A DNA stretch of 64,000 nucleotides from Candidatus Nanopelagicales bacterium (GTDB taxonomy: Bacteria > Actinomycetota > Actinomycetes > S36-B12), in contig JAQTZL010000001.1 of the NCBI GenBank assembly GCA_028687755.1, forward strand, positions 62,001-126,000, written 5' to 3'. Both the position numbers and the translations under genes were made by a program. Positions within the stretch are counted from its first letter, which is position 1. Every line of letters starts with the position of its first letter. The notes under the pieces are model-generated. The model saw only the letters and a program-made list of their open reading frames with translations. It was not told the DNA's origin and searched no databases. Shown here piece by piece: positions 1-64,000 of the stretch.

Positions 1-1
1 C

Positions 2-133
2 GCTGTTGCCATCAGTGAAGCCGTCGCTTTAGTAACCGATCTTTCAACAGATGAATCGTCTTCATTTGTGAACGGGTTGCTTGGGCGAATCTCTGAGATC
101 AAGCCTTCGCTTGGAATTCCTTCAGCTAGTTAG
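2..133 (+). CDS. nusB: Transcription antitermination factor NusB (C-terminal fragment)
   Basis: The frame opening at base 2 runs without a stop to TAG at 131-133 and gives 43 residues. They contain the pattern ISEAVALVTDLSTDES followed by FVNGLLGRI, which matches the conserved last helices of NusB (a consensus like NEAVELAK...SsgFVNGVLdki). NusB binds boxA RNA with NusE/S10 in rRNA antitermination complexes. Only the 3' end lies in the window, so the start and the RNA-binding N-terminus cannot be seen. The stop codon overlaps the stop of the convergent minus-strand gene by 8 bases. The family call is fairly sure because the FVNG motif is characteristic. Confidence 0.8.
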   Translation, partial: AVAISEAVALVTDLSTDESSSFVNGLLGRISEIKPSLGIPSAS

Positions 134-731
134 AAACTGTGACTGCAGGTGATAAATCAGTGCTGGCGACCGCATTGGTCACTGTGCCTCGCAGTGTGAC
201 GTTTGTGGCTCCTGTTGTACCGCCGCCAGTTCGAGTGACGATTACTAAACCGTAATAGTTCGTATTGGCTAGGTTTCCAACAGTTTCAACTGTATTCGTT
301 TTCGAAACGTTTGTTGTGGTTGCCGCCTGAATCACTGATTCAGTGCCACCACATACGGTTCCAACATAAGGAACAGTGCATATCTTTATCTGCAGGTTGC
401 GACTGTTACTCAGCCTATTCCAGGTCGCGCGCATGGTCCATTTAGCTAGATCAACAGTGCTGCTATTGGTGAGTGTGAAAGGAATGGTTTTCACCACGGG
501 ATTTGTACCGCTGTAGGTGCCCGTTGATCCAGTGAAGTCAGCCCCAATGGCTCCAAAGCGGATACCCCATTGCGCTGAGACAGCAAGCTGTTGATCGGCT
601 TGCGCTGATGTTGCCGAATTGCTTGCTGTGGCGGTTTGCACAGCATTGGCTACAGCCAGTGGAATAGATGACAGCATAAGTACTGGTGCTAGAAAGCTTG
701 CGGCAAGTGCGAAGTTCGGTTTCATGATCAT
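126..731 (-). CDS. Secreted protein with ordinary signal peptide, last gene of the SipW-like module
   Basis: This 201-residue protein starts at ATG 731, or more likely at the second ATG at 725, which removes MI. Residues about 5-30 form a Sec signal peptide with a hydrophobic core and an AxA-type site (AVANA, cleavage before VQTA). The mature part is rich in Thr, Ser, Asn and Gly, has two Cys about nine residues apart near the middle, and looks like an all-beta secreted domain. I do not recognise a named family. It follows the SipW-cognate gene by about 5 bases with no clear Shine-Dalgarno site, so translation is probably coupled. It lacks the GVxAxLQAT..NSGN signature of the two upstream proteins, so it may use a standard signal peptidase. 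A structural or surface role alongside them is inferred from position only. Confidence 0.7.
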   Translation of the reverse strand: MIMKPNFALAASFLAPVLMLSSIPLAVANAVQTATASNSATSAQADQQLAVSAQWGIRFGAIGADFTGSTGTYSGTNPVVKTIPFTLTNSSTVDLAKWTMRATWNRLSNSRNLQIKICTVPYVGTVCGGTESVIQAATTTNVSKTNTVETVGNLANTNYYGLVIVTRTGGGTTGATNVTLRGTVTNAVASTDLSPAVTVSN

Positions 732-735
732 TCAA

Positions 736-1605
736 TCAACTTGCTATGGAGGTGGGATTGCGTTGTGTGGTGGTCAACGTGAACTTGAGTGAAGAAGTTT
801 GATTTTGAATCGTATTTGTTGTTGGAATAGAACCATTTTGGACACTCTGGGTTGGCGCAAGAGGCAAAAAGAATTTGAATCGCAATCTTGCCACGGCTGT
901 AGAGTTATCAGTCGTCGTGGAATTTGAAGTCAGCGTTGTAAATGGATTTGGTGCAGCACCGTTCAAGTTTGAGGGAGTCGCAATGAGCGACTTTAGGTAG
1001 GTCTGCGCGACAACATTGACAATGTCCGAAGTGTTGTTGCCACATAAACCCGGAGCAGTTCCAACAGATGTCCACCCTGAAGCTACATTGCAATGATCAA
1101 CGGTGAGCTGCAAACCTGGAATGGTTCCAGTTGCGCCGCAGAAAGTCCCATCAACTGTGGTCGCGTTGCATCGGGAAAGTGCAGAGCCTGCACCCGCATT
1201 CGCAAGATCAGATATCTGCATCGTGAGTCCCGTGCCATTGACGGCTCCGCTGAGATACAAATTCACGAAACGATAAACCGTGTCGCCAGGTTTCATGGCT
1301 TTTGCGGTGATGCCGTCGGTGTTCCCCAGACGCCAACTCGTTGTTCCAGACTGTAAAGGGATTGCAGGCGAGGTTACAGTCGCAAGGCCAAGACCATTTG
1401 ATCCTCCAGTGGACTCAGGATTGGGGCTGAGTACGAGCGCCAAGATGCCGCTTTGAGTTTCGAGTGGATTGCCAGAATTATCCGATGTCGCCTGGAGTGA
1501 TGCTAAGACTCCAGTGGTACTTAATGTGAAGCCCCCAATTGCAATCACGGCTGCAAGAAGGAATCGGAAGAGCAGATTCCTCGGTGCCGGGGGTCGCACG
1601 TTCAC
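736..1605 (-). CDS. SipW-cognate exported protein (TasA/camelysin-like), paralogue 2
   Basis: A 289-residue exported protein starts at GTG 1605, with a strong AGGAGG Shine-Dalgarno site at 1611-1616, five bases upstream. The N-terminus has a positive stretch, a hydrophobic segment ending in STTGVLA, then SLQATSDNSGNPL. This is the pattern of SipW-dependent signal peptides, in which cleavage by a dedicated peptidase falls near the A-x-LQA position. The body shares ordered blocks with the neighbouring 233-residue protein: a GxLxLxLxP segment, MxPGDxVYRF, a VDxC/WTxV/PGxC cysteine block, and a C-terminal QRxxTxxAS. The two are therefore diverged paralogues. Related proteins in Bacillus (TasA, camelysin) form surface or biofilm fibres. 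That function here is an inference. Probably an extracellular or wall-associated beta-sandwich protein. Confidence 0.75.
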   Translation of the reverse strand: MNVRPPAPRNLLFRFLLAAVIAIGGFTLSTTGVLASLQATSDNSGNPLETQSGILALVLSPNPESTGGSNGLGLATVTSPAIPLQSGTTSWRLGNTDGITAKAMKPGDTVYRFVNLYLSGAVNGTGLTMQISDLANAGAGSALSRCNATTVDGTFCGATGTIPGLQLTVDHCNVASGWTSVGTAPGLCGNNTSDIVNVVAQTYLKSLIATPSNLNGAAPNPFTTLTSNSTTTDNSTAVARLRFKFFLPLAPTQSVQNGSIPTTNTIQNQTSSLKFTLTTTQRNPTSIAS

Positions 1606-1666
1606 GGTTTCCTCCTATCAGAGGTGGGTGGTCGTAGAGCAATGGTCACTACGACCACCCATGTGG

Positions 1667-2368
1667 TTATGAAGCGGTTGTTGTTTCCGTGCGTTGCTGC
1701 TCAGTAAATGTGAAGGTCAAGTTAGTTGAGAGTCCCTGAATCGAGCCGGGAGGCAGCTCTCCATTCGATGTAGTTTCGGAACTTGTTGGCAACGAGATTT
1801 TGATTCGTGCATATTTCACTGCTCCCGGGGCTATTGCCACAGCTGGCCCAACGACATCCTTGGTACCAAACGACGAAATTGACGTCGATGCAATTGGGTT
1901 CGTCGTAGTTCCGGAGCAGGTGCCCGGTTCTGTGGTGACGGCAGTCCATGCCACGGAACATAGGTCTACAGCGACTGCAAGCCCATTTGCGCTTGTCGTT
2001 AGTTCGTTGGCGGAAGACCCCGCGACGCCAAGAGTCATGCCTAGTGCCGGCAATGAGCCGCCGTTGGTGAGTTCAATAAATCGATAGACGATGTCACCGG
2101 GTGCCATGGCCGAAATAGCTGCGGCTGCCGCACCGGTCACGGCAGGTGTTGTCGTTCCTGTCGTACCTATACCAGCTCCGATCGGTGTCAACGTGAGACT
2201 CAATGTTCCAGTAGACGTAGCCAATGCATTGCCGGAGTTGCTCGCGGTAGCTTGAAGTGCAGCCCAAACGCCTGACGTCGTCAAGGACAGCCCGCCCACA
2301 GCGACAATTGAGGCTGCCGCGATCTGGGCTCCTGCTGGCCAAGAGGCCGTCAGTGATTTGCCGAACAT
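1667..2368 (-). CDS. SipW-cognate exported protein (TasA/camelysin-like), paralogue 1
   Basis: This 233-residue protein starts at ATG 2368, with AAAGGA about seven bases upstream, and follows the signal peptidase gene by 18 bases. The signal region carries AVGGLSLTTSGVWA, then ALQATASNSGNAL, matching the SipW-dependent class with probable cleavage near VWA-ALQ. The mature part shows MAPGDIVYRF, a two-cysteine block (VDLCSVAW and PGTCSG), and a C-terminus TEQQRTETTTAS that parallels the next gene's TTTQRNPTSIAS. The composition is low in charge and rich in Thr, Ser, Ala and Gly, typical of secreted adhesive or fibre proteins. Its position directly after the peptidase suggests it is a substrate. 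The exact function is unknown. Confidence 0.78.
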   Translation of the reverse strand: MFGKSLTASWPAGAQIAAASIVAVGGLSLTTSGVWAALQATASNSGNALATSTGTLSLTLTPIGAGIGTTGTTTPAVTGAAAAAISAMAPGDIVYRFIELTNGGSLPALGMTLGVAGSSANELTTSANGLAVAVDLCSVAWTAVTTEPGTCSGTTTNPIASTSISSFGTKDVVGPAVAIAPGAVKYARIKISLPTSSETTSNGELPPGSIQGLSTNLTFTFTEQQRTETTTAS

Positions 2369-2386
2369 GATGGTTCCTTTCGTGGG

Positions 2387-3508
2387 TTACTGATGTTGAA
2401 GTTCTTGGTCATTTGCGCCGGTGATTTGTTCTGGTTTCTTGGCAACTGGTCGGGCAGCGACTCCGTACATCAGGAGCAAGGTGCCCGCTGTTCCAAGTAA
2501 CCCGATGATGGCGGCGAACCCGGCAGGCGAACCGATTCCAGGCAAAATCGCACCTATGTATGGAATGACTGCAACTGCCGCATAAAGCCGTTGATTTGGA
2601 TCCACTTGAACACTTGATAGTCCAGAAGGTGCACTTGAATTCTCAAGGCCTATGACAACGAGGTTCTTATTACTCACAAGTTTGATCGAGTGCGTCTTGA
2701 CCTTTTCGATGGTGGCAGAAAGTGCTCCAGGCATCGTTACTTGCAAATAGTCACCGTTTTGGATCGTGCTGGAAATGCGAGGTTGAAGGAGCACAACCGA
2801 CTGAGTGGGTAGACCGTGTGAATCGGCAGTGACGGGAATTGTTGCGACAGTGAATCCCAAGAATGAACGAATGCCGACGAGAACCAGAAATCCAAAGCCA
2901 ATGAACGCTGTAATCACGCGTAAACGAACGGGATTCGTCGATTTAAGTGTTGAGGTGGAACGCGCTCCTGCATCCTCAGCTCTCCGCTTCAACATTGGCG
3001 CAATCATGAGGAGAAACGGAATGCCAAGAGTAAGTAAACGTCCTGGCAATGAATCTAGGAATGGAAACGCATTGAGAAAACGAGGTATTACGGCAATGAC
3101 ATGCGAATTGATTGCTGCCGTGGTGATTTGCTGAATGTCTTGGGTCTTATTTGCGTCGCCTTTGGTGATCCATGTGTCACTCGTGTCACCCTGGGCAATG
3201 ATTCTGTGAGAGGTTTGATGCCCATCAGCTGGCGAATCAAAAATATAAATATCGTTAAGAACGACATTGCCATCAAAAGGCTGGGTGATGAGTAAATCTT
3301 CTACGTTGGCAACAGGCTCCATTGACTGTGACAGGACAGTGGCCGTAGAAAACCCTGCAAAACGGCCCACGGCGATCACGCCAACTAGCAGAATCCAGAA
3401 CGCAGCAAACGCGATGACTGCATAACGAATGTAGTCACGCGCAGTTTTGGGAACGGTGATAGCACGAGAGTCTTGCTCTCGCTCTTGATGAACTTCGTTC
3501 ACCGACAC
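2387..3508 (-). CDS. SipW-like signal peptidase I (Ser/His type) with a degenerate second half
   Basis: This is a membrane signal peptidase of the archaeal/ER/SipW class. From the chosen GTG start at 3508 it has 373 residues. GGAGG at 3514-3518 lies five bases upstream, whereas the longest frame would begin at TTG 3520, inside that site. After TM1 (about 28-50) come SQSMEP with the catalytic Ser at about 62, SHRII with His at about 101 in place of the usual Lys, and TKGDANKTQD with the conserved Asp positions. TM2 follows near 145-162. The second half repeats the layout: TM3, a GFTVAT...VVLLQP segment that aligns with GFSTAT...DLLITQP, an AVIPYIGAILP segment like AVIPRFLNAFP, and TM4. It has lost the Ser and His. 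The gene heads an operon with three exported proteins, two of them with SipW-type signals. Confidence 0.85.
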   Translation of the reverse strand: MSVNEVHQEREQDSRAITVPKTARDYIRYAVIAFAAFWILLVGVIAVGRFAGFSTATVLSQSMEPVANVEDLLITQPFDGNVVLNDIYIFDSPADGHQTSHRIIAQGDTSDTWITKGDANKTQDIQQITTAAINSHVIAVIPRFLNAFPFLDSLPGRLLTLGIPFLLMIAPMLKRRAEDAGARSTSTLKSTNPVRLRVITAFIGFGFLVLVGIRSFLGFTVATIPVTADSHGLPTQSVVLLQPRISSTIQNGDYLQVTMPGALSATIEKVKTHSIKLVSNKNLVVIGLENSSAPSGLSSVQVDPNQRLYAAVAVIPYIGAILPGIGSPAGFAAIIGLLGTAGTLLLMYGVAARPVAKKPEQITGANDQELQHQ

Positions 3509-3635
3509 CGGACCCTCCAACTTGGTCCGAGGTCGGTCTCACCACTCACTCCCCATGACCGTCCCTGCTGAACAGGATGGTGACCGATGCTCGATCATGG
3601 ATCTTTGTGTCCTCGACTGCTTTCGCAGTGACTTC

Positions 3636-3665
3636 ATTTAACCCCTCGATGAGGCACTTAGTCAA
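3636..3665 (-). promoter_or_regulatory. Candidate promoter of the signal peptidase operon
   Basis: Read on the minus strand there is TTGACT at 3665-3660 and TTAAAT at 3641-3636, separated by 18 bases. This gives a -35 close to TTGACA and a -10 matching TATAAT at four of six positions. Transcription would start near 3629, leaving a leader of about 120 bases before the GTG at 3508. No other good promoter was seen in this 284-base gap, which otherwise holds only the -10-like TACCAT (3771-3776) of the plus-strand SDR gene. Confidence 0.4.
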
Positions 3666-3804
3666 ACGAAACGCAGACAAATTGGTAAATATTTGTAACG
3701 ATTAGGAATTGAAAAGATGTTGCAGCTATTGGACCATTTCGATTCAGTCACGAATGTCTGGTCATTGTCCTACCATGTACGCATCAACGAAGCTAGGAGT
3801 TTGA

Positions 3805-4641
3805 ATGTCACCAAAAGCATTAGTCACCGGCGGAAGTCGCGGAATTGGAAAAGCAATTGCACTCGCACTTGCTGATGCCGGATTCGATGTTGCTGTCGCT
3901 GCTCGTACCTTGCGCGCATCTGATCCAACGCCAGAACACAGTCAGACCGTTCACAAGCAGGACCTGCGTCCGCTTCCTGGTTCCGTCGAAGAAACCTGCG
4001 CACTGATTGAAGAGCGTGGGCAAAAGTCACTTGCGTTGAAGATGGACCTTACTGATCTTGCGCAGGTTGAGGCTGCATGCGATGAACTCCTGGCTCAATG
4101 GGGTGGCGTTGACGTTGTTGTGAACAACGGTCGTCACATTGGACCTGGTCTGATGGATTCAATTCTCGATACCCCAATTGAGCAGTACCCACTGTTTGTT
4201 ATGGCGCACGGTGTTGCACCAATTCGCATCGCACAGAAGTTGCTGCCACCGATGATTGCAAAGGGTGAAGGAACCTTCGTCACGATTTCTTCTGGTGCTG
4301 GTTACGAGTTCTACCCAGAAGGCGACAAGCCAGGTCTTGGTTACCGCATCGGTAAGGCTTCAGGTCACACCTTGGTTGGCTCAATCCAGGCTGAGCACCG
4401 TGATCAGGGCATCAAGGCCTTCAACGTCAATCCAGGTTTCGTCTTAACCGAGCGCAACTCACTCGACGTTGAAGAATTTGGTTTCGATCCGGCCTGGGCT
4501 GGTCCGCCAGCGGCCGTGGGTGCTGCAGTGACATGGTTGGTAACTGCCCCCGAAGCTGCAGATATCCAACGTCAGAACATTGACGCACAGCCATTGGCCC
4601 TAGAGAAGAACCTCTACCCAGATTGGCGTCCACAGGCGTAA
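3805..4641 (+). CDS. Short-chain dehydrogenase/reductase (SDR family)
   Basis: A 278-residue cytoplasmic NAD(P)-dependent oxidoreductase of the classical SDR fold. The Rossmann motif TGGSRGIG lies at residues 8-15. The NNAG-type motif is VVNNGRHIG. The catalytic triad is visible as SSGAG followed by YRIGK (Tyr-x3-Lys), and NPGFVLTE follows. The substrate cannot be told. An insertion of about 20 residues after AARTL lengthens it relative to the common 250-residue enzymes. The start at ATG 3805 has AGGAG at 3795-3799. A possible -10 (TACCAT) lies at 3771-3776. It is convergent with an MFS transporter, so the two are not in one operon, although shared substrate use is possible. Confidence 0.85.
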   Translation: MSPKALVTGGSRGIGKAIALALADAGFDVAVAARTLRASDPTPEHSQTVHKQDLRPLPGSVEETCALIEERGQKSLALKMDLTDLAQVEAACDELLAQWGGVDVVVNNGRHIGPGLMDSILDTPIEQYPLFVMAHGVAPIRIAQKLLPPMIAKGEGTFVTISSGAGYEFYPEGDKPGLGYRIGKASGHTLVGSIQAEHRDQGIKAFNVNPGFVLTERNSLDVEEFGFDPAWAGPPAAVGAAVTWLVTAPEAADIQRQNIDAQPLALEKNLYPDWRPQA

Positions 4642-4663
4642 ACGCAGGTTGTCGCTTTCGAAT

Positions 4664-4700
4664 TGTTCGCGGCGCGAATTACACCTTCGCGTCGCGAACA
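4664..4700. terminator. Bidirectional hairpin between SDR and MFS genes
   Basis: The 15-base arms 4664-4678 and 4686-4700 are reverse complements apart from one G/T position and enclose a 7-base loop. The left arm reads TGTTCGCGGCGCGAA. The right arm lies inside the last codons of the MFS gene, whose TAA stop is at 4681-4679. The flanking T runs are short on both strands. The stem is long and GC-rich and sits exactly between convergent genes, so it probably ends transcription from both sides. Confidence 0.65.
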
Positions 4701-5914
4701 TTTGGAAGTGTCCAAATGAAGAGCCCGGCAACAAGCGAGCCACCCGCAACAAGCAAGAACGGGATCGTGTATTCGCCAGCTAGTTGATGCGTAAAGCCGA
4801 TGTAGAACGGCGAAAGCGAAACTCCGAGCGTTACATAGAGATTTGCCCGCGCGAAGAGATGCGCATATCTATCAATTCCGTACAGGCCCAGCACCCATAG
4901 CGGAATAAGTACTTGGTTGTTGCCCACGGTGAGGCCCATCAACATGGCGCCAATAACAAGTTGCGGCAGATTTTGACCCGTTGCGATCAGCACCAGAGCA
5001 GTTACCTGCAAGGCAGACATAGCCAAACTCAAGTACTTAATTGGTACATGCGGCAGCAGGAAGAATCCGATTACTCGACCCAATACAGCCATCGCAGCCA
5101 TTGCCGATACGGCAAGCGCGATGTTTCCAATGCCTCGCTCCTGCCCGAGCGTCAATAAGTGAGCAATCGCTGCAACTTGCGACAAGATCAATAAGCCGAA
5201 AGCAATACAGATCGTGGGAAACGCGCGCCCGAGTGGACGTTTGTTGGCAATTTCAGTTTCTGGTTCGTGATGTTCGGTGGCTTCAGGCTGTTCTTCTATT
5301 GGTTGATAGAGATCAACAGGCGCTGTTGGTTTTGCGAGATAGACGACGGGAATGATGACGATCAATAGAACAATGGCCATCGTGATTCCGGTCGCGTGCA
5401 GACCGTGCGTTTCAATATTCGCGGTGATGATCGGCGTGAAAATCGCACCACCCACTGAAAGTCCGGCTGCGGCCACGGCAAGAGGTTGCGCCGGCGCATG
5501 CCCTACGAATTTGTCGAGCACCATTGTTGAACCTGGGATCAGAGAGAAGCCAGAAGAAGCCAACCCGTAAATCAAGTAGACCAACCACAATTGCCATGCT
5601 TGCGTGATTGAACCAAGCAGAGCCAAGCAGATTGCGGAGATAAGAACGCTGACCACGATGATCTTGCGAATTCCAATGGTGGGAATCCAGCGCGCGACGG
5701 GAATTCCACCAACACCCGAGCAAAGTAAGTAAATGGTCGCACCGGCTGATGCAGCGGTAAGTGAAATACCAGTGGTGTTGATGTAGTTGCGATTGAACGC
5801 ACCGAGAACATAAAAGCCAAAGCCAGCATTCAAGCTGAGCATTAAGAAGGTGGCTCCAACGACAAACCATGCGCCACGCATTGAGGCAGGAGCGTTACCT
5901 GTCTTAGTTGACAC
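4679..5914 (-). CDS. Major facilitator superfamily transporter
   Basis: A 411-residue inner-membrane protein with about 12 hydrophobic segments in two bundles. A charged, Glu-rich cytoplasmic loop (IEEQPEATEHHEPETE) lies in the middle, as is usual between the sixth and seventh helices of MFS carriers. After helix 2 there is RWIPTIGIRK, a variant of the MFS loop 2-3 motif. The substrate is not recognisable; monocarboxylate-type MFS carriers are one possibility. The start is GTG 5914, with AAGGAT about seven bases upstream. The gene ends in a shared hairpin with the convergent SDR gene. Family sure, function open. Confidence 0.85.
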   Translation of the reverse strand: MSTKTGNAPASMRGAWFVVGATFLMLSLNAGFGFYVLGAFNRNYINTTGISLTAASAGATIYLLCSGVGGIPVARWIPTIGIRKIIVVSVLISAICLALLGSITQAWQLWLVYLIYGLASSGFSLIPGSTMVLDKFVGHAPAQPLAVAAAGLSVGGAIFTPIITANIETHGLHATGITMAIVLLIVIIPVVYLAKPTAPVDLYQPIEEQPEATEHHEPETEIANKRPLGRAFPTICIAFGLLILSQVAAIAHLLTLGQERGIGNIALAVSAMAAMAVLGRVIGFFLLPHVPIKYLSLAMSALQVTALVLIATGQNLPQLVIGAMLMGLTVGNNQVLIPLWVLGLYGIDRYAHLFARANLYVTLGVSLSPFYIGFTHQLAGEYTIPFLLVAGGSLVAGLFIWTLPNVRDAKV

Positions 5915-6072
5915 GTGGATCCTTACTCAACGTCTTCGGGGTGGTGCCTCACCGAGACACTGATGAGGGGTCCCTGCACTGTATTTGGTGGACAAGATGA
6001 ATGGATGTGAATTGACCCATTCGGGGGAGTGATGGACGTCATGCCCTTCATGTGAGAAAAGAAGGGTCTTGA

Positions 6073-6149
6073 TGGTGCCCCGGGTGAGATTTGAACTCAC
6101 ACTGGACCGAGTTTGAGTCGGCTCCCTCTGCCGGTTGGGGTACCGGGGC
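6073..6149 (-). tRNA. tRNA with anticodon CAA (Leu), short variable loop
   Basis: Read on the minus strand, the acceptor arm GCCCCGG (6149-6143) pairs with CCGGGGC (6083-6077), followed by discriminator A and an encoded CCA. The anticodon stem GCCGA/TCGGT encloses CTCAAAC, giving anticodon CAA at 6115-6113, which reads UUG leucine codons. The T arm is GTGAG-TTCAAAT-CTCAC. The D arm is CCC/GGG with a large loop containing GG, as in class II tRNAs. The variable region is only 5 bases (CCAGT), whereas bacterial leucine tRNAs normally carry a long variable arm. A73 agrees with Leu identity. tRNA status is sure; charging by LeuRS is inferred from the anticodon. Confidence 0.85.
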
Positions 6150-6158
6150 GCGGAGAGA

Positions 6159-6164
6159 ACACTA
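6159..6164 (-). promoter_or_regulatory. -10 element of the tRNA gene
   Basis: On the minus strand TAGTGT lies 9 bases before the mature tRNA 5' end at 6149. Transcription would then start about two bases upstream of the tRNA. It faces the divergent -10 of the response regulator gene, with 23 bases between them. No clear -35 was seen. Confidence 0.45.
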
Positions 6165-6187
6165 CCGGTTCTCCTTCGGACGGGCTC

Positions 6188-6193
6188 TAGGGT
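6188..6193 (+). promoter_or_regulatory. -10 element for leaderless pdtaR-like gene
   Basis: TAGGGT is followed by exactly six bases and then the GTG start at 6200. The transcript would begin at or next to the start codon. This is one of more than ten copies of the same arrangement in the window. Confidence 0.5.
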
Positions 6194-6199
6194 ATCGGT

Positions 6200-6802
6200 G
6201 TGGCAGCAAATCAGGTTCGAGTTCTCGTGGCTGAAGATGAGGCGTTGATCCGCATGGATCTTGTGGAAATGCTCCATGAGCTTGGCTACAGGGTCGTCGG
6301 TCAGGCGATAAACGGCGAAGTAGCCGTAGAGCTTGCTGTGGCGTTGCATCCAGATGTGGTGCTGATGGATGTGGCGATGCCGGTACGAGATGGTCTCTCA
6401 GCAGCTGCCGAAATTATTGCGACCAGAGTTGCTCCGGTAGTCATGGTCACCGCCTTTAGCGAGCGTGACACCGTGGCTAATGCGGCGCAGGCTGGCGCCC
6501 TCGGTTTCATCGTCAAGCCCTTCAATCGATCAGATCTTGCGCCCGCAATTGAAGTTGCCGTAGCCCGTTGGCACCAATTACTTGAGCTTGAACAACATAT
6601 CGATGGGCTAGAGGCCCGGGTACGTGCACGCGATGTGGTGGAAGAGGCAAAGCGATGGTTACAAACCCAACATGGGTTAGACGAGCCTCAAGCCTTTGCT
6701 CTTTTGCGAAAAAAGGCCATGGACGGGCGTATTACTTTGGCTGAGGCTGCTGCAGCGATATTGCAGGCTTCATCAGGTGAAGGCTCTGCGATCACCTCAT
6801 AG
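6200..6802 (+). CDS. pdtaR: ANTAR-domain response regulator, PdtaR-like
   Basis: A 200-residue two-component regulator. The receiver domain (about 5-120) has the acidic pocket (AEDEA), the phosphorylatable Asp at about 57 (LMDVAMP), a Thr in MVTAFSE, and Lys in VKPFN. The C-terminal ANTAR domain (about 135-192) has the coiled LEARVRARDVVEEAKRWLQ helix and the three-helix end FALLRKKAMDGRITLAEAA. ANTAR proteins bind paired RNA hairpins and act by antitermination. The gene lies beside polA, as pdtaR does in Mycobacterium (from memory). The start is GTG 6200 with no Shine-Dalgarno site, consistent with a leaderless message. The partner histidine kinase is not in the window. Confidence 0.88.
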   Translation: MAANQVRVLVAEDEALIRMDLVEMLHELGYRVVGQAINGEVAVELAVALHPDVVLMDVAMPVRDGLSAAAEIIATRVAPVVMVTAFSERDTVANAAQAGALGFIVKPFNRSDLAPAIEVAVARWHQLLELEQHIDGLEARVRARDVVEEAKRWLQTQHGLDEPQAFALLRKKAMDGRITLAEAAAAILQASSGEGSAITS

Positions 6803-6822
6803 GTGTCTGTGGCTCCGCGCCC

Positions 6823-6828
6823 TAAGAT
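6823..6828 (+). promoter_or_regulatory. -10 element for leaderless polA
   Basis: TAAGAT is followed by six bases (CAGGTC) and the ATG of polA at 6835. It lies just past the pdtaR stop, which gives polA its own promoter. Confidence 0.5.
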
Positions 6829-6834
6829 CAGGTC

Positions 6835-9489
6835 ATGTCTGCTGGCCGTTTGATGTTGCTTGATGGTCATTCACTGGCATACCGAGCATTCTTTGCTCTG
6901 CCTGTAGAAAACTTCTCCACGACAACTGGCCAACCAACGAATGCGGTGTATGGATTCACCTCAATGTTGGTCAACGTCATCCGTGATGAAAAGCCAACGC
7001 ATATCGCTGTGGCCTTCGACGTTTCTCGCAAGACATTTCGGTCGGAGATGTTTCCGGAATACAAGGCCAATCGGGAGTCATCTCCAGAGGCCTTTAAGAA
7101 CCAGGTGCCACTGATTGAAGAAGTGCTTACGGCACTTGGCGTGAAAATTCTTAAGGTCGACGGGTTTGAAGCAGACGACATCATCGCAACGCTGAAGAAG
7201 CAGGCCGAAACTGATCGATACGAAGTACTGATCGTCACGGGTGATCGCGATAGCTTCCAACTCGTCGACGAACACACTACAGTTTTGTATCCACGTAAAG
7301 GCATGTCGGATCTTGCGCGTATGACTCCGGACGCGGTCGTTGAAAAGTACGGACTGACGCCTACCCAGTATCCGGATTTCGCAGCATTGCGTGGAGACCC
7401 AAGTGACAACCTTCCTGGCATCCCTGGAGTCGGCGAGAAGACAGCCACCAAGTGGATTGTCGAATATGGCTCGCTTGGCAACTTGATTGATAACTGCGAC
7501 AAAGTCACCGGCAAGGTTGGCGAATCATTACGTGCCAATGTTGCCAACGTTCTCCTGAACCGCGAGCTCACGCAATTACACAGCGATGTGCCAATGGACC
7601 TACATGTTGACGATTGTGGCCTTGCGGGTTTTGATCGCGCTGTTGTTGATCAGCTTTTTGACATACTTCAATTCCGAGCTTTGCGTGATCGCATTGGTGT
7701 GCTGCAAGTTGCAGATCAAGAAACAAGCGAACCAATAATTGTCGCTGAACTTCCCGAAGTTGAAGTTATCGGTGGAATGAAGGCTGCATCGTTCTTGTCT
7801 GGGTTGCAACCGCCGGTCACAGTTGCCTTCGCAGGCAACTGGGGTCGCGGAACGGGAACGATAGATCGACTTTGCGTTCTTGATTCCAGTGGCGTCACAG
7901 GTGTACTCGAGTTCGATGATGTGAAAGCCAAGGATGCAGCCGTCGCATGGTTGTCTGATTCGAAGATTGCCAAGATTGGTCACGACATCAAGGGCCCCAC
8001 GCTGGCGCTTTTAGAACTTGGTGGATCCTTAGGCGGCGTCGAGATTGATACTGCATTGGCTGCGTATCTGGCGTCCCCTGGTCAACGTTCGTATGCACTC
8101 GAGGCAGTTGTTAATAAGTTCCTTGGTCGTGAACTGTTAGCAAGTGCATCTGGTGAGCAGATGTTGTTCGACACTGAGGTAGACCATTCGTCACTTGTTG
8201 ACCAAGTTTTCGCGATAAAGCAGCTGGCAGAACTCTTGAGTGAAAGGCTCGAGAGCAATGAGGAGAAATCCCTGCTCGCCGATCTGGAAATTCCCGTAAC
8301 GGAGTTGCTGGCGCAGCTTGAATTTGTTGGCATTGCGGTTGATGGTGAATTACTCGACACATTGTCACGCGAGTTTGCTGAAGACATGCGTCTCAGCGAA
8401 GAAATGGCACATCAACTCGTGGGTCGCCCATTCAATCTAGGTTCACCAAAGCAATTACAGGAGATTCTTTTCGTAGAAAAGAATCTCCCGAAAACTAAAA
8501 AAATCAAGACGGGCTACACAACGGATGCTGAAGCACTTCAAGGCTTATTTGCGCAGACTCGTGATCCGCTACTTGAAGCAATTTTGGAATGGCGGGAACG
8601 TTCAAAGCTGCGTCAAACTGTTGAAGGTTTGATTCCGCTGGCTGACAAGGCCGGGCGTATTCATACGACTTTCCATCAAACCGTCGCCGCGACTGGTCGG
8701 CTTTCGTCCTCGGATCCAAATCTGCAAAATATCCCGATCCGAACAGAGGCCGGTCGCCGTATTCGAGGCACGTTCGTCGTTGGAGAAGGTTTCACTTCGC
8801 TGATGACTGCGGACTACAGTCAAATTGAAATGCGGATCATGGCCCACGCTTCTGCTGATGCTGGACTTATCGCAGCGTTTAATGCCGGCGAGGATCTGCA
8901 CACCACAGTCGCGTCCCAAGTTTTTGGCGTCAAGCCCGGCGAAGTTGACGCGGAAATGCGACGCAAGATCAAGGCCATGTCTTATGGATTGGCGTACGGC
9001 CTGTCTGCTTACGGGTTGGGTCAGCAATTAGATATCGGGCCAGCAGAAGCTCAGCGCTTGATGGACACGTATTTTTCCCGATTCGGGGGAGTGCGGGACT
9101 ATTTGGCCGCTGTCGTCGAAGAGGCGCGGCTGCGCGGCTACACGGAAACTCTGCTTGGTCGTCGCAGGTATCTCCCTGATCTGACCTCGGATAACAGGCA
9201 ACGCCGGGAAATGGCCGAACGCATGGCCCTCAATGCGCCAATTCAGGGCACAGCCGCCGACATCATGAAGGTGGCCATGCTGAATGTGGCTCGTGAGCTC
9301 AAAGCGTCCACGCTCAAGAGCCGAATGTTGCTGCAGGTCCACGATGAATTGGTCCTAGAAATCCACGGTGACGAGGCAGGCGAGGTTGAGGCGCTGGTTC
9401 GCGAGGCGATGGCTGGGGCCGCAGACCTCAAAGTGCCGCTGGATGTCTCCGTGGGCGTTGGGCACTCGTGGGAGAGCGCCGCGCACTGA
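6835..9489 (+). CDS. polA: DNA polymerase I
   Basis: An 884-residue family A polymerase for repair and Okazaki fragment processing. The N-terminal 5'-3' exonuclease (about 1-300) begins LLDGHSLAYRAFFAL and contains VTGDRDSFQLV and GIPGVGEKTA. The middle 3'-5' exonuclease-like region (about 315-480) lacks the DxE pair needed for proofreading, as in other actinobacterial enzymes. The polymerase domain has motif A TADYSQIEMR (about 658-667), motif B RRKIKAMSYGLAYG (about 705-718) and motif C QVHDELVLE (about 835-843). Motif B has Tyr where E. coli has Phe762, a change known to reduce discrimination against dideoxynucleotides. The start is ATG 6835, probably leaderless. Confidence 0.97.
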   Translation: MSAGRLMLLDGHSLAYRAFFALPVENFSTTTGQPTNAVYGFTSMLVNVIRDEKPTHIAVAFDVSRKTFRSEMFPEYKANRESSPEAFKNQVPLIEEVLTALGVKILKVDGFEADDIIATLKKQAETDRYEVLIVTGDRDSFQLVDEHTTVLYPRKGMSDLARMTPDAVVEKYGLTPTQYPDFAALRGDPSDNLPGIPGVGEKTATKWIVEYGSLGNLIDNCDKVTGKVGESLRANVANVLLNRELTQLHSDVPMDLHVDDCGLAGFDRAVVDQLFDILQFRALRDRIGVLQVADQETSEPIIVAELPEVEVIGGMKAASFLSGLQPPVTVAFAGNWGRGTGTIDRLCVLDSSGVTGVLEFDDVKAKDAAVAWLSDSKIAKIGHDIKGPTLALLELGGSLGGVEIDTALAAYLASPGQRSYALEAVVNKFLGRELLASASGEQMLFDTEVDHSSLVDQVFAIKQLAELLSERLESNEEKSLLADLEIPVTELLAQLEFVGIAVDGELLDTLSREFAEDMRLSEEMAHQLVGRPFNLGSPKQLQEILFVEKNLPKTKKIKTGYTTDAEALQGLFAQTRDPLLEAILEWRERSKLRQTVEGLIPLADKAGRIHTTFHQTVAATGRLSSSDPNLQNIPIRTEAGRRIRGTFVVGEGFTSLMTADYSQIEMRIMAHASADAGLIAAFNAGEDLHTTVASQVFGVKPGEVDAEMRRKIKAMSYGLAYGLSAYGLGQQLDIGPAEAQRLMDTYFSRFGGVRDYLAAVVEEARLRGYTETLLGRRRYLPDLTSDNRQRREMAERMALNAPIQGTAADIMKVAMLNVARELKASTLKSRMLLQVHDELVLEIHGDEAGEVEALVREAMAGAADLKVPLDVSVGVGHSWESAAH

Positions 9490-9564
9490 TTCCGGACGCG
9501 CCCGTATGGGGGATTTCCCCTTGCCGTACCCTTTGGGGGCTACACAACCGTGTGGTGAACCCTC

Positions 9565-9570
9565 TACTAA
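9565..9570 (+). promoter_or_regulatory. Candidate -10 element of rpsA
   Basis: TACTAA in the 100-base gap before rpsA would place the transcription start near 9577, giving a leader of about 13 bases to ATG 9590, or 25 to the in-frame ATG 9602. No good Shine-Dalgarno site is present before either start. Weak evidence. Confidence 0.3.
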
Positions 9571-9589
9571 TCATCGGACCTAACTATTC

Positions 9590-11044
9590 ATGACCGTTTC
9601 TATGAACGCACCAGCCCAGGTAGCCATCAACGACATTGGCTCGGCTGAAGACTTCCTCGCAGCTATCGACGCAACCATCAAGTCATTTGAAGATGGCGAC
9701 ATCGTCGAAGGCACCATCGTCAAGGTTGATCGCGACGAGGTTCTCCTCGACATCGGTTACAAGACCGAAGGCGTGATCCCTTCCCGTGAACTTTCCATCA
9801 AGCATGACGTTGACCCAAATGAAGTAGTTCATGTTGGCGACATCGTTGAAGCTTTGGTGTTGACCAAGGAAGATAAAGAGGGTCGTTTGATCCTCTCGAA
9901 GAAGCGTGCGCAATACGAACGTGCATGGGGCACCATCGAGAAGGTCAAAGAAGAAGACGGCATGGTCGAAGGCCAGGTCATCGAAGTTGTCAAGGGTGGT
10001 CTCATCATTGACATCGGTCTTCGTGGCTTCCTTCCAGCTTCCCTTGTTGAAATGCGTCGCGTACGCGACCTTCAGCCATACGTTGGCAAGGTTCTCGAAG
10101 CCAAGATCATCGAACTCGACAAGAACCGCAACAACGTTGTGCTTTCCCGTCGCGCTTACCTCGAGCAGACGCAGAGCGCAGTTCGTCAAGGCTTCTTGAC
10201 CGAACTCGTCAAGGGTCAGATCCGTTCCGGCGTGGTCTCATCGATCGTTAACTTCGGTGCATTCGTTGATCTCGGCGGCGTTGACGGGCTCGTCCACGTT
10301 TCAGAACTTTCATGGAAGCACATTGACCACCCATCAGAGGTTGTCGAAGTTGGCCAGGAAGTTACTGTCGAAGTTCTTGATGTCGACATGGACCGCGAGC
10401 GCGTATCCTTGTCGCTCAAGGCAACCCAAGAAGATCCATGGCAGCACTTTGCTCGCACACATGCGATCAGCCAGGTTGTTCCAGGCAAGGTCACCAAGCT
10501 TGTTCCGTTCGGTGCATTCGTGCGTGTCGAAGAAGGCATCGAAGGCCTTGTTCACATCTCAGAACTCGCAGAGCGTCACATTGAGTTGCCAGAGCAGATC
10601 GTTCAGGTCAACGACGACATCTTCGTCAAGGTCATCGACATTGACCTCGAGCGTCGTCGTATTTCGTTGTCACTCAAGCAAGCAAATGACAACAGCGATG
10701 CACAGGCAGTGGAAGAGTTCGATCCATACCTTTACGGCATGGCTCCAGCCTTCGACCAAGCTGGCAACTACGTCGGCCCAGAGGGCTTCGATCCAGAGAC
10801 CGGCGAATGGAAGGCCGGCTTCGAAGATCAGCGCACCGCATGGGAGCGCGAATACGCAGAAGCTCATGCTCGTTGGGAAGCCCACCGCAAGCAGGTTGGT
10901 GAAGCACAGGCTGCTGATCAGGCTGCTGCCCTTGAATCAGGCGAGAACGTTTCGGCGTACTCAAGTGAATCAGGCGAAGCTGAAGGCTCACTTGCTACTG
11001 ATGAAGCCCTTCAGGCTCTTCGTGACAAGTTGGCTGGCGAGTAA
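9590..11044 (+). CDS. rpsA: 30S ribosomal protein S1
   Basis: A 484-residue protein with four S1/OB-fold RNA-binding repeats, each beginning near a GxVxxxxxxGxFVxxG pattern: about residues 35-105, 120-190, 208-278 and 292-365. Examples are GVVSSIVNFGAFVDLGGVDG and GKVTKLVPFGAFVRVEEGIEG. The third and fourth repeats carry HVSELSWKH and HISELAERH. A C-terminal acidic tail includes YVGPEGFDPETGEW, which is typical of actinobacterial S1. It helps the ribosome load structured mRNAs. Four repeats rather than the six of E. coli are normal in this phylum. The start may be ATG 9590 or ATG 9602. A strong terminator follows, so it is transcribed alone. Confidence 0.96.
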   Translation: MTVSMNAPAQVAINDIGSAEDFLAAIDATIKSFEDGDIVEGTIVKVDRDEVLLDIGYKTEGVIPSRELSIKHDVDPNEVVHVGDIVEALVLTKEDKEGRLILSKKRAQYERAWGTIEKVKEEDGMVEGQVIEVVKGGLIIDIGLRGFLPASLVEMRRVRDLQPYVGKVLEAKIIELDKNRNNVVLSRRAYLEQTQSAVRQGFLTELVKGQIRSGVVSSIVNFGAFVDLGGVDGLVHVSELSWKHIDHPSEVVEVGQEVTVEVLDVDMDRERVSLSLKATQEDPWQHFARTHAISQVVPGKVTKLVPFGAFVRVEEGIEGLVHISELAERHIELPEQIVQVNDDIFVKVIDIDLERRRISLSLKQANDNSDAQAVEEFDPYLYGMAPAFDQAGNYVGPEGFDPETGEWKAGFEDQRTAWEREYAEAHARWEAHRKQVGEAQAADQAAALESGENVSAYSSESGEAEGSLATDEALQALRDKLAGE

Positions 11045-11061
11045 TTCGAACAGCGTTTTTA

Positions 11062-11100
11062 AGAAGAGGGGCGGCGTTTGCTGCCCCTCTTCTGCTTTTC
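11062..11100 (+). terminator. Intrinsic terminator of rpsA
   Basis: AGAAGAGGGGC (11062-11072) pairs with GCCCCTCTTCT (11083-11093) as a perfect 11-base stem with a 10-base loop, followed by GCTTTTC. It begins 18 bases after the rpsA stop. The next promoter, for coaE, lies only about five bases downstream. Confidence 0.85.
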
Positions 11101-11105
11101 CAAGA

Positions 11106-11111
11106 TAGGTT
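11106..11111 (+). promoter_or_regulatory. -10 element for leaderless coaE
   Basis: TAGGTT is followed by six bases (TAACCG) and the GTG start at 11118. It starts immediately after the T-tract of the rpsA terminator, so coaE transcription is reset rather than read through. Confidence 0.5.
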
Positions 11112-11117
11112 TAACCG

Positions 11118-11708
11118 GTGTTACGCGTAGGCCTCACAGGGGGCATTGGCTCAGGGAAATCAACCGTTGCGGCAATGTTCAAGGAGCATGGCGCGCACAT
11201 TATTGATGCAGATCAAATCTCTCGAGACATCGTTGAGCCTGGCGCTCCAGCGATTGACGATCTCGTTGCCGCTTTTGGTCCATCTGTGAAGGCGGCTGAT
11301 GGTTCTTTGGTTCGCCCTGAACTGGCTCGCATTGCGTTTCAGACTCCCGAACTGACCAAGCAAATGAACGACATCATGTTTCCCAGGATTATCGAAGAAA
11401 CCAACAACCGTTTTGCAGCAGCAGAGGCAAACGGTGTGCGGTTGGTGATCTATGACGTGCCCTTGCTGACAGAGCTTGGTACCGGGCTCGTGGAGATGGC
11501 CATCGTTGTTGATGTTCCTGTTGAAACGCAGGTCATCAGGGCAGTTGCTCGGGGTTTACCCGAGGACGATGTGCGTCGTCGTATTGCGGTGCAGCAAAGC
11601 CGTGAGGATCGTTTAGAACTGGCGGATTTCGTCATTGATAACTCAGGTGATCTAGGCGCAACCCAGGAGCAAGTCGACCAAATCTGGTCCTCGCTCATGC
11701 CTAGTTAA
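11118..11708 (+). CDS. coaE: Dephospho-CoA kinase
   Basis: A 196-residue P-loop kinase for the last step of coenzyme A synthesis, ATP-dependent phosphorylation of dephospho-CoA. The P-loop GLTGGIGSGKS is at residues 5-15, followed by the substrate-site segment IIDADQISRDIV. DVPLL and the R-x6-D/QQSREDRLELAD lid region follow. The length matches the single-domain form; the C-terminal UPF0157 extension found in some mycobacteria is absent. It lies between rpsA and uvrB, a typical actinobacterial order. The start GTG 11118 has no Shine-Dalgarno site and fits a leaderless message. Confidence 0.94.
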   Translation: MLRVGLTGGIGSGKSTVAAMFKEHGAHIIDADQISRDIVEPGAPAIDDLVAAFGPSVKAADGSLVRPELARIAFQTPELTKQMNDIMFPRIIEETNNRFAAAEANGVRLVIYDVPLLTELGTGLVEMAIVVDVPVETQVIRAVARGLPEDDVRRRIAVQQSREDRLELADFVIDNSGDLGATQEQVDQIWSSLMPS

Positions 11709-11727
11709 GTAACTTCCTTTCGTAACG

Positions 11728-11733
11728 TACGGT
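11728..11733 (+). promoter_or_regulatory. -10 element for leaderless uvrB
   Basis: TACGGT is followed by six bases (GGTCAC) and the ATG of uvrB at 11740. No LexA-like palindrome was recognised in the 31-base gap after coaE. Confidence 0.5.
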
Positions 11734-11739
11734 GGTCAC

Positions 11740-13797
11740 ATGACGCGCCCAATTTCTGACTTACAAAGGCGCGTAGCTCCCTTCACCGTCCGTGCTCCAT
11801 ATGAGCCTGCTGGTGACCAACCAGCGGCGATAGCTGAACTGACCCGAAGGATTTTGGCGGGGGAGAAGCACAATGTTCTCCTTGGCGCAACAGGTACAGG
11901 CAAGAGTGCGACCACTGCGTGGTTGGTCGAGAAACTTCAACGCCCAACTCTGGTGATGGCGCCCAATAAAACCTTGGCGGCCCAATTAGCCACAGAGTTT
12001 CGTGAGCTTCTTCCTGACAACGCAGTTGAATATTTTGTCTCGTATTACGACTATTACCAACCTGAGGCCTATATCCCACAGAGCGATACGTTCATCGAAA
12101 AGGATTCTTCGATCAACGAAGAAGTTGAGCGGCTTCGACATTCAGCCACGAATAGTTTGCTCACCCGACGGGACGTCATCGTTGTTGCCACGGTTTCAGC
12201 AATCTATGGCCTTGGTACACCGCAGGAATATGTCGACAGGATGGTCCGACTCCGCGTTGGCGAATCCATTGAACGCGACAAGTTGCTGCGCATGTTTGTC
12301 GATGTCCAATACACACGCAATGACATTGCCTTCACACGTGGAACCTTCCGGGTTCGAGGTGACACGGTTGAAGTGTTTCCTGTGTACGAGCAGCATCCCG
12401 TGCGCATTGAAATGTTTGGTGATGAGATCGAACGCCTCATGACCCTGCACCCTGTTACCGGAGAAATCCTGACGGACGATAAAGAAATCTATGTATTCCC
12501 AGCTTCGCACTATGTTGCAGGCCCTGAGCGCATGGAACGCGCGATTGCAGGGATTGAAGCTGAATTAGAGAGTCGCCTTGCTGAATTTGACGCACAGGGG
12601 AAATTGTTGGAAGCGCAACGCTTACGCATGCGAACGACATACGACATCGAAATGATGCGACAAGTAGGTATGTGTTCGGGCATCGAAAACTATTCCTTAC
12701 ATATTGACGGACGTGAGCCAGGTAGCCCGCCAAACTGCCTGTTGGATTACTTCCCAGAAGATTTCCTGTTAGTGATCGATGAGTCGCATGTGGCAGTTCC
12801 ACAAATCGGTGCCATGTTCGAGGGCGATGCAAGTCGTAAACGCACGCTTGTCGAGCACGGTTTCAGGTTGCCATCGGCCATGGACAATCGCCCGCTGCGT
12901 TGGGCGGAATTCGAGGAGCGGGTAGGGCAGCGGGTATATTTGTCGGCCACGCCTGGGCCTTATGAATTAGAAGCAGCGCAAGGTGACATGGTCGAGCAGG
13001 TCATCCGCCCAACGGGCTTGGTTGATCCCCAAATTATTTTGAAACCAACTGAGGGTCAAATTGATGACTTGATGGACGAGATTAAGGCACGGTCTGCTCG
13101 AGATGAGCGTGTACTTGTTACGACGTTAACCAAGCGCATGTCAGAAGATCTCACGGACTATCTCCTCGAGCACGGAATTCGAGTGCAATATTTGCATTCC
13201 GAAGTAGACACCTTGCGCCGCGTTGAACTTCTTCGTGAATTGCGTATGGGAGTTTTCGATGTGTTGATCGGCATTAACCTGCTGCGTGAAGGTCTGGATC
13301 TGCCTGAAGTTTCGCTGGTTGCAATTCTCGATGCGGATAAAGAAGGGTTCCTGCGCTCTGAACGGTCCCTCATTCAAACGATTGGGCGAGCTGCCAGAAA
13401 CGTTTCCGGACAAGTTCATATGTATGCCGACAAGATCACGCCATCTATGCGAAACGCAATAGATGAAACAACACGTAGACGCGACAAGCAAATTGCGTAT
13501 AACAAAGACCGCGGTCTTGATCCACAACCGTTACGCAAGAAAATAGCTGACATTACGGATCTTTTGGCTCGCGAAGATGCTGACACTGCGGCATTAGTTG
13601 AGCAAGTGAATTCGACCAAGGGCAAGCGCCGGATGCCAGCGCATCAAAGTGATTTGGTGCAACTCATCGATGACCTCACTGCTCAAATGCATCAGGCTGC
13701 CTTAGAGTTGCAGTTCGAATTAGCGGCCAGATTGCGCGATGAAGTTCGCGATCTGAAGAAGGAGCTACGCGGGATGCAGGAGGCTACGGGCCGATGA
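11740..13797 (+). CDS. uvrB: Excinuclease ABC subunit UvrB
   Basis: A 685-residue helicase-like damage-verification subunit of nucleotide excision repair. Walker A is [15 protein letters not shown] (about 46-60). The damage-probing beta-hairpin [12 protein letters not shown] lies at about 104-115. The DEAD-like box is [11 protein letters not shown]. Helicase motifs V and VI appear as [12 protein letters not shown] and [13 protein letters not shown] domain for UvrC contact is at the C-terminus (about 640-675, [26 protein letters not shown]). The stop overlaps the ATG of terC by four bases, so terC is translationally coupled. Length and motifs are complete. Confidence 0.97.
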
Positions 13798-14759
13798 ACG
13801 TCCCAACGTGGTTATGGCTGGCAACTCTGGCTGGATTTTTAGCGATTATCTGTGTTGATCTCTTCGTGGTGGATAGTCGCCCACACACGTTCAGCACTAA
13901 AGAAGCAGGCGTTTGGGTAGGCGTGTACATGGCCTTGGCCGCTCTCTTCGCTGTGTTTTTGAGCGTCTATTTCGGTTTGACCTATGGCGGGCAATTCGTC
14001 GCTGGGTACCTCACTGAATATTCACTAAGTGTGGATAACCTCTTTGTCTTCCTTGTGTTGATGACTTCATTTGCAGTACCTGCAGTCTTACAACACCGGG
14101 TTCTCTTGGTGGGTGTAGTCATTGCACTTATTCTGCGTGGAATATTGATTGTCCTGGGTGCGGAACTCATTTCTCGTTTTGCTTCCATTTTTTATCTTTT
14201 CGGCGCCTTCCTTCTTTTCACAGCTTGGAAGGTGTGGAAATCTGACGATGAGGAGCCAGACCCCGCTGGGAATGCATTCGTAAAATTCGTAACGAAGCGA
14301 TACGCAGTCTCACCCGATTACGACGGAACCAAATTACGAACAGTGGTCGCTGGCAAAAGGATGCTCACTCCGCTAGCCCTTGTAATGCTGGCAATCGGAA
14401 CTACAGACGTTCTTTTTGCGCTCGACAGCATTCCAGCTGTATTCGGCGTGACGCACGAGGCTTTTATTGTGTTTACGGCTAACGCATTTGCTCTCATGGG
14501 TCTACGTCAGTTGTATTTCTTGCTCCAAGGACTCATGGAACGACTCACATACTTGAACTATGGATTAGCCATCATTCTTGGATTCATCGGTGTGAAATTG
14601 ATTCTCGAAGCCATTCACGAAACAACATCTCTTCAAGTACCACTGATACCTGTGTGGTTGTCCCTTGTGGTGATCATAGGAGTGCTCTGTGTCACTACCG
14701 TTCTCAGTTTACGAACAAGTGATGCCTCTCATGGCATTGCGGAAAGCGATGCATCGTGA
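13794..14759 (+). CDS. TerC family integral membrane protein, copy 1
   Basis: A 321-residue membrane protein with about eight to nine helices. Family hallmarks are the first-half [11 protein letters not shown] and the second-half [12 protein letters not shown], each with the intramembrane acidic residue (Asp) expected in a metal path. TerC proteins were named for tellurium resistance, and relatives such as Alx and MeeF/MeeY export manganese or other metals during metalation of exported proteins. A Mn or divalent cation role is an inference. It begins in the uvrB stop (ATGA) and ends overlapping a second terC gene, forming an uvrB-terC-terC operon. Confidence 0.9.
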
Positions 14760-15742
14760 GTGTTTCTTTAGGGCTTTGGTTCATAACGATCGGCGGGCTA
14801 CTACTGCTGGTGGTTTTGGATTTTGTTGCGGTGAGTCGCAAACCTCACGAAGTGCAATTCAAAGAAGCCGTGTGGTGGTCGATTTTTTATATCGGTATTG
14901 CGATCGCGTTTGGCGTCGCGCTATTTGTCTGGCAAGGGCCTGATTTTGGCACACAATTCTTTACGGCCTACTTGGTTGAGAAGTCGCTCAGTGTAGACAA
15001 TCTGTTTGTATTTCTCATTATTCTGACGCAGTTTGCGGTTCCTTATGCGTTGCACCAACGAGTTCTCTTGGTTGGTGTCGTGCTGGCACTGTTCTTCCGC
15101 GCAATCTTTATTGCCGTTGGTGCAGCAGCTTTAGCAACATTTGCATTCACATTCGTGATTTTCGGTGCAATCTTGATCTGGACAGGCATTCAACTCGCCA
15201 GACACCGGAACGAAGATCCAGACCCGATGGATAGCGGCATCGCTCGATTTATTCAACGCCGGATACCTTCAACGCCTACGTATGACGGCAAAAAACTCTT
15301 TACTCATATTGATGGAAAGAAGCTAGCCACACCGCTGTTGACAGTCATGTTATTGATTGGTGTAACAGACGTGCTGTTTGCGTTGGATTCGATCCCGGCA
15401 ACTTTTGGTGTAACTCAAGAAGCTTTCCTGGTGTTCACCGCAAATGCGTTTGCGCTCCTAGGATTGCGGGCCCTGTACTTCTTATTGAAGGGCCTACTCG
15501 ACAAGCTCATCTACTTGTCCACGGGTTTGGCAGTCATCTTGGTATTTATCGGGATAAAACTCGTACTGACATATTTGCATGAAACTTGGCCATCGATTCC
15601 CAAGATTCCTACTGCTTGGTCCCTAATCGTCATTGCCGTAATTCTGGTTGTCGTTACCTTGGCTTCACTCATCAAGGTGCGCAAAGATCCGTCTGCTGTC
15701 GCACACGCTGGTCGTTTATTGGAGCATGACGAAGAGAACTAA
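14756..15742 (+). CDS. TerC family integral membrane protein, copy 2
   Basis: A 328-residue paralogue of the preceding gene with the same layout: [11 protein letters not shown] in the first half and ALDSIPATFGVT in the second, with about eight to nine hydrophobic segments. The GTG start at 14756 overlaps the previous stop (GTGA). The C-terminus (about 310-328) is short, charged and cytoplasmic. Divergence between the copies is clear outside the motif blocks, so the duplication is not recent. They could form a heteromer or handle different metals. The gene ends three bases from the convergent MBL hydrolase stop. Confidence 0.9.
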   Translation: MSVSLGLWFITIGGLLLLVVLDFVAVSRKPHEVQFKEAVWWSIFYIGIAIAFGVALFVWQGPDFGTQFFTAYLVEKSLSVDNLFVFLIILTQFAVPYALHQRVLLVGVVLALFFRAIFIAVGAAALATFAFTFVIFGAILIWTGIQLARHRNEDPDPMDSGIARFIQRRIPSTPTYDGKKLFTHIDGKKLATPLLTVMLLIGVTDVLFALDSIPATFGVTQEAFLVFTANAFALLGLRALYFLLKGLLDKLIYLSTGLAVILVFIGIKLVLTYLHETWPSIPKIPTAWSLIVIAVILVVVTLASLIKVRKDPSAVAHAGRLLEHDEEN

Positions 15743-15745
15743 TCT

Positions 15746-16396
15746 CTACCAACCACGGGCTCTCCACTCGGCAATATGCGGACGCTGTTCGCCTAGGGTT
15801 GTGTCTTCACCATGGCCGGGGTAGACCCAAGTCTCGTCGCTCAATGCGCCGAAGATTTTGGATTCAACGCCATCTAACAAGGTCATGAAGGCAGCAGGGT
15901 CGCCCCATGTATTCCCGACGCCGCCCGGGAAGAGGCAATCTCCAGTGAACACATGCGCGGTTCCCTCTGGATCGTCATACACGAATGCGACTGAGCCGTC
16001 TGTGTGCCCGACAAGGTGAATCACTCGAAGTTGAACCTTTCCGATCGTGAGTTCACATCCCTCTTCGAGGTAGATATCGGTTGCCACAGGGATCCCTGGA
16101 GCATCGATGGGATGAGCCATGGTGCGTGCGCCGGTGGCTCGCACAACGTCGGCCAAACTGCCCCAATGATCTTGATGCTGGTGTGTGGTGATGACGGTTT
16201 GCAGCGTCTCTCCGGTCAGGGTTAAAAGCCGATCTGTCTCGGCCGCAGCATCTATCAGCGCTTGTTCGCCGGTTTCTCGGCAGCGTAGAAGATATGAATT
16301 GTTGTTGTAGTCGCCAACCGCGAGTTTGCTGATGATGAGATGGGGGAGTCCACGAACATCACCCGGGCCACCTACGCGTACCTTGCCGGTATACAT
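15746..16396 (-). CDS. MBL-fold hydrolase, glyoxalase II-like
   Basis: A 216-residue zinc metallo-beta-lactamase-fold enzyme. The metal motif THQHQDHWGS (HxHxDH) is present, followed by HLVGHTDGS, a FTGDCLF Asp ligand, and YPGHGEDTTLG near the C-terminus. This set fits glyoxalase II-like thioester hydrolases. The start ATG 16396 has GGAG five to six bases upstream; a longer TTG start at 16414 would lie upstream of that site and is less likely. The gene is divergent from uvrA, the same neighbourhood as Rv1637c in M. tuberculosis (from memory). The substrate is unknown. Confidence 0.85.
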   Translation of the reverse strand: MYTGKVRVGGPGDVRGLPHLIISKLAVGDYNNNSYLLRCRETGEQALIDAAAETDRLLTLTGETLQTVITTHQHQDHWGSLADVVRATGARTMAHPIDAPGIPVATDIYLEEGCELTIGKVQLRVIHLVGHTDGSVAFVYDDPEGTAHVFTGDCLFPGGVGNTWGDPAAFMTLLDGVESKIFGALSDETWVYPGHGEDTTLGEQRPHIAEWRARGW

Positions 16397-16448
16397 TCGA
16401 CTCCGTTCCTTCAATTAGCCGCTGGGCCAAACCCTGAGATGAGGCATC

Positions 16449-19319
16449 GTGCACGACCGATTGGTCATCCGCGGAGCCCGTGAGCACAACCTTAAAGATG
16501 TTTCCCTTGATTTGCCGAGGGATGCGCTTATTGTGTTTACGGGGCTTTCTGGCTCTGGAAAATCGAGTTTGGCATTCGACACGATTTTCGCTGAAGGTCA
16601 GCGACGCTATGTTGAAAGTCTTTCGGCCTATGCCCGTCAGTTCCTGGGCCAAATGGACAAGCCCGATGTTGATTTCATCGAGGGTCTTTCACCGGCTGTT
16701 TCAATTGATCAGAAGTCGACTTCGCGAAACCCTCGATCAACAGTGGGAACGATCACCGAGGTTTATGACTACCTACGCCTTTTATATGCACGTATTGGAA
16801 AGCCGCATTGTCCTGTGTGTGGCGACGAGATTGCACGCCAAAGCCCGCAACAAATTGTTGATCAGGTCCTAGGTCTCACCGAAGGTGCTCGCTTCCAAGT
16901 TCTTGCCCCAGTGATTCGCGAACGCAAGGGCGAGTATGCAGAGCTATTTCGCACGCTTCAAACCCAGGGATACTCGCGCGTGCGCGTTGATGGCGTGGTG
17001 TATGGCATGGATGAACTGCCAACACTGAAGAAGCAGGAAAAGCACACAATTGAAGTCGTCGTTGATCGCCTATCGGTCAAGCCTGATTCCAGACGCCGAT
17101 TGACTGACTCAGTTGAGACTGCGCTCAAACTCGCCTCCGGTCTTGTGGTCTTGGATTTCGTTGATCTTGCAGAAGACGATCCTGCGCGCGAACGCATCTT
17201 TAGTGAACATTTGGCATGTGCCAAAGATTCATTATCGTTCGAGGAACTCGAGCCTCGATCCTTCTCGTTCAACTCGCCATTCGGAGCCTGTCCTGAATGC
17301 ACAGGCTTAGGTACACGTCGTGAAGTTGATGCAGAACTCGTAGTGCCGAATCCAAGCGCAACCCTCAATGAAGGGGCAATTGCACCATGGGCCGGTGGCA
17401 TGGTTTCGGACTATTTCCGGCGCTTGCTTGAGTCATTATGTGAAGAGCTCGAAATCGACATGGATACGCCATGGGAAAAATTGCCCGCGAAGGCTCGCAA
17501 AGCAATCCTCAATGGCCACGAAGCTGAAGTTCATGTGAAGTACCGAAATCGTTACGGACGCACCCGCTCATACACAACAGGATTTGAAGGTGCCCTGGCA
17601 TACGTAGCTCGTCGTCATGCCGAAACTGAAAGTGATTCAGCTCGTGAACGCTTTGAAGGTTTTATGCGTGAAGTGCCGTGTCATGCATGCGGTGGTGCAC
17701 GACTCAAGCCACTGTCTCTCGGGGTAACAGTTAATGGGCACTCCATTGCAGAAGTGGCTGCTTTGCCGATTGGTGAAACCGCATCAATGCTGGCAGGGCT
17801 CAAACTTTCAGCGCGTGACTCAAAGATTGCCACGCGAGTTCTTAAAGAAGTGAACGAACGTCTGCAATTCTTGGTTGACGTTGGACTTCACTATTTGTCC
17901 CTCGATCGAGCCGCTGGAACATTGGCGGGCGGCGAAGCGCAACGCATCCGACTTGCAACCCAAATTGGTTCAGGTCTGGTAGGAGTGCTGTACGTACTTG
18001 ATGAACCGAGTATTGGTTTGCACCAGCGCGACAACCGACGCCTTATCGAAACTCTCGTTCGACTCCGGGACCTTGGCAACACCTTGATCGTTGTCGAGCA
18101 TGATGAAGACACCATCCGCACTGCTGACTGGGTGGTGGACATTGGTCCAGGTGCCGGCGAGCATGGTGGAGAAGTGGTGGTCAGCGGCACAGTTGAAGAA
18201 ATGCTCGCAAATCCACGTTCGGTCACGGGGCAATACTTAAGTGGTGCCCGTAAAATCGAAGTTCCTGAAACTAGGCGCCCCCTGACAGATCGAAAAATTA
18301 CCGTACACGGGGCAAGTGAACATAATTTGAAGAACGTGACCGTGGAATTCCCACTAGGTCAGCTTGTCGCGGTCACCGGTGTGAGTGGCTCAGGCAAGTC
18401 AACTTTGGTTAACGACGTTCTTTATTCTGTTCTTGCAAGGGATCTCAATGGCGCGCGTCATGTGCCAGGGCGTCACAAGAAAGTAACCGGCCTTGAGTAT
18501 GTAGACAAAGTTGTACATGTGGATCAATCACCCATTGGGCGAACCCCTCGAAGTAATCCGGCGACATATACCGGAGTCTTCGATCATGTGCGCAAGCTCT
18601 TCGCTGATACCCCAGAAGCAAAAGTACGCGGCTACCAACAAGGTCGTTTTTCCTTCAACGTGAAGGGTGGTCGTTGCGAGGCGTGTTCGGGTGACGGCAC
18701 CATCAAGATTGAAATGAATTTTCTTCCCGACGTATATGTGCCATGTGAAGTGTGTAACGGCGATCGCTACAACCGTGAAACCCTAGAAGTGCATTTCAAA
18801 GGAAAGAGCATCTCTGATGTTCTCGATATGCCAATTGAAGAAGCAAAGGACTTCTTTGCCGCTGTCCCAGCCATCGCGCGGCACCTCACCACCCTTGTTG
18901 AGGTTGGCTTGGGCTATGTGAGATTAGGGCAATCGGCTCCAACGCTTTCTGGTGGTGAGGCGCAGCGCGTGAAGCTGGCTGCTGAGTTGCAGAAGCGATC
19001 CACGGGGCGCACGATCTATGTGCTGGATGAGCCAACCACTGGATTGCACTTTGAAGATATTCGCAAGCTACTGGGCGTATTGCATTCACTGGTGGAAAAG
19101 GGAAATTCAGTTGTCGTTATCGAGCACAATCTGGACGTCATAAAGACTGCCGATTGGATCATCGATATGGGCCCAGAGGGTGGTTCCGGTGGAGGCACAG
19201 TTGTGGCTCAAGGAACACCGGAAGACGTCGCGGCGGTGGGCGCAAGTCATACGGGAACGTTCCTGCTTGATCTTCTTCCTACTGCGCGTCGGGCGCCAGC
19301 TAAACGACGCAAGTCATAG
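16449..19319 (+). CDS. uvrA: Excinuclease ABC subunit UvrA
   Basis: A 956-residue DNA damage sensor with two ABC ATPase modules. Walker A sites are GLSGSGKSS (about 32-40) and GVSGSGKST (about 642-650). ABC signatures are LAGGEAQRI and LSGGEAQRV, with [10 protein letters not shown] and [10 protein letters not shown] as Walker B regions. Zinc-binding Cys pairs are visible at [23 protein letters not shown] and [10 protein letters not shown]. The protein loads UvrB on lesions. The start is GTG 16449; GAGG lies only a few bases upstream and a TGAGAT -10-like element ends at 16440, so the leader is at most very short. It is divergent from the MBL hydrolase gene. Confidence 0.97.
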
Positions 19320-19343
19320 TCTTCTCAAAACGAAGGAGCATGC

Positions 19344-19775
19344 ATGTCTGATCATTCAAATGTGAGTCGCCGTACAGTTCTTGCCGGCACGGGAATCGTT
19401 GCCGTTGGAGTAGCCGTTGCGGCCTGTGCGCCGGGTTCCAGTGACGAAGCTAATCCAGAAATCAAGGGCACAAACATCGGAGCCACCGGAACAGTGCTCG
19501 CTGCCGTTTCTGATGTGCCCGTTGGAGGTGGGGTTGTGGTCAGTGATCCACCGATTGTGGTCACTCAGCCAAAAGCTGGGCAGGTCAATGGGTTCACTGC
19601 AATTTGCCCTCACGCAGGATGCTTAGTCGCATCGGTAGTGGATGACGAAATCATTTGTCCTTGCCATGGCTCGCGCTTTTCAGCTGTTGATGGATCCGTC
19701 ATTCAAGGCCCTGCAACGCAAGGCTTGGAACCAGCCTCAGTTAGCGTGAAAGGTACCAACGTCGTTTTGGCGTAA
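19344..19775 (+). CDS. Rieske [2Fe-2S] lipoprotein with Tat-type signal
   Basis: A 143-residue exported protein. The N-terminus has a twin-arginine motif (VSRRTVLAG) and a lipobox (AVAAC, Cys about residue 31), so it is probably a folded Tat substrate anchored as a lipoprotein. The Rieske motifs are complete: CPHAGC and CPCHGS, giving two Cys and two His cluster ligands plus the disulfide pair. The mature region before the domain is short and Gly/Pro-rich. The start ATG 19344 is preceded by AAGGAG. It sits between uvrA and uvrC, and its stop overlaps the uvrC start (TAATG). A redox role outside the membrane is inferred; no partner oxidase is adjacent. Confidence 0.88.
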   Translation: MSDHSNVSRRTVLAGTGIVAVGVAVAACAPGSSDEANPEIKGTNIGATGTVLAAVSDVPVGGGVVVSDPPIVVTQPKAGQVNGFTAICPHAGCLVASVVDDEIICPCHGSRFSAVDGSVIQGPATQGLEPASVSVKGTNVVLA

Positions 19776-21676
19776 TGAGAACGATGGCTCATGATTCAGT
19801 CCTTCGTCCGCCAGCAGGCACCATACCCACCGAGCCTGGTGTGTATCGGTTTCGTGATGCCACGGGCAGAATCATTTATGTAGGTAAAGCACGAAATCTA
19901 CGATCGCGACTTTCTAACTATTTTCAAGATCCAGAAATTCTTCACCCTCGAACGGCGAGCATGGTGGCTACGGCTCGCGATGTTGACTGGGTGGTCGTTG
20001 GCACGGAAGTTGAAGCCCTCACACTCGAATACGCATGGATCAAGGAGTTTGATCCGCGTTTCAATGTGAAATTTCGTGATGACAAGTCTTACCCATATCT
20101 CGCTTTCAATTTGTCAGATCCTTTCCCACGTGTGGCCGTTGTGCGTGAAGCCAAGAAACTAGGAACCAGGTATTTCGGTCCTTATGCACACGCTTGGGCA
20201 CTGCGTGAAATGGTGGATGAGTTATTGCGGGTGTTCCCGATGCGCTCGTGCCGTGACGGAGTCTTTCGCAGAGCCAAACAGGTAGGACGCCCCTGCCTTC
20301 TCGGCTATATCGACAAATGCAGTGCGCCGTGCGTGGGCAAGGTAACCGAAGATGAACACCGTGGCATAGTTCTAGATTTTTGTTCGTTCATGTCAGGTAA
20401 TGGGGACGGATTCATAAAGCAGTTGGAGATTCAGATGGCTGCGGCCGCTGCTGAACTGCGTTATGAAGATGCTGGGCGGCTTCGCGATCGTGTGAGTGCA
20501 CTGCGACGATCAACTGAGCGAAATGCTGTTGCATTTAACGATGACACGGATGCTGATGTCATCGCGGTGTCGGAAGATCCCCTTGAAGCAGGAGTGCAGG
20601 TCTTCCATGTGCGCGGTGGACGCATACGAGGAGAGCGAGGATTCGTTCTTGAAAAAGCTGAAGAGCTCACATCAGGAGAAGTTGTTGGGAGATCTTTGCA
20701 ACGCCTGTATTCAGAGCCTGGCATCAGTGACATCCCTCGAGAAATTCTTGTATCAACTGCTGTGGAAGAAGCAGCCGCTCTTGAGTCATGGCTGACGTCG
20801 TTACGTGGTGGTCCTGTTCACCTTCGAGTTCCGGCGCGCGGTGACAAGAAGGCCTTGATGGAAACTGCGGTTAAGAATGCAGCGCATACATTGCAGGCGC
20901 ATCGCATGAAACGCGCGAGTGATTTAACGACACGTTCTATTGCGCTGGAAGAAATCCGTGAAGCACTAGGTCTTACCGAAGCGCCTTTGCGCATTGAATG
21001 CATCGACATTTCAACAACAATGGGTGAAAACACGGTTGGCTCATTGGTGGTGTTTGAAGACGGTCTGCCAAAGAAGGCCGACTATCGAAGTTTCATTATC
21101 AAGACCGAACATGCAGATGACACGGCATCCGTAGCTGAAGTTGTGACGAGACGCTTCTCGAAATCAACAGCTCCTTCGGAGTCGCTTGATGCAGACTCAC
21201 CAGTTGTTGAGGAAAAGAAACGGTTTTCTTATCCGCCAGGCTTACTCGTGATTGATGGTGGGCAGCCGCAGGTGCGCGCTGCGCAAGATGCGCTCATGGC
21301 GCTGGGTGTGACAGATGTTCCCGTGATTGGTCTGGCCAAGCGTCTTGAAGAAGTGTGGCTTCCGGACGAGGTAGACCCATTAATCCTTCCTCGCTCAAGT
21401 GAGGGTTTGTATTTGCTCCAACGGGTTCGTGATGAGTCCCATCGTTTTGCTATCACCTTCCACCGGAAACGACGTGGAAAGGCTATGAAATCGAGTGTGT
21501 TGGATGACATTGTGGGTCTAGGTGATGTGCGCGCAAAGACATTGTTGAAATTCTTCGGAACTATGAAAGCTCTGAAGGCTGCTTCGGTTGAGGAGCTTCA
21601 GCAGGTTGATGGGGTAGGTCCAGCTCTTGCTGCCAGAATTCACGAAGGACTGCACCGAAAGGAGGTAAAGAAATGA
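19775..21676 (+). CDS. uvrC: Excinuclease ABC subunit UvrC
   Basis: A 633-residue dual-incision nuclease. The N-terminal GIY-YIG domain contains PGVYRF and IIYVGKARNLRSRL (about 22-46). The Cys cluster CRDGVFRRAKQVGRPCLLGYIDKCSAPC follows. The UVR domain (about 210-245, AAAELRYEDAGRLRDRV) contacts UvrB. The RNase H-like incision domain includes IECIDIST and VIDGGQPQV. The C-terminus has two helix-hairpin-helix motifs (DDIVGLGDVRAKTLL and QVDGVGPALAARI). The ATG at 19775 overlaps the preceding TAA; an in-frame ATG at 19784 is an alternative. Its stop overlaps rapZ by four bases, forming an uvrC-rapZ-yvcK block. Confidence 0.97.
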   Translation: MRTMAHDSVLRPPAGTIPTEPGVYRFRDATGRIIYVGKARNLRSRLSNYFQDPEILHPRTASMVATARDVDWVVVGTEVEALTLEYAWIKEFDPRFNVKFRDDKSYPYLAFNLSDPFPRVAVVREAKKLGTRYFGPYAHAWALREMVDELLRVFPMRSCRDGVFRRAKQVGRPCLLGYIDKCSAPCVGKVTEDEHRGIVLDFCSFMSGNGDGFIKQLEIQMAAAAAELRYEDAGRLRDRVSALRRSTERNAVAFNDDTDADVIAVSEDPLEAGVQVFHVRGGRIRGERGFVLEKAEELTSGEVVGRSLQRLYSEPGISDIPREILVSTAVEEAAALESWLTSLRGGPVHLRVPARGDKKALMETAVKNAAHTLQAHRMKRASDLTTRSIALEEIREALGLTEAPLRIECIDISTTMGENTVGSLVVFEDGLPKKADYRSFIIKTEHADDTASVAEVVTRRFSKSTAPSESLDADSPVVEEKKRFSYPPGLLVIDGGQPQVRAAQDALMALGVTDVPVIGLAKRLEEVWLPDEVDPLILPRSSEGLYLLQRVRDESHRFAITFHRKRRGKAMKSSVLDDIVGLGDVRAKTLLKFFGTMKALKAASVEELQQVDGVGPALAARIHEGLHRKEVKK

Positions 21677-22539
21677 CTTCACGGCCATTAGAGGTTGCGC
21701 TTGTGACTGGGATGTCTGGCGCCGGTCGTTCCACAGCCGCCCGAGCACTTGAAGATCTTGGTTGGTTTGTCATGGACAACCTCCCACCTGGACTTCTCTC
21801 GCAGGCTATTGACCTTGCCACGAAGTCCAATGATCTTGATCGCGTAGCGGTGGTTGTTGATGTACGCAGTGGTTCAATGTTCAAAGCACTTGCTGCAGCG
21901 CTTGATGATCTGGAAGAAAAACAAGTTCTACTACGGACGCTTTTTCTTGAAGCATCAGATGAATCACTCGTTCGTAGATTTGAAAGTTCGCGCCGGCCAC
22001 ATCCTTTGCAAGGCCAAGGGCGCATTGTTGATGGGTTGCAGGCCGAGCGTGTTCTGCTTGGAGATCTGCGCGCTGAAGCTGACGTTGTTGTCGACACCAC
22101 GAACTTAAATGTCCATGACCTGCGCCGCAAGGTTGAAGCAGCATTCGCTGAAGAAACACCGGCTGATCTTCGAGCGACTGTGTTGTCCTTCGGTTTCAAG
22201 TATGGAATTCCTGTTGATGCGGATCTTGTAGCAGATATGCGTTTCTTGGAGAATCCTCACTGGGACCCAGTGCTTCGACCCTTAACTGGCTTAAACGAAC
22301 CGGTGTCCGAGGTTGTGGTTACTTCATCCGCAGCACAACAATTTTTCAAGTTGTATGAAGATCTTGTGTGCACGATACGTCCCGGTTACCTCACCGAAGG
22401 TAAGCGATACGTGACAATCGCGGTGGGTTGCACAGGCGGAAAGCATCGCAGCGTTGCGTCCGCCGAAGAGTTAGCAAAGCGACTGCGCGCTCAAGGTATA
22501 CAAACCTTGGTCGTTCATCGTGACTTGGGTCGCGAATGA
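21673..22539 (+). CDS. rapZ: RNase adapter protein RapZ
   Basis: A 288-residue P-loop protein. The N-terminal site reads GMSGAGRST, with Arg in the usual Lys position of Walker A, a change also known in other actinobacterial homologues. VMDNLPPGLL follows. The C-terminal domain contains SFGFKYGIP, DMRFLENPHW and VGCTGGKHRSV, the signature of the domain that in E. coli binds GlmZ and GlmY small RNAs. The function in actinobacteria is less clear. A very good Shine-Dalgarno site (AAAGGAGGT) precedes the start, which lies inside the end of uvrC. The stop overlaps yvcK by four bases. The uvrC-rapZ-yvcK-whiA order is conserved in Gram-positives. Confidence 0.94.
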   Translation: MTSRPLEVALVTGMSGAGRSTAARALEDLGWFVMDNLPPGLLSQAIDLATKSNDLDRVAVVVDVRSGSMFKALAAALDDLEEKQVLLRTLFLEASDESLVRRFESSRRPHPLQGQGRIVDGLQAERVLLGDLRAEADVVVDTTNLNVHDLRRKVEAAFAEETPADLRATVLSFGFKYGIPVDADLVADMRFLENPHWDPVLRPLTGLNEPVSEVVVTSSAAQQFFKLYEDLVCTIRPGYLTEGKRYVTIAVGCTGGKHRSVASAEELAKRLRAQGIQTLVVHRDLGRE

Positions 22540-23522
22540 AGCGCTTACCCGTAACGTTCGGTAGTGCAGGTGATTCGGGACCAAAGGTTGTTGCCCTTGG
22601 TGGTGGACATGGACTTGCGTCGACGTTAACCGCCCTTCGTCGTATGACTGATCAGATCACCGCAGTCGTGGGAGTCGCTGACGATGGTGGATCAAGCGGC
22701 CGGTTGCGATCTGAATTTGGCATTCTTCCGCCTGGCGACTTACGCATGGCGCTTGCAGCGTTGTGTGGTGATGACACATGGGGGCGCACGTGGCAGCGTG
22801 TCATCCAACATCGGTTCGGTGGGGTGGGGGAGTTGGGTGGTCATTCGCTTGGCAACCTTTTGATTACTGCGCTGTGGGAAGAAACCGGGGACCCAGTCAT
22901 TGGACTGGAATGGCTTGGTGCATTGCTTGAGGCACAGGGCCGGGTGCTGCCATGCAGTCTTCAACCGCTACAGATAGTCGCTCAGGTGCGTGGGATTAAC
23001 GCAGGTGCACCAGATGGCATCACCGAGGTACGTGGTCAAGTTGAAGTAGCCACCACACCAGGATCTGTAGTCAGTATTGCGTTGGAACCTGCGCGGCCTC
23101 ATGCGTGCGCTGAAGCTGTGAACGCCGTTGCCGAAGCCGACGCAATTATTTTGGGTCCAGGTTCATGGTTCACGTCAGTGTTACCGCACTTATTGATTCC
23201 AGAGTTGGCGCAAGCAATCGTTGAAGCGCCGGGTAAGCGCATAGTTGTGCTCAACCTGGCCCCACATGAGGATCGTGAAACCGCCGGCATCCCGGTTGCA
23301 GAACATCTGGAATTTCTCCGAGCAGCAGTACCCGCATTGCGATTGGACGCAGTGATCGCTGATCCGCGTCATGTCGACAACATCGACCAATTACAGATTG
23401 TGTGTAGCAGTTTCGGGTCCGAATTAATCCTCGAGCAGGTAGCGCACAGTCGAGGTCGTCACCCCGGAACCCACGATCCAGATCGGCTATCAGCGGCCTT
23501 TCGAAGCGCACTTCTGGGGTAA
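22536..23522 (+). CDS. yvcK: Gluconeogenesis factor YvcK/CuvA family protein
   Basis: A 328-residue UDP-sugar-binding protein of the CofD/YvcK family. The N-terminal site is VVALGGGHGLASTL, followed by VADDGGSSGRLR and PPGDLRMALAAL. Later motifs are GHSLGNLLI and ILGPGSWFTSVLPHLL. Homologues bind UDP-GlcNAc and control cell-wall precursor allocation on gluconeogenic growth; in mycobacteria CuvA localises to growth poles. The ATG overlaps the rapZ stop (ATGA), so it is coupled. The length is normal. Confidence 0.93.
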   Translation: MKRLPVTFGSAGDSGPKVVALGGGHGLASTLTALRRMTDQITAVVGVADDGGSSGRLRSEFGILPPGDLRMALAALCGDDTWGRTWQRVIQHRFGGVGELGGHSLGNLLITALWEETGDPVIGLEWLGALLEAQGRVLPCSLQPLQIVAQVRGINAGAPDGITEVRGQVEVATTPGSVVSIALEPARPHACAEAVNAVAEADAIILGPGSWFTSVLPHLLIPELAQAIVEAPGKRIVVLNLAPHEDRETAGIPVAEHLEFLRAAVPALRLDAVIADPRHVDNIDQLQIVCSSFGSELILEQVAHSRGRHPGTHDPDRLSAAFRSALLG

Positions 23523-23548
23523 GCGACACGCCCGAACGCGTTTCATGG

Positions 23549-23554
23549 CAGGAT
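23549..23554 (+). promoter_or_regulatory. -10-like element before whiA
   Basis: CAGGAT is followed by seven bases and ATG 23562. It resembles the leaderless arrangement seen elsewhere in the window, with C in place of the first T. It lies in the 30-base gap after yvcK. Confidence 0.35.
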
Positions 23555-23561
23555 GCACTCC

Positions 23562-24539
23562 ATGGCAATGACAGCGGCAGTAAAAGATGAGCTCAGCCGC
23601 GTAGAAATCACCAAGACTTGCTGCCGCAAAGCTGAGGTGTCCACCATGCTGCGCTTTGGCGGCGGACTCCACATTGTTTCTGGGCAGATCGTGATCGAAG
23701 CTGAACTTGATGCGGGTCAGACTGCCCGTCGTCTACGCAAGGACATCTTGGAAATTTACGGGCACGACAGCGAGATTGCTGTGGTTCAGGCCAGTGGTAT
23801 CCGAAAAGGAACGCGCTATGTCGTGCGTGTGGTCCAAGGCGGCGAGGCGCTCGCACGTCAAACCGGCATGGTGGATGGCAGTGGTCGCCCAGTTCGTGGT
23901 TTGCCACCAGCAATCGTGGCTGGGGCACTGTGTGACTGTGAATCGGCTTGGCGAGGTGCATTCTTGGCCCATGGCTCGTTAACAGAACCAGGCCGGAGTT
24001 CTTCGCTTGAGATCACCTGTCCGGGCCCAGAAGCCGCATTGGCTCTCGTTGGTGCTGCTCGACGCCTTGGAATCGCGGCAAAGTCTCGTGAAGTACGTGG
24101 AGTTGATCGAGTCGTGATTCGCGATGGAGATGCCATTGGCGCCATGCTGACTCGTCTGGGTGCTCACGAGTCCGTTATGGCTTGGGAAGAACGTCGGATG
24201 CGCCGTGAGGTTCGCGCCACGGCGAACCGGTTAGCAAATTTTGACGATGCCAATCTGCGTCGCTCAGCTCGCGCGGCCGTTGCTGCGGGAGCAAGAGTGC
24301 AACGGGCGATGGAAATCTTGGGCGACGAAGTTCCTGATCATCTCGTTGTCGCCGGGCGCCTGCGCTTGGAACACAGTCAGGCAAGTTTGGAAGAACTCGG
24401 AGCGCTGGCGGATCCGCCGATGACCAAGGACGCGATCGCTGGAAGAATCCGTCGCCTGCTGGCTTTGGCCGACAAGCGGGCTCAGGAATTGGGCATTCCG
24501 GACACTGAATCGGCACTTGGGTCTGAGTTTTTAGGCTAG
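23562..24539 (+). CDS. whiA: DNA-binding protein WhiA
   Basis: A 325-residue protein with a LAGLIDADG-like N-terminal fold (about 1-210) that has lost nuclease catalysis and a C-terminal helix-turn-helix (about 225-320). Recognisable blocks are [38 protein letters not shown] and [19 protein letters not shown]. In Streptomyces WhiA works with WhiB to switch sporulation and division genes; in non-sporulating species it affects cell division. The start is uncertain: ATG 23553 and ATG 23562 are both in frame. I chose 23562 because a -10-like CAGGAT lies seven bases upstream. Confidence 0.93.
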
Positions 24540-24573
24540 CGAGTACGGGGTCAACGACCTCGAATTGATTCGC

Positions 24574-25635
<1,062 letters not shown>

Positions 25636-25644
25636 GGAATTCCG

Positions 25645-26847
25645 ATGAAGTCACTCGACGACCTTTCACTCGTCGGGGCTACTGTCTTGGTGCGCGCTGA
25701 TTTCAACGTGCCCCTTGCCGACAGCCCTGATGGCAAAGTCATCACCGATGACGGACGAATCAAAGCAGCACTCCCAACCTTGGCCTACCTGCGCGAGCAG
25801 GGGGCCAAGGTTGTGGTGGTCGCACATTTGGGTCGTCCAAAGGGTGAAGCGAAGCCGGAATTGAGCCTTGCTCCTGTTGCTCAACGGTTGGGTGAACTTC
25901 TCGGAAGTCCGGTGGCTCTTGCTGCTGATATCACCGGACCGCTGGCGCAAAAAGCTGTAGCAGCGCTTGCCCCAGGTGAAGTACTACTACTTGAAAACAT
26001 ACGTTTTGATGCTCGTGAAACGAGTAAGGACGCTGCGGAACGTGGCGCACTAGCTGCAGAACTTGGCGCACTAGCAGATGTGTTCGTTTCTGAAGGCTTC
26101 GGTGTTGTGCATCGCGAACAGGCATCTGTGACTGATGTAGCTGCATTACTTCCTAACGCAGCCGGGCGCCTCGTTCATAAAGAAGCCACAATTTTTGGAA
26201 CATTGCTCACTCAACCAGCACGCCCTTACGTCGTAATCCTTGGTGGGTCAAAGGTAAGCGACAAGCTAGGTGTCATTGGCAATCTCATTGGTCGCGTCGA
26301 TCGTTTGCTCATTGGCGGTGGCATGGCCTTTACATTCTTGGCAGCGCAGGGCTATTCAGTTGGTGATTCGCTTCTCGAAGCTGATCAAATTCCAACGGTT
26401 CGGGGTTTCATTGAACAAGCCAAAGAACGAGGCGTTGAGCTCATCGTTCCGATTGACGTTGTGGTCGCTGATGACTTTTCCGCCACAGCAAATACGCAAG
26501 TGGTTGCGGCGAATGCGATTCCAGATGGATGGAAGGGCTTAGATATCGGCCCAGAAAGCACAGCGCTGTTTGCAGCGAAAATCGCTGATGCGGGAACGGT
26601 CGTATGGAACGGCCCAATGGGTGTGTTTGAGATGGCTCCATTTGCCGGTGGCACTCGTGGTGTTGCCGAAGCGATGATTGCATCAGCTGGGATGACTGTT
26701 GTCGGCGGTGGCGATTCAGCTGCAGCTATTCGTCTCCTGAATCTAGATGAATCTGCATTCACTCACATCAGTACCGGTGGTGGCGCAAGTTTGGAATTCC
26801 TAGAGGGTAAAGAACTCCCTGGGCTCACTGTCCTCGAAGGGAAATAG
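25645..26847 (+). CDS. pgk: Phosphoglycerate kinase
   Basis: A 400-residue two-domain kinase that makes ATP from 1,3-bisphosphoglycerate. N-terminal substrate motifs are [11 protein letters not shown] and [24 protein letters not shown] follows. The C-terminal nucleotide domain has [24 protein letters not shown] and [10 protein letters not shown]. It starts at ATG 25645 with AAGGAA nine bases upstream, ten bases after the gap stop. Length and motifs are complete. Confidence 0.97.
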
Positions 26848-26848
26848 C

Positions 26849-27649
26849 ATGGCGAAGAACACGCGTAAGCCATTAATTGCTGGCAACTGGAAAATGAACC
26901 TCAATCATTTTGAGGCACTTGCACTTGTGCAAAAACTCGCCTTTGCGTTGAATGAGGAAGACTTCGCAGCAACCGATGTTGTGGTGCTTCCACCGTTCAC
27001 AGATATCCGTTCAGTGCAAACACTCATTGAGGGCGATAAGTACGACATCGGTTATGGCGCGCAGGATGTCTCTGCACATGTGTCGGGTGCTTACACCGGG
27101 GAAATTTCGTCGGCAATGTTGGCCAAGCTTGGTTGTTCATATGTCACTGTTGGCCATAGTGAGCGACGCGAATATCACGGTGAATCAGACGCCTTAGTCA
27201 ATGCCAAGGCTCGCGCCGCACTTAAGGATGAAGTTACGCCAATCGTGTGCGTGGGCGAAGGCCTAGAGGTGCGTAAAGCAGGGGAGCAGGTCTCCTATGT
27301 GCTTGCTCAACTCGAGGGCTCTTTGGCCGAATTTTCCGCTGATGAAGTCGCGGGCCTTGTTGTCGCCTACGAGCCAGTATGGGCGATTGGTACTGGTGAA
27401 GTCGCTACCCCTGACGATGCTCAAGAGGTGTGCCGGGCTATCCGGGTTCGCATCGGGGAACTGCATGGTGCCCAAGCGGCTGAAAGCACCCGAATCCTGT
27501 ACGGCGGATCGGTGAAAAGCTCCAATATCGCCGGCATCATGGCTCAGGTTGACGTCGATGGCGTTCTCGTCGGGGGTGCGAGTTTGGACCCTGATGACTT
27601 CGTGGGAATCGTCCGGTATCGGCTGCACCCGGCTGAACTTGCCGGTTGA
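26849..27649 (+). CDS. tpiA: Triosephosphate isomerase
   Basis: A 266-residue TIM-barrel enzyme. AGNWKMN holds catalytic Lys, VGHSERR holds the electrophilic His, and [11 protein letters not shown] holds the Glu base. YGGSVKSSN and [11 protein letters not shown] form the phosphate site. The ATG lies one base after the pgk stop, so translation is coupled. About ten residues longer than E. coli TIM, which is normal for actinobacteria. Confidence 0.97.
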
Positions 27650-27651
27650 TC

Positions 27652-27657
27652 TATACT
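27652..27657 (+). promoter_or_regulatory. -10 element before secG
   Basis: TATACT lies just after the tpiA stop. It would start a transcript near 27664, about 23 bases before the TTG start of secG, leaving room for its GGAG ribosome binding site. No clear -35. Confidence 0.4.
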
Positions 27658-27686
27658 GGTCCCTTCACACTGATTCGGAGTTTGTC

Positions 27687-27935
27687 TTGCTAACTGTTGT
27701 CACGATCGCGCTTGCCGTTGTGCTGATCATTTGCAGTCTGCTGCTCATCGTGCTGATTCTCCTGCACCGCGGCAAGGGTGGCGGTTTATCTGACCTCTTC
27801 GGTGGCGGTGTGAGTTCCTCTATCGGTGGATCGTCGGTAGCTGAACGAAATCTTGACCGAATCACAGTGGCAATCGGGCTTATCTGGGCAGCGTCAATTG
27901 TTGGCGTTGGTCTACTCATTCGTACTGGTGTCTAA
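27687..27935 (+). CDS. secG: Preprotein translocase subunit SecG
   Basis: An 82-residue protein with two transmembrane helices (about 4-24 and 56-77). Between them lies the SecG signature: LLHRGKGGGLSDLFGGG followed by SSIGGSSVAERNLDRIT. It supports SecYEG translocation. I place the start at TTG 27687 because GGAG (27677-27680) lies six bases upstream and this gives the normal SecG N-terminus. Longer in-frame starts run back into tpiA and would add a hydrophilic extension. Confidence 0.93.
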   Translation: MLTVVTIALAVVLIICSLLLIVLILLHRGKGGGLSDLFGGGVSSSIGGSSVAERNLDRITVAIGLIWAASIVGVGLLIRTGV

Positions 27936-27969
27936 CTAACACTTTTACGAATCTAGTTGGGAGAACAAC

Positions 27970-28308
27970 ATGGCTGGTGGCAGTGCAATTCGCGGTAGTC
28001 GCGTCGGCGCAGGCCCAATGGGTGAAGCTGAGCGTGGCGAGGCTGCTCCACGTATTTGGGTATCTTTCTGGTGCTCACGCAAGCATGAATCAAAGCCGAG
28101 CTTTGCTTCCGATGCCGCTATTCCTGACGAGTGGGATTGCCCACGATGTGGTTTGCCTGCAGGCAAGGATAAGGAAAATCCACCAGCGCCACCAAAGGTT
28201 GAGCCATACAAGACTCACTTGGCATACGTGAAGGAACGCCGATCAGATGTTGATGGAGCGGCAATTCTCGATGAGGCGCTCAATAAATTACGCGGTAAAG
28301 GTTTCTAA
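27970..28308 (+). CDS. rbpA: RNA polymerase-binding protein RbpA
   Basis: A 112-residue actinobacterial transcription factor that binds the primary sigma factor and stabilises the open complex. AIRGSRVGAGPMGE is the N-terminal tail that reaches the -10 region. The core domain has a zinc-type set, WCSRKH and CPRCG. The C-terminal sigma interaction domain is KTHLAYVKERRS...AILDEALNKLR. GGGAGA precedes ATG 27970. It is encoded after secG and ends at an intrinsic terminator placed in the convergent pgl gene. Its presence fits the extended -10-dependent promoters seen here. Confidence 0.96.
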   Translation: MAGGSAIRGSRVGAGPMGEAERGEAAPRIWVSFWCSRKHESKPSFASDAAIPDEWDCPRCGLPAGKDKENPPAPPKVEPYKTHLAYVKERRSDVDGAAILDEALNKLRGKGF

Positions 28309-28325
28309 GCTGCAAACATTGCTTC

Positions 28326-29084
28326 TTAGGCTCCCGGTCGACTGATGTCGGCCGGGAGTTCTTTTGTTGCATCCCGATCAACGAGGAATAGCGTGTGACT
28401 GGCTCGTATCCCGCTAGCTGGCACTTGCAGTGGACCGGCCGACGGGTCTAATGCCAGGCGCAAGGCTTGTGCCTTACTTTCACCACTTGCAAGAATCCAC
28501 GCCTGTCGAGCATTGTTGAGCGTAGGAAAAGTAAGACTCACACGAGTTGCTGGTGGCTTTGGTGAATTGTGCACCGCCACTGCGACCTGTTCACTGTGGG
28601 TGGCGGGATGTTCGGGAAACAGTGATGCCACATGCGCATCTGGCCCGATGCCGAGTAAAACCACATCAAATTCAAGTGCGCCATCTATGCCGTGGCGCCG
28701 CAACTCATCTGAATATGCCAGTGCCGACAGTTCGGGTGTTGTTGAGCGATCAGGCCCGCCAATGCTGTGCACATTGCTTCGAGGGATCGCAAGATGATCT
28801 ATAAGTAGAGCGTGTGCGGCGGTATCGTTGCGAAGTTCGCTCCCGGAGTTTTCCCAGCGTTCGTCACCCCACCACAGGTGAGTGTTGTGCCAATCGATGG
28901 CTTCGACGGCTGGGCTTGCGGCAAGTGTTGCCAGCACCGCTGTGCCAATGCCGCCCCCAGTTAGTACGACATGCGCAACACCGCGCTGTTGTTGAGCCTC
29001 GACGATCGCCGCAACGAGTCGCCCTACAACTGCCTCAGCCAATGAATCTGCATCGGCGTATCGCACGACCTCTCGAGGAGTCAT
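28326..29084 (-). CDS. pgl: 6-phosphogluconolactonase
   Basis: A 252-residue enzyme of the NagB/SugarP isomerase fold that hydrolyses 6-phosphogluconolactone in the oxidative pentose phosphate path. Motifs are LTGGGIGTAVLATLA, HLWWGDERW, LLGIGPDAHVASLFPEH, and RVSLTFPTLNNARQ. It is the last gene of zwf-opcA-pgl and its ATG overlaps the opcA stop (ATGA). The last codons double as the hairpin of the rbpA terminator on the other strand. Confidence 0.94.
   Translation of the reverse strand: MTPREVVRYADADSLAEAVVGRLVAAIVEAQQQRGVAHVVLTGGGIGTAVLATLAASPAVEAIDWHNTHLWWGDERWENSGSELRNDTAAHALLIDHLAIPRSNVHSIGGPDRSTTPELSALAYSDELRRHGIDGALEFDVVLLGIGPDAHVASLFPEHPATHSEQVAVAVHNSPKPPATRVSLTFPTLNNARQAWILASGESKAQALRLALDPSAGPLQVPASGIRASHTLFLVDRDATKELPADISRPGA
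28331..28367 (+). terminator. Intrinsic terminator of rbpA inside pgl
   Basis: CTCCCGGTCGAC (28331-28342) pairs with GTCGGCCGGGAG (28347-28358) across a TGAT loop, with one T/G pair, then TTCTTTTGT. On the plus strand this ends the rbpA transcript. It also encodes the last residues of Pgl on the minus strand. Confidence 0.8.
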
Positions 29085-29977
29085 AGCGACAACCCAGCAA
29101 TAACTTTGCCATACATGTCGTCTGGGTCTAGGCGTCGTAATTCTTCCGCGAGCAATGCTGATGTTGGACGACGAGGCAAACTCACGCGCTGATCAGGAAA
29201 GCCAGGTCGTTGAATATTGGCGGTCTTGTCATCAATTCGCGCGATGCGAAGCAAACCATCTTCCATATCGAGTTCAACAGATGAAATCGCGATGGTGTCA
29301 TCCCAAATAATTTCAAATGATGTTTCAAACATTTGGCTGAGCCAAGCACCCATGAGGATCACACTTGGGTTATTTCGTTCACCCGAAACACGGATATGCC
29401 GGACTGCGGCCATTGGCGCGTCGAAGATTGCCGCAACAACCGAACGCCATTGCGTACAGCGCGCCCAGGCAATGTCTGTATCTCCAGGTTGGTAACCAGC
29501 TTGGCGCACTCGTAGAGCTTGGTAGGGATCTTCAATGAATGAAGCATCGGTGATTCGACGTTGGGCATGACGACCAATGAGCGAATCAGATGGCACATCA
29601 GGTGATTCGCCAGGCCAATAGGCAACGACTGGTGTGTCAGGAAGGAGCAGTGGTACTGCAACTGAATTCGGATAATTCGATAGTTCGTTGCGAAGACGAA
29701 GGAGTGCCACTTCTCCGGGACCATCATCACCGCCTACCCGAATTTCCGCATCGAGTTGAGTCTGTCGTGAATCAGGTCGTCCGATCAGGGTCAAAATTCG
29801 CATCGGGTGTTGGCGTGCAGCGGTAACCGCGCCATCCGTGGCGTCTGCTTGGGTTTCCTCATCGGCCATGATTAACAAAGTGAGGACCATGCCCGATGTT
29901 GGGGCTCCAAGGCGATGTCGCTCTTGGTGAATCGCAGCAGCAACTGCACCGCCGCTGGTGTTCTCTAAACGGATCAT
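29081..29977 (-). CDS. opcA: Glucose-6-phosphate dehydrogenase assembly protein OpcA
   Basis: A 298-residue OpcA homologue. It is found only in actinobacteria and cyanobacteria next to zwf, where it activates or assembles glucose-6-phosphate dehydrogenase. Conserved blocks are MVLTLLIMADEE, LPDTPVVAYWPGE, ITDASFIEDP and DIAWARCTQWRSVVAA. The start ATG 29977 overlaps the zwf stop by four bases and has GGAGG about six bases upstream. A longer in-frame start lies within zwf and is rejected. Confidence 0.94.
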   Translation of the reverse strand: MIRLENTSGGAVAAAIHQERHRLGAPTSGMVLTLLIMADEETQADATDGAVTAARQHPMRILTLIGRPDSRQTQLDAEIRVGGDDGPGEVALLRLRNELSNYPNSVAVPLLLPDTPVVAYWPGESPDVPSDSLIGRHAQRRITDASFIEDPYQALRVRQAGYQPGDTDIAWARCTQWRSVVAAIFDAPMAAVRHIRVSGERNNPSVILMGAWLSQMFETSFEIIWDDTIAISSVELDMEDGLLRIARIDDKTANIQRPGFPDQRVSLPRRPTSALLAEELRRLDPDDMYGKVIAGLSL

Positions 29978-31497
29978 GGACGCCTCCAACTTCGACCGTC
30001 GCGAGCAATCATGTCGTATTGGCTGTGTGGCCCCCACCCGCCAGAAACGTATTGATCTGGTTGGCCTTGCGTATCCCAAAATTCCAAGACGGGATCCAAG
30101 ATCTTCCAACCGAGTTCTACCTCAACATGTCGAGGAAACAGTGGGGGATCACCTATGAGCACATCGAGAATTAAGCGCTCGTATGCCTCGGGGCTAGATT
30201 CGACGAATGTCTCGCCGTACTGAAAGTCCATCGTGACATCTCGCACTTCAATTTGCGAGGTGTCGGGTACTTTGGAACCAAAGCGCACCGTTATGCCTTC
30301 ATCTGGCTGGATTCGAAAGACAAGCGCGTTGTTGCCGAGTTCTTGCACGGCATCATCCATGAATGGCAAATGCGGAGCGCGCTTAAAGATGACAGCAACT
30401 TCAGTTACTCGGCGACCAAGGCGTTTACCAGTGCGCAAATAGAAAGGCACGCCAGCCCAGCGACGATTGTCGATGTCCACCCTCATTGCCGCGAATGTTT
30501 CCGTATGCGAATCCGGATTGATTCCTTCTTCATCAAGGTAGCCAATCACCGGGATTCCACCTTGCCAACCCTTGGCGTACTGGCCGCGTGCGGTGTGTGC
30601 TGCTAAATCTTTGGGAAGGCGAACGGCTGATAGAACTTTTTCCTTTTCCGCTCGAACTTCAGCTGCATTGAAGTTGAGTGGCTCCTCCATGGCGGTCAAG
30701 GCAAGAAGTTGCAACAAGTGATTTTGAATGACATCGCGGGCGGCCCCGATACCGTCGTAGTACCCCGCTCGACCACCAATACCAATGTCTTCAGCCATAG
30801 TGATCTGGACATTGTCAACGTAATTGCTATTCCACAACGGTTCAAACATCGCATTCGCAAAGCGAACCGCCATGATGTTTTGCACAGTCTCTTTTCCGAG
30901 ATAGTGGTCAATGCGAAAGACGGACCCGGTATCAAACACGGTCCCAACTAGGTCATTGAGTTCTTGAGCGCTCTTGAGGTCATGGCCAAAAGGTTTCTCG
31001 ATAACGACTCGACGCCAGGCATCGGGCTTATCTTCAGCAAGGCCCGATTCCTTCAGGTGTTCAAGTACTACCGGAAAGAGGCCTGGTGGGATTGAAAGGT
31101 AGAACGCATGATTGCCACCAGTTCCGCGTTGCTCGTCGAGGTCTGCAACGACTCTTTTAAGCTCTGCATAGGCGGCAGCATCGCCAAGGTCGCCCGTGAC
31201 AAAACGAATTCCTTCGCTCAACTGCTTCCAGGTTTCCTCGCGGAATGGTGTTCGAGCATGTTCTTTAACCGCATCGTGAACCACTTGTGCAAAGTCTTCG
31301 TTTTCCCAGTCGCGACGAGCAAAACCCACGAGCGAGAAACCTGGTGGCAAGAAGCCACGATTAGCCAAGTCGTAGATGGCTGGCATGACTTTTTTGCGTG
31401 CTAAGTCACCAGTGACACCGAAGAGCACCAAACTGCACGGGCCCGCAATTCGAGGAAGGCGTTGGTCAAGGGGACTACGTAATGGATTGTTCATCAT
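29974..31497 (-). CDS. zwf: Glucose-6-phosphate 1-dehydrogenase
   Basis: A 507-residue NADP-linked enzyme opening the oxidative pentose phosphate path. LVLFGVTGDLARKKVMPA is the nucleotide-binding start. VIEKPFGHD and FRIDHYLGKETVQN hold the substrate-binding Lys and catalytic His. VPFYLRTGKRL follows. Two adjacent ATG codons are possible starts; GAGG sits four bases before the second (31494), which is a little more likely. It lies nine bases after tal and overlaps opcA. Confidence 0.97.
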   Translation of the reverse strand: MMNNPLRSPLDQRLPRIAGPCSLVLFGVTGDLARKKVMPAIYDLANRGFLPPGFSLVGFARRDWENEDFAQVVHDAVKEHARTPFREETWKQLSEGIRFVTGDLGDAAAYAELKRVVADLDEQRGTGGNHAFYLSIPPGLFPVVLEHLKESGLAEDKPDAWRRVVIEKPFGHDLKSAQELNDLVGTVFDTGSVFRIDHYLGKETVQNIMAVRFANAMFEPLWNSNYVDNVQITMAEDIGIGGRAGYYDGIGAARDVIQNHLLQLLALTAMEEPLNFNAAEVRAEKEKVLSAVRLPKDLAAHTARGQYAKGWQGGIPVIGYLDEEGINPDSHTETFAAMRVDIDNRRWAGVPFYLRTGKRLGRRVTEVAVIFKRAPHLPFMDDAVQELGNNALVFRIQPDEGITVRFGSKVPDTSQIEVRDVTMDFQYGETFVESSPEAYERLILDVLIGDPPLFPRHVEVELGWKILDPVLEFWDTQGQPDQYVSGGWGPHSQYDMIARDGRSWRRP

Positions 31498-31506
31498 TCC
31501 TCAGTA

Positions 31507-32619
31507 TTAGACGATCTGATCCATGGCGATTTGCACTGTTGTACGCAATTCTTCCCAAGCATCGATGAACTTCTGGACGCCGTCTTTCTCAAGTTCATCG
31601 CACACCTGAGATTGATGGATGCCTAAAGCTTCCAGGGCTTGCCATACAGCACGAGACTGCGCTGCAGTGCCAGACACAGTGTCGCCGCGGTATTGACCGT
31701 GATCAAAGACCGCGTTGAGTGTTCCCTCGGGCATGGTGTTCACGCACCCGCGAACGGCAAGATCGATCACATACCTGGTGTCGTCATATGCAGTGTCTTT
31801 GACTCCAGTGGAGGCCCATAGTGGGCGTTGCGCATTTGCGCCGAGTGCCGCGGCCATAGCCCATTCGTCGTTGGCGATCCGCTCCTGAAAGGCCTCCCAT
31901 GCCAAGCGTGCATTTGCAATGGCTGCCTGACCAAGCAGTTCAGAAGCTTGTGTCGTTCCAAGTGCCTTGAGTTGGGAATCGACGGCCGTATCAACGCGAG
32001 ACACAAAGAAGGATGCGACGCTGTGAATTGTGGACGCGTCGATCCCCGCCGCGAAGGCCTTTCGCAAGCCTGCCTCATATGCAGCTAAAACTTCGACATA
32101 TCGGTCCACGGAGAAAATCAAAGTTACGTTGACGCTGATGCCGTGACCGATCACCTCTGTAATTGCAGGAAGGCCCGCCTTGGTCGCAGGAATCTTAATA
32201 AACAGATTTGGTCGGTCGATAAGGTTCCACATTTCCCGAGCTTGTTCGACTGTTCGGTGTGTGTCATGTGCAAGTCGTGGATCGACTTCGATAGAAACTC
32301 GACCATCGACACCACCCGTTGCTTGATAAACCGGCAACATGACCTCGCACGCGTTTCGTACATCGTCCGTGGTTAGGCGCTGGATGACCAGATCAACATC
32401 GAGGCCTTGGCGTGTAAGACCTTCTAGGTCACTCTCGTAATCGGCCGCGCCTTTTGAGATAGCAGACTGAAATATCGAGGGGTTCGAAGTGACGCCACGA
32501 ACACATTTAGTCAAAACGAGTTCTTGCAAGCTACCGGTGTTTAACCTGGCGCGACTGAGATCATCAAGCCAGATTGAAACACCAGCATCGGTCAGTTCTT
32601 GAAGTGCAGGGGTTGGCAT
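31507..32619 (-). CDS. tal: Transaldolase
   Basis: A 370-residue class I aldolase-fold enzyme of the actinobacterial long transaldolase type. VSIWLDDLSRARL and VRGVTSNPSIFQ are the N-terminal motifs. The Schiff-base Lys is in NLFIKIPATKAG. VNVTLIFSVDRY and SVASFFVSRVD follow. The start ATG 32619 has GGAG about eight bases upstream; a TTG-type start at 32631 would add MERT and is less likely. It lies between tkt and zwf in one operon. Confidence 0.95.
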   Translation of the reverse strand: MPTPALQELTDAGVSIWLDDLSRARLNTGSLQELVLTKCVRGVTSNPSIFQSAISKGAADYESDLEGLTRQGLDVDLVIQRLTTDDVRNACEVMLPVYQATGGVDGRVSIEVDPRLAHDTHRTVEQAREMWNLIDRPNLFIKIPATKAGLPAITEVIGHGISVNVTLIFSVDRYVEVLAAYEAGLRKAFAAGIDASTIHSVASFFVSRVDTAVDSQLKALGTTQASELLGQAAIANARLAWEAFQERIANDEWAMAAALGANAQRPLWASTGVKDTAYDDTRYVIDLAVRGCVNTMPEGTLNAVFDHGQYRGDTVSGTAAQSRAVWQALEALGIHQSQVCDELEKDGVQKFIDAWEELRTTVQIAMDQIV

Positions 32620-32640
32620 GGTGCGCTCCAATTCAATTCG

Positions 32641-34695
32641 TTATGACTGATCGTTCAGGGAAGCCTTTGCTGCAGCAACAACAGCATCTGTTGTGATGCC
32701 GAACTCTTGGAAAAGAACCTTGTCTGAAGCGCTGGCTCCAAAGTGATCGATTCCGATGACGCGTCCACGATCGCCGACGTACTTCCACCAACCTAAAGTT
32801 GCCCCGGCTTCTACTGAAACGCGGGCCCGTACATTTGGTAGGAGAACTGAATCTCGATAGGCCTGATCTTGTTCGTCGAACCATTCCAGGCATGGCATCG
32901 AGATAACTCGGCTTGATATTCCTTCTTCAGCAAGTTGCTCGTGGGCTGCTAATGCAAGTTGAACTTCTGAACCTGTCGCCATGAGCAAGACTTCTGGTGC
33001 TGCGTGATCCGCGAGGACGTAAGCGCCACGACGCAGGCCTACAAGCGCATTGTGGGATTCGGAAATGGTTGGCACATTTTGACGGGTCAGCACCAATCCA
33101 ACAGGTCGATGCTGGTGCAAGGTTGCATGCCAAGCTGCCGCAGTTTCATTAGCATCTGCCGGGCGAACAATCGATAAGCCAGGCATGGCGCGAAGACTCC
33201 ATAGATGCTCGATTGGTTGATGTGTAGGACCGTCTTCGCCAAGTCCAACACTGTCATGTGTCCATACGAAAGTAACAGGAGTCTGCATGAGAGCTGAGAG
33301 TCGAACTGCACCACGCATGTAATCACTGAATACAAAGAACGTGCCACCGAACGGTCTGGTGAGTCCACTCAATGACATCCCATTAAGGGCCGCACCCATG
33401 GCATGTTCCCGAATTCCAAAATGAACGATGCGGCCGTACGGCGAAGAGTCAGGCATTTGGGTTGTCGCAGGCAGAAAACTCTTGCCGCCTTCAATTGTCG
33501 TGTTGTTCGACTCTGCGAGATCCGCAGATCCACCCCAGAACTCAGGCATAACTGCAGCAATTGCGTTGATGACTTCACCTGACGCCTTGCGAGTCGCCAG
33601 TGTTGATCCCAATTCCCACGTAGGAATTGACGCGTTGAAATTGGATGGCAGTTCGCGGCTAGTGATGCGATCAAGTTCGCTGGATCGCATTGGTTCACGT
33701 TCGCGCCATGCGTTGAACGACGTAGTCCAAGCCTGGCGCTGTTCGCTGACGCGCAAATGAAGCTTTGATCGAACTTCGGCCAAAACATCCGCATCAAATG
33801 CGAAGTGCTCATCGGGATTTAACCCAAGAACCAACTTGGTCGCTGCAATTTCTTCAACCCCTAATGCCGACCCGTGTGACTTCGCGGTGTTCTGCAGCTT
33901 GGGTGCTGGCCACGCGATTGTTGATCGCATTGCGATGAACGTTGGACGATGAGACTCTTCTTTGGCTGCTTGAATGGCGGCATAAACGCCAGGTAAGTCA
34001 ATATTTCCGTCGCTGAGACGATCGACATAGTGGGTAGTCCAACCATACGAGGCGTACCGAGCAACCACGTCCTCGGTGAATGCAACTGCAGTATCGCCTT
34101 CGATGGAAATGTGGTTATCGTCCCAGATCACAACTAAGTTATGCAGTCCTTGAGTGCCGGCAAGAGACGAAGCCTCACCAGAAACACCCTCTTCAAGATC
34201 ACCGTCAGAGGCAATTACCCAGACGTGGTGGTCAAAGGGACTTGTGCCCGCAGCAGCGTCTGGATCCAAAAGACCGCGTTCGTAACGTGCACCCATAGCC
34301 ATGCCAACTGCAGTTGCTAAGCCATTGCCAAGTGGTCCCGTAGTTGTTTCTACACCCGCCGTGTGTCCATGTTCAGGATGACCTGGGGTGCGGGCGCCTG
34401 CAGTACGAAATGACTCAAGGTCACCCATGGTTAATCCATATTGACTCAAGAAGAGTTCGCTATAAAGCGTCAGGCTTGAGTGTCCGCAACTCAGGACAAA
34501 GCGATCTCGACCAAGCCAGGTGGGGTCTGCAGGGTCGTGGCGCATCACACGCTGAAACAGCAAGTAGGCCACAGGAGCCAAGGTCATTGCCGTTCCGGGG
34601 TGCCCATTCGTGGCCTTTTGCACTGCATCCATGGCCAATGCCCTCAGGTATGCAGTTGCGCGTTCGTCAGTGGTGGTCCAGTCAAGTTCCGTCAC
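32641..34695 (-). CDS. tkt: Transketolase
   Basis: A 684-residue thiamine diphosphate enzyme. ATNGHPGTAMTLAP begins the N-terminal domain. The ThDP/Mg motif is ASDGDLEEGVSGEASSLAG...WDDNHISIEGD. The pyrimidine domain has FGIREHAMGAALNGM, VWTHDSVGLGEDGPTHQPIEHL and ATGSEVQLAL. The start GTG 34695 has no ribosome binding site but has TAGTGT seven bases upstream, which suggests a leaderless message. First gene of tkt-tal-zwf-opcA-pgl, divergent from ctaB. Confidence 0.97.
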   Translation of the reverse strand: MTELDWTTTDERATAYLRALAMDAVQKATNGHPGTAMTLAPVAYLLFQRVMRHDPADPTWLGRDRFVLSCGHSSLTLYSELFLSQYGLTMGDLESFRTAGARTPGHPEHGHTAGVETTTGPLGNGLATAVGMAMGARYERGLLDPDAAAGTSPFDHHVWVIASDGDLEEGVSGEASSLAGTQGLHNLVVIWDDNHISIEGDTAVAFTEDVVARYASYGWTTHYVDRLSDGNIDLPGVYAAIQAAKEESHRPTFIAMRSTIAWPAPKLQNTAKSHGSALGVEEIAATKLVLGLNPDEHFAFDADVLAEVRSKLHLRVSEQRQAWTTSFNAWREREPMRSSELDRITSRELPSNFNASIPTWELGSTLATRKASGEVINAIAAVMPEFWGGSADLAESNNTTIEGGKSFLPATTQMPDSSPYGRIVHFGIREHAMGAALNGMSLSGLTRPFGGTFFVFSDYMRGAVRLSALMQTPVTFVWTHDSVGLGEDGPTHQPIEHLWSLRAMPGLSIVRPADANETAAAWHATLHQHRPVGLVLTRQNVPTISESHNALVGLRRGAYVLADHAAPEVLLMATGSEVQLALAAHEQLAEEGISSRVISMPCLEWFDEQDQAYRDSVLLPNVRARVSVEAGATLGWWKYVGDRGRVIGIDHFGASASDKVLFQEFGITTDAVVAAAKASLNDQS

Positions 34696-34702
34696 GAGGA
34701 AA

Positions 34703-34708
34703 ACACTA
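34703..34708 (-). promoter_or_regulatory. -10 element for leaderless tkt operon
   Basis: On the minus strand TAGTGT is followed by seven bases and GTG 34695. It lies 38 bases from the facing -10 of ctaB, so the 63-base gap contains two divergent promoters. Confidence 0.45.
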
Positions 34709-34746
34709 GTGCGGCTAGGCAGACATCATGACCACCAGTCCACGGC

Positions 34747-34752
34747 TAGGCT
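34747..34752 (+). promoter_or_regulatory. -10 element for leaderless ctaB
   Basis: TAGGCT is followed by six bases (TAGGGA) and the GTG start at 34759. Confidence 0.5.
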
Positions 34753-34758
34753 TAGGGA

Positions 34759-35679
34759 GTGACAACAGGTCTCCAGGTCTCCGGCACCACACCACGTCAA
34801 CGTTTGGCCGCACATGTGGCGTTGACGAAACCTCGCATTGTCGAACTTCTGCTTGTCACCGCTGTACCCACAATGTTTTTGGCTGCTCAGGGGCTTCCGA
34901 CCTTGCAAGCCACAATCGCCGTACTCGTTGGTGGCGCGCTGGCTGCGATGGGCGCGAACACATTGAATAGTGTGTACGACCGCGATATCGATGCCGTTAT
35001 GCACCGAACTGATAAGCGGCCTGCCGCCATGGGCATTGTGAGCGTGCGTGCGGGCTTGTTCCAGGGTTTCCTATTAAGTATCGCCAGCGCATTTTTCTTG
35101 GCCTGGTGGACCAATTATCTTGCAGCGGTTTTAGCGTTGGTAGCCATTGCGGCCTACGCGGTCGGTTACACGATGTGGCTCAAGAGACGCACCGCACAGA
35201 ACATCGTTTGGGGTGGGGCTGCAGGTTGCATGCCTGTTCTAATCGCCTGGTCTGCAGTTACTGGATCCTTAACCTGGACACCAGTGGTGCTGTTCCTCAT
35301 CGTTTTTTTCTGGACGCCGCCGCATTACTGGCCGTTGGCAATGAAATATAAGGATGATTATGAGCGGGCTGGTATTCCAATGCTGCCTGTTTTGAAGACC
35401 TCCGAACAAGTAACCCAAAGCATCCTTCGTTATAGCTGGGTGATGGTTTTGGTGTCACTTGCGCTGATTCCGGTTGCACCGATGGGCCCTGTTTACGACG
35501 TGTCAGCAATTGTTCTCGGAGCCGTTTTTATGGTGGAGGCCTATCGGCTGCGTAGTGCTGCACGCAAAGCCAACGAAGATTTATTAGCCTTGGCAATGCG
35601 GCTATTTCACTACTCGATTACCTATTTGGCACTGCTGTTCTTAGCGGTGGCAGTAGATCCGTTCGTATTTACGAACTGA
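34759..35679 (+). CDS. ctaB: Protohaem IX farnesyltransferase (haem O synthase)
   Basis: A 306-residue UbiA-family membrane prenyltransferase with about nine helices. It adds a farnesyl group to haem b to make haem O for the terminal oxidase. LTKPRIVELLLVT, then NTLNSVYDRDIDAVMHRTDKRP with the first Asp-rich prenyl diphosphate site, and YTMWLKRRTAQNIVWGGAAGC are hallmarks. The start GTG 34759 fits a leaderless message. The 3' end overlaps the convergent ctaA gene by 11 bases. Confidence 0.95.
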   Translation: MTTGLQVSGTTPRQRLAAHVALTKPRIVELLLVTAVPTMFLAAQGLPTLQATIAVLVGGALAAMGANTLNSVYDRDIDAVMHRTDKRPAAMGIVSVRAGLFQGFLLSIASAFFLAWWTNYLAAVLALVAIAAYAVGYTMWLKRRTAQNIVWGGAAGCMPVLIAWSAVTGSLTWTPVVLFLIVFFWTPPHYWPLAMKYKDDYERAGIPMLPVLKTSEQVTQSILRYSWVMVLVSLALIPVAPMGPVYDVSAIVLGAVFMVEAYRLRSAARKANEDLLALAMRLFHYSITYLALLFLAVAVDPFVFTN

Positions 35680-36595
35680 TTGTTTCGCGTATGCGTTCGC
35701 GAGAAGGTATAAACAAGATAGTGATCCACAGAAGGACCGCGCCGGTCACGTGAACAAGAACAAGTAATTCAGGTAAGCCAGTGAAGTACTGGGTGTAACC
35801 AATCGCTGCTTGAGCAAGTGAAATGGCAACCAACAACCACGTGAGTTTGATCGCCCCTGTCGGGGCATTGGTGAGATACAGCGCAAGAAGAAGCGCCACG
35901 ACTAAGCCGATGAAGAGCAACACAATGTCAGCGTGAAGCCAGGACACCATTCGTGGATCGAAACTAAAGCGAAGTTCAGCTTTGGCGTCGCCACTATGGG
36001 GACCACTTCCCGTCACCACCGTTCCCATGATGACTACCAATGAAGTGACTCCGATAAGAATCCACGTGAGCACACGGATTTCTCTGCGAACGAGTAATTG
36101 CACCGGTGCATCACCTTCATCACCAGAACGAACCACGAGCGCGACACAGCCTGCGATGAGGGCCATCGACAGCAGCAAATGCGAGGCAACCGTGATTGGA
36201 CTCAAACCTGTCAGGACGGTAATTCCCCCCAGAATTGCCTGAGCAAAGGTTCCAAGAAATGGAATAGCAGCTAAAAACAATAGGAATCCGCGGCGATTGC
36301 CACCACGGCGCACACGATTACGTTGATCAACAACTGCGAAAATTATGGCCGCGATCGCCAATACAACAAGAGCAAATGTGAGCGTTCGATTGCCAAATTC
36401 TACGAGTTTGTGCCATTCCTGCTCTTGACTTGCAGTGGGCGTGTACGAACCATCAACGCACTGCGGCCATGTCGGGCAACCGAGCCCCGATCCCGTGAGT
36501 CGAACTGTCGCTCCTGTAATCACGATTGCGCCCTGTGCGACAAGGTTTGCTATGTAAATCCCGCGAGCTGACTTACCTGCGCGTTGTGATTGCAT
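35669..36595 (-). CDS. ctaA: Haem A synthase (COX15/CtaA family)
   Basis: A 308-residue membrane protein with eight helices in two four-helix halves. It oxidises haem O to haem A. The first half has GATVRLTGSGLGCPTWPQC with the conserved Cys pair in the first external loop, and HKLVEFGNRTLTF with a haem-ligand His. The second half has MVSWLHADIVLL and LVHVTGAVLLW with His ligands. I prefer ATG 36595, which has GGGAG eight bases upstream; ATG 36610 would overlap the ABC permease gene and lacks a site. Confidence 0.93.
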   Translation of the reverse strand: MQSQRAGKSARGIYIANLVAQGAIVITGATVRLTGSGLGCPTWPQCVDGSYTPTASQEQEWHKLVEFGNRTLTFALVVLAIAAIIFAVVDQRNRVRRGGNRRGFLLFLAAIPFLGTFAQAILGGITVLTGLSPITVASHLLLSMALIAGCVALVVRSGDEGDAPVQLLVRREIRVLTWILIGVTSLVVIMGTVVTGSGPHSGDAKAELRFSFDPRMVSWLHADIVLLFIGLVVALLLALYLTNAPTGAIKLTWLLVAISLAQAAIGYTQYFTGLPELLVLVHVTGAVLLWITILFIPSRERIRETISS

Positions 36596-36597
36596 TG

Positions 36598-37329
36598 TTA
36601 GGGCTCCCATCGAAAAACTTTTCTAGCCAACCAAGTACCAGCAAACGCCCAAACAGCGAGAATCACGAGTGCCAAATATGGGATTTCCCCCGATTCAAGT
36701 GCATCCCTGAGTCCGTTTGCCATTGCAGCGCTCGGCAGAAGATTGACAACATGTGCGACAGCGGTTGGCATGTGACTGGTAGCTATGACAACTCCACCGA
36801 AGATCATCATGACGAGAAACAGACCATTTGCGATGGCTAACACAGCTTCTGCCCGGAAGTGACCGGCAATGACCAAGGCCCATGCAACCCACACGGCGGC
36901 GGACAACACAATGATGAGCAGGGCAATGAAGAGTCCGAAAATCGATGGGCGCCAGTTACGAAAAAGCCCAGTGATCGCGACTACTGCAATCGACATCAAT
37001 GTCAGTGTTGCGGTAGCTATGAGTTTGCCAAGAATGAGATCCAGGCGGCTGAGGGGAGTGGTGCCAAGATAACGCAGTGCTCCAGAGCGGCGTTCAAATC
37101 CTGTACCAATTGCCAAGGATGTAAAGCATGTAGCCAGAATGCTGACTGCGAATACTGTTGGGACAGCGGCGTTAATGGTTTGATTCGATAAATTTGTAAG
37201 CCCTAGCGCTAGCAGCAGCACGACAGGGATGACAAACGTAAGTAACAACTGTTCACCGTTGCGGATGAGAAGTTTCAATTCCCAGCCGGCGTGGGCGCTT
37301 ATTCGGCGAGCTTGCGAAACGTGCTTCAT
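36598..37329 (-). CDS. ABC transporter permease (ABC-2 type)
   Basis: A 243-residue membrane protein with six hydrophobic segments, typical of ABC-2 export permeases. RRSGALRYLGTTPLSRLDLILGK is the characteristic cytoplasmic segment after the second helix. Its ATG overlaps the stop of the ATPase gene (ATGA), so the two make one exporter. The position before ctaA matches the Rv1457c-Rv1456c neighbourhood in M. tuberculosis (from memory). A link to haem or oxidase maturation is possible from context, but the substrate is unknown. Confidence 0.85.
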   Translation of the reverse strand: MKHVSQARRISAHAGWELKLLIRNGEQLLLTFVIPVVLLLALGLTNLSNQTINAAVPTVFAVSILATCFTSLAIGTGFERRSGALRYLGTTPLSRLDLILGKLIATATLTLMSIAVVAITGLFRNWRPSIFGLFIALLIIVLSAAVWVAWALVIAGHFRAEAVLAIANGLFLVMMIFGGVVIATSHMPTAVAHVVNLLPSAAMANGLRDALESGEIPYLALVILAVWAFAGTWLARKVFRWEP

Positions 37330-38228
37330 TGCCCGCTCTCCAGTGATGTATCAATAAGCAACTGTTCTAACGTGCGATTGCCGACCCCCAGATCGCTCAC
37401 CAAGACTCCATGCTGAGCGCACCAAGACGCAATGGTCGCCATGACTTGTGGAGTTGGACTACCAGTAACGATGTAGCGCCCTGGTTCTGGTTCAGTGACG
37501 CCATACCCCTCTGGAAGTGCAACTTGCAGCCCCAAAATTTCTAGATGCATTGGGCCTGTGAAGGAAATGGCATCTGAGGATCCCGTGAGTTCGGCCAATG
37601 TGCCCTGCATGGCGATGCGCCCGTTGGACATGACAGAAATCGAATCAGCCAGATCTTCAACGTCTGGCAATACATGGGTTGTCAGGACGATTGCTTTGCC
37701 TTGGTTGCGTTGCTCACGCAACAGTTCAAGCAGATTGCGACGAGCAAGTGCGTCCAGCCCAGCGGTGGGTTCATCAAGGAAAAGCAATGCCGGGGATGGC
37801 AGCAAGGCTGCGGCTAACTTCACTCGCTGTTGTTCGCCACCGGACATACGTCGTGTTTGGGTGCGCAAGCCTGGATTAATTCCGACTGCTTCGAGCAACT
37901 GTGCTGGATTAGCGGGATTGGGATACAACTTGGCCAAGTACTGCAGCCATTCAAGTGGGCGGGCAGTAGGGAACAGGCCACCTGTTTGCAACATCACCCC
38001 GACCTGAGCGCGCACCGAAGGATCTTGAGGATCCATACCCAAAAGCCGCACGCGACCTGATGTAGCAGGCCGCATTCCACAGGCAACTTCAATGGTGCTG
38101 CTTTTGCCCGCGCCATTTGGGCCAAGCAATGCGGTGATTTGACCCATTGGAGCGATGAAATCCAGGTGATCAACGGCAATTATTTCGCCGTATCGGACGG
38201 TCAGGTCCGAGATCTCTACTGCAAGCAC
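37326..38228 (-). CDS. ABC transporter ATP-binding protein
   Basis: A 300-residue ATPase of the drug/polysaccharide export type. Walker A is LLGPNGAGKSST, the Q-loop is MLQTGGLFPTARP, the signature is MSGGEQQRVKLAAALL, Walker B is LLFLDEPTAGLD, and the switch is TTHVLPDVEDLAD. About 90 C-terminal residues form an extra regulatory domain. The start GTG 38228 has TATGCT exactly six bases upstream. A longer frame from ATG 38261 would cover that promoter and add 11 unconserved residues. It is divergent from sufR. Confidence 0.9.
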   Translation of the reverse strand: MLAVEISDLTVRYGEIIAVDHLDFIAPMGQITALLGPNGAGKSSTIEVACGMRPATSGRVRLLGMDPQDPSVRAQVGVMLQTGGLFPTARPLEWLQYLAKLYPNPANPAQLLEAVGINPGLRTQTRRMSGGEQQRVKLAAALLPSPALLFLDEPTAGLDALARRNLLELLREQRNQGKAIVLTTHVLPDVEDLADSISVMSNGRIAMQGTLAELTGSSDAISFTGPMHLEILGLQVALPEGYGVTEPEPGRYIVTGSPTPQVMATIASWCAQHGVLVSDLGVGNRTLEQLLIDTSLESGQ

Positions 38229-38234
38229 ACTCCG

Positions 38235-38240
38235 AGCATA
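38235..38240 (-). promoter_or_regulatory. -10 element for leaderless ABC transporter operon
   Basis: On the minus strand TATGCT is followed by six bases (CGGAGT) and GTG 38228. Confidence 0.5.
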
Positions 38241-38317
38241 GGCACACGAGTCGAAGGGCAACCGCGGGGTCTCAGTGTGATAAATCGGCAGAATTTGGAC
38301 TTCGCATCGAATTACGC

Positions 38318-38323
38318 AACAAT
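38318..38323 (+). promoter_or_regulatory. Candidate -10 element for sufR operon
   Basis: AACAAT is followed by six bases and GTG 38330. It matches TATAAT at four of six positions and keeps the leaderless spacing, but lacks the initial T. A SufR operator was not recognised. Confidence 0.35.
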
Positions 38324-38329
38324 GAGGTT

Positions 38330-38992
38330 GTGAAATTCCCTGGAGATGCGGCAGAGCGTGTCGCTCGTAGCCTGTTGAACGACGGGCCCGGCACTCCTAC
38401 GCAATTGGCGCAGCGTCTGGCACTGTCCTCGGCGGCTATCCGCAAGTCTCTTTCCACCTTGAGCGCTGAAGGATTAGTCGAGGCTGCTGAACGCGCTCCG
38501 TATGGTCCCGCTCCGGTGAAGCGTCGGGGGCGACCTAGCCAGGTATTTAGTTTGACCGCGCGAGGTCGCGCTGCGCTCAATCAGGAATACGACTCGTTGG
38601 CAATTGACGCTTTACGTTTTGTTGCAGAAACCCAAGGACATGAGGGCATCGTCGCGTTTGCAGACCAACGAGCAAAGAAACTCATGTTGCAAATAGAACC
38701 AACTGCAACAACGACAGAACTTGCGATTGAACAGCTAGCGCAAACGCTCACGACTGCTGGATACGCAGCCTCTGTTGAAAAAACGTCCGATGGTGGCTAT
38801 GCAGTGCAACTGTGTCAACACCACTGCCCAGTCATTGACGCCGCTACTGAATTCCCAGAACTTTGCGAAGCAGAAACACAAGCACTAGGTGACGCACTTG
38901 GATTACACGTCACTCGGTTAGCGACACTCGCTCACGGTGACGGCGTGTGCACAACTGTTATTCCACTCGTTCAGCGAAAGGCACTCGTATGA
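38330..38992 (+). CDS. sufR: SufR-like Fe-S repressor of the suf operon
   Basis: A 220-residue winged-helix regulator. The N-terminal HTH is [29 protein letters not shown], followed by a wing with [13 protein letters not shown]. The C-terminal part has [21 protein letters not shown], the Cys set that binds a [4Fe-4S] cluster in SufR proteins. Holo-SufR represses the suf operon and loss of the cluster relieves it. It is first in the operon, and its stop overlaps the sufB ATG. The GTG start has no ribosome binding site. Confidence 0.9.
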
Positions 38993-40401
38993 GTACTGAG
39001 CAAGCAGCAACGATCGACGAACTTGGCCGATATGACTATGGATGGCATGACCCGGATAGTGCGGGTACCAATGCGCGTCGTGGCCTAAACGAAGAAGTCG
39101 TTCGAGACATTAGTGCGAAGAAAAACGAACCAGAATGGATGCTCGAGCTGCGTCTGAAAGGTCTGCGCCTATTTGAACGCAAACCGATGCCGGCTTGGGG
39201 TGCGGATCTCAGCGGCATTGATTTCGACAACATCAAGTACTTTGTGCGCTCAACGGAAAAAACAGCGAGCAGTTGGGAAGATCTTCCTGACGACATCAAA
39301 AATACCTACGATCGTTTGGGTATCCCAGAGGCCGAGAAGCAGCGGCTGGTTGCAGGCGTCGCAGCGCAATATGAATCAGAAGTGGTCTACCACAAGATTC
39401 GGGAAGATCTAGAAGAACAAGGCGTGCTGTTCCTGGACACGGACACCGCCTTGCGTGAGCACGAGGAACTCTTCCGGGAGTACTTCGGCACAGTTATCCC
39501 AGTTGGCGATAACAAGTTCGCATCGCTCAATACTGCAGTGTGGTCAGGTGGATCGTTTATCTATGTTCCCAAGGGCGTTGATGTCGAAATTCCATTACAG
39601 GCCTATTTCCGCATCAACACCGAAAACATGGGTCAGTTCGAACGCACCTTGATGATCATTGATGAGGGTGCACGCGTGCATTACGTAGAAGGCTGTACCG
39701 CACCCATCTATTCGTCTGATTCATTGCACTCCGCAGTTGTGGAAATCATTGTGAAGAAAGGTGCGAAGTGTCGATACACCACCATTCAGAACTGGTCCAC
39801 AAACGTCTATAACCTTGTAACTAAGCGAGCGATCTGCCATGAAGACGCAACCATGGAATGGATTGACGGCAATCTAGGCTCAAAGGTAACGATGAAATAC
39901 CCAGCCGTCTGGCTCATGGGTGAGCGTGCACACGGCGAAACGTTGTCCTTGGCCTTTGCCGGACCAGGAATGCATACGGACGCAGGTTCAAAGATGATCC
40001 ATGCGGCTCCAAACACCACTTCAACAATCGTGTCGAAATCAGTAGCTCGCGGCGGTGGGCGTTCTTCGTACCGTGGTCTCGTGCAAATCAACGAGGGTTG
40101 CCATGGCTCTCGCGCCACTGTTAAGTGCGATGCACTGCTTGTGGATGATGATTCGCGTTCGGATACCTATCCATATGTTGATGTACGTGAAGATGATGTA
40201 TCAATGGGTCACGAAGCAACGGTTTCGAAGATTAGCGATAGTCAGCTCTTCTACTTGATGTCGCGCGGAATGACTGAAGACGAAGCCATGGGAATGATCG
40301 TGCGCGGCTTTATCGAACCAATCGCACGTGAACTGCCAATGGAATATGCCATTGAGCTCAACCGTCTCATCGAATTGCAGATGGAGGGTGCAGTCGGATG
40401 A
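38989..40401 (+). CDS. sufB: Fe-S cluster scaffold subunit SufB
   Basis: A 470-residue beta-helix protein that forms the SufBC2D scaffold. Landmarks are [10 protein letters not shown] near the N-terminus, [42 protein letters not shown] with the cluster-related Cys, and [43 protein letters not shown] is near the end. The start ATG 38989 overlaps the sufR stop. No intein is present, unlike SufB of M. tuberculosis. The stop overlaps sufD. Confidence 0.97.
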
Positions 40402-41525
40402 GTCTTGAAGTTGTCGTTGTTCCACCGGTGGATCTTGCGCCGCGTACGCGCTCATACGACCCTGCCGTTTTCATCGAGCCCACGGCTCGTGATGAGGAAT
40501 GGAAGTTTTCGGCGTTCAATCGCCTCAAGCATTTCTTCGTTCCCGATGCCAATGCCGGCGTTGTTCGTGCAACGGGTGCTGGAGTCCAGATGGTTGGCAT
40601 TTCATCGATCGCCAGCACCTGGATTCCTACCGATATCGCGGCGGCTGTGGCTCGAGCGCACGTTCGCGAAGGTGGAGTGCTCGAAATCCCGGCCCAAGCC
40701 GAGATCAATGAGCCCATCGTTGTGGACCTCACGACAGACACAGCTCAGGCGTATCAGCATCTGGAAATCGTTGCTGGTCACTTCAGTTCCGCGGTAGTTG
40801 TCATTCGCCAGACTCTGACGAGTGAGATTTCCGGTTCCACTGTTATCACTGTTGGCGACAATGCTCGACTGACCGTCATCACGACCATTGAGGGTGAGAA
40901 CTCAACCGCATTAGCTCTGCAATTACCGGTAACCCTTGGTCGCGATGCACAATTCACTGGCGCACTTGCGGTTATTGGTGGCGGTGCTTTGCGGATTCAG
41001 AATTCGGTAACTTATTCAGCACCAGGTGGCTCTGCTGAACTTCTCGGTGTGTTCCTTGCCGATGCTGGTCAGCATGTTGAACAACGGATCTTCGTCAATC
41101 ACGATCAGCCATATTGCAAGAGTAATGTGATGTACAAGGGTGCATTGCTCAATGCCGGTGCTCGCAGCGTCTGGATTGGTGACGTCCTGGTTCGTAAAGA
41201 AGCTATCGGAACCGACACGCATCAAGTGAATCGCAATCTCCTTCTTTCCGAAGGGGCGCGCGCAGATTCAGTTCCTAATCTTGAACTTGAAACCGGTGAG
41301 ATCGTCAAGGCCGGACATGCAAGTGCCACTGGCCGATTCGATGATGAGCAAGTTTTCTATCTTCAATCACGTGGTATTCCACTTGATGTGGCACGTCAAC
41401 TTGTTGTGCGGGGATTCTTTGCCGAGGTACTCGGACGTGTCGGAAACGATGAATGGCGCGATCAACTCCTTGCCAAGATCTCTTCGCGCTTAGGAATTGA
41501 AACATTTGGGGATGACGATGAGTGA
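40398..41525 (+). CDS. sufD: Fe-S cluster assembly protein SufD
   Basis: A 375-residue partner of SufB with the same beta-helix core. [16 protein letters not shown] near the N-terminus, VYK-type segment [36 protein letters not shown], and the end [27 protein letters not shown] are typical. SufD helps iron entry into the complex. ATG overlaps the sufB stop. The stop overlaps the ferredoxin start by eight bases. Confidence 0.96.
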
Positions 41526-41871
41526 TTTCTTGCGCGTGGCAACGGTTGCAGATATTCCGGTTGGTACATCGCTCAAGGTTGTAGTGAACAATCGTGATAT
41601 CGCAGTAGTGAACTGTGCCGAAGGTGTATTCGCGATTTCCGATATTTGTTCACACGCAGATGTTTCGTTATCTGAAGGCGAAGTCATTGATTGCACAATC
41701 GAGTGTTGGCTTCATGGATCACAGTTCAACCTCCGAACGGGAGCACCACTCTCGCCACCTGCAATTTTCGCAGTCCCCACCTACGAAGTGAGACTTGTAG
41801 TCGAAGGCGACGTCACGTTCATTGAAGTAGCAACCGAACCCACACCTGTCACAACTGATGGAGCGCATTAA
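41518..41871 (+). CDS. Rieske-type non-haem ferredoxin of the suf operon
   Basis: A 117-residue soluble [2Fe-2S] protein. Cluster motifs are CSHADVSLSEGE and CWLHGSQFNL (C-x-H and C-x2-H). It resembles NirD/BphF-type small Rieske ferredoxins, and such a gene often sits between sufD and sufC in actinobacteria, where it may supply electrons during cluster assembly. The start is taken as ATG 41518; ATG 41512 is two codons earlier and also possible. It overlaps sufD and is two bases before sufC. Confidence 0.9.
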   Translation: MSDFLRVATVADIPVGTSLKVVVNNRDIAVVNCAEGVFAISDICSHADVSLSEGEVIDCTIECWLHGSQFNLRTGAPLSPPAIFAVPTYEVRLVVEGDVTFIEVATEPTPVTTDGAH

Positions 41872-41873
41872 CT

Positions 41874-42632
41874 ATGAGTTCATTACTAATCACCGACTTG
41901 CACGCTCAAGTGGAAACGGATCAAGGTCCAAAAGACATTCTCAAGGGTGTGACTCTGAAGATTGAATCGGCACGAACGTACGCGATCATGGGACCTAATG
42001 GTTCTGGCAAGTCAACTTTGGCCTACGTCATCGCTGGTCATCCTCGCTACACCGTGACTTCAGGATCAATAACTCTCGATGGCGTCGATGTGCTTTCGAT
42101 GAGTGTCGATGAGCGCGCACGAGCTGGCCTTTTCCTCGCGATGCAGTATCCCGTTGAAGTACCTGGCGTATCTGTTGCCAACTTCCTTCGTACCGCGGTA
42201 ACTGCCGTTCGCGGGGAAGCGCCCAAGCTTCGCCTGTGGATTAAGGAAATGAAGGAGGCCATGGCGGCAATCCAAATGGATCCTTCATTTGCCGAACGTA
42301 ATCTCAATGAAGGCTTCTCTGGCGGTGAAAAAAAGCGTCTCGAGATCTTGCAGCTTGGATTGTTGCGGCCAAAAATCGCCGTTCTGGATGAAACGGACTC
42401 CGGCCTTGACGTTGACGCACTTCGCGTCGTTTCTGAAGGTGTGAACCGTTTCCGCGACGAAACCGGTGCCGGTACTTTGCTTATCACTCATTACACGCGA
42501 ATCCTGCGTTACATCAAACCAGATGTCGTGCACGTTTTTGCCGAAGGTCGCATTGTGGAAACGGGCGGACCAGAGTTAGCAGAGATTCTTGAATCTGAAG
42601 GTTACGAGCGTTTCACTACGGTCAAGAGCTAG
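41874..42632 (+). CDS. sufC: Fe-S assembly ATPase SufC
   Basis: A 252-residue ABC-type ATPase of the SufBC2D complex. Walker A is IMGPNGSGKSTLAYVIAGHP. LAMQYPVEVPGVSVANFLR is the SufC-specific Q-loop region. NLNEGFSGGEKKRLEILQ is the signature, AVLDETDSGLDVDAL is Walker B, and LLITHYTRIL is the switch His. ATG 41874 follows the ferredoxin stop by two bases. Confidence 0.97.
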   Translation: MSSLLITDLHAQVETDQGPKDILKGVTLKIESARTYAIMGPNGSGKSTLAYVIAGHPRYTVTSGSITLDGVDVLSMSVDERARAGLFLAMQYPVEVPGVSVANFLRTAVTAVRGEAPKLRLWIKEMKEAMAAIQMDPSFAERNLNEGFSGGEKKRLEILQLGLLRPKIAVLDETDSGLDVDALRVVSEGVNRFRDETGAGTLLITHYTRILRYIKPDVVHVFAEGRIVETGGPELAEILESEGYERFTTVKS

Positions 42633-42640
42633 CTAATTCA

Positions 42641-43921
42641 ATGACCGCTCTCGATGTCGCAGCCATCAAGGCTGACTTTCCAATCCTGTCGACCACAGTT
42701 CGTGGTGGGCAGCCATTGGTGTACCTCGATAGCGGTGCAACGTCCCAGAAGCCAACTGTTGTTCTTGATGCTGAACGTGATTATTACGAACAGCACAACG
42801 CGGCCGTGCATCGCGGTGCACATGCTCTTGCCGAACTTGCAACTGATGACTTCGAAGATGCTCGTAAAGTTATAGCCGGCTTTGTTGGTGGTCGTGCCAA
42901 AGACCTGGTGTTCACCAAAAATGCAACGGAGAGTTTGAATCTCGCTGCGTACGCATTTTCAAATGCAACCGCTATTGGAACGCATGATTCAGGTGCTGTT
43001 GATCCTCGGTTTGTACTGCACCCGGGTGATTCCATTGTTATTAGCGAAATGGAACACCACGCCAATCTCATTCCATGGCAAGAGGTGTGCCGCAAGACTG
43101 GAGCAACGCTGCGTTGGATTCCGTTGACTGAAGATGGTCGACTTGATCTAACAAACCTCGATGAACTCATCGATAGCACCACGAAAGTCGTCAGTATCGT
43201 GCACCAATCAAATATTTTGGGCACAATTAATCCTGTTCAATTCATCATGGATCGCGCGCATGCTGTTGGGGCGGTTGGAATAGTTGATGGGTGTCAATCT
43301 GTGCCGCATATGCCGGTGAATGTGCACGAACTTCACGCGGATCTGTTTGCGTGGAGTGGGCACAAAATGCTAGGTCCGACCGGCATCGGTTGTTTATGGG
43401 GAACTGAAGAAATCTTGGAAGCGATGCCCCCATTTCTCACCGGTGGATCAATGATCCAAATGGTTGAGATGGAGAAAAGCACGTTTGCTCCACCGCCTCA
43501 AAAATTCGAGGCTGGTACTCCTGTTGTCGCTCAGGCTGTTGCTCTAGCGGCGGGTGTTCGTTACCTCGAAAGCTTGGGTATGCAGGCAGTTGCCGAACAC
43601 GAGCATGCTCTAGCGGAATACACAGTCAACGCGCTGAATGCACTCAACGGCGTTCGAATCATTGGACCAACAACAGTTCTCGATCGCGGAAGCGCTGTTT
43701 CCTTCGTCGTTGACGGACTCCACCCGCACGATGTTGGTCAAGTTCTCGATAGTCGCGGAGTAGCCGTTCGTGTAGGTCATCACTGCGCGTGGCCTACTTG
43801 TCGCCATTTTGGTGTTCCATCCACAACGCGCATTTCCCCCTACATATACAACGACATCGCAGATATTGACGCGGCCCTGGAAGGCATCGTTGCGGCACAG
43901 ACTTTCTTTGGAGTGAAGTGA
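42641..43921 (+). CDS. sufS: Cysteine desulfurase SufS
   Basis: A 426-residue class II PLP-dependent cysteine desulfurase. YLDSGATSQKP opens the fold, HRGAHALA follows, the PLP Lys is in FAWSGHKMLGPTGIG, and the persulfide Cys is in VRVGHHCAWPTC. It passes sulfur to SufU. It starts nine bases after sufC. The stop overlaps the sufU start (TGATG). Confidence 0.97.
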   Translation: MTALDVAAIKADFPILSTTVRGGQPLVYLDSGATSQKPTVVLDAERDYYEQHNAAVHRGAHALAELATDDFEDARKVIAGFVGGRAKDLVFTKNATESLNLAAYAFSNATAIGTHDSGAVDPRFVLHPGDSIVISEMEHHANLIPWQEVCRKTGATLRWIPLTEDGRLDLTNLDELIDSTTKVVSIVHQSNILGTINPVQFIMDRAHAVGAVGIVDGCQSVPHMPVNVHELHADLFAWSGHKMLGPTGIGCLWGTEEILEAMPPFLTGGSMIQMVEMEKSTFAPPPQKFEAGTPVVAQAVALAAGVRYLESLGMQAVAEHEHALAEYTVNALNALNGVRIIGPTTVLDRGSAVSFVVDGLHPHDVGQVLDSRGVAVRVGHHCAWPTCRHFGVPSTTRISPYIYNDIADIDAALEGIVAAQTFFGVK

Positions 43922-44376
43922 TGGATCTTGAATCGTTGTACCAAGACATCATCTTGGATCATTACAAACACCCGCGGGGTAAAGGTTTACTCAATAAGCC
44001 GCTGGGAAGCGCGTTTCACGTCAACCCCACCTGCGGTGATGAAATCACGGTGCAAGTGAATCGAGATGCCGAAGGCGGCTTGATTGTTGGTTACGACGGA
44101 CAGGGTTGTTCAATTTCCCAAGCCAGTGCCAGTGTCTTAGTTGAACTCGTCACTGGTGAATCAATTGAACGCAGCGAAGAAATTCGCAAGGCGTTTTTGG
44201 AGCTCATGCATGCACAAGGTGCAGGGGAGCCAGATGAGGATGTTCTCGGAGATGCCATCGCTTTTGCTGGCGTCGCAAAGTTCCCAGCGAGAGTGAAATG
44301 CGCTTTGTTGTCTTGGATGGCTTTACAAGATGCGGAAATACAGGCTGGACTATTAACAACAGGAGAGGGAGCATGA
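43921..44376 (+). CDS. sufU: Sulfur acceptor SufU
   Basis: A 151-residue zinc-containing sulfurtransferase that accepts persulfide from SufS. LYQDIILDHYKHPRGKG is the N-terminal hallmark. The three Cys are in NPTCGDEITV, GQGCSISQASASV and FPARVKCALLSW. The insertion between the second and third Cys distinguishes SufU from IscU. ATG 43921 overlaps the sufS TGA by one base; GTG 43918 is an alternative. The stop overlaps sufT. Confidence 0.95.
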   Translation: MDLESLYQDIILDHYKHPRGKGLLNKPLGSAFHVNPTCGDEITVQVNRDAEGGLIVGYDGQGCSISQASASVLVELVTGESIERSEEIRKAFLELMHAQGAGEPDEDVLGDAIAFAGVAKFPARVKCALLSWMALQDAEIQAGLLTTGEGA

Positions 44377-44687
44377 GCGCCGCAACAGAAGATGATGTGC
44401 TGGAGGCAATGCGCGATGTTGTCGATCCTGAACTAGGTATCAATGTTGTTGACCTTGGTTTGGTCTACGGAGTCACCGTCGATGAAACAAATATCGCCAC
44501 AGTGGATATGACCCTGACCTCGGCAGCCTGCCCTCTGACAGATGTGATTGAGGATCAAACTCGAGCTGCGTTAAGCACCGTTGTGGATGATTTCCGTATC
44601 AATTGGGTATGGATGCCACCTTGGGGCCCCGACAAGATCACAGACGATGGACGCGACATGCTGCGCTCCTTGGGATTTAATGTCTAA
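44373..44687 (+). CDS. sufT: SufT/MIP18 family (DUF59) metal-sulfur assembly factor
   Basis: A 104-residue protein of the DUF59 family. ALEAMRDVVDPELGINVVDLGLVYGV-type order is seen as EAMRDVVDPELG then VVDLGLVYGV, followed by MTLTSAACPLTDVI with the conserved Cys, and VWMPPWGPDKIT. SufT homologues help Fe-S maturation and lipoate-dependent enzymes. ATG 44373 overlaps the sufU stop and has AGGAGAGGG upstream. Longer in-frame starts lie inside sufU and are rejected. Last gene of the operon. Confidence 0.93.
   Translation: MSAATEDDVLEAMRDVVDPELGINVVDLGLVYGVTVDETNIATVDMTLTSAACPLTDVIEDQTRAALSTVVDDFRINWVWMPPWGPDKITDDGRDMLRSLGFNV
44678..44683 (+). promoter_or_regulatory. Candidate -10 element for the ABC-F gene
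   Basis: TAATGT, within the last codons of sufT, is followed by seven bases and ATG 44691. No ribosome binding site precedes that start. Confidence 0.35.
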
Positions 44688-44690
44688 TTA

Positions 44691-46289
44691 ATGATTGTTG
44701 CCACAGATGTGGAGTTGCGTGCTGGCGCGCAGCTTTTGTTGTCTCAAGCCAGTTTCCGAGTCGGTAAAGGTGATCGCGTAGGCCTTGTCGGCCGCAATGG
44801 CGCGGGTAAAACCACGCTCACTAAGGCTTTGGCTGGTGAAACCCTGCCAACAAACGGCTCGATTCACTCAACTGGGTCTGTGGGCTATTTGCCCCAAGAT
44901 CCACGTTCGGGTGACCCAGACGAATTAGCGCGAGATCGCATCCTGAGCGCCCGTGGCTTGCAAGACGTGATGCGTCGGATGCAGGAAACATCGATGGCAA
45001 TGGATACCCAAGATCCAGATGAGCGCGATCGCATTGTTGCGCGATACGCACGCGCGGAAGCAGAGTTTGAGGCCCTCGGTGGGTACGCCGTTGAATCTCA
45101 GGCGGCTTCAATTGCGGCCTCAGTTGGTCTTGATGATCGAATCCTTGGTCAGCCGCTAGGCACTCTTTCTGGTGGTCAGCGCCGTCGCGTTGAATTAGCG
45201 CGAATCCTGTTTAGTGGAGCCGAGGTGCTCCTGCTCGACGAACCGACCAACCACCTTGATGCGGATTCCATTCGTTGGCTACGCAAATTCTTGGGTGCCT
45301 ACGAAGGCGGATTCATCGTGATTAGTCACGACACCGAACTTCTCCATGACACGGTGAACAAGGTGTGGCACCTGGATGCCAACCGCCGTGAAATTGATGT
45401 GTACGCCATGGGTTGGGACGCCTACCAAACTGCCCGCGAAACCGATGAGCGTCGCCGTAAGCGTGAGCGCAGAAATGCTGAACAGCAAGCTGAACAATTG
45501 CGAAATCAAGCAAATCGCATGCGCGCCAAGGCATCGAAGGCAACAGCCGCACAAAATATGTTCAAGCGTGCCGATGCGCTTATGGAAGGCCTCGATGACA
45601 CCCGCGTAGCGGACAAGGTCGCAAAATTGCGATTCCCTACACCAAAACCGTGCGGAAAGGTGCCCCTTACTGCCAAGGGGCTGTCGCGAACTTATGGGTC
45701 ACTTGAAGTGTTCACGGATGTTGACCTTGCGATTGACCGTGGATCACGTGTTGTGATCTTGGGGCTCAACGGTGCTGGAAAAACCACGTTGCTACGCATC
45801 CTTGGCCAAGTTGATCCCCCCAATACCGGTGAAGTGTTGCCGGGCCATGGTGCAGTTATTGGGTACTACGCGCAGGAACACGAAACTTTGGATCCAACAG
45901 CCACCGTGTTGGAGATGATGAAACGCAATTCACCCGATCTTGATGACACCAAGCAGCGCACGGTTCTTGGTTCATTTCTTTTCAGTGGTGACGATGTCGA
46001 TAAGCCAACAGCAGTGCTTTCTGGCGGCGAAAAGACTCGATTAGCCTTGGCCTGCTTAGTGGTTTCAGGTGCCAACGTCTTGTTGCTCGATGAACCAACG
46101 AACAACCTTGATCCTGCTAGCCGCGAGGAAGTGCTCTCAGCGCTGCGCAGCTACGAAGGGGCCGTTGTGTTGGTTACCCATGATCCTGGCGCAGTGTTCG
46201 CCCTTGATCCAGAACGCGTGCTCTTGCTTCCAGATGGTGACGAAGACCATTGGAGCGCCGATTATGCAGACCTTGTTGAACTTGCCTAA
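44691..46289 (+). CDS. ABC-F family ATPase (ribosome-associated type)
   Basis: A 532-residue soluble protein with two ABC domains and no membrane segment. First domain: Walker A LVGRNGAGKTTL, signature LSGGQRRRVELA, Walker B LLLDEPTNHLD. The inter-domain linker (about 240-310) is helical and rich in Arg, Glu and Gln. Second domain: LGLNGAGKTTL, LSGGEKTRLALA, LLLDEPTNNLD. ABC-F proteins bind the ribosomal E site and regulate translation or protect against antibiotics. The specific role is unknown. The position after the suf operon resembles Rv1473 in M. tuberculosis (from memory). Confidence 0.93.
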   Translation: MIVATDVELRAGAQLLLSQASFRVGKGDRVGLVGRNGAGKTTLTKALAGETLPTNGSIHSTGSVGYLPQDPRSGDPDELARDRILSARGLQDVMRRMQETSMAMDTQDPDERDRIVARYARAEAEFEALGGYAVESQAASIAASVGLDDRILGQPLGTLSGGQRRRVELARILFSGAEVLLLDEPTNHLDADSIRWLRKFLGAYEGGFIVISHDTELLHDTVNKVWHLDANRREIDVYAMGWDAYQTARETDERRRKRERRNAEQQAEQLRNQANRMRAKASKATAAQNMFKRADALMEGLDDTRVADKVAKLRFPTPKPCGKVPLTAKGLSRTYGSLEVFTDVDLAIDRGSRVVILGLNGAGKTTLLRILGQVDPPNTGEVLPGHGAVIGYYAQEHETLDPTATVLEMMKRNSPDLDDTKQRTVLGSFLFSGDDVDKPTAVLSGGEKTRLALACLVVSGANVLLLDEPTNNLDPASREEVLSALRSYEGAVVLVTHDPGAVFALDPERVLLLPDGDEDHWSADYADLVELA

Positions 46290-46300
46290 AGGAGTAGCCC

Positions 46301-48169
46301 ATGGCTAATCACAGTGTGTGGATGACGAAGCGCTCGATGTCTAGTGATCGTTCAGTGCTGAAAAAGAGTCTTGGCAAAGGACTTGTTCGTCGCATCTTGG
46401 GTTATGCGCGTCCGTACAAAGTGATTGTCATCGCATTGCTTGTGACCTTGGTGTTTGCAGCTGTTTTAACAGTGGCGCAACCGTTACTTTTTCGCCGCAT
46501 CATTGACAAAGGTGTATCCGTTGGAGATTCCTCGGTCGTCACGAATACGGCGATCTTGATAGCTATTTTGGCGATTCTCGATGCAGTGCTCGGGTTGGTT
46601 GGACGATGGTTCTCGGCACGTATTGGTGAAGGCCTGATCTTTGATCTGCGCACTCAGGTCTTCGACCACGTTCAGCGCCAATCAATTGCGTTCTTCACTC
46701 GTGCACAAACGGGCGCGCTCATTTCACGCTTAAACAGCGATGTGATCGGTGCGCAACAAGCATTCACATCGACTCTCAGTGGTGTCATCGGTAACCTCAT
46801 TTCGCTGACGATTGTGCTGGTCACGATGTTTATCCTTTCGTGGCAAGTTACGTTGACATCACTAGTTCTGGTACCACTATTTCTCATCCCTGCCCGTTGG
46901 ATGGGTCGCAAACTTCAAGAGCTCACGCGTGACCAAATGAAACTCAATGCAGATATGAGCAATCAAATGTCTGAGCGTTTCAATGTTGCTGGAGCACTTC
47001 TCGTGAAACTTTTTGGGCGCCCCGAGGAGGAAGCAGACAATTTTTCCGGCAAGGCTGTTCGAGTACGAGACATTGGCATCAAGATGGCAATGGCCAACCG
47101 ATGGTTCTTCTCAGCTTTGACCTTAGTTGCGGCTTTAGCCACAGCCGTTGCCTATGGTCTTGGCGGCAACTTGGTCATCAGTGGAGTTCTTACGCTAGGA
47201 ACCTTGCTCGCACTCGTAGGCCTGTTGGCTCAGCTCTACGGGCCATTAACTGCACTTTCCAACGTGCGCATTGACATCATGACAGCGCTTGTATCTTTTG
47301 ATCGTGTATTCGAGGTTTTGGATCTGACTCCAGCGGTTCAAGATCCACGAAATCCAATCAAACTCCCTGAAACTTCACTGTCCTTGAAGTTCGACAACGT
47401 GAGTTTTACGTATCCAACCGCACGCGAAGTGTCTCTGGCTTCATTGGAAAGCGTTGCTCGCAAGGAGGAACATTTTGAAAATGATCCGGTACTTACGGGT
47501 GTTTCCTTTGAGGTGCCTGCTGGAACACTGACGGCAATAGTTGGACCATCAGGAGCAGGCAAAAGCACGATAAGCGCTCTTGTCACACGGCTATATGACG
47601 TCAGTAGCGGAGCGATCTCAATCGGTGGTGTGGATATCAGAGATGTGTCGCAGCTTGATTTGCATGCCAATCTTGGAGTCGTTACTCAAGACGCACATCT
47701 CTTCCACGACACCATCGGAGCGAATTTGCGTTACGCGCGACCAAAGGCGACTGATGATGAGATTTATGCCGCACTGGAGGCCGCACAGATCATCGATCTT
47801 GTGCGCTCATTGCCAAATGGTTTGAACACTGTGGTTGGAGACCGTGGGCATCGTCTTTCAGGTGGGGAAAAGCAGCGATTGGCTTTGGCTCGGGTGTTGC
47901 TTAAGAGTCCAAAGCTCTTGATTCTCGATGAAGCGACGGCACATTTGGATAGCGAAAGCGAGGCGGCCGTTCAACGTGCTTTGGATAGTGCTCTCGTTGG
48001 ACGAACATCGCTTGTAATCGCTCATCGTCTCTCAACTATTCGTAACGCAGATCAAATTCTTGTTATCGCCGATGGCGTTGTAGCCGAACGTGGTTCGCAT
48101 GAAGAACTCTTGAAGCTGCAGGGAACGTATTCGGACCTCTATAACACGCAATTTGCTACGACTGATTAG
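46301..48169 (+). CDS. ABC exporter, fused permease and ATPase
   Basis: A 622-residue half-transporter. Residues about 35-320 are the six-helix ABC exporter domain, with the QRQSIAFFTRAQTGALISRLNSD segment typical of the family. The ATPase (about 350-610) has Walker A IVGPSGAGKST, signature LSGGEKQRLALARVLL, Walker B LLILDEATAHLDSESE, and switch IAHRLSTIRNAD. It probably works as a homodimer; lipid or drug export is possible. AAAGGAG lies before ATG 46301. The 3' end overlaps the convergent SURF1 gene by 14 bases. Confidence 0.93.
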   Translation: MANHSVWMTKRSMSSDRSVLKKSLGKGLVRRILGYARPYKVIVIALLVTLVFAAVLTVAQPLLFRRIIDKGVSVGDSSVVTNTAILIAILAILDAVLGLVGRWFSARIGEGLIFDLRTQVFDHVQRQSIAFFTRAQTGALISRLNSDVIGAQQAFTSTLSGVIGNLISLTIVLVTMFILSWQVTLTSLVLVPLFLIPARWMGRKLQELTRDQMKLNADMSNQMSERFNVAGALLVKLFGRPEEEADNFSGKAVRVRDIGIKMAMANRWFFSALTLVAALATAVAYGLGGNLVISGVLTLGTLLALVGLLAQLYGPLTALSNVRIDIMTALVSFDRVFEVLDLTPAVQDPRNPIKLPETSLSLKFDNVSFTYPTAREVSLASLESVARKEEHFENDPVLTGVSFEVPAGTLTAIVGPSGAGKSTISALVTRLYDVSSGAISIGGVDIRDVSQLDLHANLGVVTQDAHLFHDTIGANLRYARPKATDDEIYAALEAAQIIDLVRSLPNGLNTVVGDRGHRLSGGEKQRLALARVLLKSPKLLILDEATAHLDSESEAAVQRALDSALVGRTSLVIAHRLSTIRNADQILVIADGVVAERGSHEELLKLQGTYSDLYNTQFATTD

Positions 48170-48881
48170 TTCGAGCAATTCTCGCATCGTCGGCGGCTTC
48201 GCGTCGCAAGAAGATGAACCATCCGACAATTGCTACAAGTGCGAAGAGAAACCACTGCACGGCGTACGAAATGTTTTGACCTTCATTAATTTCTGGAGTG
48301 TCGATGGCCACTAAGCCTGACTGTTTTGGAGCTGTGAGTTGAAGGTATCCGGGCTCTGAAGCTTGTACCGGGAGCACCTCTGGCGCAGGGGCGGGAATCA
48401 TTCCTACAGGTAAACCATTGAGATCACCGTTTTGTGCAGGTTCGTAATTTCTCCAGGCCCCAGTTATCTGTTGGTGACCTGCGGAGGGTTCTGGGATCTT
48501 GGGCATAGCTGTTGCAATACCCTGCACTGGCATCCACCCGCGATTGACCCATACGCTGCGTTGTTCATCAGTCTTGAATAGCGTCATCACCCAAAAACCG
48601 TTGGTTCCATTAAGCGGGCGTTTGCGCACAACAACTTGATTTTTTGGGTCGAAAGTTCCAGCCGCGGTGAAACGAGTCCATTGAGCTGTATTGCCCAAAG
48701 TGTTTGATGAAGGCAATTGCGAGGGTTTGAGAAGCGATGCCTCTTCTAATTCAACTCGTTCTACTCGCTTATTTTCGGCCCGACTCCACTGCCATCGGCT
48801 GAGTAAACCGAATCCAATGATCACCAGCACAACAAGTGCTGTGAAGCTGATCCACCTTCTGGTGCGCAATAGGGCAAGCAT
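48156..48881 (-). CDS. SURF1 family cytochrome oxidase biogenesis protein
   Basis: A 241-residue membrane protein with TM1 (about 9-28) and TM2 (about 205-227) flanking an external beta domain. FGLLSRWQWSRAENKRVE is the SURF1 N-terminal signature. VWVNRGWMPV and NISYAVQWFLFALVAIVGW are the other family motifs. SURF1 supports haem A insertion into the oxidase, consistent with ctaA and ctaB in this window. It starts five bases after the DUF3099 gene with no ribosome binding site, so it is probably coupled. Confidence 0.92.
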   Translation of the reverse strand: MLALLRTRRWISFTALVVLVIIGFGLLSRWQWSRAENKRVERVELEEASLLKPSQLPSSNTLGNTAQWTRFTAAGTFDPKNQVVVRKRPLNGTNGFWVMTLFKTDEQRSVWVNRGWMPVQGIATAMPKIPEPSAGHQQITGAWRNYEPAQNGDLNGLPVGMIPAPAPEVLPVQASEPGYLQLTAPKQSGLVAIDTPEINEGQNISYAVQWFLFALVAIVGWFIFLRREAADDARIARTNQS

Positions 48882-48886
48882 GTGAG

Positions 48887-49246
48887 TCAGTTCTTGTCCG
48901 GGCCAGCATCAACAACTTCGCCAATGATCACCCGGGATGACGTTGGTGGCAGGGCAGGTTGCACTTCTGGTGCCACACCCATGGTGCCTACCTCATCGTT
49001 TTCTCGGCCTGCGTTTGCTATCACCACAGCGAGATATGGCAGAACGATTGCACCCGCAATCAACACCCAGCGTGGCCACCCGGGTATGAAAATTGCGCCA
49101 ATAACGCACAAGGTGCGGATCAGCATCGAGATCAGATACTTACGGGTACGTCCCGTTTGTTCGACGCTTAACGGGCGCTGAGCGGCAGTGACATTGAAAA
49201 TGTCCTGTTCGACTCGATCGGGGCCCGAATCGGGATAAGACTCCAC
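48887..49246 (-). CDS. DUF3099 family membrane protein
   Basis: A 119-residue protein with two hydrophobic segments (about 40-55 and 60-80). GRTRKYLISMLIRTLCVIGA and LPYLAVVIANAGRE match the actinobacterial DUF3099 family. The function is unknown; it often neighbours SURF1, fab or moeB genes. The GTG 49246 start has TAGGCT six bases upstream, indicating a leaderless message that would also carry SURF1. It is divergent from the dodecin gene. Confidence 0.85.
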   Translation of the reverse strand: MESYPDSGPDRVEQDIFNVTAAQRPLSVEQTGRTRKYLISMLIRTLCVIGAIFIPGWPRWVLIAGAIVLPYLAVVIANAGRENDEVGTMGVAPEVQPALPPTSSRVIIGEVVDAGPDKN

Positions 49247-49252
49247 AGGGAG

Positions 49253-49258
49253 AGCCTA
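49253..49258 (-). promoter_or_regulatory. -10 element for leaderless DUF3099-SURF1 operon
   Basis: On the minus strand TAGGCT is followed by six bases (CTCCCT) and GTG 49246. It lies 22 bases from the facing dodecin -10. Confidence 0.5.
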
Positions 49259-49280
49259 CGCCTGCCATCGCGTCTCGGTG

Positions 49281-49286
49281 TACGGT
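49281..49286 (+). promoter_or_regulatory. -10 element for leaderless dodecin gene
   Basis: TACGGT is followed by six bases (CCAATC) and ATG 49293. Confidence 0.5.
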
Positions 49287-49292
49287 CCAATC

Positions 49293-49511
49293 ATGAATCG
49301 CACATATGGCATCACTGAAGTAGTCGGCACCTCAAATGAGGGCGTAGACGTGGCTATTCGAAGCGCTATTAGCCGAACCTCCAAGACCGTTCGTCATCTG
49401 GATTGGTTTGAGGTTACCCAGATTCGTGGCTATGTCCGCGACGGCGAGGTTGATCACTTTCAGGTCTCTCTCAAGGTTGGATATCGCATGGAAGATTCCG
49501 GCGCTCAATAA
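49293..49511 (+). CDS. Dodecin, flavin-binding storage protein
   Basis: A 72-residue dodecin. The N-terminus TYGITEVVGTSNEGVD, then ISRTSKTVRHLDWFEVTQIRGYV with the flavin-stacking Trp and Gln, and HFQVSLKVGYRME at the end cover the whole family. Twelve subunits form a hollow sphere that stores flavin or CoA. An upstream in-frame ATG at 49278 would begin before the -10 element, so ATG 49293 is chosen. It precedes fabG by 20 bases and may share its transcript. Confidence 0.93.
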   Translation: MNRTYGITEVVGTSNEGVDVAIRSAISRTSKTVRHLDWFEVTQIRGYVRDGEVDHFQVSLKVGYRMEDSGAQ

Positions 49512-49531
49512 TTTTCGAAGAAAAGGTTCAC

Positions 49532-50236
49532 ATGTCACGGGTCGCGCTCGTCACTGGAGGTAATCGCGGTATCGGGTTGAGCATTGCTCAATTACTGCGC
49601 GCCGGCGGTTACACGGTTGTTGTTGGTTCTCGCATAGGTACTGCACCAGATGGTCTCAATGCTGTAACCATGGACGTGTCGAGCACCGCATCAATTGATG
49701 CTGGTTTTACCGAAATTGAAGAGAAATTCGGACCAGTTGAAATCTTGATCGCCAATGCCGGAATGACCCGTGACACATTGCTGATGCGGATGAGCGATGA
49801 AGACATTGACGAAGTGATCAATACGAATCTTTCCGGCTCCATCAAATTGGCACGTCGTGCATTGCGAAGCATGTTGAAGGCGCGCTATGGACGCATCATC
49901 TTTATGTCTTCCGTTGTGGGCATTATTGGTTCGGCTGGTCAGGTCAACTATTCGGCTGCGAAGTCGGGACTTATCGGAGCTGCTCGTTCACTGGTACGCG
50001 AGGTTGGCGGGAGAGGCATCACCGTCAATGTCTTAACGCCAGGTTTCGTAAATACCGATATGACAGCTGAATTAGGTGACGATCGTCGCGCTGAGATCGT
50101 GAGCATCGTGCCTCTTGGTCGTTATGCTGAGCCGGACGAAATAGCCACTGTTGTGGAATTCCTCGTGGGTGATGGTGCGGCTTACATCACTGGCGCGGTG
50201 ATTCCCATCGATGGTGGTTTAGGAATGGGCGACTAG
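49532..50236 (+). CDS. fabG: 3-oxoacyl-ACP reductase
   Basis: A 234-residue SDR enzyme for the first reduction of fatty acid elongation. TGGNRGIGL is the NADPH site, IANAG follows, the catalytic set is SSVVG...YSAAKSG, and LTPGFVNTDM and ITGAVIPIDGGLGM are FabG-typical. It is followed by an InhA-type enoyl reductase, the same pair as fabG1-inhA in mycobacteria. ATG 49532 has AAGAAAAGG upstream. Confidence 0.95.
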   Translation: MSRVALVTGGNRGIGLSIAQLLRAGGYTVVVGSRIGTAPDGLNAVTMDVSSTASIDAGFTEIEEKFGPVEILIANAGMTRDTLLMRMSDEDIDEVINTNLSGSIKLARRALRSMLKARYGRIIFMSSVVGIIGSAGQVNYSAAKSGLIGAARSLVREVGGRGITVNVLTPGFVNTDMTAELGDDRRAEIVSIVPLGRYAEPDEIATVVEFLVGDGAAYITGAVIPIDGGLGMGD

Positions 50237-50258
50237 CGCCACCAAGAAAGGGACGACC

Positions 50259-51026
50259 GTGGGAATTCTTGAAGGCAAGAACATCGTGATCACTGGTGTG
50301 CTCACTGATCAGTCCATCGCATTCCACGCTGCCCGACTGGCCCAAGAAGAGGGCGCGAACGTTGTGCTCACTGGCTACGGCCGTGCCTTGTCGCTCACAA
50401 AGAGAGCGGCTGGTCGCCTTCCAAAGGAAGCGCCAGTTCTCGAACTCGATGTTGTGAATCAAGAACATCTCGATGCACTTGCCGGCGGAATCAAAGAACA
50501 TATGGATCGCGTCGATGGAGTGCTGCACTCCATTGGGTTTGCACCAGCAGATGCGCTCGGCGGAAATTTCCTCAATACCCCTTGGTCCGATGTCGCAATC
50601 GCCCTCGAAGTTTCAGCTTTCTCCTTTAAATCACTGGCCATGGCATGTCTGCCACTCATGACAGAAGGTGGATCTGTCGTTGGTCTTGACTTCGATTCCA
50701 CCATGGCTTGGCCAAAGTACGACTGGATGGGCGTAGCCAAAGCCGCGTTTGAAAGCACCTCGCGCTATTTGGCTCGCGACCTTGGCCCGAAGAACATTCG
50801 GGTGAATCTGGTGGCTGCAGGCCCTATTCGCACCATGGCTGCCAAGGGAATACCCGGCTTTGACAGCTTCGAGGAAGTCTGGGCAACGCGTTCACCTATT
50901 GGTTGGGATCTTGATGATCCAGAACCAGCTGCCAAGGCCTGCATTGCGTTGATGTCGGATTGGTTCCCAGCAACCACGGGTGAAATCGTGCATGTTGATG
51001 GTGGAGTGCATTCACAAGGCGCATAG
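50259..51026 (+). CDS. fabI: Enoyl-ACP reductase, FabI/InhA type
   Basis: A 255-residue NADH-dependent enzyme for the last reduction of fatty acid elongation. ITGVLTDQSIAFHAARLAQEEGA is the cofactor site, HSIGFAPADA follows, and YDWMGVAKAAFES holds the Tyr-x6-Lys pair in the InhA style. AAGPIRTMAAKGIPGF is the substrate loop. The start is GTG 50259 with AAAGGGA upstream. The position of InhA Ser94 is Gly here (IGFAP, as in InhA). Stop overlaps the sixA start. Confidence 0.95.
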   Translation: MGILEGKNIVITGVLTDQSIAFHAARLAQEEGANVVLTGYGRALSLTKRAAGRLPKEAPVLELDVVNQEHLDALAGGIKEHMDRVDGVLHSIGFAPADALGGNFLNTPWSDVAIALEVSAFSFKSLAMACLPLMTEGGSVVGLDFDSTMAWPKYDWMGVAKAAFESTSRYLARDLGPKNIRVNLVAAGPIRTMAAKGIPGFDSFEEVWATRSPIGWDLDDPEPAAKACIALMSDWFPATTGEIVHVDGGVHSQGA

Positions 51027-51547
51027 TGATGCAGCTTGGGTCACTGGTGCTTATGCGCCATGCGAAATCGTCGTATCCCGCAGGTGTAGCTGATCACGAT
51101 CGTCCACTCAATAATCGCGGTGAGCGCGATGCGCACGCCGCGGGTATTTGGTTGTCCGAAAATCAAGACATCTGGCAGGGCAACTCGCGGAAAGTACTTG
51201 TTTCCAGTGCTCTGCGTGCGCAACAGACGTGGAAGATAGCCGCTGGCACATTTCAAGTTGATCATCAAAATGAGCCAAGAATTTATGAGGCTGCAGTTTC
51301 GACGTTAATCAGTCTTGTTGATGTTGAGATCCGCAACGGCACTGATGTTCTCCTTGTTGGGCACAACCCCGGACTTGAGGAACTTGCGTTATTCCTCACC
51401 CGGCATCAAGTTACGCCAGCGCGAATGATTGCTGAAGCAAAATTTCCCACCTCAGGTATTGCAGTACTCAGAATCCTTGATGAATCTTGGTCTGATGCAA
51501 GCGCAGTTCTTGAATCGTTCACTGTGCCTCGAGGTACACAGGTTTGA
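51026..51547 (+). CDS. SixA-type phosphohistidine phosphatase
   Basis: A 173-residue histidine phosphatase. The catalytic motif is LVLMRHAKSSYP (RHA, SixA style), with NNRGERDAHAAG, SSALRAQQTW and the second His in VLLVGHNPGLEELA. The target is unknown; SixA proteins act on phosphohistidine proteins. A GTG overlaps the fabI TAG at 51026, and an ATG follows at 51029; either may start. It is the third gene of the fab transcript and convergent with serB. Confidence 0.9.
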   Translation: MMQLGSLVLMRHAKSSYPAGVADHDRPLNNRGERDAHAAGIWLSENQDIWQGNSRKVLVSSALRAQQTWKIAAGTFQVDHQNEPRIYEAAVSTLISLVDVEIRNGTDVLLVGHNPGLEELALFLTRHQVTPARMIAEAKFPTSGIAVLRILDESWSDASAVLESFTVPRGTQV

Positions 51548-51549
51548 GA

Positions 51550-52761
51550 TCATGAACCCAAGAGTGGGGGAGCGGGCGTAACGATTCCCGCTAGTTCGTC
51601 AGCATCCTCAATATCTTCACGAGTGATACCCAGCAAATACAGAACAGAGTCAAGATACGGAACATTAACGGCTGTATCAGCTGCAGCACGCGCAGCCGCT
51701 TTTGCATTAAAAGCAACTCCTAAGCCTGCAGCTTCCAGCATGTCGATGTCATTAGCGCCATCACCTATCGCGATTGTTCGACGCATTGGGATACCGAACT
51801 CCTCAGCGAATTCTTCAAGTGCCTTGCGCTTACCTAGGCGATCGACGATTGGCCCATCGACTTCGCCGGTCAGCACTCCGTCTGCGACAGCAAGCCTGTT
51901 CGCGCGTAGGCGATCAATGCCGAGTTCTTGTGCAAGTGGTTCGATGACTTCAACGAATCCACCCGAAACTAGGCAAACTCGATAACCCAAAGTATTGAGC
52001 GTTCGGCACAGTGTGCGCGCACCAGGCGTGAGTGAGATTTGGCCGCGTACCTTGTCGATCACATCAACAGGTAGACCTTTGAGCAGGGCAACGCGCTCGC
52101 GCAGCGAAGCCGCAAAATCAAGTTCGCCGGCCATCGCTCGTTCAGTAATGAGCGCGACTTGTGGAAGAACGCCAGCCTCTGCCGCAAGCAAATCTATGAC
52201 TTCATTTTGGATGACTGTTGAATCCACATCCATCACCACAAGGTGTTGGCCGCGTCGATCAAGGCCTGCGTCTTGAACAGCAATGTCGACACCAGTTTCC
52301 GACGCGGCACTGGCCAGCGCGCGGCGCAGATTCGAAGCCGACGCACCAGATACTTCAAAGAGCAAAGCCGTCACGGGATATTTCGCAATTCTTCGAATGC
52401 GATCAACATTTGCTCCATGAGCAGTCAGTTCCTCAGCTACGCGCCGAATTGCCTCTGGGCGCAATGGGGATCCAAGAAGTGTGATCTGAATTCTGTGCCG
52501 TTTGCCAGTGCTTTCGGCAACGTGCTCGTTAATGCTGACATCGAGGTCAAGATTGCGAGCGAAATTAGTAACTGTTGTTGTTGTTGTATCGACCAAGTCA
52601 GCATTGACGTCCACCAAAGCGGTGAGCACCAATCGATCTCGAACAACTAACTGTTCAATGTCTTGAACAATTGCTGAAGGGTCCAAGGCTGTAAAAAGGC
52701 CCTTGGTGACTCCTGGCCGATCGTGGCCAGACAAGGTGATGAGCAAGGTCTGAGTAGGCAT
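51550..52761 (-). CDS. serB: Phosphoserine phosphatase with N-terminal ACT domains
   Basis: A 403-residue enzyme for the last step of serine synthesis. Two ACT-like domains come first (about 1-80 and 90-165; LITLSGHDRPGVTKGLF begins the first), as in mycobacterial SerB2, which is feedback-inhibited by serine. The HAD phosphatase domain (about 175-385) has VVMDVDSTVIQNEVID with the nucleophile Asp, CLVSGGFVEVI, and AIGDGANDIDML. ATG 52761 is preceded by TAGCGT nine bases upstream. It is divergent from an ABC ATPase gene, as in the Rv3042c-Rv3041c region (from memory). Confidence 0.95.
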   Translation of the reverse strand: MPTQTLLITLSGHDRPGVTKGLFTALDPSAIVQDIEQLVVRDRLVLTALVDVNADLVDTTTTTVTNFARNLDLDVSINEHVAESTGKRHRIQITLLGSPLRPEAIRRVAEELTAHGANVDRIRRIAKYPVTALLFEVSGASASNLRRALASAASETGVDIAVQDAGLDRRGQHLVVMDVDSTVIQNEVIDLLAAEAGVLPQVALITERAMAGELDFAASLRERVALLKGLPVDVIDKVRGQISLTPGARTLCRTLNTLGYRVCLVSGGFVEVIEPLAQELGIDRLRANRLAVADGVLTGEVDGPIVDRLGKRKALEEFAEEFGIPMRRTIAIGDGANDIDMLEAAGLGVAFNAKAAARAAADTAVNVPYLDSVLYLLGITREDIEDADELAGIVTPAPPLLGS

Positions 52762-52807
52762 GACAGGCCAACGCTAGCCGTTACCGGGCATTGAGTGGTG
52801 CTCCGGC

Positions 52808-52813
52808 TAAAGT
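52808..52813 (+). promoter_or_regulatory. -10 element for leaderless ABC ATPase gene
   Basis: TAAAGT is followed by six bases (CATGGC) and GTG 52820. Confidence 0.5.
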
Positions 52814-52819
52814 CATGGC

Positions 52820-53605
52820 GTGCCCGAGGTCCTGAAGTGTTCAAACATCGTTGTGCGTCGCGGCACCAGACACCTGGTTGACCATGTTGATTGGGTCGTA
52901 AACGAGGGGGAGCGCTGGGTCATTCTTGGGCCCAATGGGGCTGGGAAGACCACCCTCATGCTGGTGTGTTCCGGGCGCATGTTTCCGACATCGGGCAGTG
53001 TCGAACTGCTCGGTGAGGTGCTAGGCAAGACTGATATGGCCGAACTCAAGCCTCTTATTGGTTGGGCCAGCAGCGCGATGATGAACGACATTCCGCCATC
53101 AGAACGAGTGGGAGATGTAGTTCTGACTGGTGCGTACTCCGTATCGGGACGCTGGCGTGAAGAGTATGAAAGTGCCGACGTCATTCGTGCTGCTTCGCTG
53201 ATGTACGCATGGGGTTTGAGTCATCTGGCTCAACGCACATTTGGCACACTGTCAGAAGGTGAACGTAAGCGCACGTGCATCGCTCGCGCCCTCATGAGTA
53301 ACCCAGAACTGTTATTGCTGGATGAGCCTGGAGCAGGTTTAGATCTTGGTGGGCGCGAAGATCTGGTCAGTCGTATGTCGCAGATAGCTTCTGATTCCGA
53401 CGAGCCAACTCAAATCCTGATCACACACCACGTTGAAGAGATCCCATCGGGTTTCACTCACGCTTTGCTGATGCGTGATGGAAAGATTGTGACTAAGGGT
53501 GCAATAGACGAAGTGATCACGGGGCCATGGCTCACGGCCACGTTTGGGCTGCCCATCAAGGTTTCACGTATTGGTGTTCGCTACTTGGCAATGCGTGATG
53601 TCTAG
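52820..53605 (+). CDS. ABC-type ATP-binding protein without a permease
   Basis: A 261-residue ATPase. Walker A is ILGPNGAGKTTLM, the signature is LSEGERKRTCIARAL (Glu in place of the first Gly), Walker B is LLLLDEPGAGLDL, and the switch is LITHHVEEI. It resembles ModF/Rv3041c-like orphan ATPases. No permease gene adjoins. The GTG start has no ribosome binding site and a -10 six bases upstream. Its stop overlaps pgsA by eight bases. Confidence 0.88.
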   Translation: MPEVLKCSNIVVRRGTRHLVDHVDWVVNEGERWVILGPNGAGKTTLMLVCSGRMFPTSGSVELLGEVLGKTDMAELKPLIGWASSAMMNDIPPSERVGDVVLTGAYSVSGRWREEYESADVIRAASLMYAWGLSHLAQRTFGTLSEGERKRTCIARALMSNPELLLLDEPGAGLDLGGREDLVSRMSQIASDSDEPTQILITHHVEEIPSGFTHALLMRDGKIVTKGAIDEVITGPWLTATFGLPIKVSRIGVRYLAMRDV

Positions 53606-54176
53606 CGAACGTGTCATCACTGTGCCCAACGCTCTGAGTGTTGTGCGCTTGATTGGCGTCCCTATTTTTCTGTGGCTTATTTTGGTCCCACAAGCCGATG
53701 GTTGGGCGTTTCTTGTGCTCGCGGTTGCCGGGGTAACTGACTGGCTTGATGGTGCGCTCGCACGCATGTTGAATCAACAAAGTCGCCTTGGTGCGCTTCT
53801 TGATCCTGCAGCGGATCGTTTGTACATTGCCGCCACCATCGTTGGACTCGCGTTGCGTTCGATCATTCCTTGGTGGATCGTTGCGGCTCTCGTGGCCCGG
53901 GATGTGCTGTTGTTGGGACTCATCCCGCTACTGCGTAAACATGGCATGTTGACTCTGCCAGTCACCATGCTGGGTAAGGCAGCGACATTTTGTTTGCTGT
54001 GGGGTTTCCCGATGCTGCTGTTGAGCACCTTCGATACTTGGTGGGGCAGCCTTGCCGGAGCCGCTGGTTGGGCTTTCTCGCTTTGGGGTGTGGCGCTGTA
54101 CTGGTGGGCAGGATTGGACTACATCCGTACCGCTCGGGCACTGTCTCGATCGGATACCAAACACGACATGGCATAG
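53598..54176 (+). CDS. CDP-alcohol phosphatidyltransferase, PgsA-like
   Basis: A 192-residue membrane enzyme of phospholipid synthesis with about five helices. The catalytic motif is complete: D-WL-DG-AL-AR, eight residues, G-x3-D-x3-D (DWLDGALAR and GALLDPAADR). VPNALSVVRLIGVP is the usual N-terminal segment. The product may be phosphatidylglycerophosphate or cardiolipin; the motif does not decide. ATG 53598 overlaps the ABC ATPase stop. A longer in-frame start at 53544 lies deep in that gene. GcvH follows 34 bases later. Confidence 0.88.
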   Translation: MSSERVITVPNALSVVRLIGVPIFLWLILVPQADGWAFLVLAVAGVTDWLDGALARMLNQQSRLGALLDPAADRLYIAATIVGLALRSIIPWWIVAALVARDVLLLGLIPLLRKHGMLTLPVTMLGKAATFCLLWGFPMLLLSTFDTWWGSLAGAAGWAFSLWGVALYWWAGLDYIRTARALSRSDTKHDMA

Positions 54177-54210
54177 TTCGCCACATAGATAAGCCCATGG
54201 AAGGACGCTC

Positions 54211-54588
54211 ATGAACCCGCAGGAACTTCGATACACGTCCGAGCACGAATGGGTTCGCATCGCCGGCGAAATCGCTGAGATCGGCATTACCGACTATGCC
54301 CAGGAAGCCTTAGGCGACATTGTCTATGTCAGCTTGCCGAATATTGGCGACTCGGTTGCAGCTGGTGATGCATGCGGCGAGGTTGAATCGACCAAAAGCG
54401 TGAGCGATATTTACGCTCCTTGCACTGGTGTGGTCACGGAAATCAATGATGCCCTTGACGGCAGCCCTCAGAACATCAACGAAGAGCCATACCTGGGCGG
54501 ATGGCTCTTCAAGGTCAAACTCACCAATCCGGCTGAAGCCGATGGACTACTCAGTGCCGAGCAGTATGAGGAGCAAACGCGCGCCTAG
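54211..54588 (+). CDS. gcvH: Glycine cleavage system H protein
   Basis: A 125-residue lipoyl carrier protein. The lipoylated Lys is in GEVESTKSVSDIYAP. RYTSEHEWVRI at the start, GITDYAQEALGDIVYVSLP, and NEEPYLGGWLFKVKL are hallmarks. It carries the aminomethyl group between GcvP and GcvT. AAGGA lies about seven bases before ATG 54211. GcvP is about 2.7 kb downstream; gcvT is not in the window. Confidence 0.96.
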   Translation: MNPQELRYTSEHEWVRIAGEIAEIGITDYAQEALGDIVYVSLPNIGDSVAAGDACGEVESTKSVSDIYAPCTGVVTEINDALDGSPQNINEEPYLGGWLFKVKLTNPAEADGLLSAEQYEEQTRA

Positions 54589-54612
54589 GTGTTCGTTTGG
54601 GTACTCACCCGG

Positions 54613-54618
54613 TAGATT
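54613..54618 (+). promoter_or_regulatory. -10 element for leaderless FHA gene
   Basis: TAGATT is followed by seven bases and ATG 54626. Confidence 0.45.
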
Positions 54619-54625
54619 GGCGACC

Positions 54626-55120
54626 ATGCGTAATTGTCCGTCGTGTGGAAAATCAGTTCCTCGTGACGCTCATTTTTGCCCTGAATGTGGAACAAGTCTC
54701 GATGTCAACCTCGACTTCACAGGTGCGATCACCTCAGTAATCCCACTCACAAGTACAGGCACGAGTGGATCCATCGCAGCAGTAGGTGCGCAAAAACAAC
54801 CCGGGATTCTGTCAGGTTCAGCAATGCTTGTGGTTCATCGCGGACCAGGAGAGGGGACTGAGTACCCGCTGGATCGCACGAAGGATGTTGTAACCATAGG
54901 CCGTGCACCTGAATCCGACTTGTTTTTCGATGATGTCACTGTGAGCCGCCGACATGCCGAGATTCGTCGTGGCGCTGAAGGGTGGAGCATCCGCGATGTT
55001 GGAAGCCTCAACGGCACCTACGTCAATCGCAAACGGGTTGATGACCGACGCCTAGCTGGCGGTGATGAACTGCAGATTGGTCGCTTCCGTTTTGTCTTCC
55101 TCGTGGGATCAGATTCATGA
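54626..55120 (+). CDS. GarA/OdhI-like FHA protein with N-terminal zinc ribbon
   Basis: A 164-residue protein. Residues 3-24 form a zinc ribbon (CPSCGKSVPRDAHFCPECG). A linker with GAITSVIPL follows, in the place where GarA has its phosphorylated TTSVF segment. The FHA domain (about 70-160) has TIGRAPESDLFFDD, TVSRRHAEI and VGSLNGTYVN, which bind phosphothreonine. GarA and OdhI inhibit 2-oxoglutarate dehydrogenase and act on glutamate metabolism when unphosphorylated. The gcvH-FHA-ftsR-BFN order matches Rv1826-Rv1829 (from memory). ATG 54626 is chosen for its -10 seven bases upstream. Confidence 0.85.
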   Translation: MRNCPSCGKSVPRDAHFCPECGTSLDVNLDFTGAITSVIPLTSTGTSGSIAAVGAQKQPGILSGSAMLVVHRGPGEGTEYPLDRTKDVVTIGRAPESDLFFDDVTVSRRHAEIRRGAEGWSIRDVGSLNGTYVNRKRVDDRRLAGGDELQIGRFRFVFLVGSDS

Positions 55121-55815
55121 GTCAGGCGCCACGATCCACAAGCGGCACCATCAGTATCGGTGAAGTTCTTTCGCTGCTCAAACGCGAATTCCCAGATGTA
55201 TCAATCAGCAAGATTCGTTTTTTAGAAACTGAGGGTTTGGTTACCCCAGAGCGCACGGCTTCAGGCTATCGACGCTTTTCTGAACACGACGTAGGTCAAT
55301 TGCGTGCTGTATTAACGTTGCAACGTGACCAATATCTTCCTTTGAAAGTAATTCGCGAACATCTTGATGCAGAGACTCAGGAAGCACCGATAGTTGTTGC
55401 TGGCTCGGGATTACGTGCTGATGACTTTCGAGCAGGTGCTGGCCGCGTGCGACTTACTCGCACTGAGTTAGCCGAACAAGTGGAACTCCCAGAGGCCACG
55501 GTCGTGCAATTGGAGTCATATGGACTCATAGCTGTGACTGCGGGAGGACATTACGACGAGGATGCACTTGCAGTGGCAACTGTTGTTGCCCGCCTATCTC
55601 AATTTGGTGTGGAACCTCGCCATCTTCGTTCGTTCCGGGTTACGGCAGATCGCGAGAGTGGCCTTGTCGAGCAAATCGCAACGCCATACACCAAGCCTCG
55701 TGATCGAGAAGCTGCAGCGCGAGCCCAGGAAACCATTCGAGAACTCGCCTCGCTCTTTGTTCAACTTCATGCTGCTCTGCTTCGCGCTGAACTTGTTCGC
55801 GGAGGCAAGGTCTAG
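55117..55815 (+). CDS. MerR-type regulator FtsR-like
   Basis: A 232-residue regulator. The winged helix is ISIGEVLSLLKREFPDVSISKIRFLETEGLVTPERTASGYRRF in outline, with SKIRFLETEGL and SGYRRFSEHD as clear MerR landmarks. A second helical half follows with LTRTELAEQVELPEATVVQLESYGLI, which looks like another HTH. Homologues (Rv1828, corynebacterial FtsR) activate ftsZ. The ATG overlaps the FHA stop (ATGA). BFN follows with its own -10. Confidence 0.86.
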   Translation: MSQAPRSTSGTISIGEVLSLLKREFPDVSISKIRFLETEGLVTPERTASGYRRFSEHDVGQLRAVLTLQRDQYLPLKVIREHLDAETQEAPIVVAGSGLRADDFRAGAGRVRLTRTELAEQVELPEATVVQLESYGLIAVTAGGHYDEDALAVATVVARLSQFGVEPRHLRSFRVTADRESGLVEQIATPYTKPRDREAAARAQETIRELASLFVQLHAALLRAELVRGGKV

Positions 55816-55819
55816 GCCG

Positions 55820-55825
55820 TACGCT
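55820..55825 (+). promoter_or_regulatory. -10 element for leaderless BFN gene
   Basis: TACGCT is followed by six bases (TGATTC) and GTG 55832. Confidence 0.5.
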
Positions 55826-55831
55826 TGATTC

Positions 55832-56302
55832 GTGCAAGAAATTGAATTCATCGGCGTGCGCATGGAGATGCCCTCGAATACACCTATCGCGCTGTTGAAA
55901 GAAGTGGATGGGGTTCGAGTCATCCCCATCTGGATCGGTGCGGTGGAGGCCACAGCGATCGCCTACGCCACGCAGGATGTCATTCCGCCAAGGCCGATGA
56001 CCCACGATCTCATCACGAATATCTTCACTGCGTTTGAGGTCACGCTCATAGAAGTGCGCATAAGTGAAATTCTTGATGGCATTTTCCATTCACTGCTCAT
56101 CTTTGATAGCGGGGTACAGATCAGCGCTCGGCCTTCGGATGCGATCGCAATTGCCCTGCGGCTGGGAGTTCGCATGACTGCAACATCCCAAGTCCTTGAG
56201 GAAGCAGGCATTGAGATGCAAGACGATGAGGTGCAAGAGGAAGACCAACTCGAGCAATTTCGCGCGTTTTTAGATGAGATTTCACCCGAAGATTTCCAAT
56301 AA
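55832..56302 (+). CDS. Bifunctional nuclease family protein (DUF151)
   Basis: A 156-residue protein of the BFN/DUF151 family. VIPIWIGAVEATAIA, RPMTHDLI and RPSDAIAIALRLGV are the family motifs. An acidic tail (DDEVQEEDQLEQF) ends it. Plant members have RNase and DNase activity; bacterial function is unclear. It matches Rv1829 in position (from memory). The GTG start has no ribosome binding site and a -10 six bases upstream. Confidence 0.88.
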   Translation: MQEIEFIGVRMEMPSNTPIALLKEVDGVRVIPIWIGAVEATAIAYATQDVIPPRPMTHDLITNIFTAFEVTLIEVRISEILDGIFHSLLIFDSGVQISARPSDAIAIALRLGVRMTATSQVLEEAGIEMQDDEVQEEDQLEQFRAFLDEISPEDFQ

Positions 56303-56335
56303 GGAACCCTCATCTGGAGGTTAAGACTTTGGTGT

Positions 56336-56354
56336 GCAACACGCCGTGTGTTGC
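56336..56354. repeat. Inverted repeat upstream of the ResR/McdR-like promoter
   Basis: GCAACAC (56336-56342) and GTGTTGC (56348-56354) are perfect inverted copies with a five-base spacer. The repeat ends one base before the -35 of the downstream promoter, a usual place for an operator. Binding by the MerR-type product itself is a guess. Confidence 0.5.
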
Positions 56355-56355
56355 G

Positions 56356-56385
56356 TTGACCGGGGCACCCTTGAGTTCGTAACGT
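56356..56385 (+). promoter_or_regulatory. Promoter of the ResR/McdR-like gene
   Basis: TTGACC (56356-56361) and TAACGT (56380-56385) are 18 bases apart. This is one of the few promoters here with a recognisable -35. A start near 56392 gives a leader of about 45 bases with AGGAGG before GTG 56437. Confidence 0.55.
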
Positions 56386-56436
56386 CTGTCTTGCCCACTT
56401 CCCCCCAGTGGTGCCAATGCGCACAGGAGGCCGTAC

Positions 56437-57003
56437 GTGAACGTCGATCAACCAACGGTTGACCCGCAAGGCTCACTCTTCGATGACGCAGATCTGCGTC
56501 CGCTGCCTCAGGACATCGGTTATCGAGGCCCGATCGCTTGTGCTGCGGCCGGCATCACATACCGTCAACTTGATTACTGGGCACGCACCGAACTTGTAGT
56601 TCCAACAGTGCGTGGAGCGCATGGCTCAGGCACCCAACGCCTGTATAGCTTCCGCGACATTTTGGTTCTGCGCATAGTGAAGCGCCTGATCGATACCGGC
56701 GTTTCCCTTCCCAATATTCGTGCAGCTGTGGATCACCTGGCGCTTCGTTCAAGTGAGGACCTTGCTCGCATGACACTCATGAGCGACGGGGCCACGATTT
56801 ATGAATGCCGCAGCGCTGACGAAGTGGTCGACCTCGTTCGTGGTGGCCAAGGTGTATTTGGCATTGCTGTGGGCAGTGTCTGGCGCGAGGTTGAGGGAAC
56901 ACTGGCGACCTTGCCAGGGGAGCGTCCAGACGGTGAATCTGTGACACCTTCTGACGCCCAAGATGAACTTGCTGCACGCCGTGCGCGCCGCGTCGCGGGC
57001 TAA
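56437..57003 (+). CDS. MerR-type regulator ResR/McdR-like
   Basis: A 188-residue regulator. The winged helix is CAAAGITYRQLDYWARTELVVPT, then GTQRLYSFRDILVLRIVKRLIDTG and LPNIRAAVDHL. The C-terminal part (about 105-150) has ATIYECRSADEVVDLVRGGQGVF, conserved in the Rv1830 family, which is linked to cell division and drug recovery in mycobacteria. The start is GTG 56437 with AGGAGG six bases upstream. It lies directly before the gcvP riboswitch, as in other actinobacteria. Confidence 0.87.
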   Translation: MNVDQPTVDPQGSLFDDADLRPLPQDIGYRGPIACAAAGITYRQLDYWARTELVVPTVRGAHGSGTQRLYSFRDILVLRIVKRLIDTGVSLPNIRAAVDHLALRSSEDLARMTLMSDGATIYECRSADEVVDLVRGGQGVFGIAVGSVWREVEGTLATLPGERPDGESVTPSDAQDELAARRARRVAG

Positions 57004-57015
57004 TTTCCAGCCTTA

Positions 57016-57021
57016 TAGGAT
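57016..57021 (+). promoter_or_regulatory. -10 element of the riboswitch-gcvP transcript
   Basis: TAGGAT, within TATAGGAT (57014-57021), lies 22 bases before the first aptamer. A transcript would start near 57028. Confidence 0.45.
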
Positions 57022-57042
57022 CTGTACTGCTGATTGACCCCA

Positions 57043-57215
57043 CGCGGGAGAGTCCGCTCATCATTTCCAGTGGTGAGGGGCGCCGAAGGAGCAAATCTCC
57101 CCGACAACCTCTCAGGCAAACGGACCGCATGGGGAAGGCACCTCTGGAAGGTGGGCTTCGGCCCCACCGACGGTGAAACTGATGCAGAGCATCGGGAAAC
57201 TCTCAGGTCGCGATA
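57043..57215 (+). promoter_or_regulatory. Tandem glycine riboswitch upstream of gcvP
   Basis: Two adjacent glycine aptamers. The first (about 57043-57130) opens with GCGGGAGAG, has GCGCCGAAGGAGCAA at 57080-57094 and CTCTCAGGCAAACGGACCGC at 57110-57129, whose end pairs with the opening GCGG. The second (about 57131-57215) has CTCTGGAAGG, CCACCGACGGTGAAACTGATG and ACTCTCAGG. Such pairs bind glycine and usually turn on glycine cleavage genes when glycine is abundant. The neighbour gcvP fits exactly. Aptamer ends are approximate. Confidence 0.9.
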
Positions 57216-57239
57216 ATCGCGGGCAACAGAGGGGGAGAC

Positions 57240-57253
57240 GACACACGTGTGTC
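57240..57253. repeat. Perfect palindrome between riboswitch and gcvP
   Basis: GACACACGTGTGTC is a perfect 14-base palindrome, 18 bases before ATG 57272 and just before the TAGGAGAG ribosome binding site. As RNA it would be a weak hairpin with no real loop; as DNA it could be a protein site. It may be part of the expression platform. Confidence 0.5.
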
Positions 57254-57271
57254 TTCAACCCTAGGAGAGTT

Positions 57272-60127
57272 ATGTCTGCGCGCGAATACACCTTCGTCGA
57301 TCGTCACATTGGGCCCGATGAATCTGCAGTCGACCACATGCTGGCAACCGTGGGGTTCGCGTCTTTAGATTCATTGACATCTGCTGTGGTTCCTGAGGTC
57401 ATTGCTTGGACACAGTCCCTCGATCTCCCAGAAGCGCTCGATGAGGCTGCTGTCTTGGCTGAACTCCATGAACTCGCGGATAAGAACACTGTGCTCACCA
57501 GCATGATTGGTTTGGGTTATTACGGCACACACACGCCTGCGGTGATTCGCCGAAACGTTTTAGAAAATCCGGCTTGGTACACGGCCTATACGCCATATCA
57601 ACCTGAAATTAGCCAAGGACGCCTTGAGGCCCTTATTAATTTCCAAACGATGATCGAGGATCTCACTGGTTTGCCTGTTGCCGGTTCGTCATTACTTGAT
57701 GAGCCCACAGCCGCCGCAGAAGCCATGACCTTGAGTGTTCGCCAAGGACCCAAGGGCGTGAGTCGCTTCTTGGTTGATGCTGACACTCATCCTCAAACTT
57801 TGGCAGTACTGGCCACCAGAGCGCAGCCCATTGGTATCGACTTGGTGATCGCCGATCTTGATCATGATTGGCCAGTGGGGCCTTGGTCAGGTGTTCTGGT
57901 GAGCTACCCAAGTTCTTCAGGAGCGATTAAGGACATTTCCGCGATCATCACCAAGTCACACGAAAGTGGCGCATTAGCCGTCGTTACTGCTGATCTACTG
58001 GCGCTCACTATTCTTGCTGCGCCAGGCGATCTTGGCGCTGACATTGTGGTGGGAAGTGCTCAACGCTTTGGCGTGCCAATGGGCTTCGGTGGTCCGCATG
58101 CGGGTTACATGTCAGTGCGAGCGGGCTTGGAACGCTCAATTCCAGGTCGACTTGTTGGAGTAAGCGTCGATGCTGACGGTAACCCTGCGTATCGGCTCGC
58201 ATTACAAACTCGAGAGCAACATATTCGTCGGGAAAAGGCAACGAGCAACATTTGTACAGCGCAGGTGTTGCTCGCGATTATTTCGGCAATGTACGCGAGC
58301 TACCACGGCCCCGAGGGGCTTACCGGAATTGCACGACGCATCAACACAGCAGCCATCACATTGCGCACTGGTCTTGCACAACTCGGTGCACATGTAAGCG
58401 ATGCGCCAATCTTCGACACAGTTCAATGGACCGTGAACGGGCAGGCCCAGATGATCGTTGATCGTGCGGCAGAACAAGGAATTGCCATTCGTCTTGTTGA
58501 TGCCAACACTGTTTCTGCTTCCACGGATGAAGTGACTACTCCAGGCGACATTGAATCTCTTTGGAGTGCTACCAATCCAGAATCATCTCTAGAGTTCAAC
58601 GCAATCGCCGATTCAATCACACCAGTGTCAACGCGCACGACACCATTTCTCTCACACCCAGTGTTCAACACACATCACAATGAAACATCGATGATGCGTT
58701 ACCTGCGCAAATTGGCTGACCTAGATATCGCACTCGATCGCGCGATGATCCCACTGGGTTCATGCACAATGAAATTGAATGCAGCCACCGAGATGGAAAG
58801 CATTACGTGGCCGCAATTCGCGGGGTTACATCCATTCGCACCACTTGAGACCGCTCAAGGCTCAATTCAACTCATCCAGAATCTCGAGCGTTTCTTAGCG
58901 GAAGTCACGGGATACGACGCTGTGAGTGTTCAGCCAAATGCTGGATCACAGGGCGAATTCGCAGGGCTACTAGCGATTCGTGCCTATCACCTAGCCAATG
59001 GCGATACGCATCGCAATGTGTGTTTGATTCCCAGCAGTGCTCATGGAACGAATGCAGCCAGCGCTGTCATGGTGGGTATGCAAGTTGTTGTCGTGAAGTG
59101 CGACGACCTCGGCAATGTTGATGTTGAAGATCTCAAAGCCAAGATTGACGCTCATGCAGGCAATCTCGCGGCCCTGATGATTACTTATCCATCAACACAT
59201 GGAGTCTTCGAAACAGCAGTCACCGACATTTGTGGTTTAGTGCACGATGCTGGTGGCCAGGTGTACGTAGATGGCGCGAACCTTAATGCCTTAGTTGGTC
59301 TTGCGAAGCCCGGAAAATTCGGTGCCGATGTTTCTCATTTGAATTTGCACAAGACATTCTGCATTCCACATGGTGGCGGAGGCCCAGGTGTCGGCCCAGT
59401 AGGTGTTCGCGCACATCTGGCTCCCTATCTGCCATCACATCCATTGCGTCCAGAGGCCGGGCCACTTGGTCGTGGTCATGCTGATGGGGGAGTGGGGCCT
59501 GTGAGCGGTGCGCCATGGGGAAGTGCTGGCATCTTGCCAATTCCTTATGCATACATCCGCTTAATGGGCGCCGAAGGTCTCAAGCGCGCTACACAAGTTG
59601 CGATCCTTTCGGCGAACTACATTGCAAAGAAGCTCGATGAGCACTATCCAGTGTTGTACACCGGAAGTCAGGGGCTCGTTGCGCACGAATGCATTTTGGA
59701 TGTTCGCCCAATTACGGCGGATACAGGTGTCACGGTTGACGACATTGCAAAGCGCTTAATGGATTACGGATTCCACGCGCCAACAATGTCGTTCCCGGTT
59801 GCAGGAACGCTCATGATTGAACCAACGGAATCTGAAGATCTTGCTGAAGTTGATCGCTTTATCAACGCAATGATTGCAATAAAACACGAAATTGATGCGG
59901 TTGCTGCAGGGGAGTGGGAACTGGAATCAAGCCCACTTCGCAATGCGCCACACACGGCGGATTGCGTCATCGGCGAGTGGGATAAGCCGTATCCAGCACG
60001 GTTAGGTGCCTTTCCGACAGGTGTTGCAAATGGTTCAAAGTATTGGCCACCAGTGCGCCGCATTGATGGTGCTTATGGTGACCGCAACTTGGTGTGCAGC
60101 TGCCCACCGATCGAGGAACTCGTGTAA
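57272..60127 (+). CDS. gcvP: Glycine dehydrogenase (aminomethyl-transferring), GcvP
   Basis: A 951-residue PLP enzyme, the P protein of glycine cleavage, with both halves fused. [15 protein letters not shown] and [15 protein letters not shown] mark the N-terminal half. [20 protein letters not shown] follows. The C-terminal half has [20 protein letters not shown], the PLP Lys in [17 protein letters not shown], and MIEPTESED near the end. ATG 57272 has TAGGAGAG upstream. An in-frame ATG at 57173 lies inside the riboswitch and is rejected. Control by glycine is strongly implied. Confidence 0.97.
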
Positions 60128-60177
60128 CTCAAAATCACTTGGGTATGTATTTTTCACCATCAAGGTGTCATCAGGTC

Positions 60178-60183
60178 TAGATT
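60178..60183 (+). promoter_or_regulatory. -10 element for leaderless collagen-like gene
   Basis: TAGATT is followed by six bases (GGTGTT) and ATG 60190. There is no ribosome binding site. Confidence 0.5.
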
Positions 60184-60189
60184 GGTGTT

Positions 60190-61026
60190 ATGAGGCGTTT
60201 AACTGGGGGATTGTTAGGTTCATTTGCAGTACTTTGTGCCACGACTTTCTCGGTCATCGGGCTGGGAATTGGTACGGCCGCTGCTACCGATTACAACCCA
60301 ACAGGCATCTTGATCTGCGTCAATAAATCAAACAGTTCTGTCAAAGTTGCTGTTCATGCTAAATGTCAATCTGGCTATCGACTCGTCCGTATTGCTGCGC
60401 GGGGTCCTGTCGGAGCTGCTGGGCCAACCGGCCCTGTAGGCCCAGCTGGAATACAAGGAGTTCCTGGCCCAATTGGTGCTATAGGGCCGCAAGGAAGTAC
60501 TGGCGGTACAGGGCCTGCGGGTGCTACTGGCGCAACAGGCGCAACTCCGTCGTTGTACTTCGGCTCTTTTTATGACACCAGCACACAATCGAATCCAACG
60601 GCCAACACTGCGATGGCGATGACGCTGAATGAAGTGACCAACGGTGTCAACGGCGCTCTTGCTCAGGGTGTCAGTGTTGTGAATGGCAGCAAAATCACCA
60701 TCGCCAATGCTGGGAAATACAACATTCAATTCTCAGCACAAATCTATAAGAATTCTTCTGGCACAGATCTTGTCGATATTTGGCTTGCAAAAAATGGAAC
60801 GAATGTCTCTTGGACAAATACGCAGCTCACGCTTGTGGGCACAGGTGGCGTGAAATATGTAGCAGCATGGAACTTTGTTGAAGACGCCGCAGCGGGCGAC
60901 TACTTCCAGTTGATGTGGTCATCAGCAGATATCACTGCCCAAATTCTCACTGTTCCTGCACAAAACACACCGAGTAGGCCAGGCATTCCGGGTCTGATCG
61001 TGACAGTGAATTCAGTCGGCTTCTAA
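60190..61026 (+). CDS. Secreted collagen-like protein with C-terminal beta domain
   Basis: A 278-residue exported protein. Residues 1-35 form a Sec signal peptide with cleavage near TAAA-TD. A short region with two Cys (ICVN and AKCQSGYR) follows. Residues about 70-117 are collagen-type Gly-x-y repeats ([16 protein letters not shown] and on to GATGATGAT), about 16 triplets. The C-terminal 160 residues, with [14 protein letters not shown] and a final [12 protein letters not shown], look like the C1q/BclA-type trimerising fold seen after bacterial collagen stalks. A surface or secreted trimer is inferred. No sortase motif or C-terminal membrane segment is present. The GTG/ATG context is leaderless. 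Confidence 0.82.
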
Positions 61027-61806
61027 CTACCGAGGTTGACGTAAAACCCCAGTAGTTGAGTAGGTAGCCAGTAAGTTGCCGTGCACATCGACCATGGTTC
61101 CGTTGCCATGAACTCGGCCTTGTCCGGCGTACTGCGTGGTTGTTCGAAGTACAACACCGCTGACGAGATCTGCAGACTCAAGAAGTGTGATGGTTTGCGC
61201 TAAAACATTTCCAGGCACACGACCAGGTGAAGAAGCGGGAATATCGCTATAGGTGCTCAGGGACGCCATTACTGCTGGTTCAGAGGCCAAGGCCAACATC
61301 GCACGAGTGATCGTTGGCGATGGCTGTTCAGGCAACTGATAGTGAATCGATAGTTGTTCAATGTTCGATTGCGGATCTCGATGGGCAACTTGGGGCCATA
61401 AACCAGATTGCAATTCTTCCCATTGAGACACTTGTGTTGGGGGAGCGCCTGCATTGCGATGATGGAGGAAGTCCGCTTCATCAACAGTCAGCATGACTTC
61501 ATGACGAGAGATCACCACATCACCTTGCTTGAAAGTGATGGTGAGAAATGCAAATGATCGCCCATTTTGCAACGTGTCGATAGTTATCTGAGCGGGATCA
61601 CCACTGGATCCACCATTTGCAAACACTGTTTGAATGGAAAACACTCGCTTGTCAGGAATTTCCAACTCAGCAGCAATGACGATTTGAAACAGTTGATACG
61701 CGCCAAAGATTCCACCGTGTGGTGTTTTCAGAGTTACACAGTCATATCCATCAGCACCAGGACGCACTTCTTGTAATACTTCGATGGCTTCAACTAAATC
61801 AAACAC
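61027..61806 (-). CDS. Acyl-CoA thioesterase II (TesB-like)
   Basis: A 259-residue double hot-dog protein. TPHGGIFGAYQLFQ is the first-domain motif, FSIQTVFANGG and GRSFAFLTITFKQ follow, and the second domain ends TTTQYAGQGRVHGNGTMVD. TesB enzymes release CoA from acyl-CoA. The GTG start at 61806 has GAAGG six bases upstream; the longer GTG 61827 is near the likely transcription start and is less probable. The stop abuts the collagen-like stop with no gap. Confidence 0.8.
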   Translation of the reverse strand: MFDLVEAIEVLQEVRPGADGYDCVTLKTPHGGIFGAYQLFQIVIAAELEIPDKRVFSIQTVFANGGSSGDPAQITIDTLQNGRSFAFLTITFKQGDVVISRHEVMLTVDEADFLHHRNAGAPPTQVSQWEELQSGLWPQVAHRDPQSNIEQLSIHYQLPEQPSPTITRAMLALASEPAVMASLSTYSDIPASSPGRVPGNVLAQTITLLESADLVSGVVLRTTTQYAGQGRVHGNGTMVDVHGNLLATYSTTGVLRQPR

Positions 61807-61864
61807 TGCGACACCTTCAATCAGCACGAAATTTTATTCATACAAATGCAACACAGGGGAGTGG

Positions 61865-62755
61865 TTACGCAGGAAGCGAGCTTTCACTCACCCACTGCAT
61901 GAGGAGTCCATGCGTGTCAGCCGCATCAGTCCATGCACTGGTGTCACTTTGTGAGGTCACTTTGATGCCTGCTGCGCGTAAGCGATCGCAGGTATCTGCA
62001 AGATCGGGAACGGAAAAGCACATCGAGTGCAGATAATCACGATCGGAGGTTGTGGTGTCACGCTTGGTGAATCTGGTGATGATGTCGTAGACCTTGAGAT
62101 CCACTACTTCTTGACCAGCATCGGTGGGGTAGCCGGTCACTTCGGATGTTTCAAAAAGCTTGGCGATGTTGTCTGCTGATTCGCGAGGGTCTTGTGCTGC
62201 CATCGTGAGCCAAGCAAAATTGGCGCCCTTTACAACAGCATCCGATGGCCGAGGGGGCAGGACGTTGTCGTAATCGCGAGGATCTTGGGCAAAGTGAGTA
62301 TCAGAGAGTTCGATGAGCATCCACGATGTATCTGCTGGGTGAATGAAGAAGTGACGACCCGGGATGTCATAACCAGTGAGGCGGTAGCCATGGCGGCGCA
62401 GTGTGGAGTCAGCCTTCCAAAGATCAGAAACATGCCAAGCAACCGAATGCAAGGCAGTTCCGTACTTATCGATAAATGCGGCAATCGGGCTATCCGGGCC
62501 GTCGGCCGAAAAGATGACGAAAGGCATGTTGCCTAGCCAGATGGTGTTGAGGTCCGCGCCCGATTCCTTTGCCTGGGTTGGGCTGTATTCAAGCCCGAAT
62601 GGAATCCCATGTGGCTGGATATAGCGATCATCGATCGAGACGGTTCCCAACAGATGACCAAACCAACTGATGAACTCCTGATAATCGGGTGCAGCGATTG
62701 CCAAACGATGGAAATACGTCTGTTCAACGAGACCTGGAGTAGTTGCGGTTGTCAT
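61865..62755 (-). CDS. VOC-superfamily protein (glyoxalase/dioxygenase fold), 1
   Basis: A 296-residue protein with two VOC modules (about 12-135 and 165-290). FHRLAIAAPDYQEFISWF, ALHSVAWHVSDL, MLIELSD, then YLHSMCFSVPDLADTCDRL and a C-terminal GLLMQWV are beta-alpha-beta landmarks, with possible metal ligands His (FHR), His (HSVAWH) and Glu. The substrate is unknown. ATG 62755 is preferred over ATG 62812, which would add 19 residues across a dyad in the regulatory region. It is divergent from a second VOC gene. Confidence 0.8.
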   Translation of the reverse strand: MTTATTPGLVEQTYFHRLAIAAPDYQEFISWFGHLLGTVSIDDRYIQPHGIPFGLEYSPTQAKESGADLNTIWLGNMPFVIFSADGPDSPIAAFIDKYGTALHSVAWHVSDLWKADSTLRRHGYRLTGYDIPGRHFFIHPADTSWMLIELSDTHFAQDPRDYDNVLPPRPSDAVVKGANFAWLTMAAQDPRESADNIAKLFETSEVTGYPTDAGQEVVDLKVYDIITRFTKRDTTTSDRDYLHSMCFSVPDLADTCDRLRAAGIKVTSQSDTSAWTDAADTHGLLMQWVSESSLPA

Positions 62756-62779
62756 CGTGGAGATATCCGTTCCTTGGTG

Positions 62780-62795
62780 AGTGTGAATCCACACT
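62780..62795. repeat. Inverted repeat A between divergent VOC genes
   Basis: AGTGTG (62780-62785) and CACACT (62790-62795) surround AATC. It lies 25 bases upstream of the VOC 1 start codon and may be an operator. Confidence 0.5.
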
Positions 62796-62844
62796 AGGGG
62801 GAAACACCCCAAAAGGGATGGATTCCTCAGAATTCTTAAATGTC

Positions 62845-62858
62845 ATAATGTACATTAT
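62845..62858. repeat. Perfect palindrome B between divergent VOC genes
   Basis: ATAATGTACATTAT is a perfect 14-base palindrome near the middle of the 211-base gap. AT-rich palindromes of this size are typical of MarR, TetR or GntR operators. Confidence 0.6.
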
Positions 62859-62899
62859 CGGATTACTTTTACCCTCTGGAATCCTCTAAAAACAATCAA

Positions 62900-62913
62900 T
62901 GCGCATTAGCGCA
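62900..62913. repeat. Inverted repeat C between divergent VOC genes
   Basis: TGCGC (62900-62904) and GCGCA (62909-62913) surround ATTA. It lies 53 bases before the VOC 2 start and differs in sequence from the other two dyads. Confidence 0.5.
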
Positions 62914-62966
62914 ATCAGCCTTCGTGGCGACATATTCCTGACAGACTACGGCCCTTTGGAGGATTC

Positions 62967-63728
62967 ATGACTGTTCATACGATTTCACATATTGCCGTAA
63001 ACGGCTCAGACGCCGATGCCTACGGCAAGTTCTATGTTGATGATCTCGGTTTGAATCTTGTGCGCCGTGTTCAGTCAGAATTTGCTGAGGGTCAGGATCA
63101 TGAGATCCCACAGGCACATACGCATGAAACCATTATTTTCAACAATGGCGAGCGCGGCGTAGCCATCGAGGCGATATGCAGAGCCATCCCGGATCCCAGC
63201 GCGCTTCCTTATCCCATGGATCCCATCAAGCTTGGCGTGGATCGAATTTATATTCAATCGTCAAAACACGAAGGTCCCGATGTCACGCTAATTGATCCTG
63301 ACGGTACCCATGTGCAAGTAAGTGCCGGTGATCGCAGTTTCATCAAGGGCCTACGGATGTTGGTTCCCAACTATGCAGCGAGTAAGGCCTTCTGGCCAGC
63401 AACATTGGGCTTAGAAGTAATTGATGCTCCTGCAGGTTCTGATTACCAAGGGTTCACAGAGGTTCGTAGCGGTTCGGACACCTTCCGCATTGAATTACAA
63501 GAATCAGATGCACCTCATTTGCCTACCTATGGTTTCCAACTTGGTGCAGGTCGCCTTGCTTTTACCGTTGACGACGTTGAAGGAACCCTGAACCAGGCAA
63601 TAGCTGCGGGTGCTGAACAATTCGGCGAGCTCGGTCGTTTCTCCCTTGGTCCGGTGACCATGGTTGCAGGTTTTTGGCTTGAACCAAGTGGTGTCATTCT
63701 GCAAGCCCTTCAATTCATCAAGAACTAA
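62967..63728 (+). CDS. VOC-superfamily protein (glyoxalase/dioxygenase fold), 2
   Basis: A 253-residue protein with two VOC modules (about 3-120 and 127-250). TISHIAVNGSDADAYGKFY opens it; VTLIDPDGTHVQV closes the first module; LRMLVPNYAASKAFW and GRLAFTVDDVEGTLNQAIAAGA belong to the second, which ends FWLEPSGVILQAL. The layout resembles extradiol dioxygenase-like or lyase VOC proteins. The substrate is unknown. TTGGAGGA precedes ATG 62967. It shares the regulatory gap with the divergent VOC 1. Confidence 0.82.
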   Translation: MTVHTISHIAVNGSDADAYGKFYVDDLGLNLVRRVQSEFAEGQDHEIPQAHTHETIIFNNGERGVAIEAICRAIPDPSALPYPMDPIKLGVDRIYIQSSKHEGPDVTLIDPDGTHVQVSAGDRSFIKGLRMLVPNYAASKAFWPATLGLEVIDAPAGSDYQGFTEVRSGSDTFRIELQESDAPHLPTYGFQLGAGRLAFTVDDVEGTLNQAIAAGAEQFGELGRFSLGPVTMVAGFWLEPSGVILQALQFIKN

Positions 63729-63752
63729 GTTGCATGTACGTTTACATGCAAC
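63729..63752. repeat. Perfect 10-base inverted repeat after VOC 2
   Basis: GTTGCATGTA (63729-63738) and TACATGCAAC (63743-63752) are perfect inverted copies with loop CGTT. It starts at the base after the VOC 2 stop. No T-tract follows, only AAATGTTT, so it may be a weak terminator or a protein-binding site. Confidence 0.6.
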
Positions 63753-63781
63753 AAATGTTTGAGTGAGCGGTAACTTATATA

Positions 63782-63791
63782 TGACCGGTCA
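63782..63791. repeat. Short palindrome upstream of the last gene
   Basis: TGACCGGTCA is a perfect 10-base palindrome 53 bases before ATG 63844, next to an AT-rich stretch (CTTATATATG). It may be an operator; short palindromes also occur by chance. Confidence 0.3.
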
Positions 63792-63843
63792 AGTACGCCT
63801 CTGTAGATAAACTCAACGCTTACTCACAGGGGAAGTCACGGTC

Positions 63844-64000
63844 ATGACACAACAAGCTCGACCATTTGCTGTTGCGCCTACTCCCCCGCGACATTCGCAA
63901 GCCATTGATGTCACCTACGGCCGTTTGGTCGTGGGTGTTGTCTTCTCAGCCATTTTCACCGTCACCTGTTTGGCCGCAGCGATTGGTGAATTCTTCGCAG
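63844..64000 (+). CDS. Unidentified membrane protein (N-terminal fragment)
   Basis: ATG 63844 has GGGGAAG about eight bases upstream and opens a frame that runs off the window, giving 52 residues. A Pro-rich cytoplasmic start (PFAVAPTPPRHSQ) is followed by a hydrophobic segment from about residue 28 (RLVVGVVFSAIFTVTCLAAAI). This fits a membrane protein with an N-terminal anchor. The family cannot be told from this fragment. Confidence 0.6.
   Translation, partial: MTQQARPFAVAPTPPRHSQAIDVTYGRLVVGVVFSAIFTVTCLAAAIGEFFA

Follow-up and report, generated by a model that had tools for sequence, protein, structure and literature searches.

SipW, the ER-type signal peptidase of Bacillus (family S26B; model NF046067), is a Ser-His enzyme made of one module, spanning 189 positions in the model, with two flanking helices, and its gene adjoins those of its TasA/CalY-like substrates. 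In B. cereus, TasA and CalY function only with the cognate SipW (PMC4292775). The archaeal signal peptidase I and SEC11 type, represented by TIGR02228, also consists of a single module. In other S26 systems an active peptidase acts with, or is encoded beside, non-catalytic partners, as in the eukaryotic signal peptidase complex and the Staphylococcus SpsA/SpsB pair; the accessory subunits of the former are not built on the S26 fold, and SpsA is a member of the Ser-Lys class. Unlike those partners, which are separate polypeptides, the two modules of the protein described here share one chain: a predicted catalytic S26B module is followed by a second, apparently degenerate one. A search of the literature, mainly open-access papers, returned nothing relevant on fused, tandem or inactive S26B modules; this does not prove absence, and the fusion of an S26B peptidase to a degenerate S26B module is apparently a new arrangement for the enzyme family.

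The gene lies in a 64,000-nucleotide stretch of the genome of a Candidatus Nanopelagicales bacterium (contig JAQTZL010000001.1, positions 62,001 to 126,000), here called the window. Its frame of 373 amino acids is uninterrupted, and a GGAGGG Shine-Dalgarno-like site precedes the GTG start (Table 1). An earlier note on this DNA had placed a gene at these positions, where the frame does exist, but left the minus strand unmentioned; the motifs it cited (SQSMEP, SHRII and TKGDANKTQD) and all its quoted motif pairs are present in the translation. Hydropathy analysis places helices at about residues 25-50, 151-174, 192-218 and 327-352. Given these four helices and the basic linker and tail, we infer that both soluble domains lie on the outer face of the membrane. 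AlphaFold2, with the three orthologs as input, gave mean pLDDT values of 35 for the whole protein and 43 for the second half, and was poor even for the catalytic half.

Table 1 Features of the peptidase gene and its operon, in window positions. Residue numbers are those of the peptidase.
Feature	Position	Strand	Evidence
Double-module SipW-type signal peptidase, 373 aa, GTG start	2387..3508	-	Open frame and translation; same-length orthologs, 81% and 66% identity
Module 1, residues 20-175, predicted catalytic S26B module, helices ~25-50 and 151-174	2984..3451	-	TIGR02228 E 1e-12, NF046067 E 2e-8; independent SipW-type profile 114.6 bits
Ser62, predicted nucleophile (SQSMEP)	3323..3325	-	Column Ser in 64/64 relatives
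His101, predicted general base (SHR)	3206..3208	-	Column His in 64/64 relatives
G117-D118 (KGDANKTQD)	3155..3160	-	Columns Gly-Asp in 64/64 relatives
Linker, residues 176-191, basic, predicted cytoplasmic	2936..2983	-	Variable between orthologs, pN 0.25-0.45
Module 2, residues 192-352, predicted degenerate S26B module, helices ~192-218 and 327-352	2453..2935	-	HHalign 92%, E 5e-7 against 60 single-module relatives; purifying selection
Ala228 at nucleophile column (Ser in ortholog L002/L033)	2825..2827	-	Alignment to family profile
His273 at catalytic His column, invariant in three orthologs	2690..2692	-	Ortholog and family-profile alignments
G287-L288 replacing Gly-Asp	2645..2650	-	Family-profile alignment
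TasA/CalY-like exported protein, likely substrate, signal peptide ...SGVWA-ALQ	1667..2368	-	PF12389 19.9 bits; homologs pass; co-occurs with SipW-type genes 5/5
Strong intercistronic hairpin between TasA-like gene and next gene	1625..1661	-	z -5.2
Paralog of the 1667..2368 protein, exported, likely substrate	736..1605	-	Found by the 1667..2368 protein, E 4e-10
Exported protein, last operon gene, 4 nt after preceding gene	126..731	-	Open frame, signal-peptide-like start

The first half of the protein shares its catalytic residues and overall module with the archaeal/SEC11 type and with SipW, as the earlier note had proposed in calling it a SipW-like peptidase. The match to TIGR02228 (archaeal/ER-type signal peptidase I) covers residues 31-138 with E 1e-12, and that to NF046067 covers residues 50-169 with E 2e-8; the Pfam S26 match is weaker (E 0.005). 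Both model scores lie below their cutoffs (48.2 against 51.85 bits for TIGR02228, 34.2 against the equivalog cutoff of 190 for NF046067), so module 1 is to be read as S26B-like by residues and profile and not as a Bacillus SipW equivalog. Aligned with 64 SipW-type relatives, the protein matches the SxSMxP nucleophile motif with S62-M63-P65, has its catalytic histidine in an HR pair (H101-R102) in place of lysine, and shows the GDxN...D motif as G117-D118-A-N120 and D124. A sequence search of the PDB with the whole protein gave SEC11C as the best match (E 0.07), covering the first half only. Two positions depart from the family: E70 (window 3299-3301, minus strand; N in one ortholog) stands where 64/64 relatives have Gly, and N85 (3254-3256, minus strand) where 61/64 do. 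These substitutions may alter the substrate cleft, and because the two glycines are near-invariant, module 1 is likely, though not certain, to be active as a peptidase.

That the second half repeats the module of the first was the central claim of the earlier note, and comparison with independent relatives bears it out. The self-alignment it proposed gave a weak result: aligning the halves directly yielded a score of 51, which full shuffles equalled or exceeded in 0.8% of cases and local shuffles in 1.7% (p about 0.01-0.02), and a half-against-half HHalign comparison of profiles, with three sequences each, gave E 0.015. Both are suggestive of homology and are not proof on their own. S26B proteins were gathered from the order and class, and an iterated profile was built from them without this protein's own sequences as members; its membership is thus independent, although the gathering was seeded with the first half (A3). 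Compared by HHalign with the three second halves, the profile of 60 single-module relatives gave a probability of 92.4%, E 5e-7 and a score of 44.8, in a colinear match over 120 columns. The highest control scores were 25.3 for 450 shuffles, 18.3 for the reversed profile and 21.8 for 150 unrelated membrane-protein ORFs. The match persisted when only relatives from outside the order were in the profile (E 6.6e-7) and when the window sequence alone represented the second half (E 4e-6, 86.7%). HMMER likewise aligned the second half to the S26B profile from its first helix through its last, with domain scores within the full proteins of 7.0 bits (window) and 14.3 bits (L002), and scores for isolated second halves of 10.7 (window), 17.9 (L002) and 3.4 bits (L003); whichever of four shuffling schemes was used, at most 1/1000 shuffles matched the summed score. 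Conversely, a second-half profile searched against all ORFs of the fetched loci ranked two single-module SipWs first and second. Since a profile of independent relatives matches it colinearly, with a score well beyond those of shuffles and of unrelated membrane proteins, the second half is, judged by its sequence, a homologous, degenerate S26B module. Chance resemblance between two membrane-anchored beta domains would fit the marginal direct self-alignment and the lack of a usable AlphaFold2 fold, but is very improbable given those 120 columns, their distance from the same controls and their persistence with outside-order relatives only.

The catalytic signature of module 2 is largely lost. 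Across the three orthologs the nucleophile serine has become A, S and A, and the Gly-Asp pair reads G-L, G-F or N-L; of the other signature residues, Met is replaced by Asp and Pro by His. The description of this half as lacking Ser, His and GD thus holds for the serine (A228) and for Gly-Asp (G287-L288) in the window protein, but not for the histidine, since His273 aligns with the catalytic column. It does so in the window protein and L002; the HMM alignment is shifted in L003, while all three orthologs share the residue when aligned with one another. T227, D229, H231 and G232, which form T227-x-D229-x-H231-G at the former serine loop, are invariant in the three orthologs, as is H273. Between the two closest orthologs, pN is 0.12 and pS 0.76 for module 2, compared with 0.074 and 0.67 for module 1; by the same comparison the linker and tail, unlike the modules, are variable. 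On these values module 2 is under purifying selection and is not decaying.

The peptidase gene opens a run of four genes that share its direction (3508 to 126) and are separated by gaps of 18, 61 and 4 nt; this accessory operon sits between nusB and an SDR gene. The product of the second gene scores 19.9 bits against PF12389, whose gathering score is 22.5, and its homologs in L125 and L124 (43% and 39% identity) score 27.9 and 29.1, above the cutoff. In a PDB search with this protein, the second and third places go to TasA structures, at E values that are not significant (0.16 and 0.22). Around the predicted cleavage site, where Trp occupies P2, its signal peptide is reminiscent of the TWA-A region of TasA (PMC10269814). 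Clear homologs (E < 1e-20) occur in exactly 5 of the 85 family genomes, and in all five a SipW-type gene, double-module in three cases and single-module in two, lies immediately upstream. One of the single-module genes, that of G022 (L124 2783-3532, minus strand), is apparently frame-disrupted, with the His part in frame and the serine part not; this may be an assembly error. Family-model searches found no match for the last protein of the operon.

Both modules and the downstream genes are kept in all three orthologs, with TasA/CalY-like genes adjoining the peptidase in each; the earlier note had suggested a search for same-length homologues near SipW-cognate proteins. Like the window (Table 1), both orthologous operons have a hairpin between the TasA-like gene and the next gene (L126 3450-3542 and L127 1400-1520, both minus strand; z -4.2 and -6.8). 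The presence of a hairpin there in all three operons, with different sequences, suggests that an element in the mRNA makes the expression of the two flanking genes differ. In other genomes the locus differs: nusB and the SDR gene adjoin in G066, about 166 bp apart and with no cluster, and in G063, G064 and apparently G062 the space between them is taken by a different ORF, about 260-325 aa long. As the operon is absent or replaced between nusB and SDR in G066, G063 and G064, it is a gain-loss unit. The protein encoded in the interval in L131, L133 and L134 (G064, G062 and G063) has a single helix, and its sequence (e.g. VGTTRVGSIFTDETYSSSGWAV) bears a slight resemblance to the start of a SipW-cognate protein.

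Full-length orthologs of the peptidase were found in 3 of the 9 genomes of the genus, those of the window, G065 (81% identity) and G061 (66%). The remaining 76 family genomes had none, and no further ones turned up in the order, the class sample or the phylum sample. A search of genome contigs recovered only the same two orthologs, both recorded as Actinobacteria MAGs and, we infer, of freshwater origin; a search of viral contigs gave no relatives. Against the phylum sample of 396 genomes, the second-half profile produced one short, weak match only. Three ORFs of similar length with weak matches to this profile (L009-L011) were rejected as AI-2E-type transporter proteins on inspection. No further double-module protein was present among about 40 actinobacterial S26B proteins of at least 280 aa that were examined. 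In six loci from other actinobacteria of the class (L060, L061, L066, L068, L071 and L077), an S26B peptidase carries, fused to it, a second helix that leads into a SipW-cognate-like start and domains that by eye are LamG-like; it looks as if exported domain and peptidase were one protein.

The origin of the two halves may be either of two events. Their homology agrees with the internal duplication originally proposed, but the tree does not join them, and the second-half profile gives other single-module SipWs better ranks than the first half of the same protein. The tree does not separate self-duplication from fusion of two paralogs, and a fusion of SipW paralogs is also compatible. Adjacent S26B genes are known from the same order (L055, L063 and L064); here too two modules lie side by side, but as separate genes, each with intact Ser, His and Gly-Asp. 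Tandem genes of this kind are a plausible source for a fusion.

We consider it probable, with some reserve, that the protein is an active SipW-type peptidase for the downstream TasA/CalY-like proteins that carries a tethered non-catalytic partner module. The operon and the co-occurrence of the genes point to a dedicated S26B, SipW-like Ser-His peptidase, in which module 1 would cleave the signal peptides of the TasA/CalY-like preproteins, the putative substrates. Module 2, in the same chain, without nucleophile or Gly-Asp and kept by selection, would be the partner; it may pack against module 1 and stabilise it, and may help to dock or position cognate preproteins; the earlier note had put forward a substrate-selecting platform as a possible role. 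A point against a role of this kind is that SipWs of one module suffice for similar genes within the family. In a related genus, a SipW-type gene (L005/L125, 184 aa) lies directly upstream of TasA-like homologs (46% identity) and has no second module, so in general such substrates can do without module 2.

Other readings of module 2 are less probable. Bacillus SipW reportedly has a second, non-proteolytic role in biofilm gene control (Terra et al., going by the title), and by analogy module 2 might be a sensory or regulatory domain and no processing partner; its predicted extracellular position and an operon without a regulator gene make this unlikely. Slightly less probable still is a new catalytic or metal-binding site of its own, built from T227-x-D229-x-H231-G and the retained His273. 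All five residues are invariant while the S26 signatures are lost, yet the three sequences are related and most columns are conserved anyway, and no known site resembling it was found. It is just as improbable that module 2 has been rebuilt into such a site and gives the chain, beside its Ser-His signal peptidase, a different activity or ligand-binding function acting on the same TasA-like proteins. That module 2 is a functionless, decaying duplicate would explain the missing serine and Gly-Asp and its faster change relative to module 1 (pN 0.12 versus 0.074), but is very improbable and largely refuted by strong purifying selection, at a divergence where synonymous sites are nearly saturated, and by a frame intact in three species.

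If the partner module sets specificity, the protein would offer a natural two-module system for studying how dedicated signal peptidases choose TasA-type substrates, a choice that is poorly understood even for SipW. The locus also presents a TasA/CalY-like export operon as a unit of gain and loss in small-genome actinobacteria.
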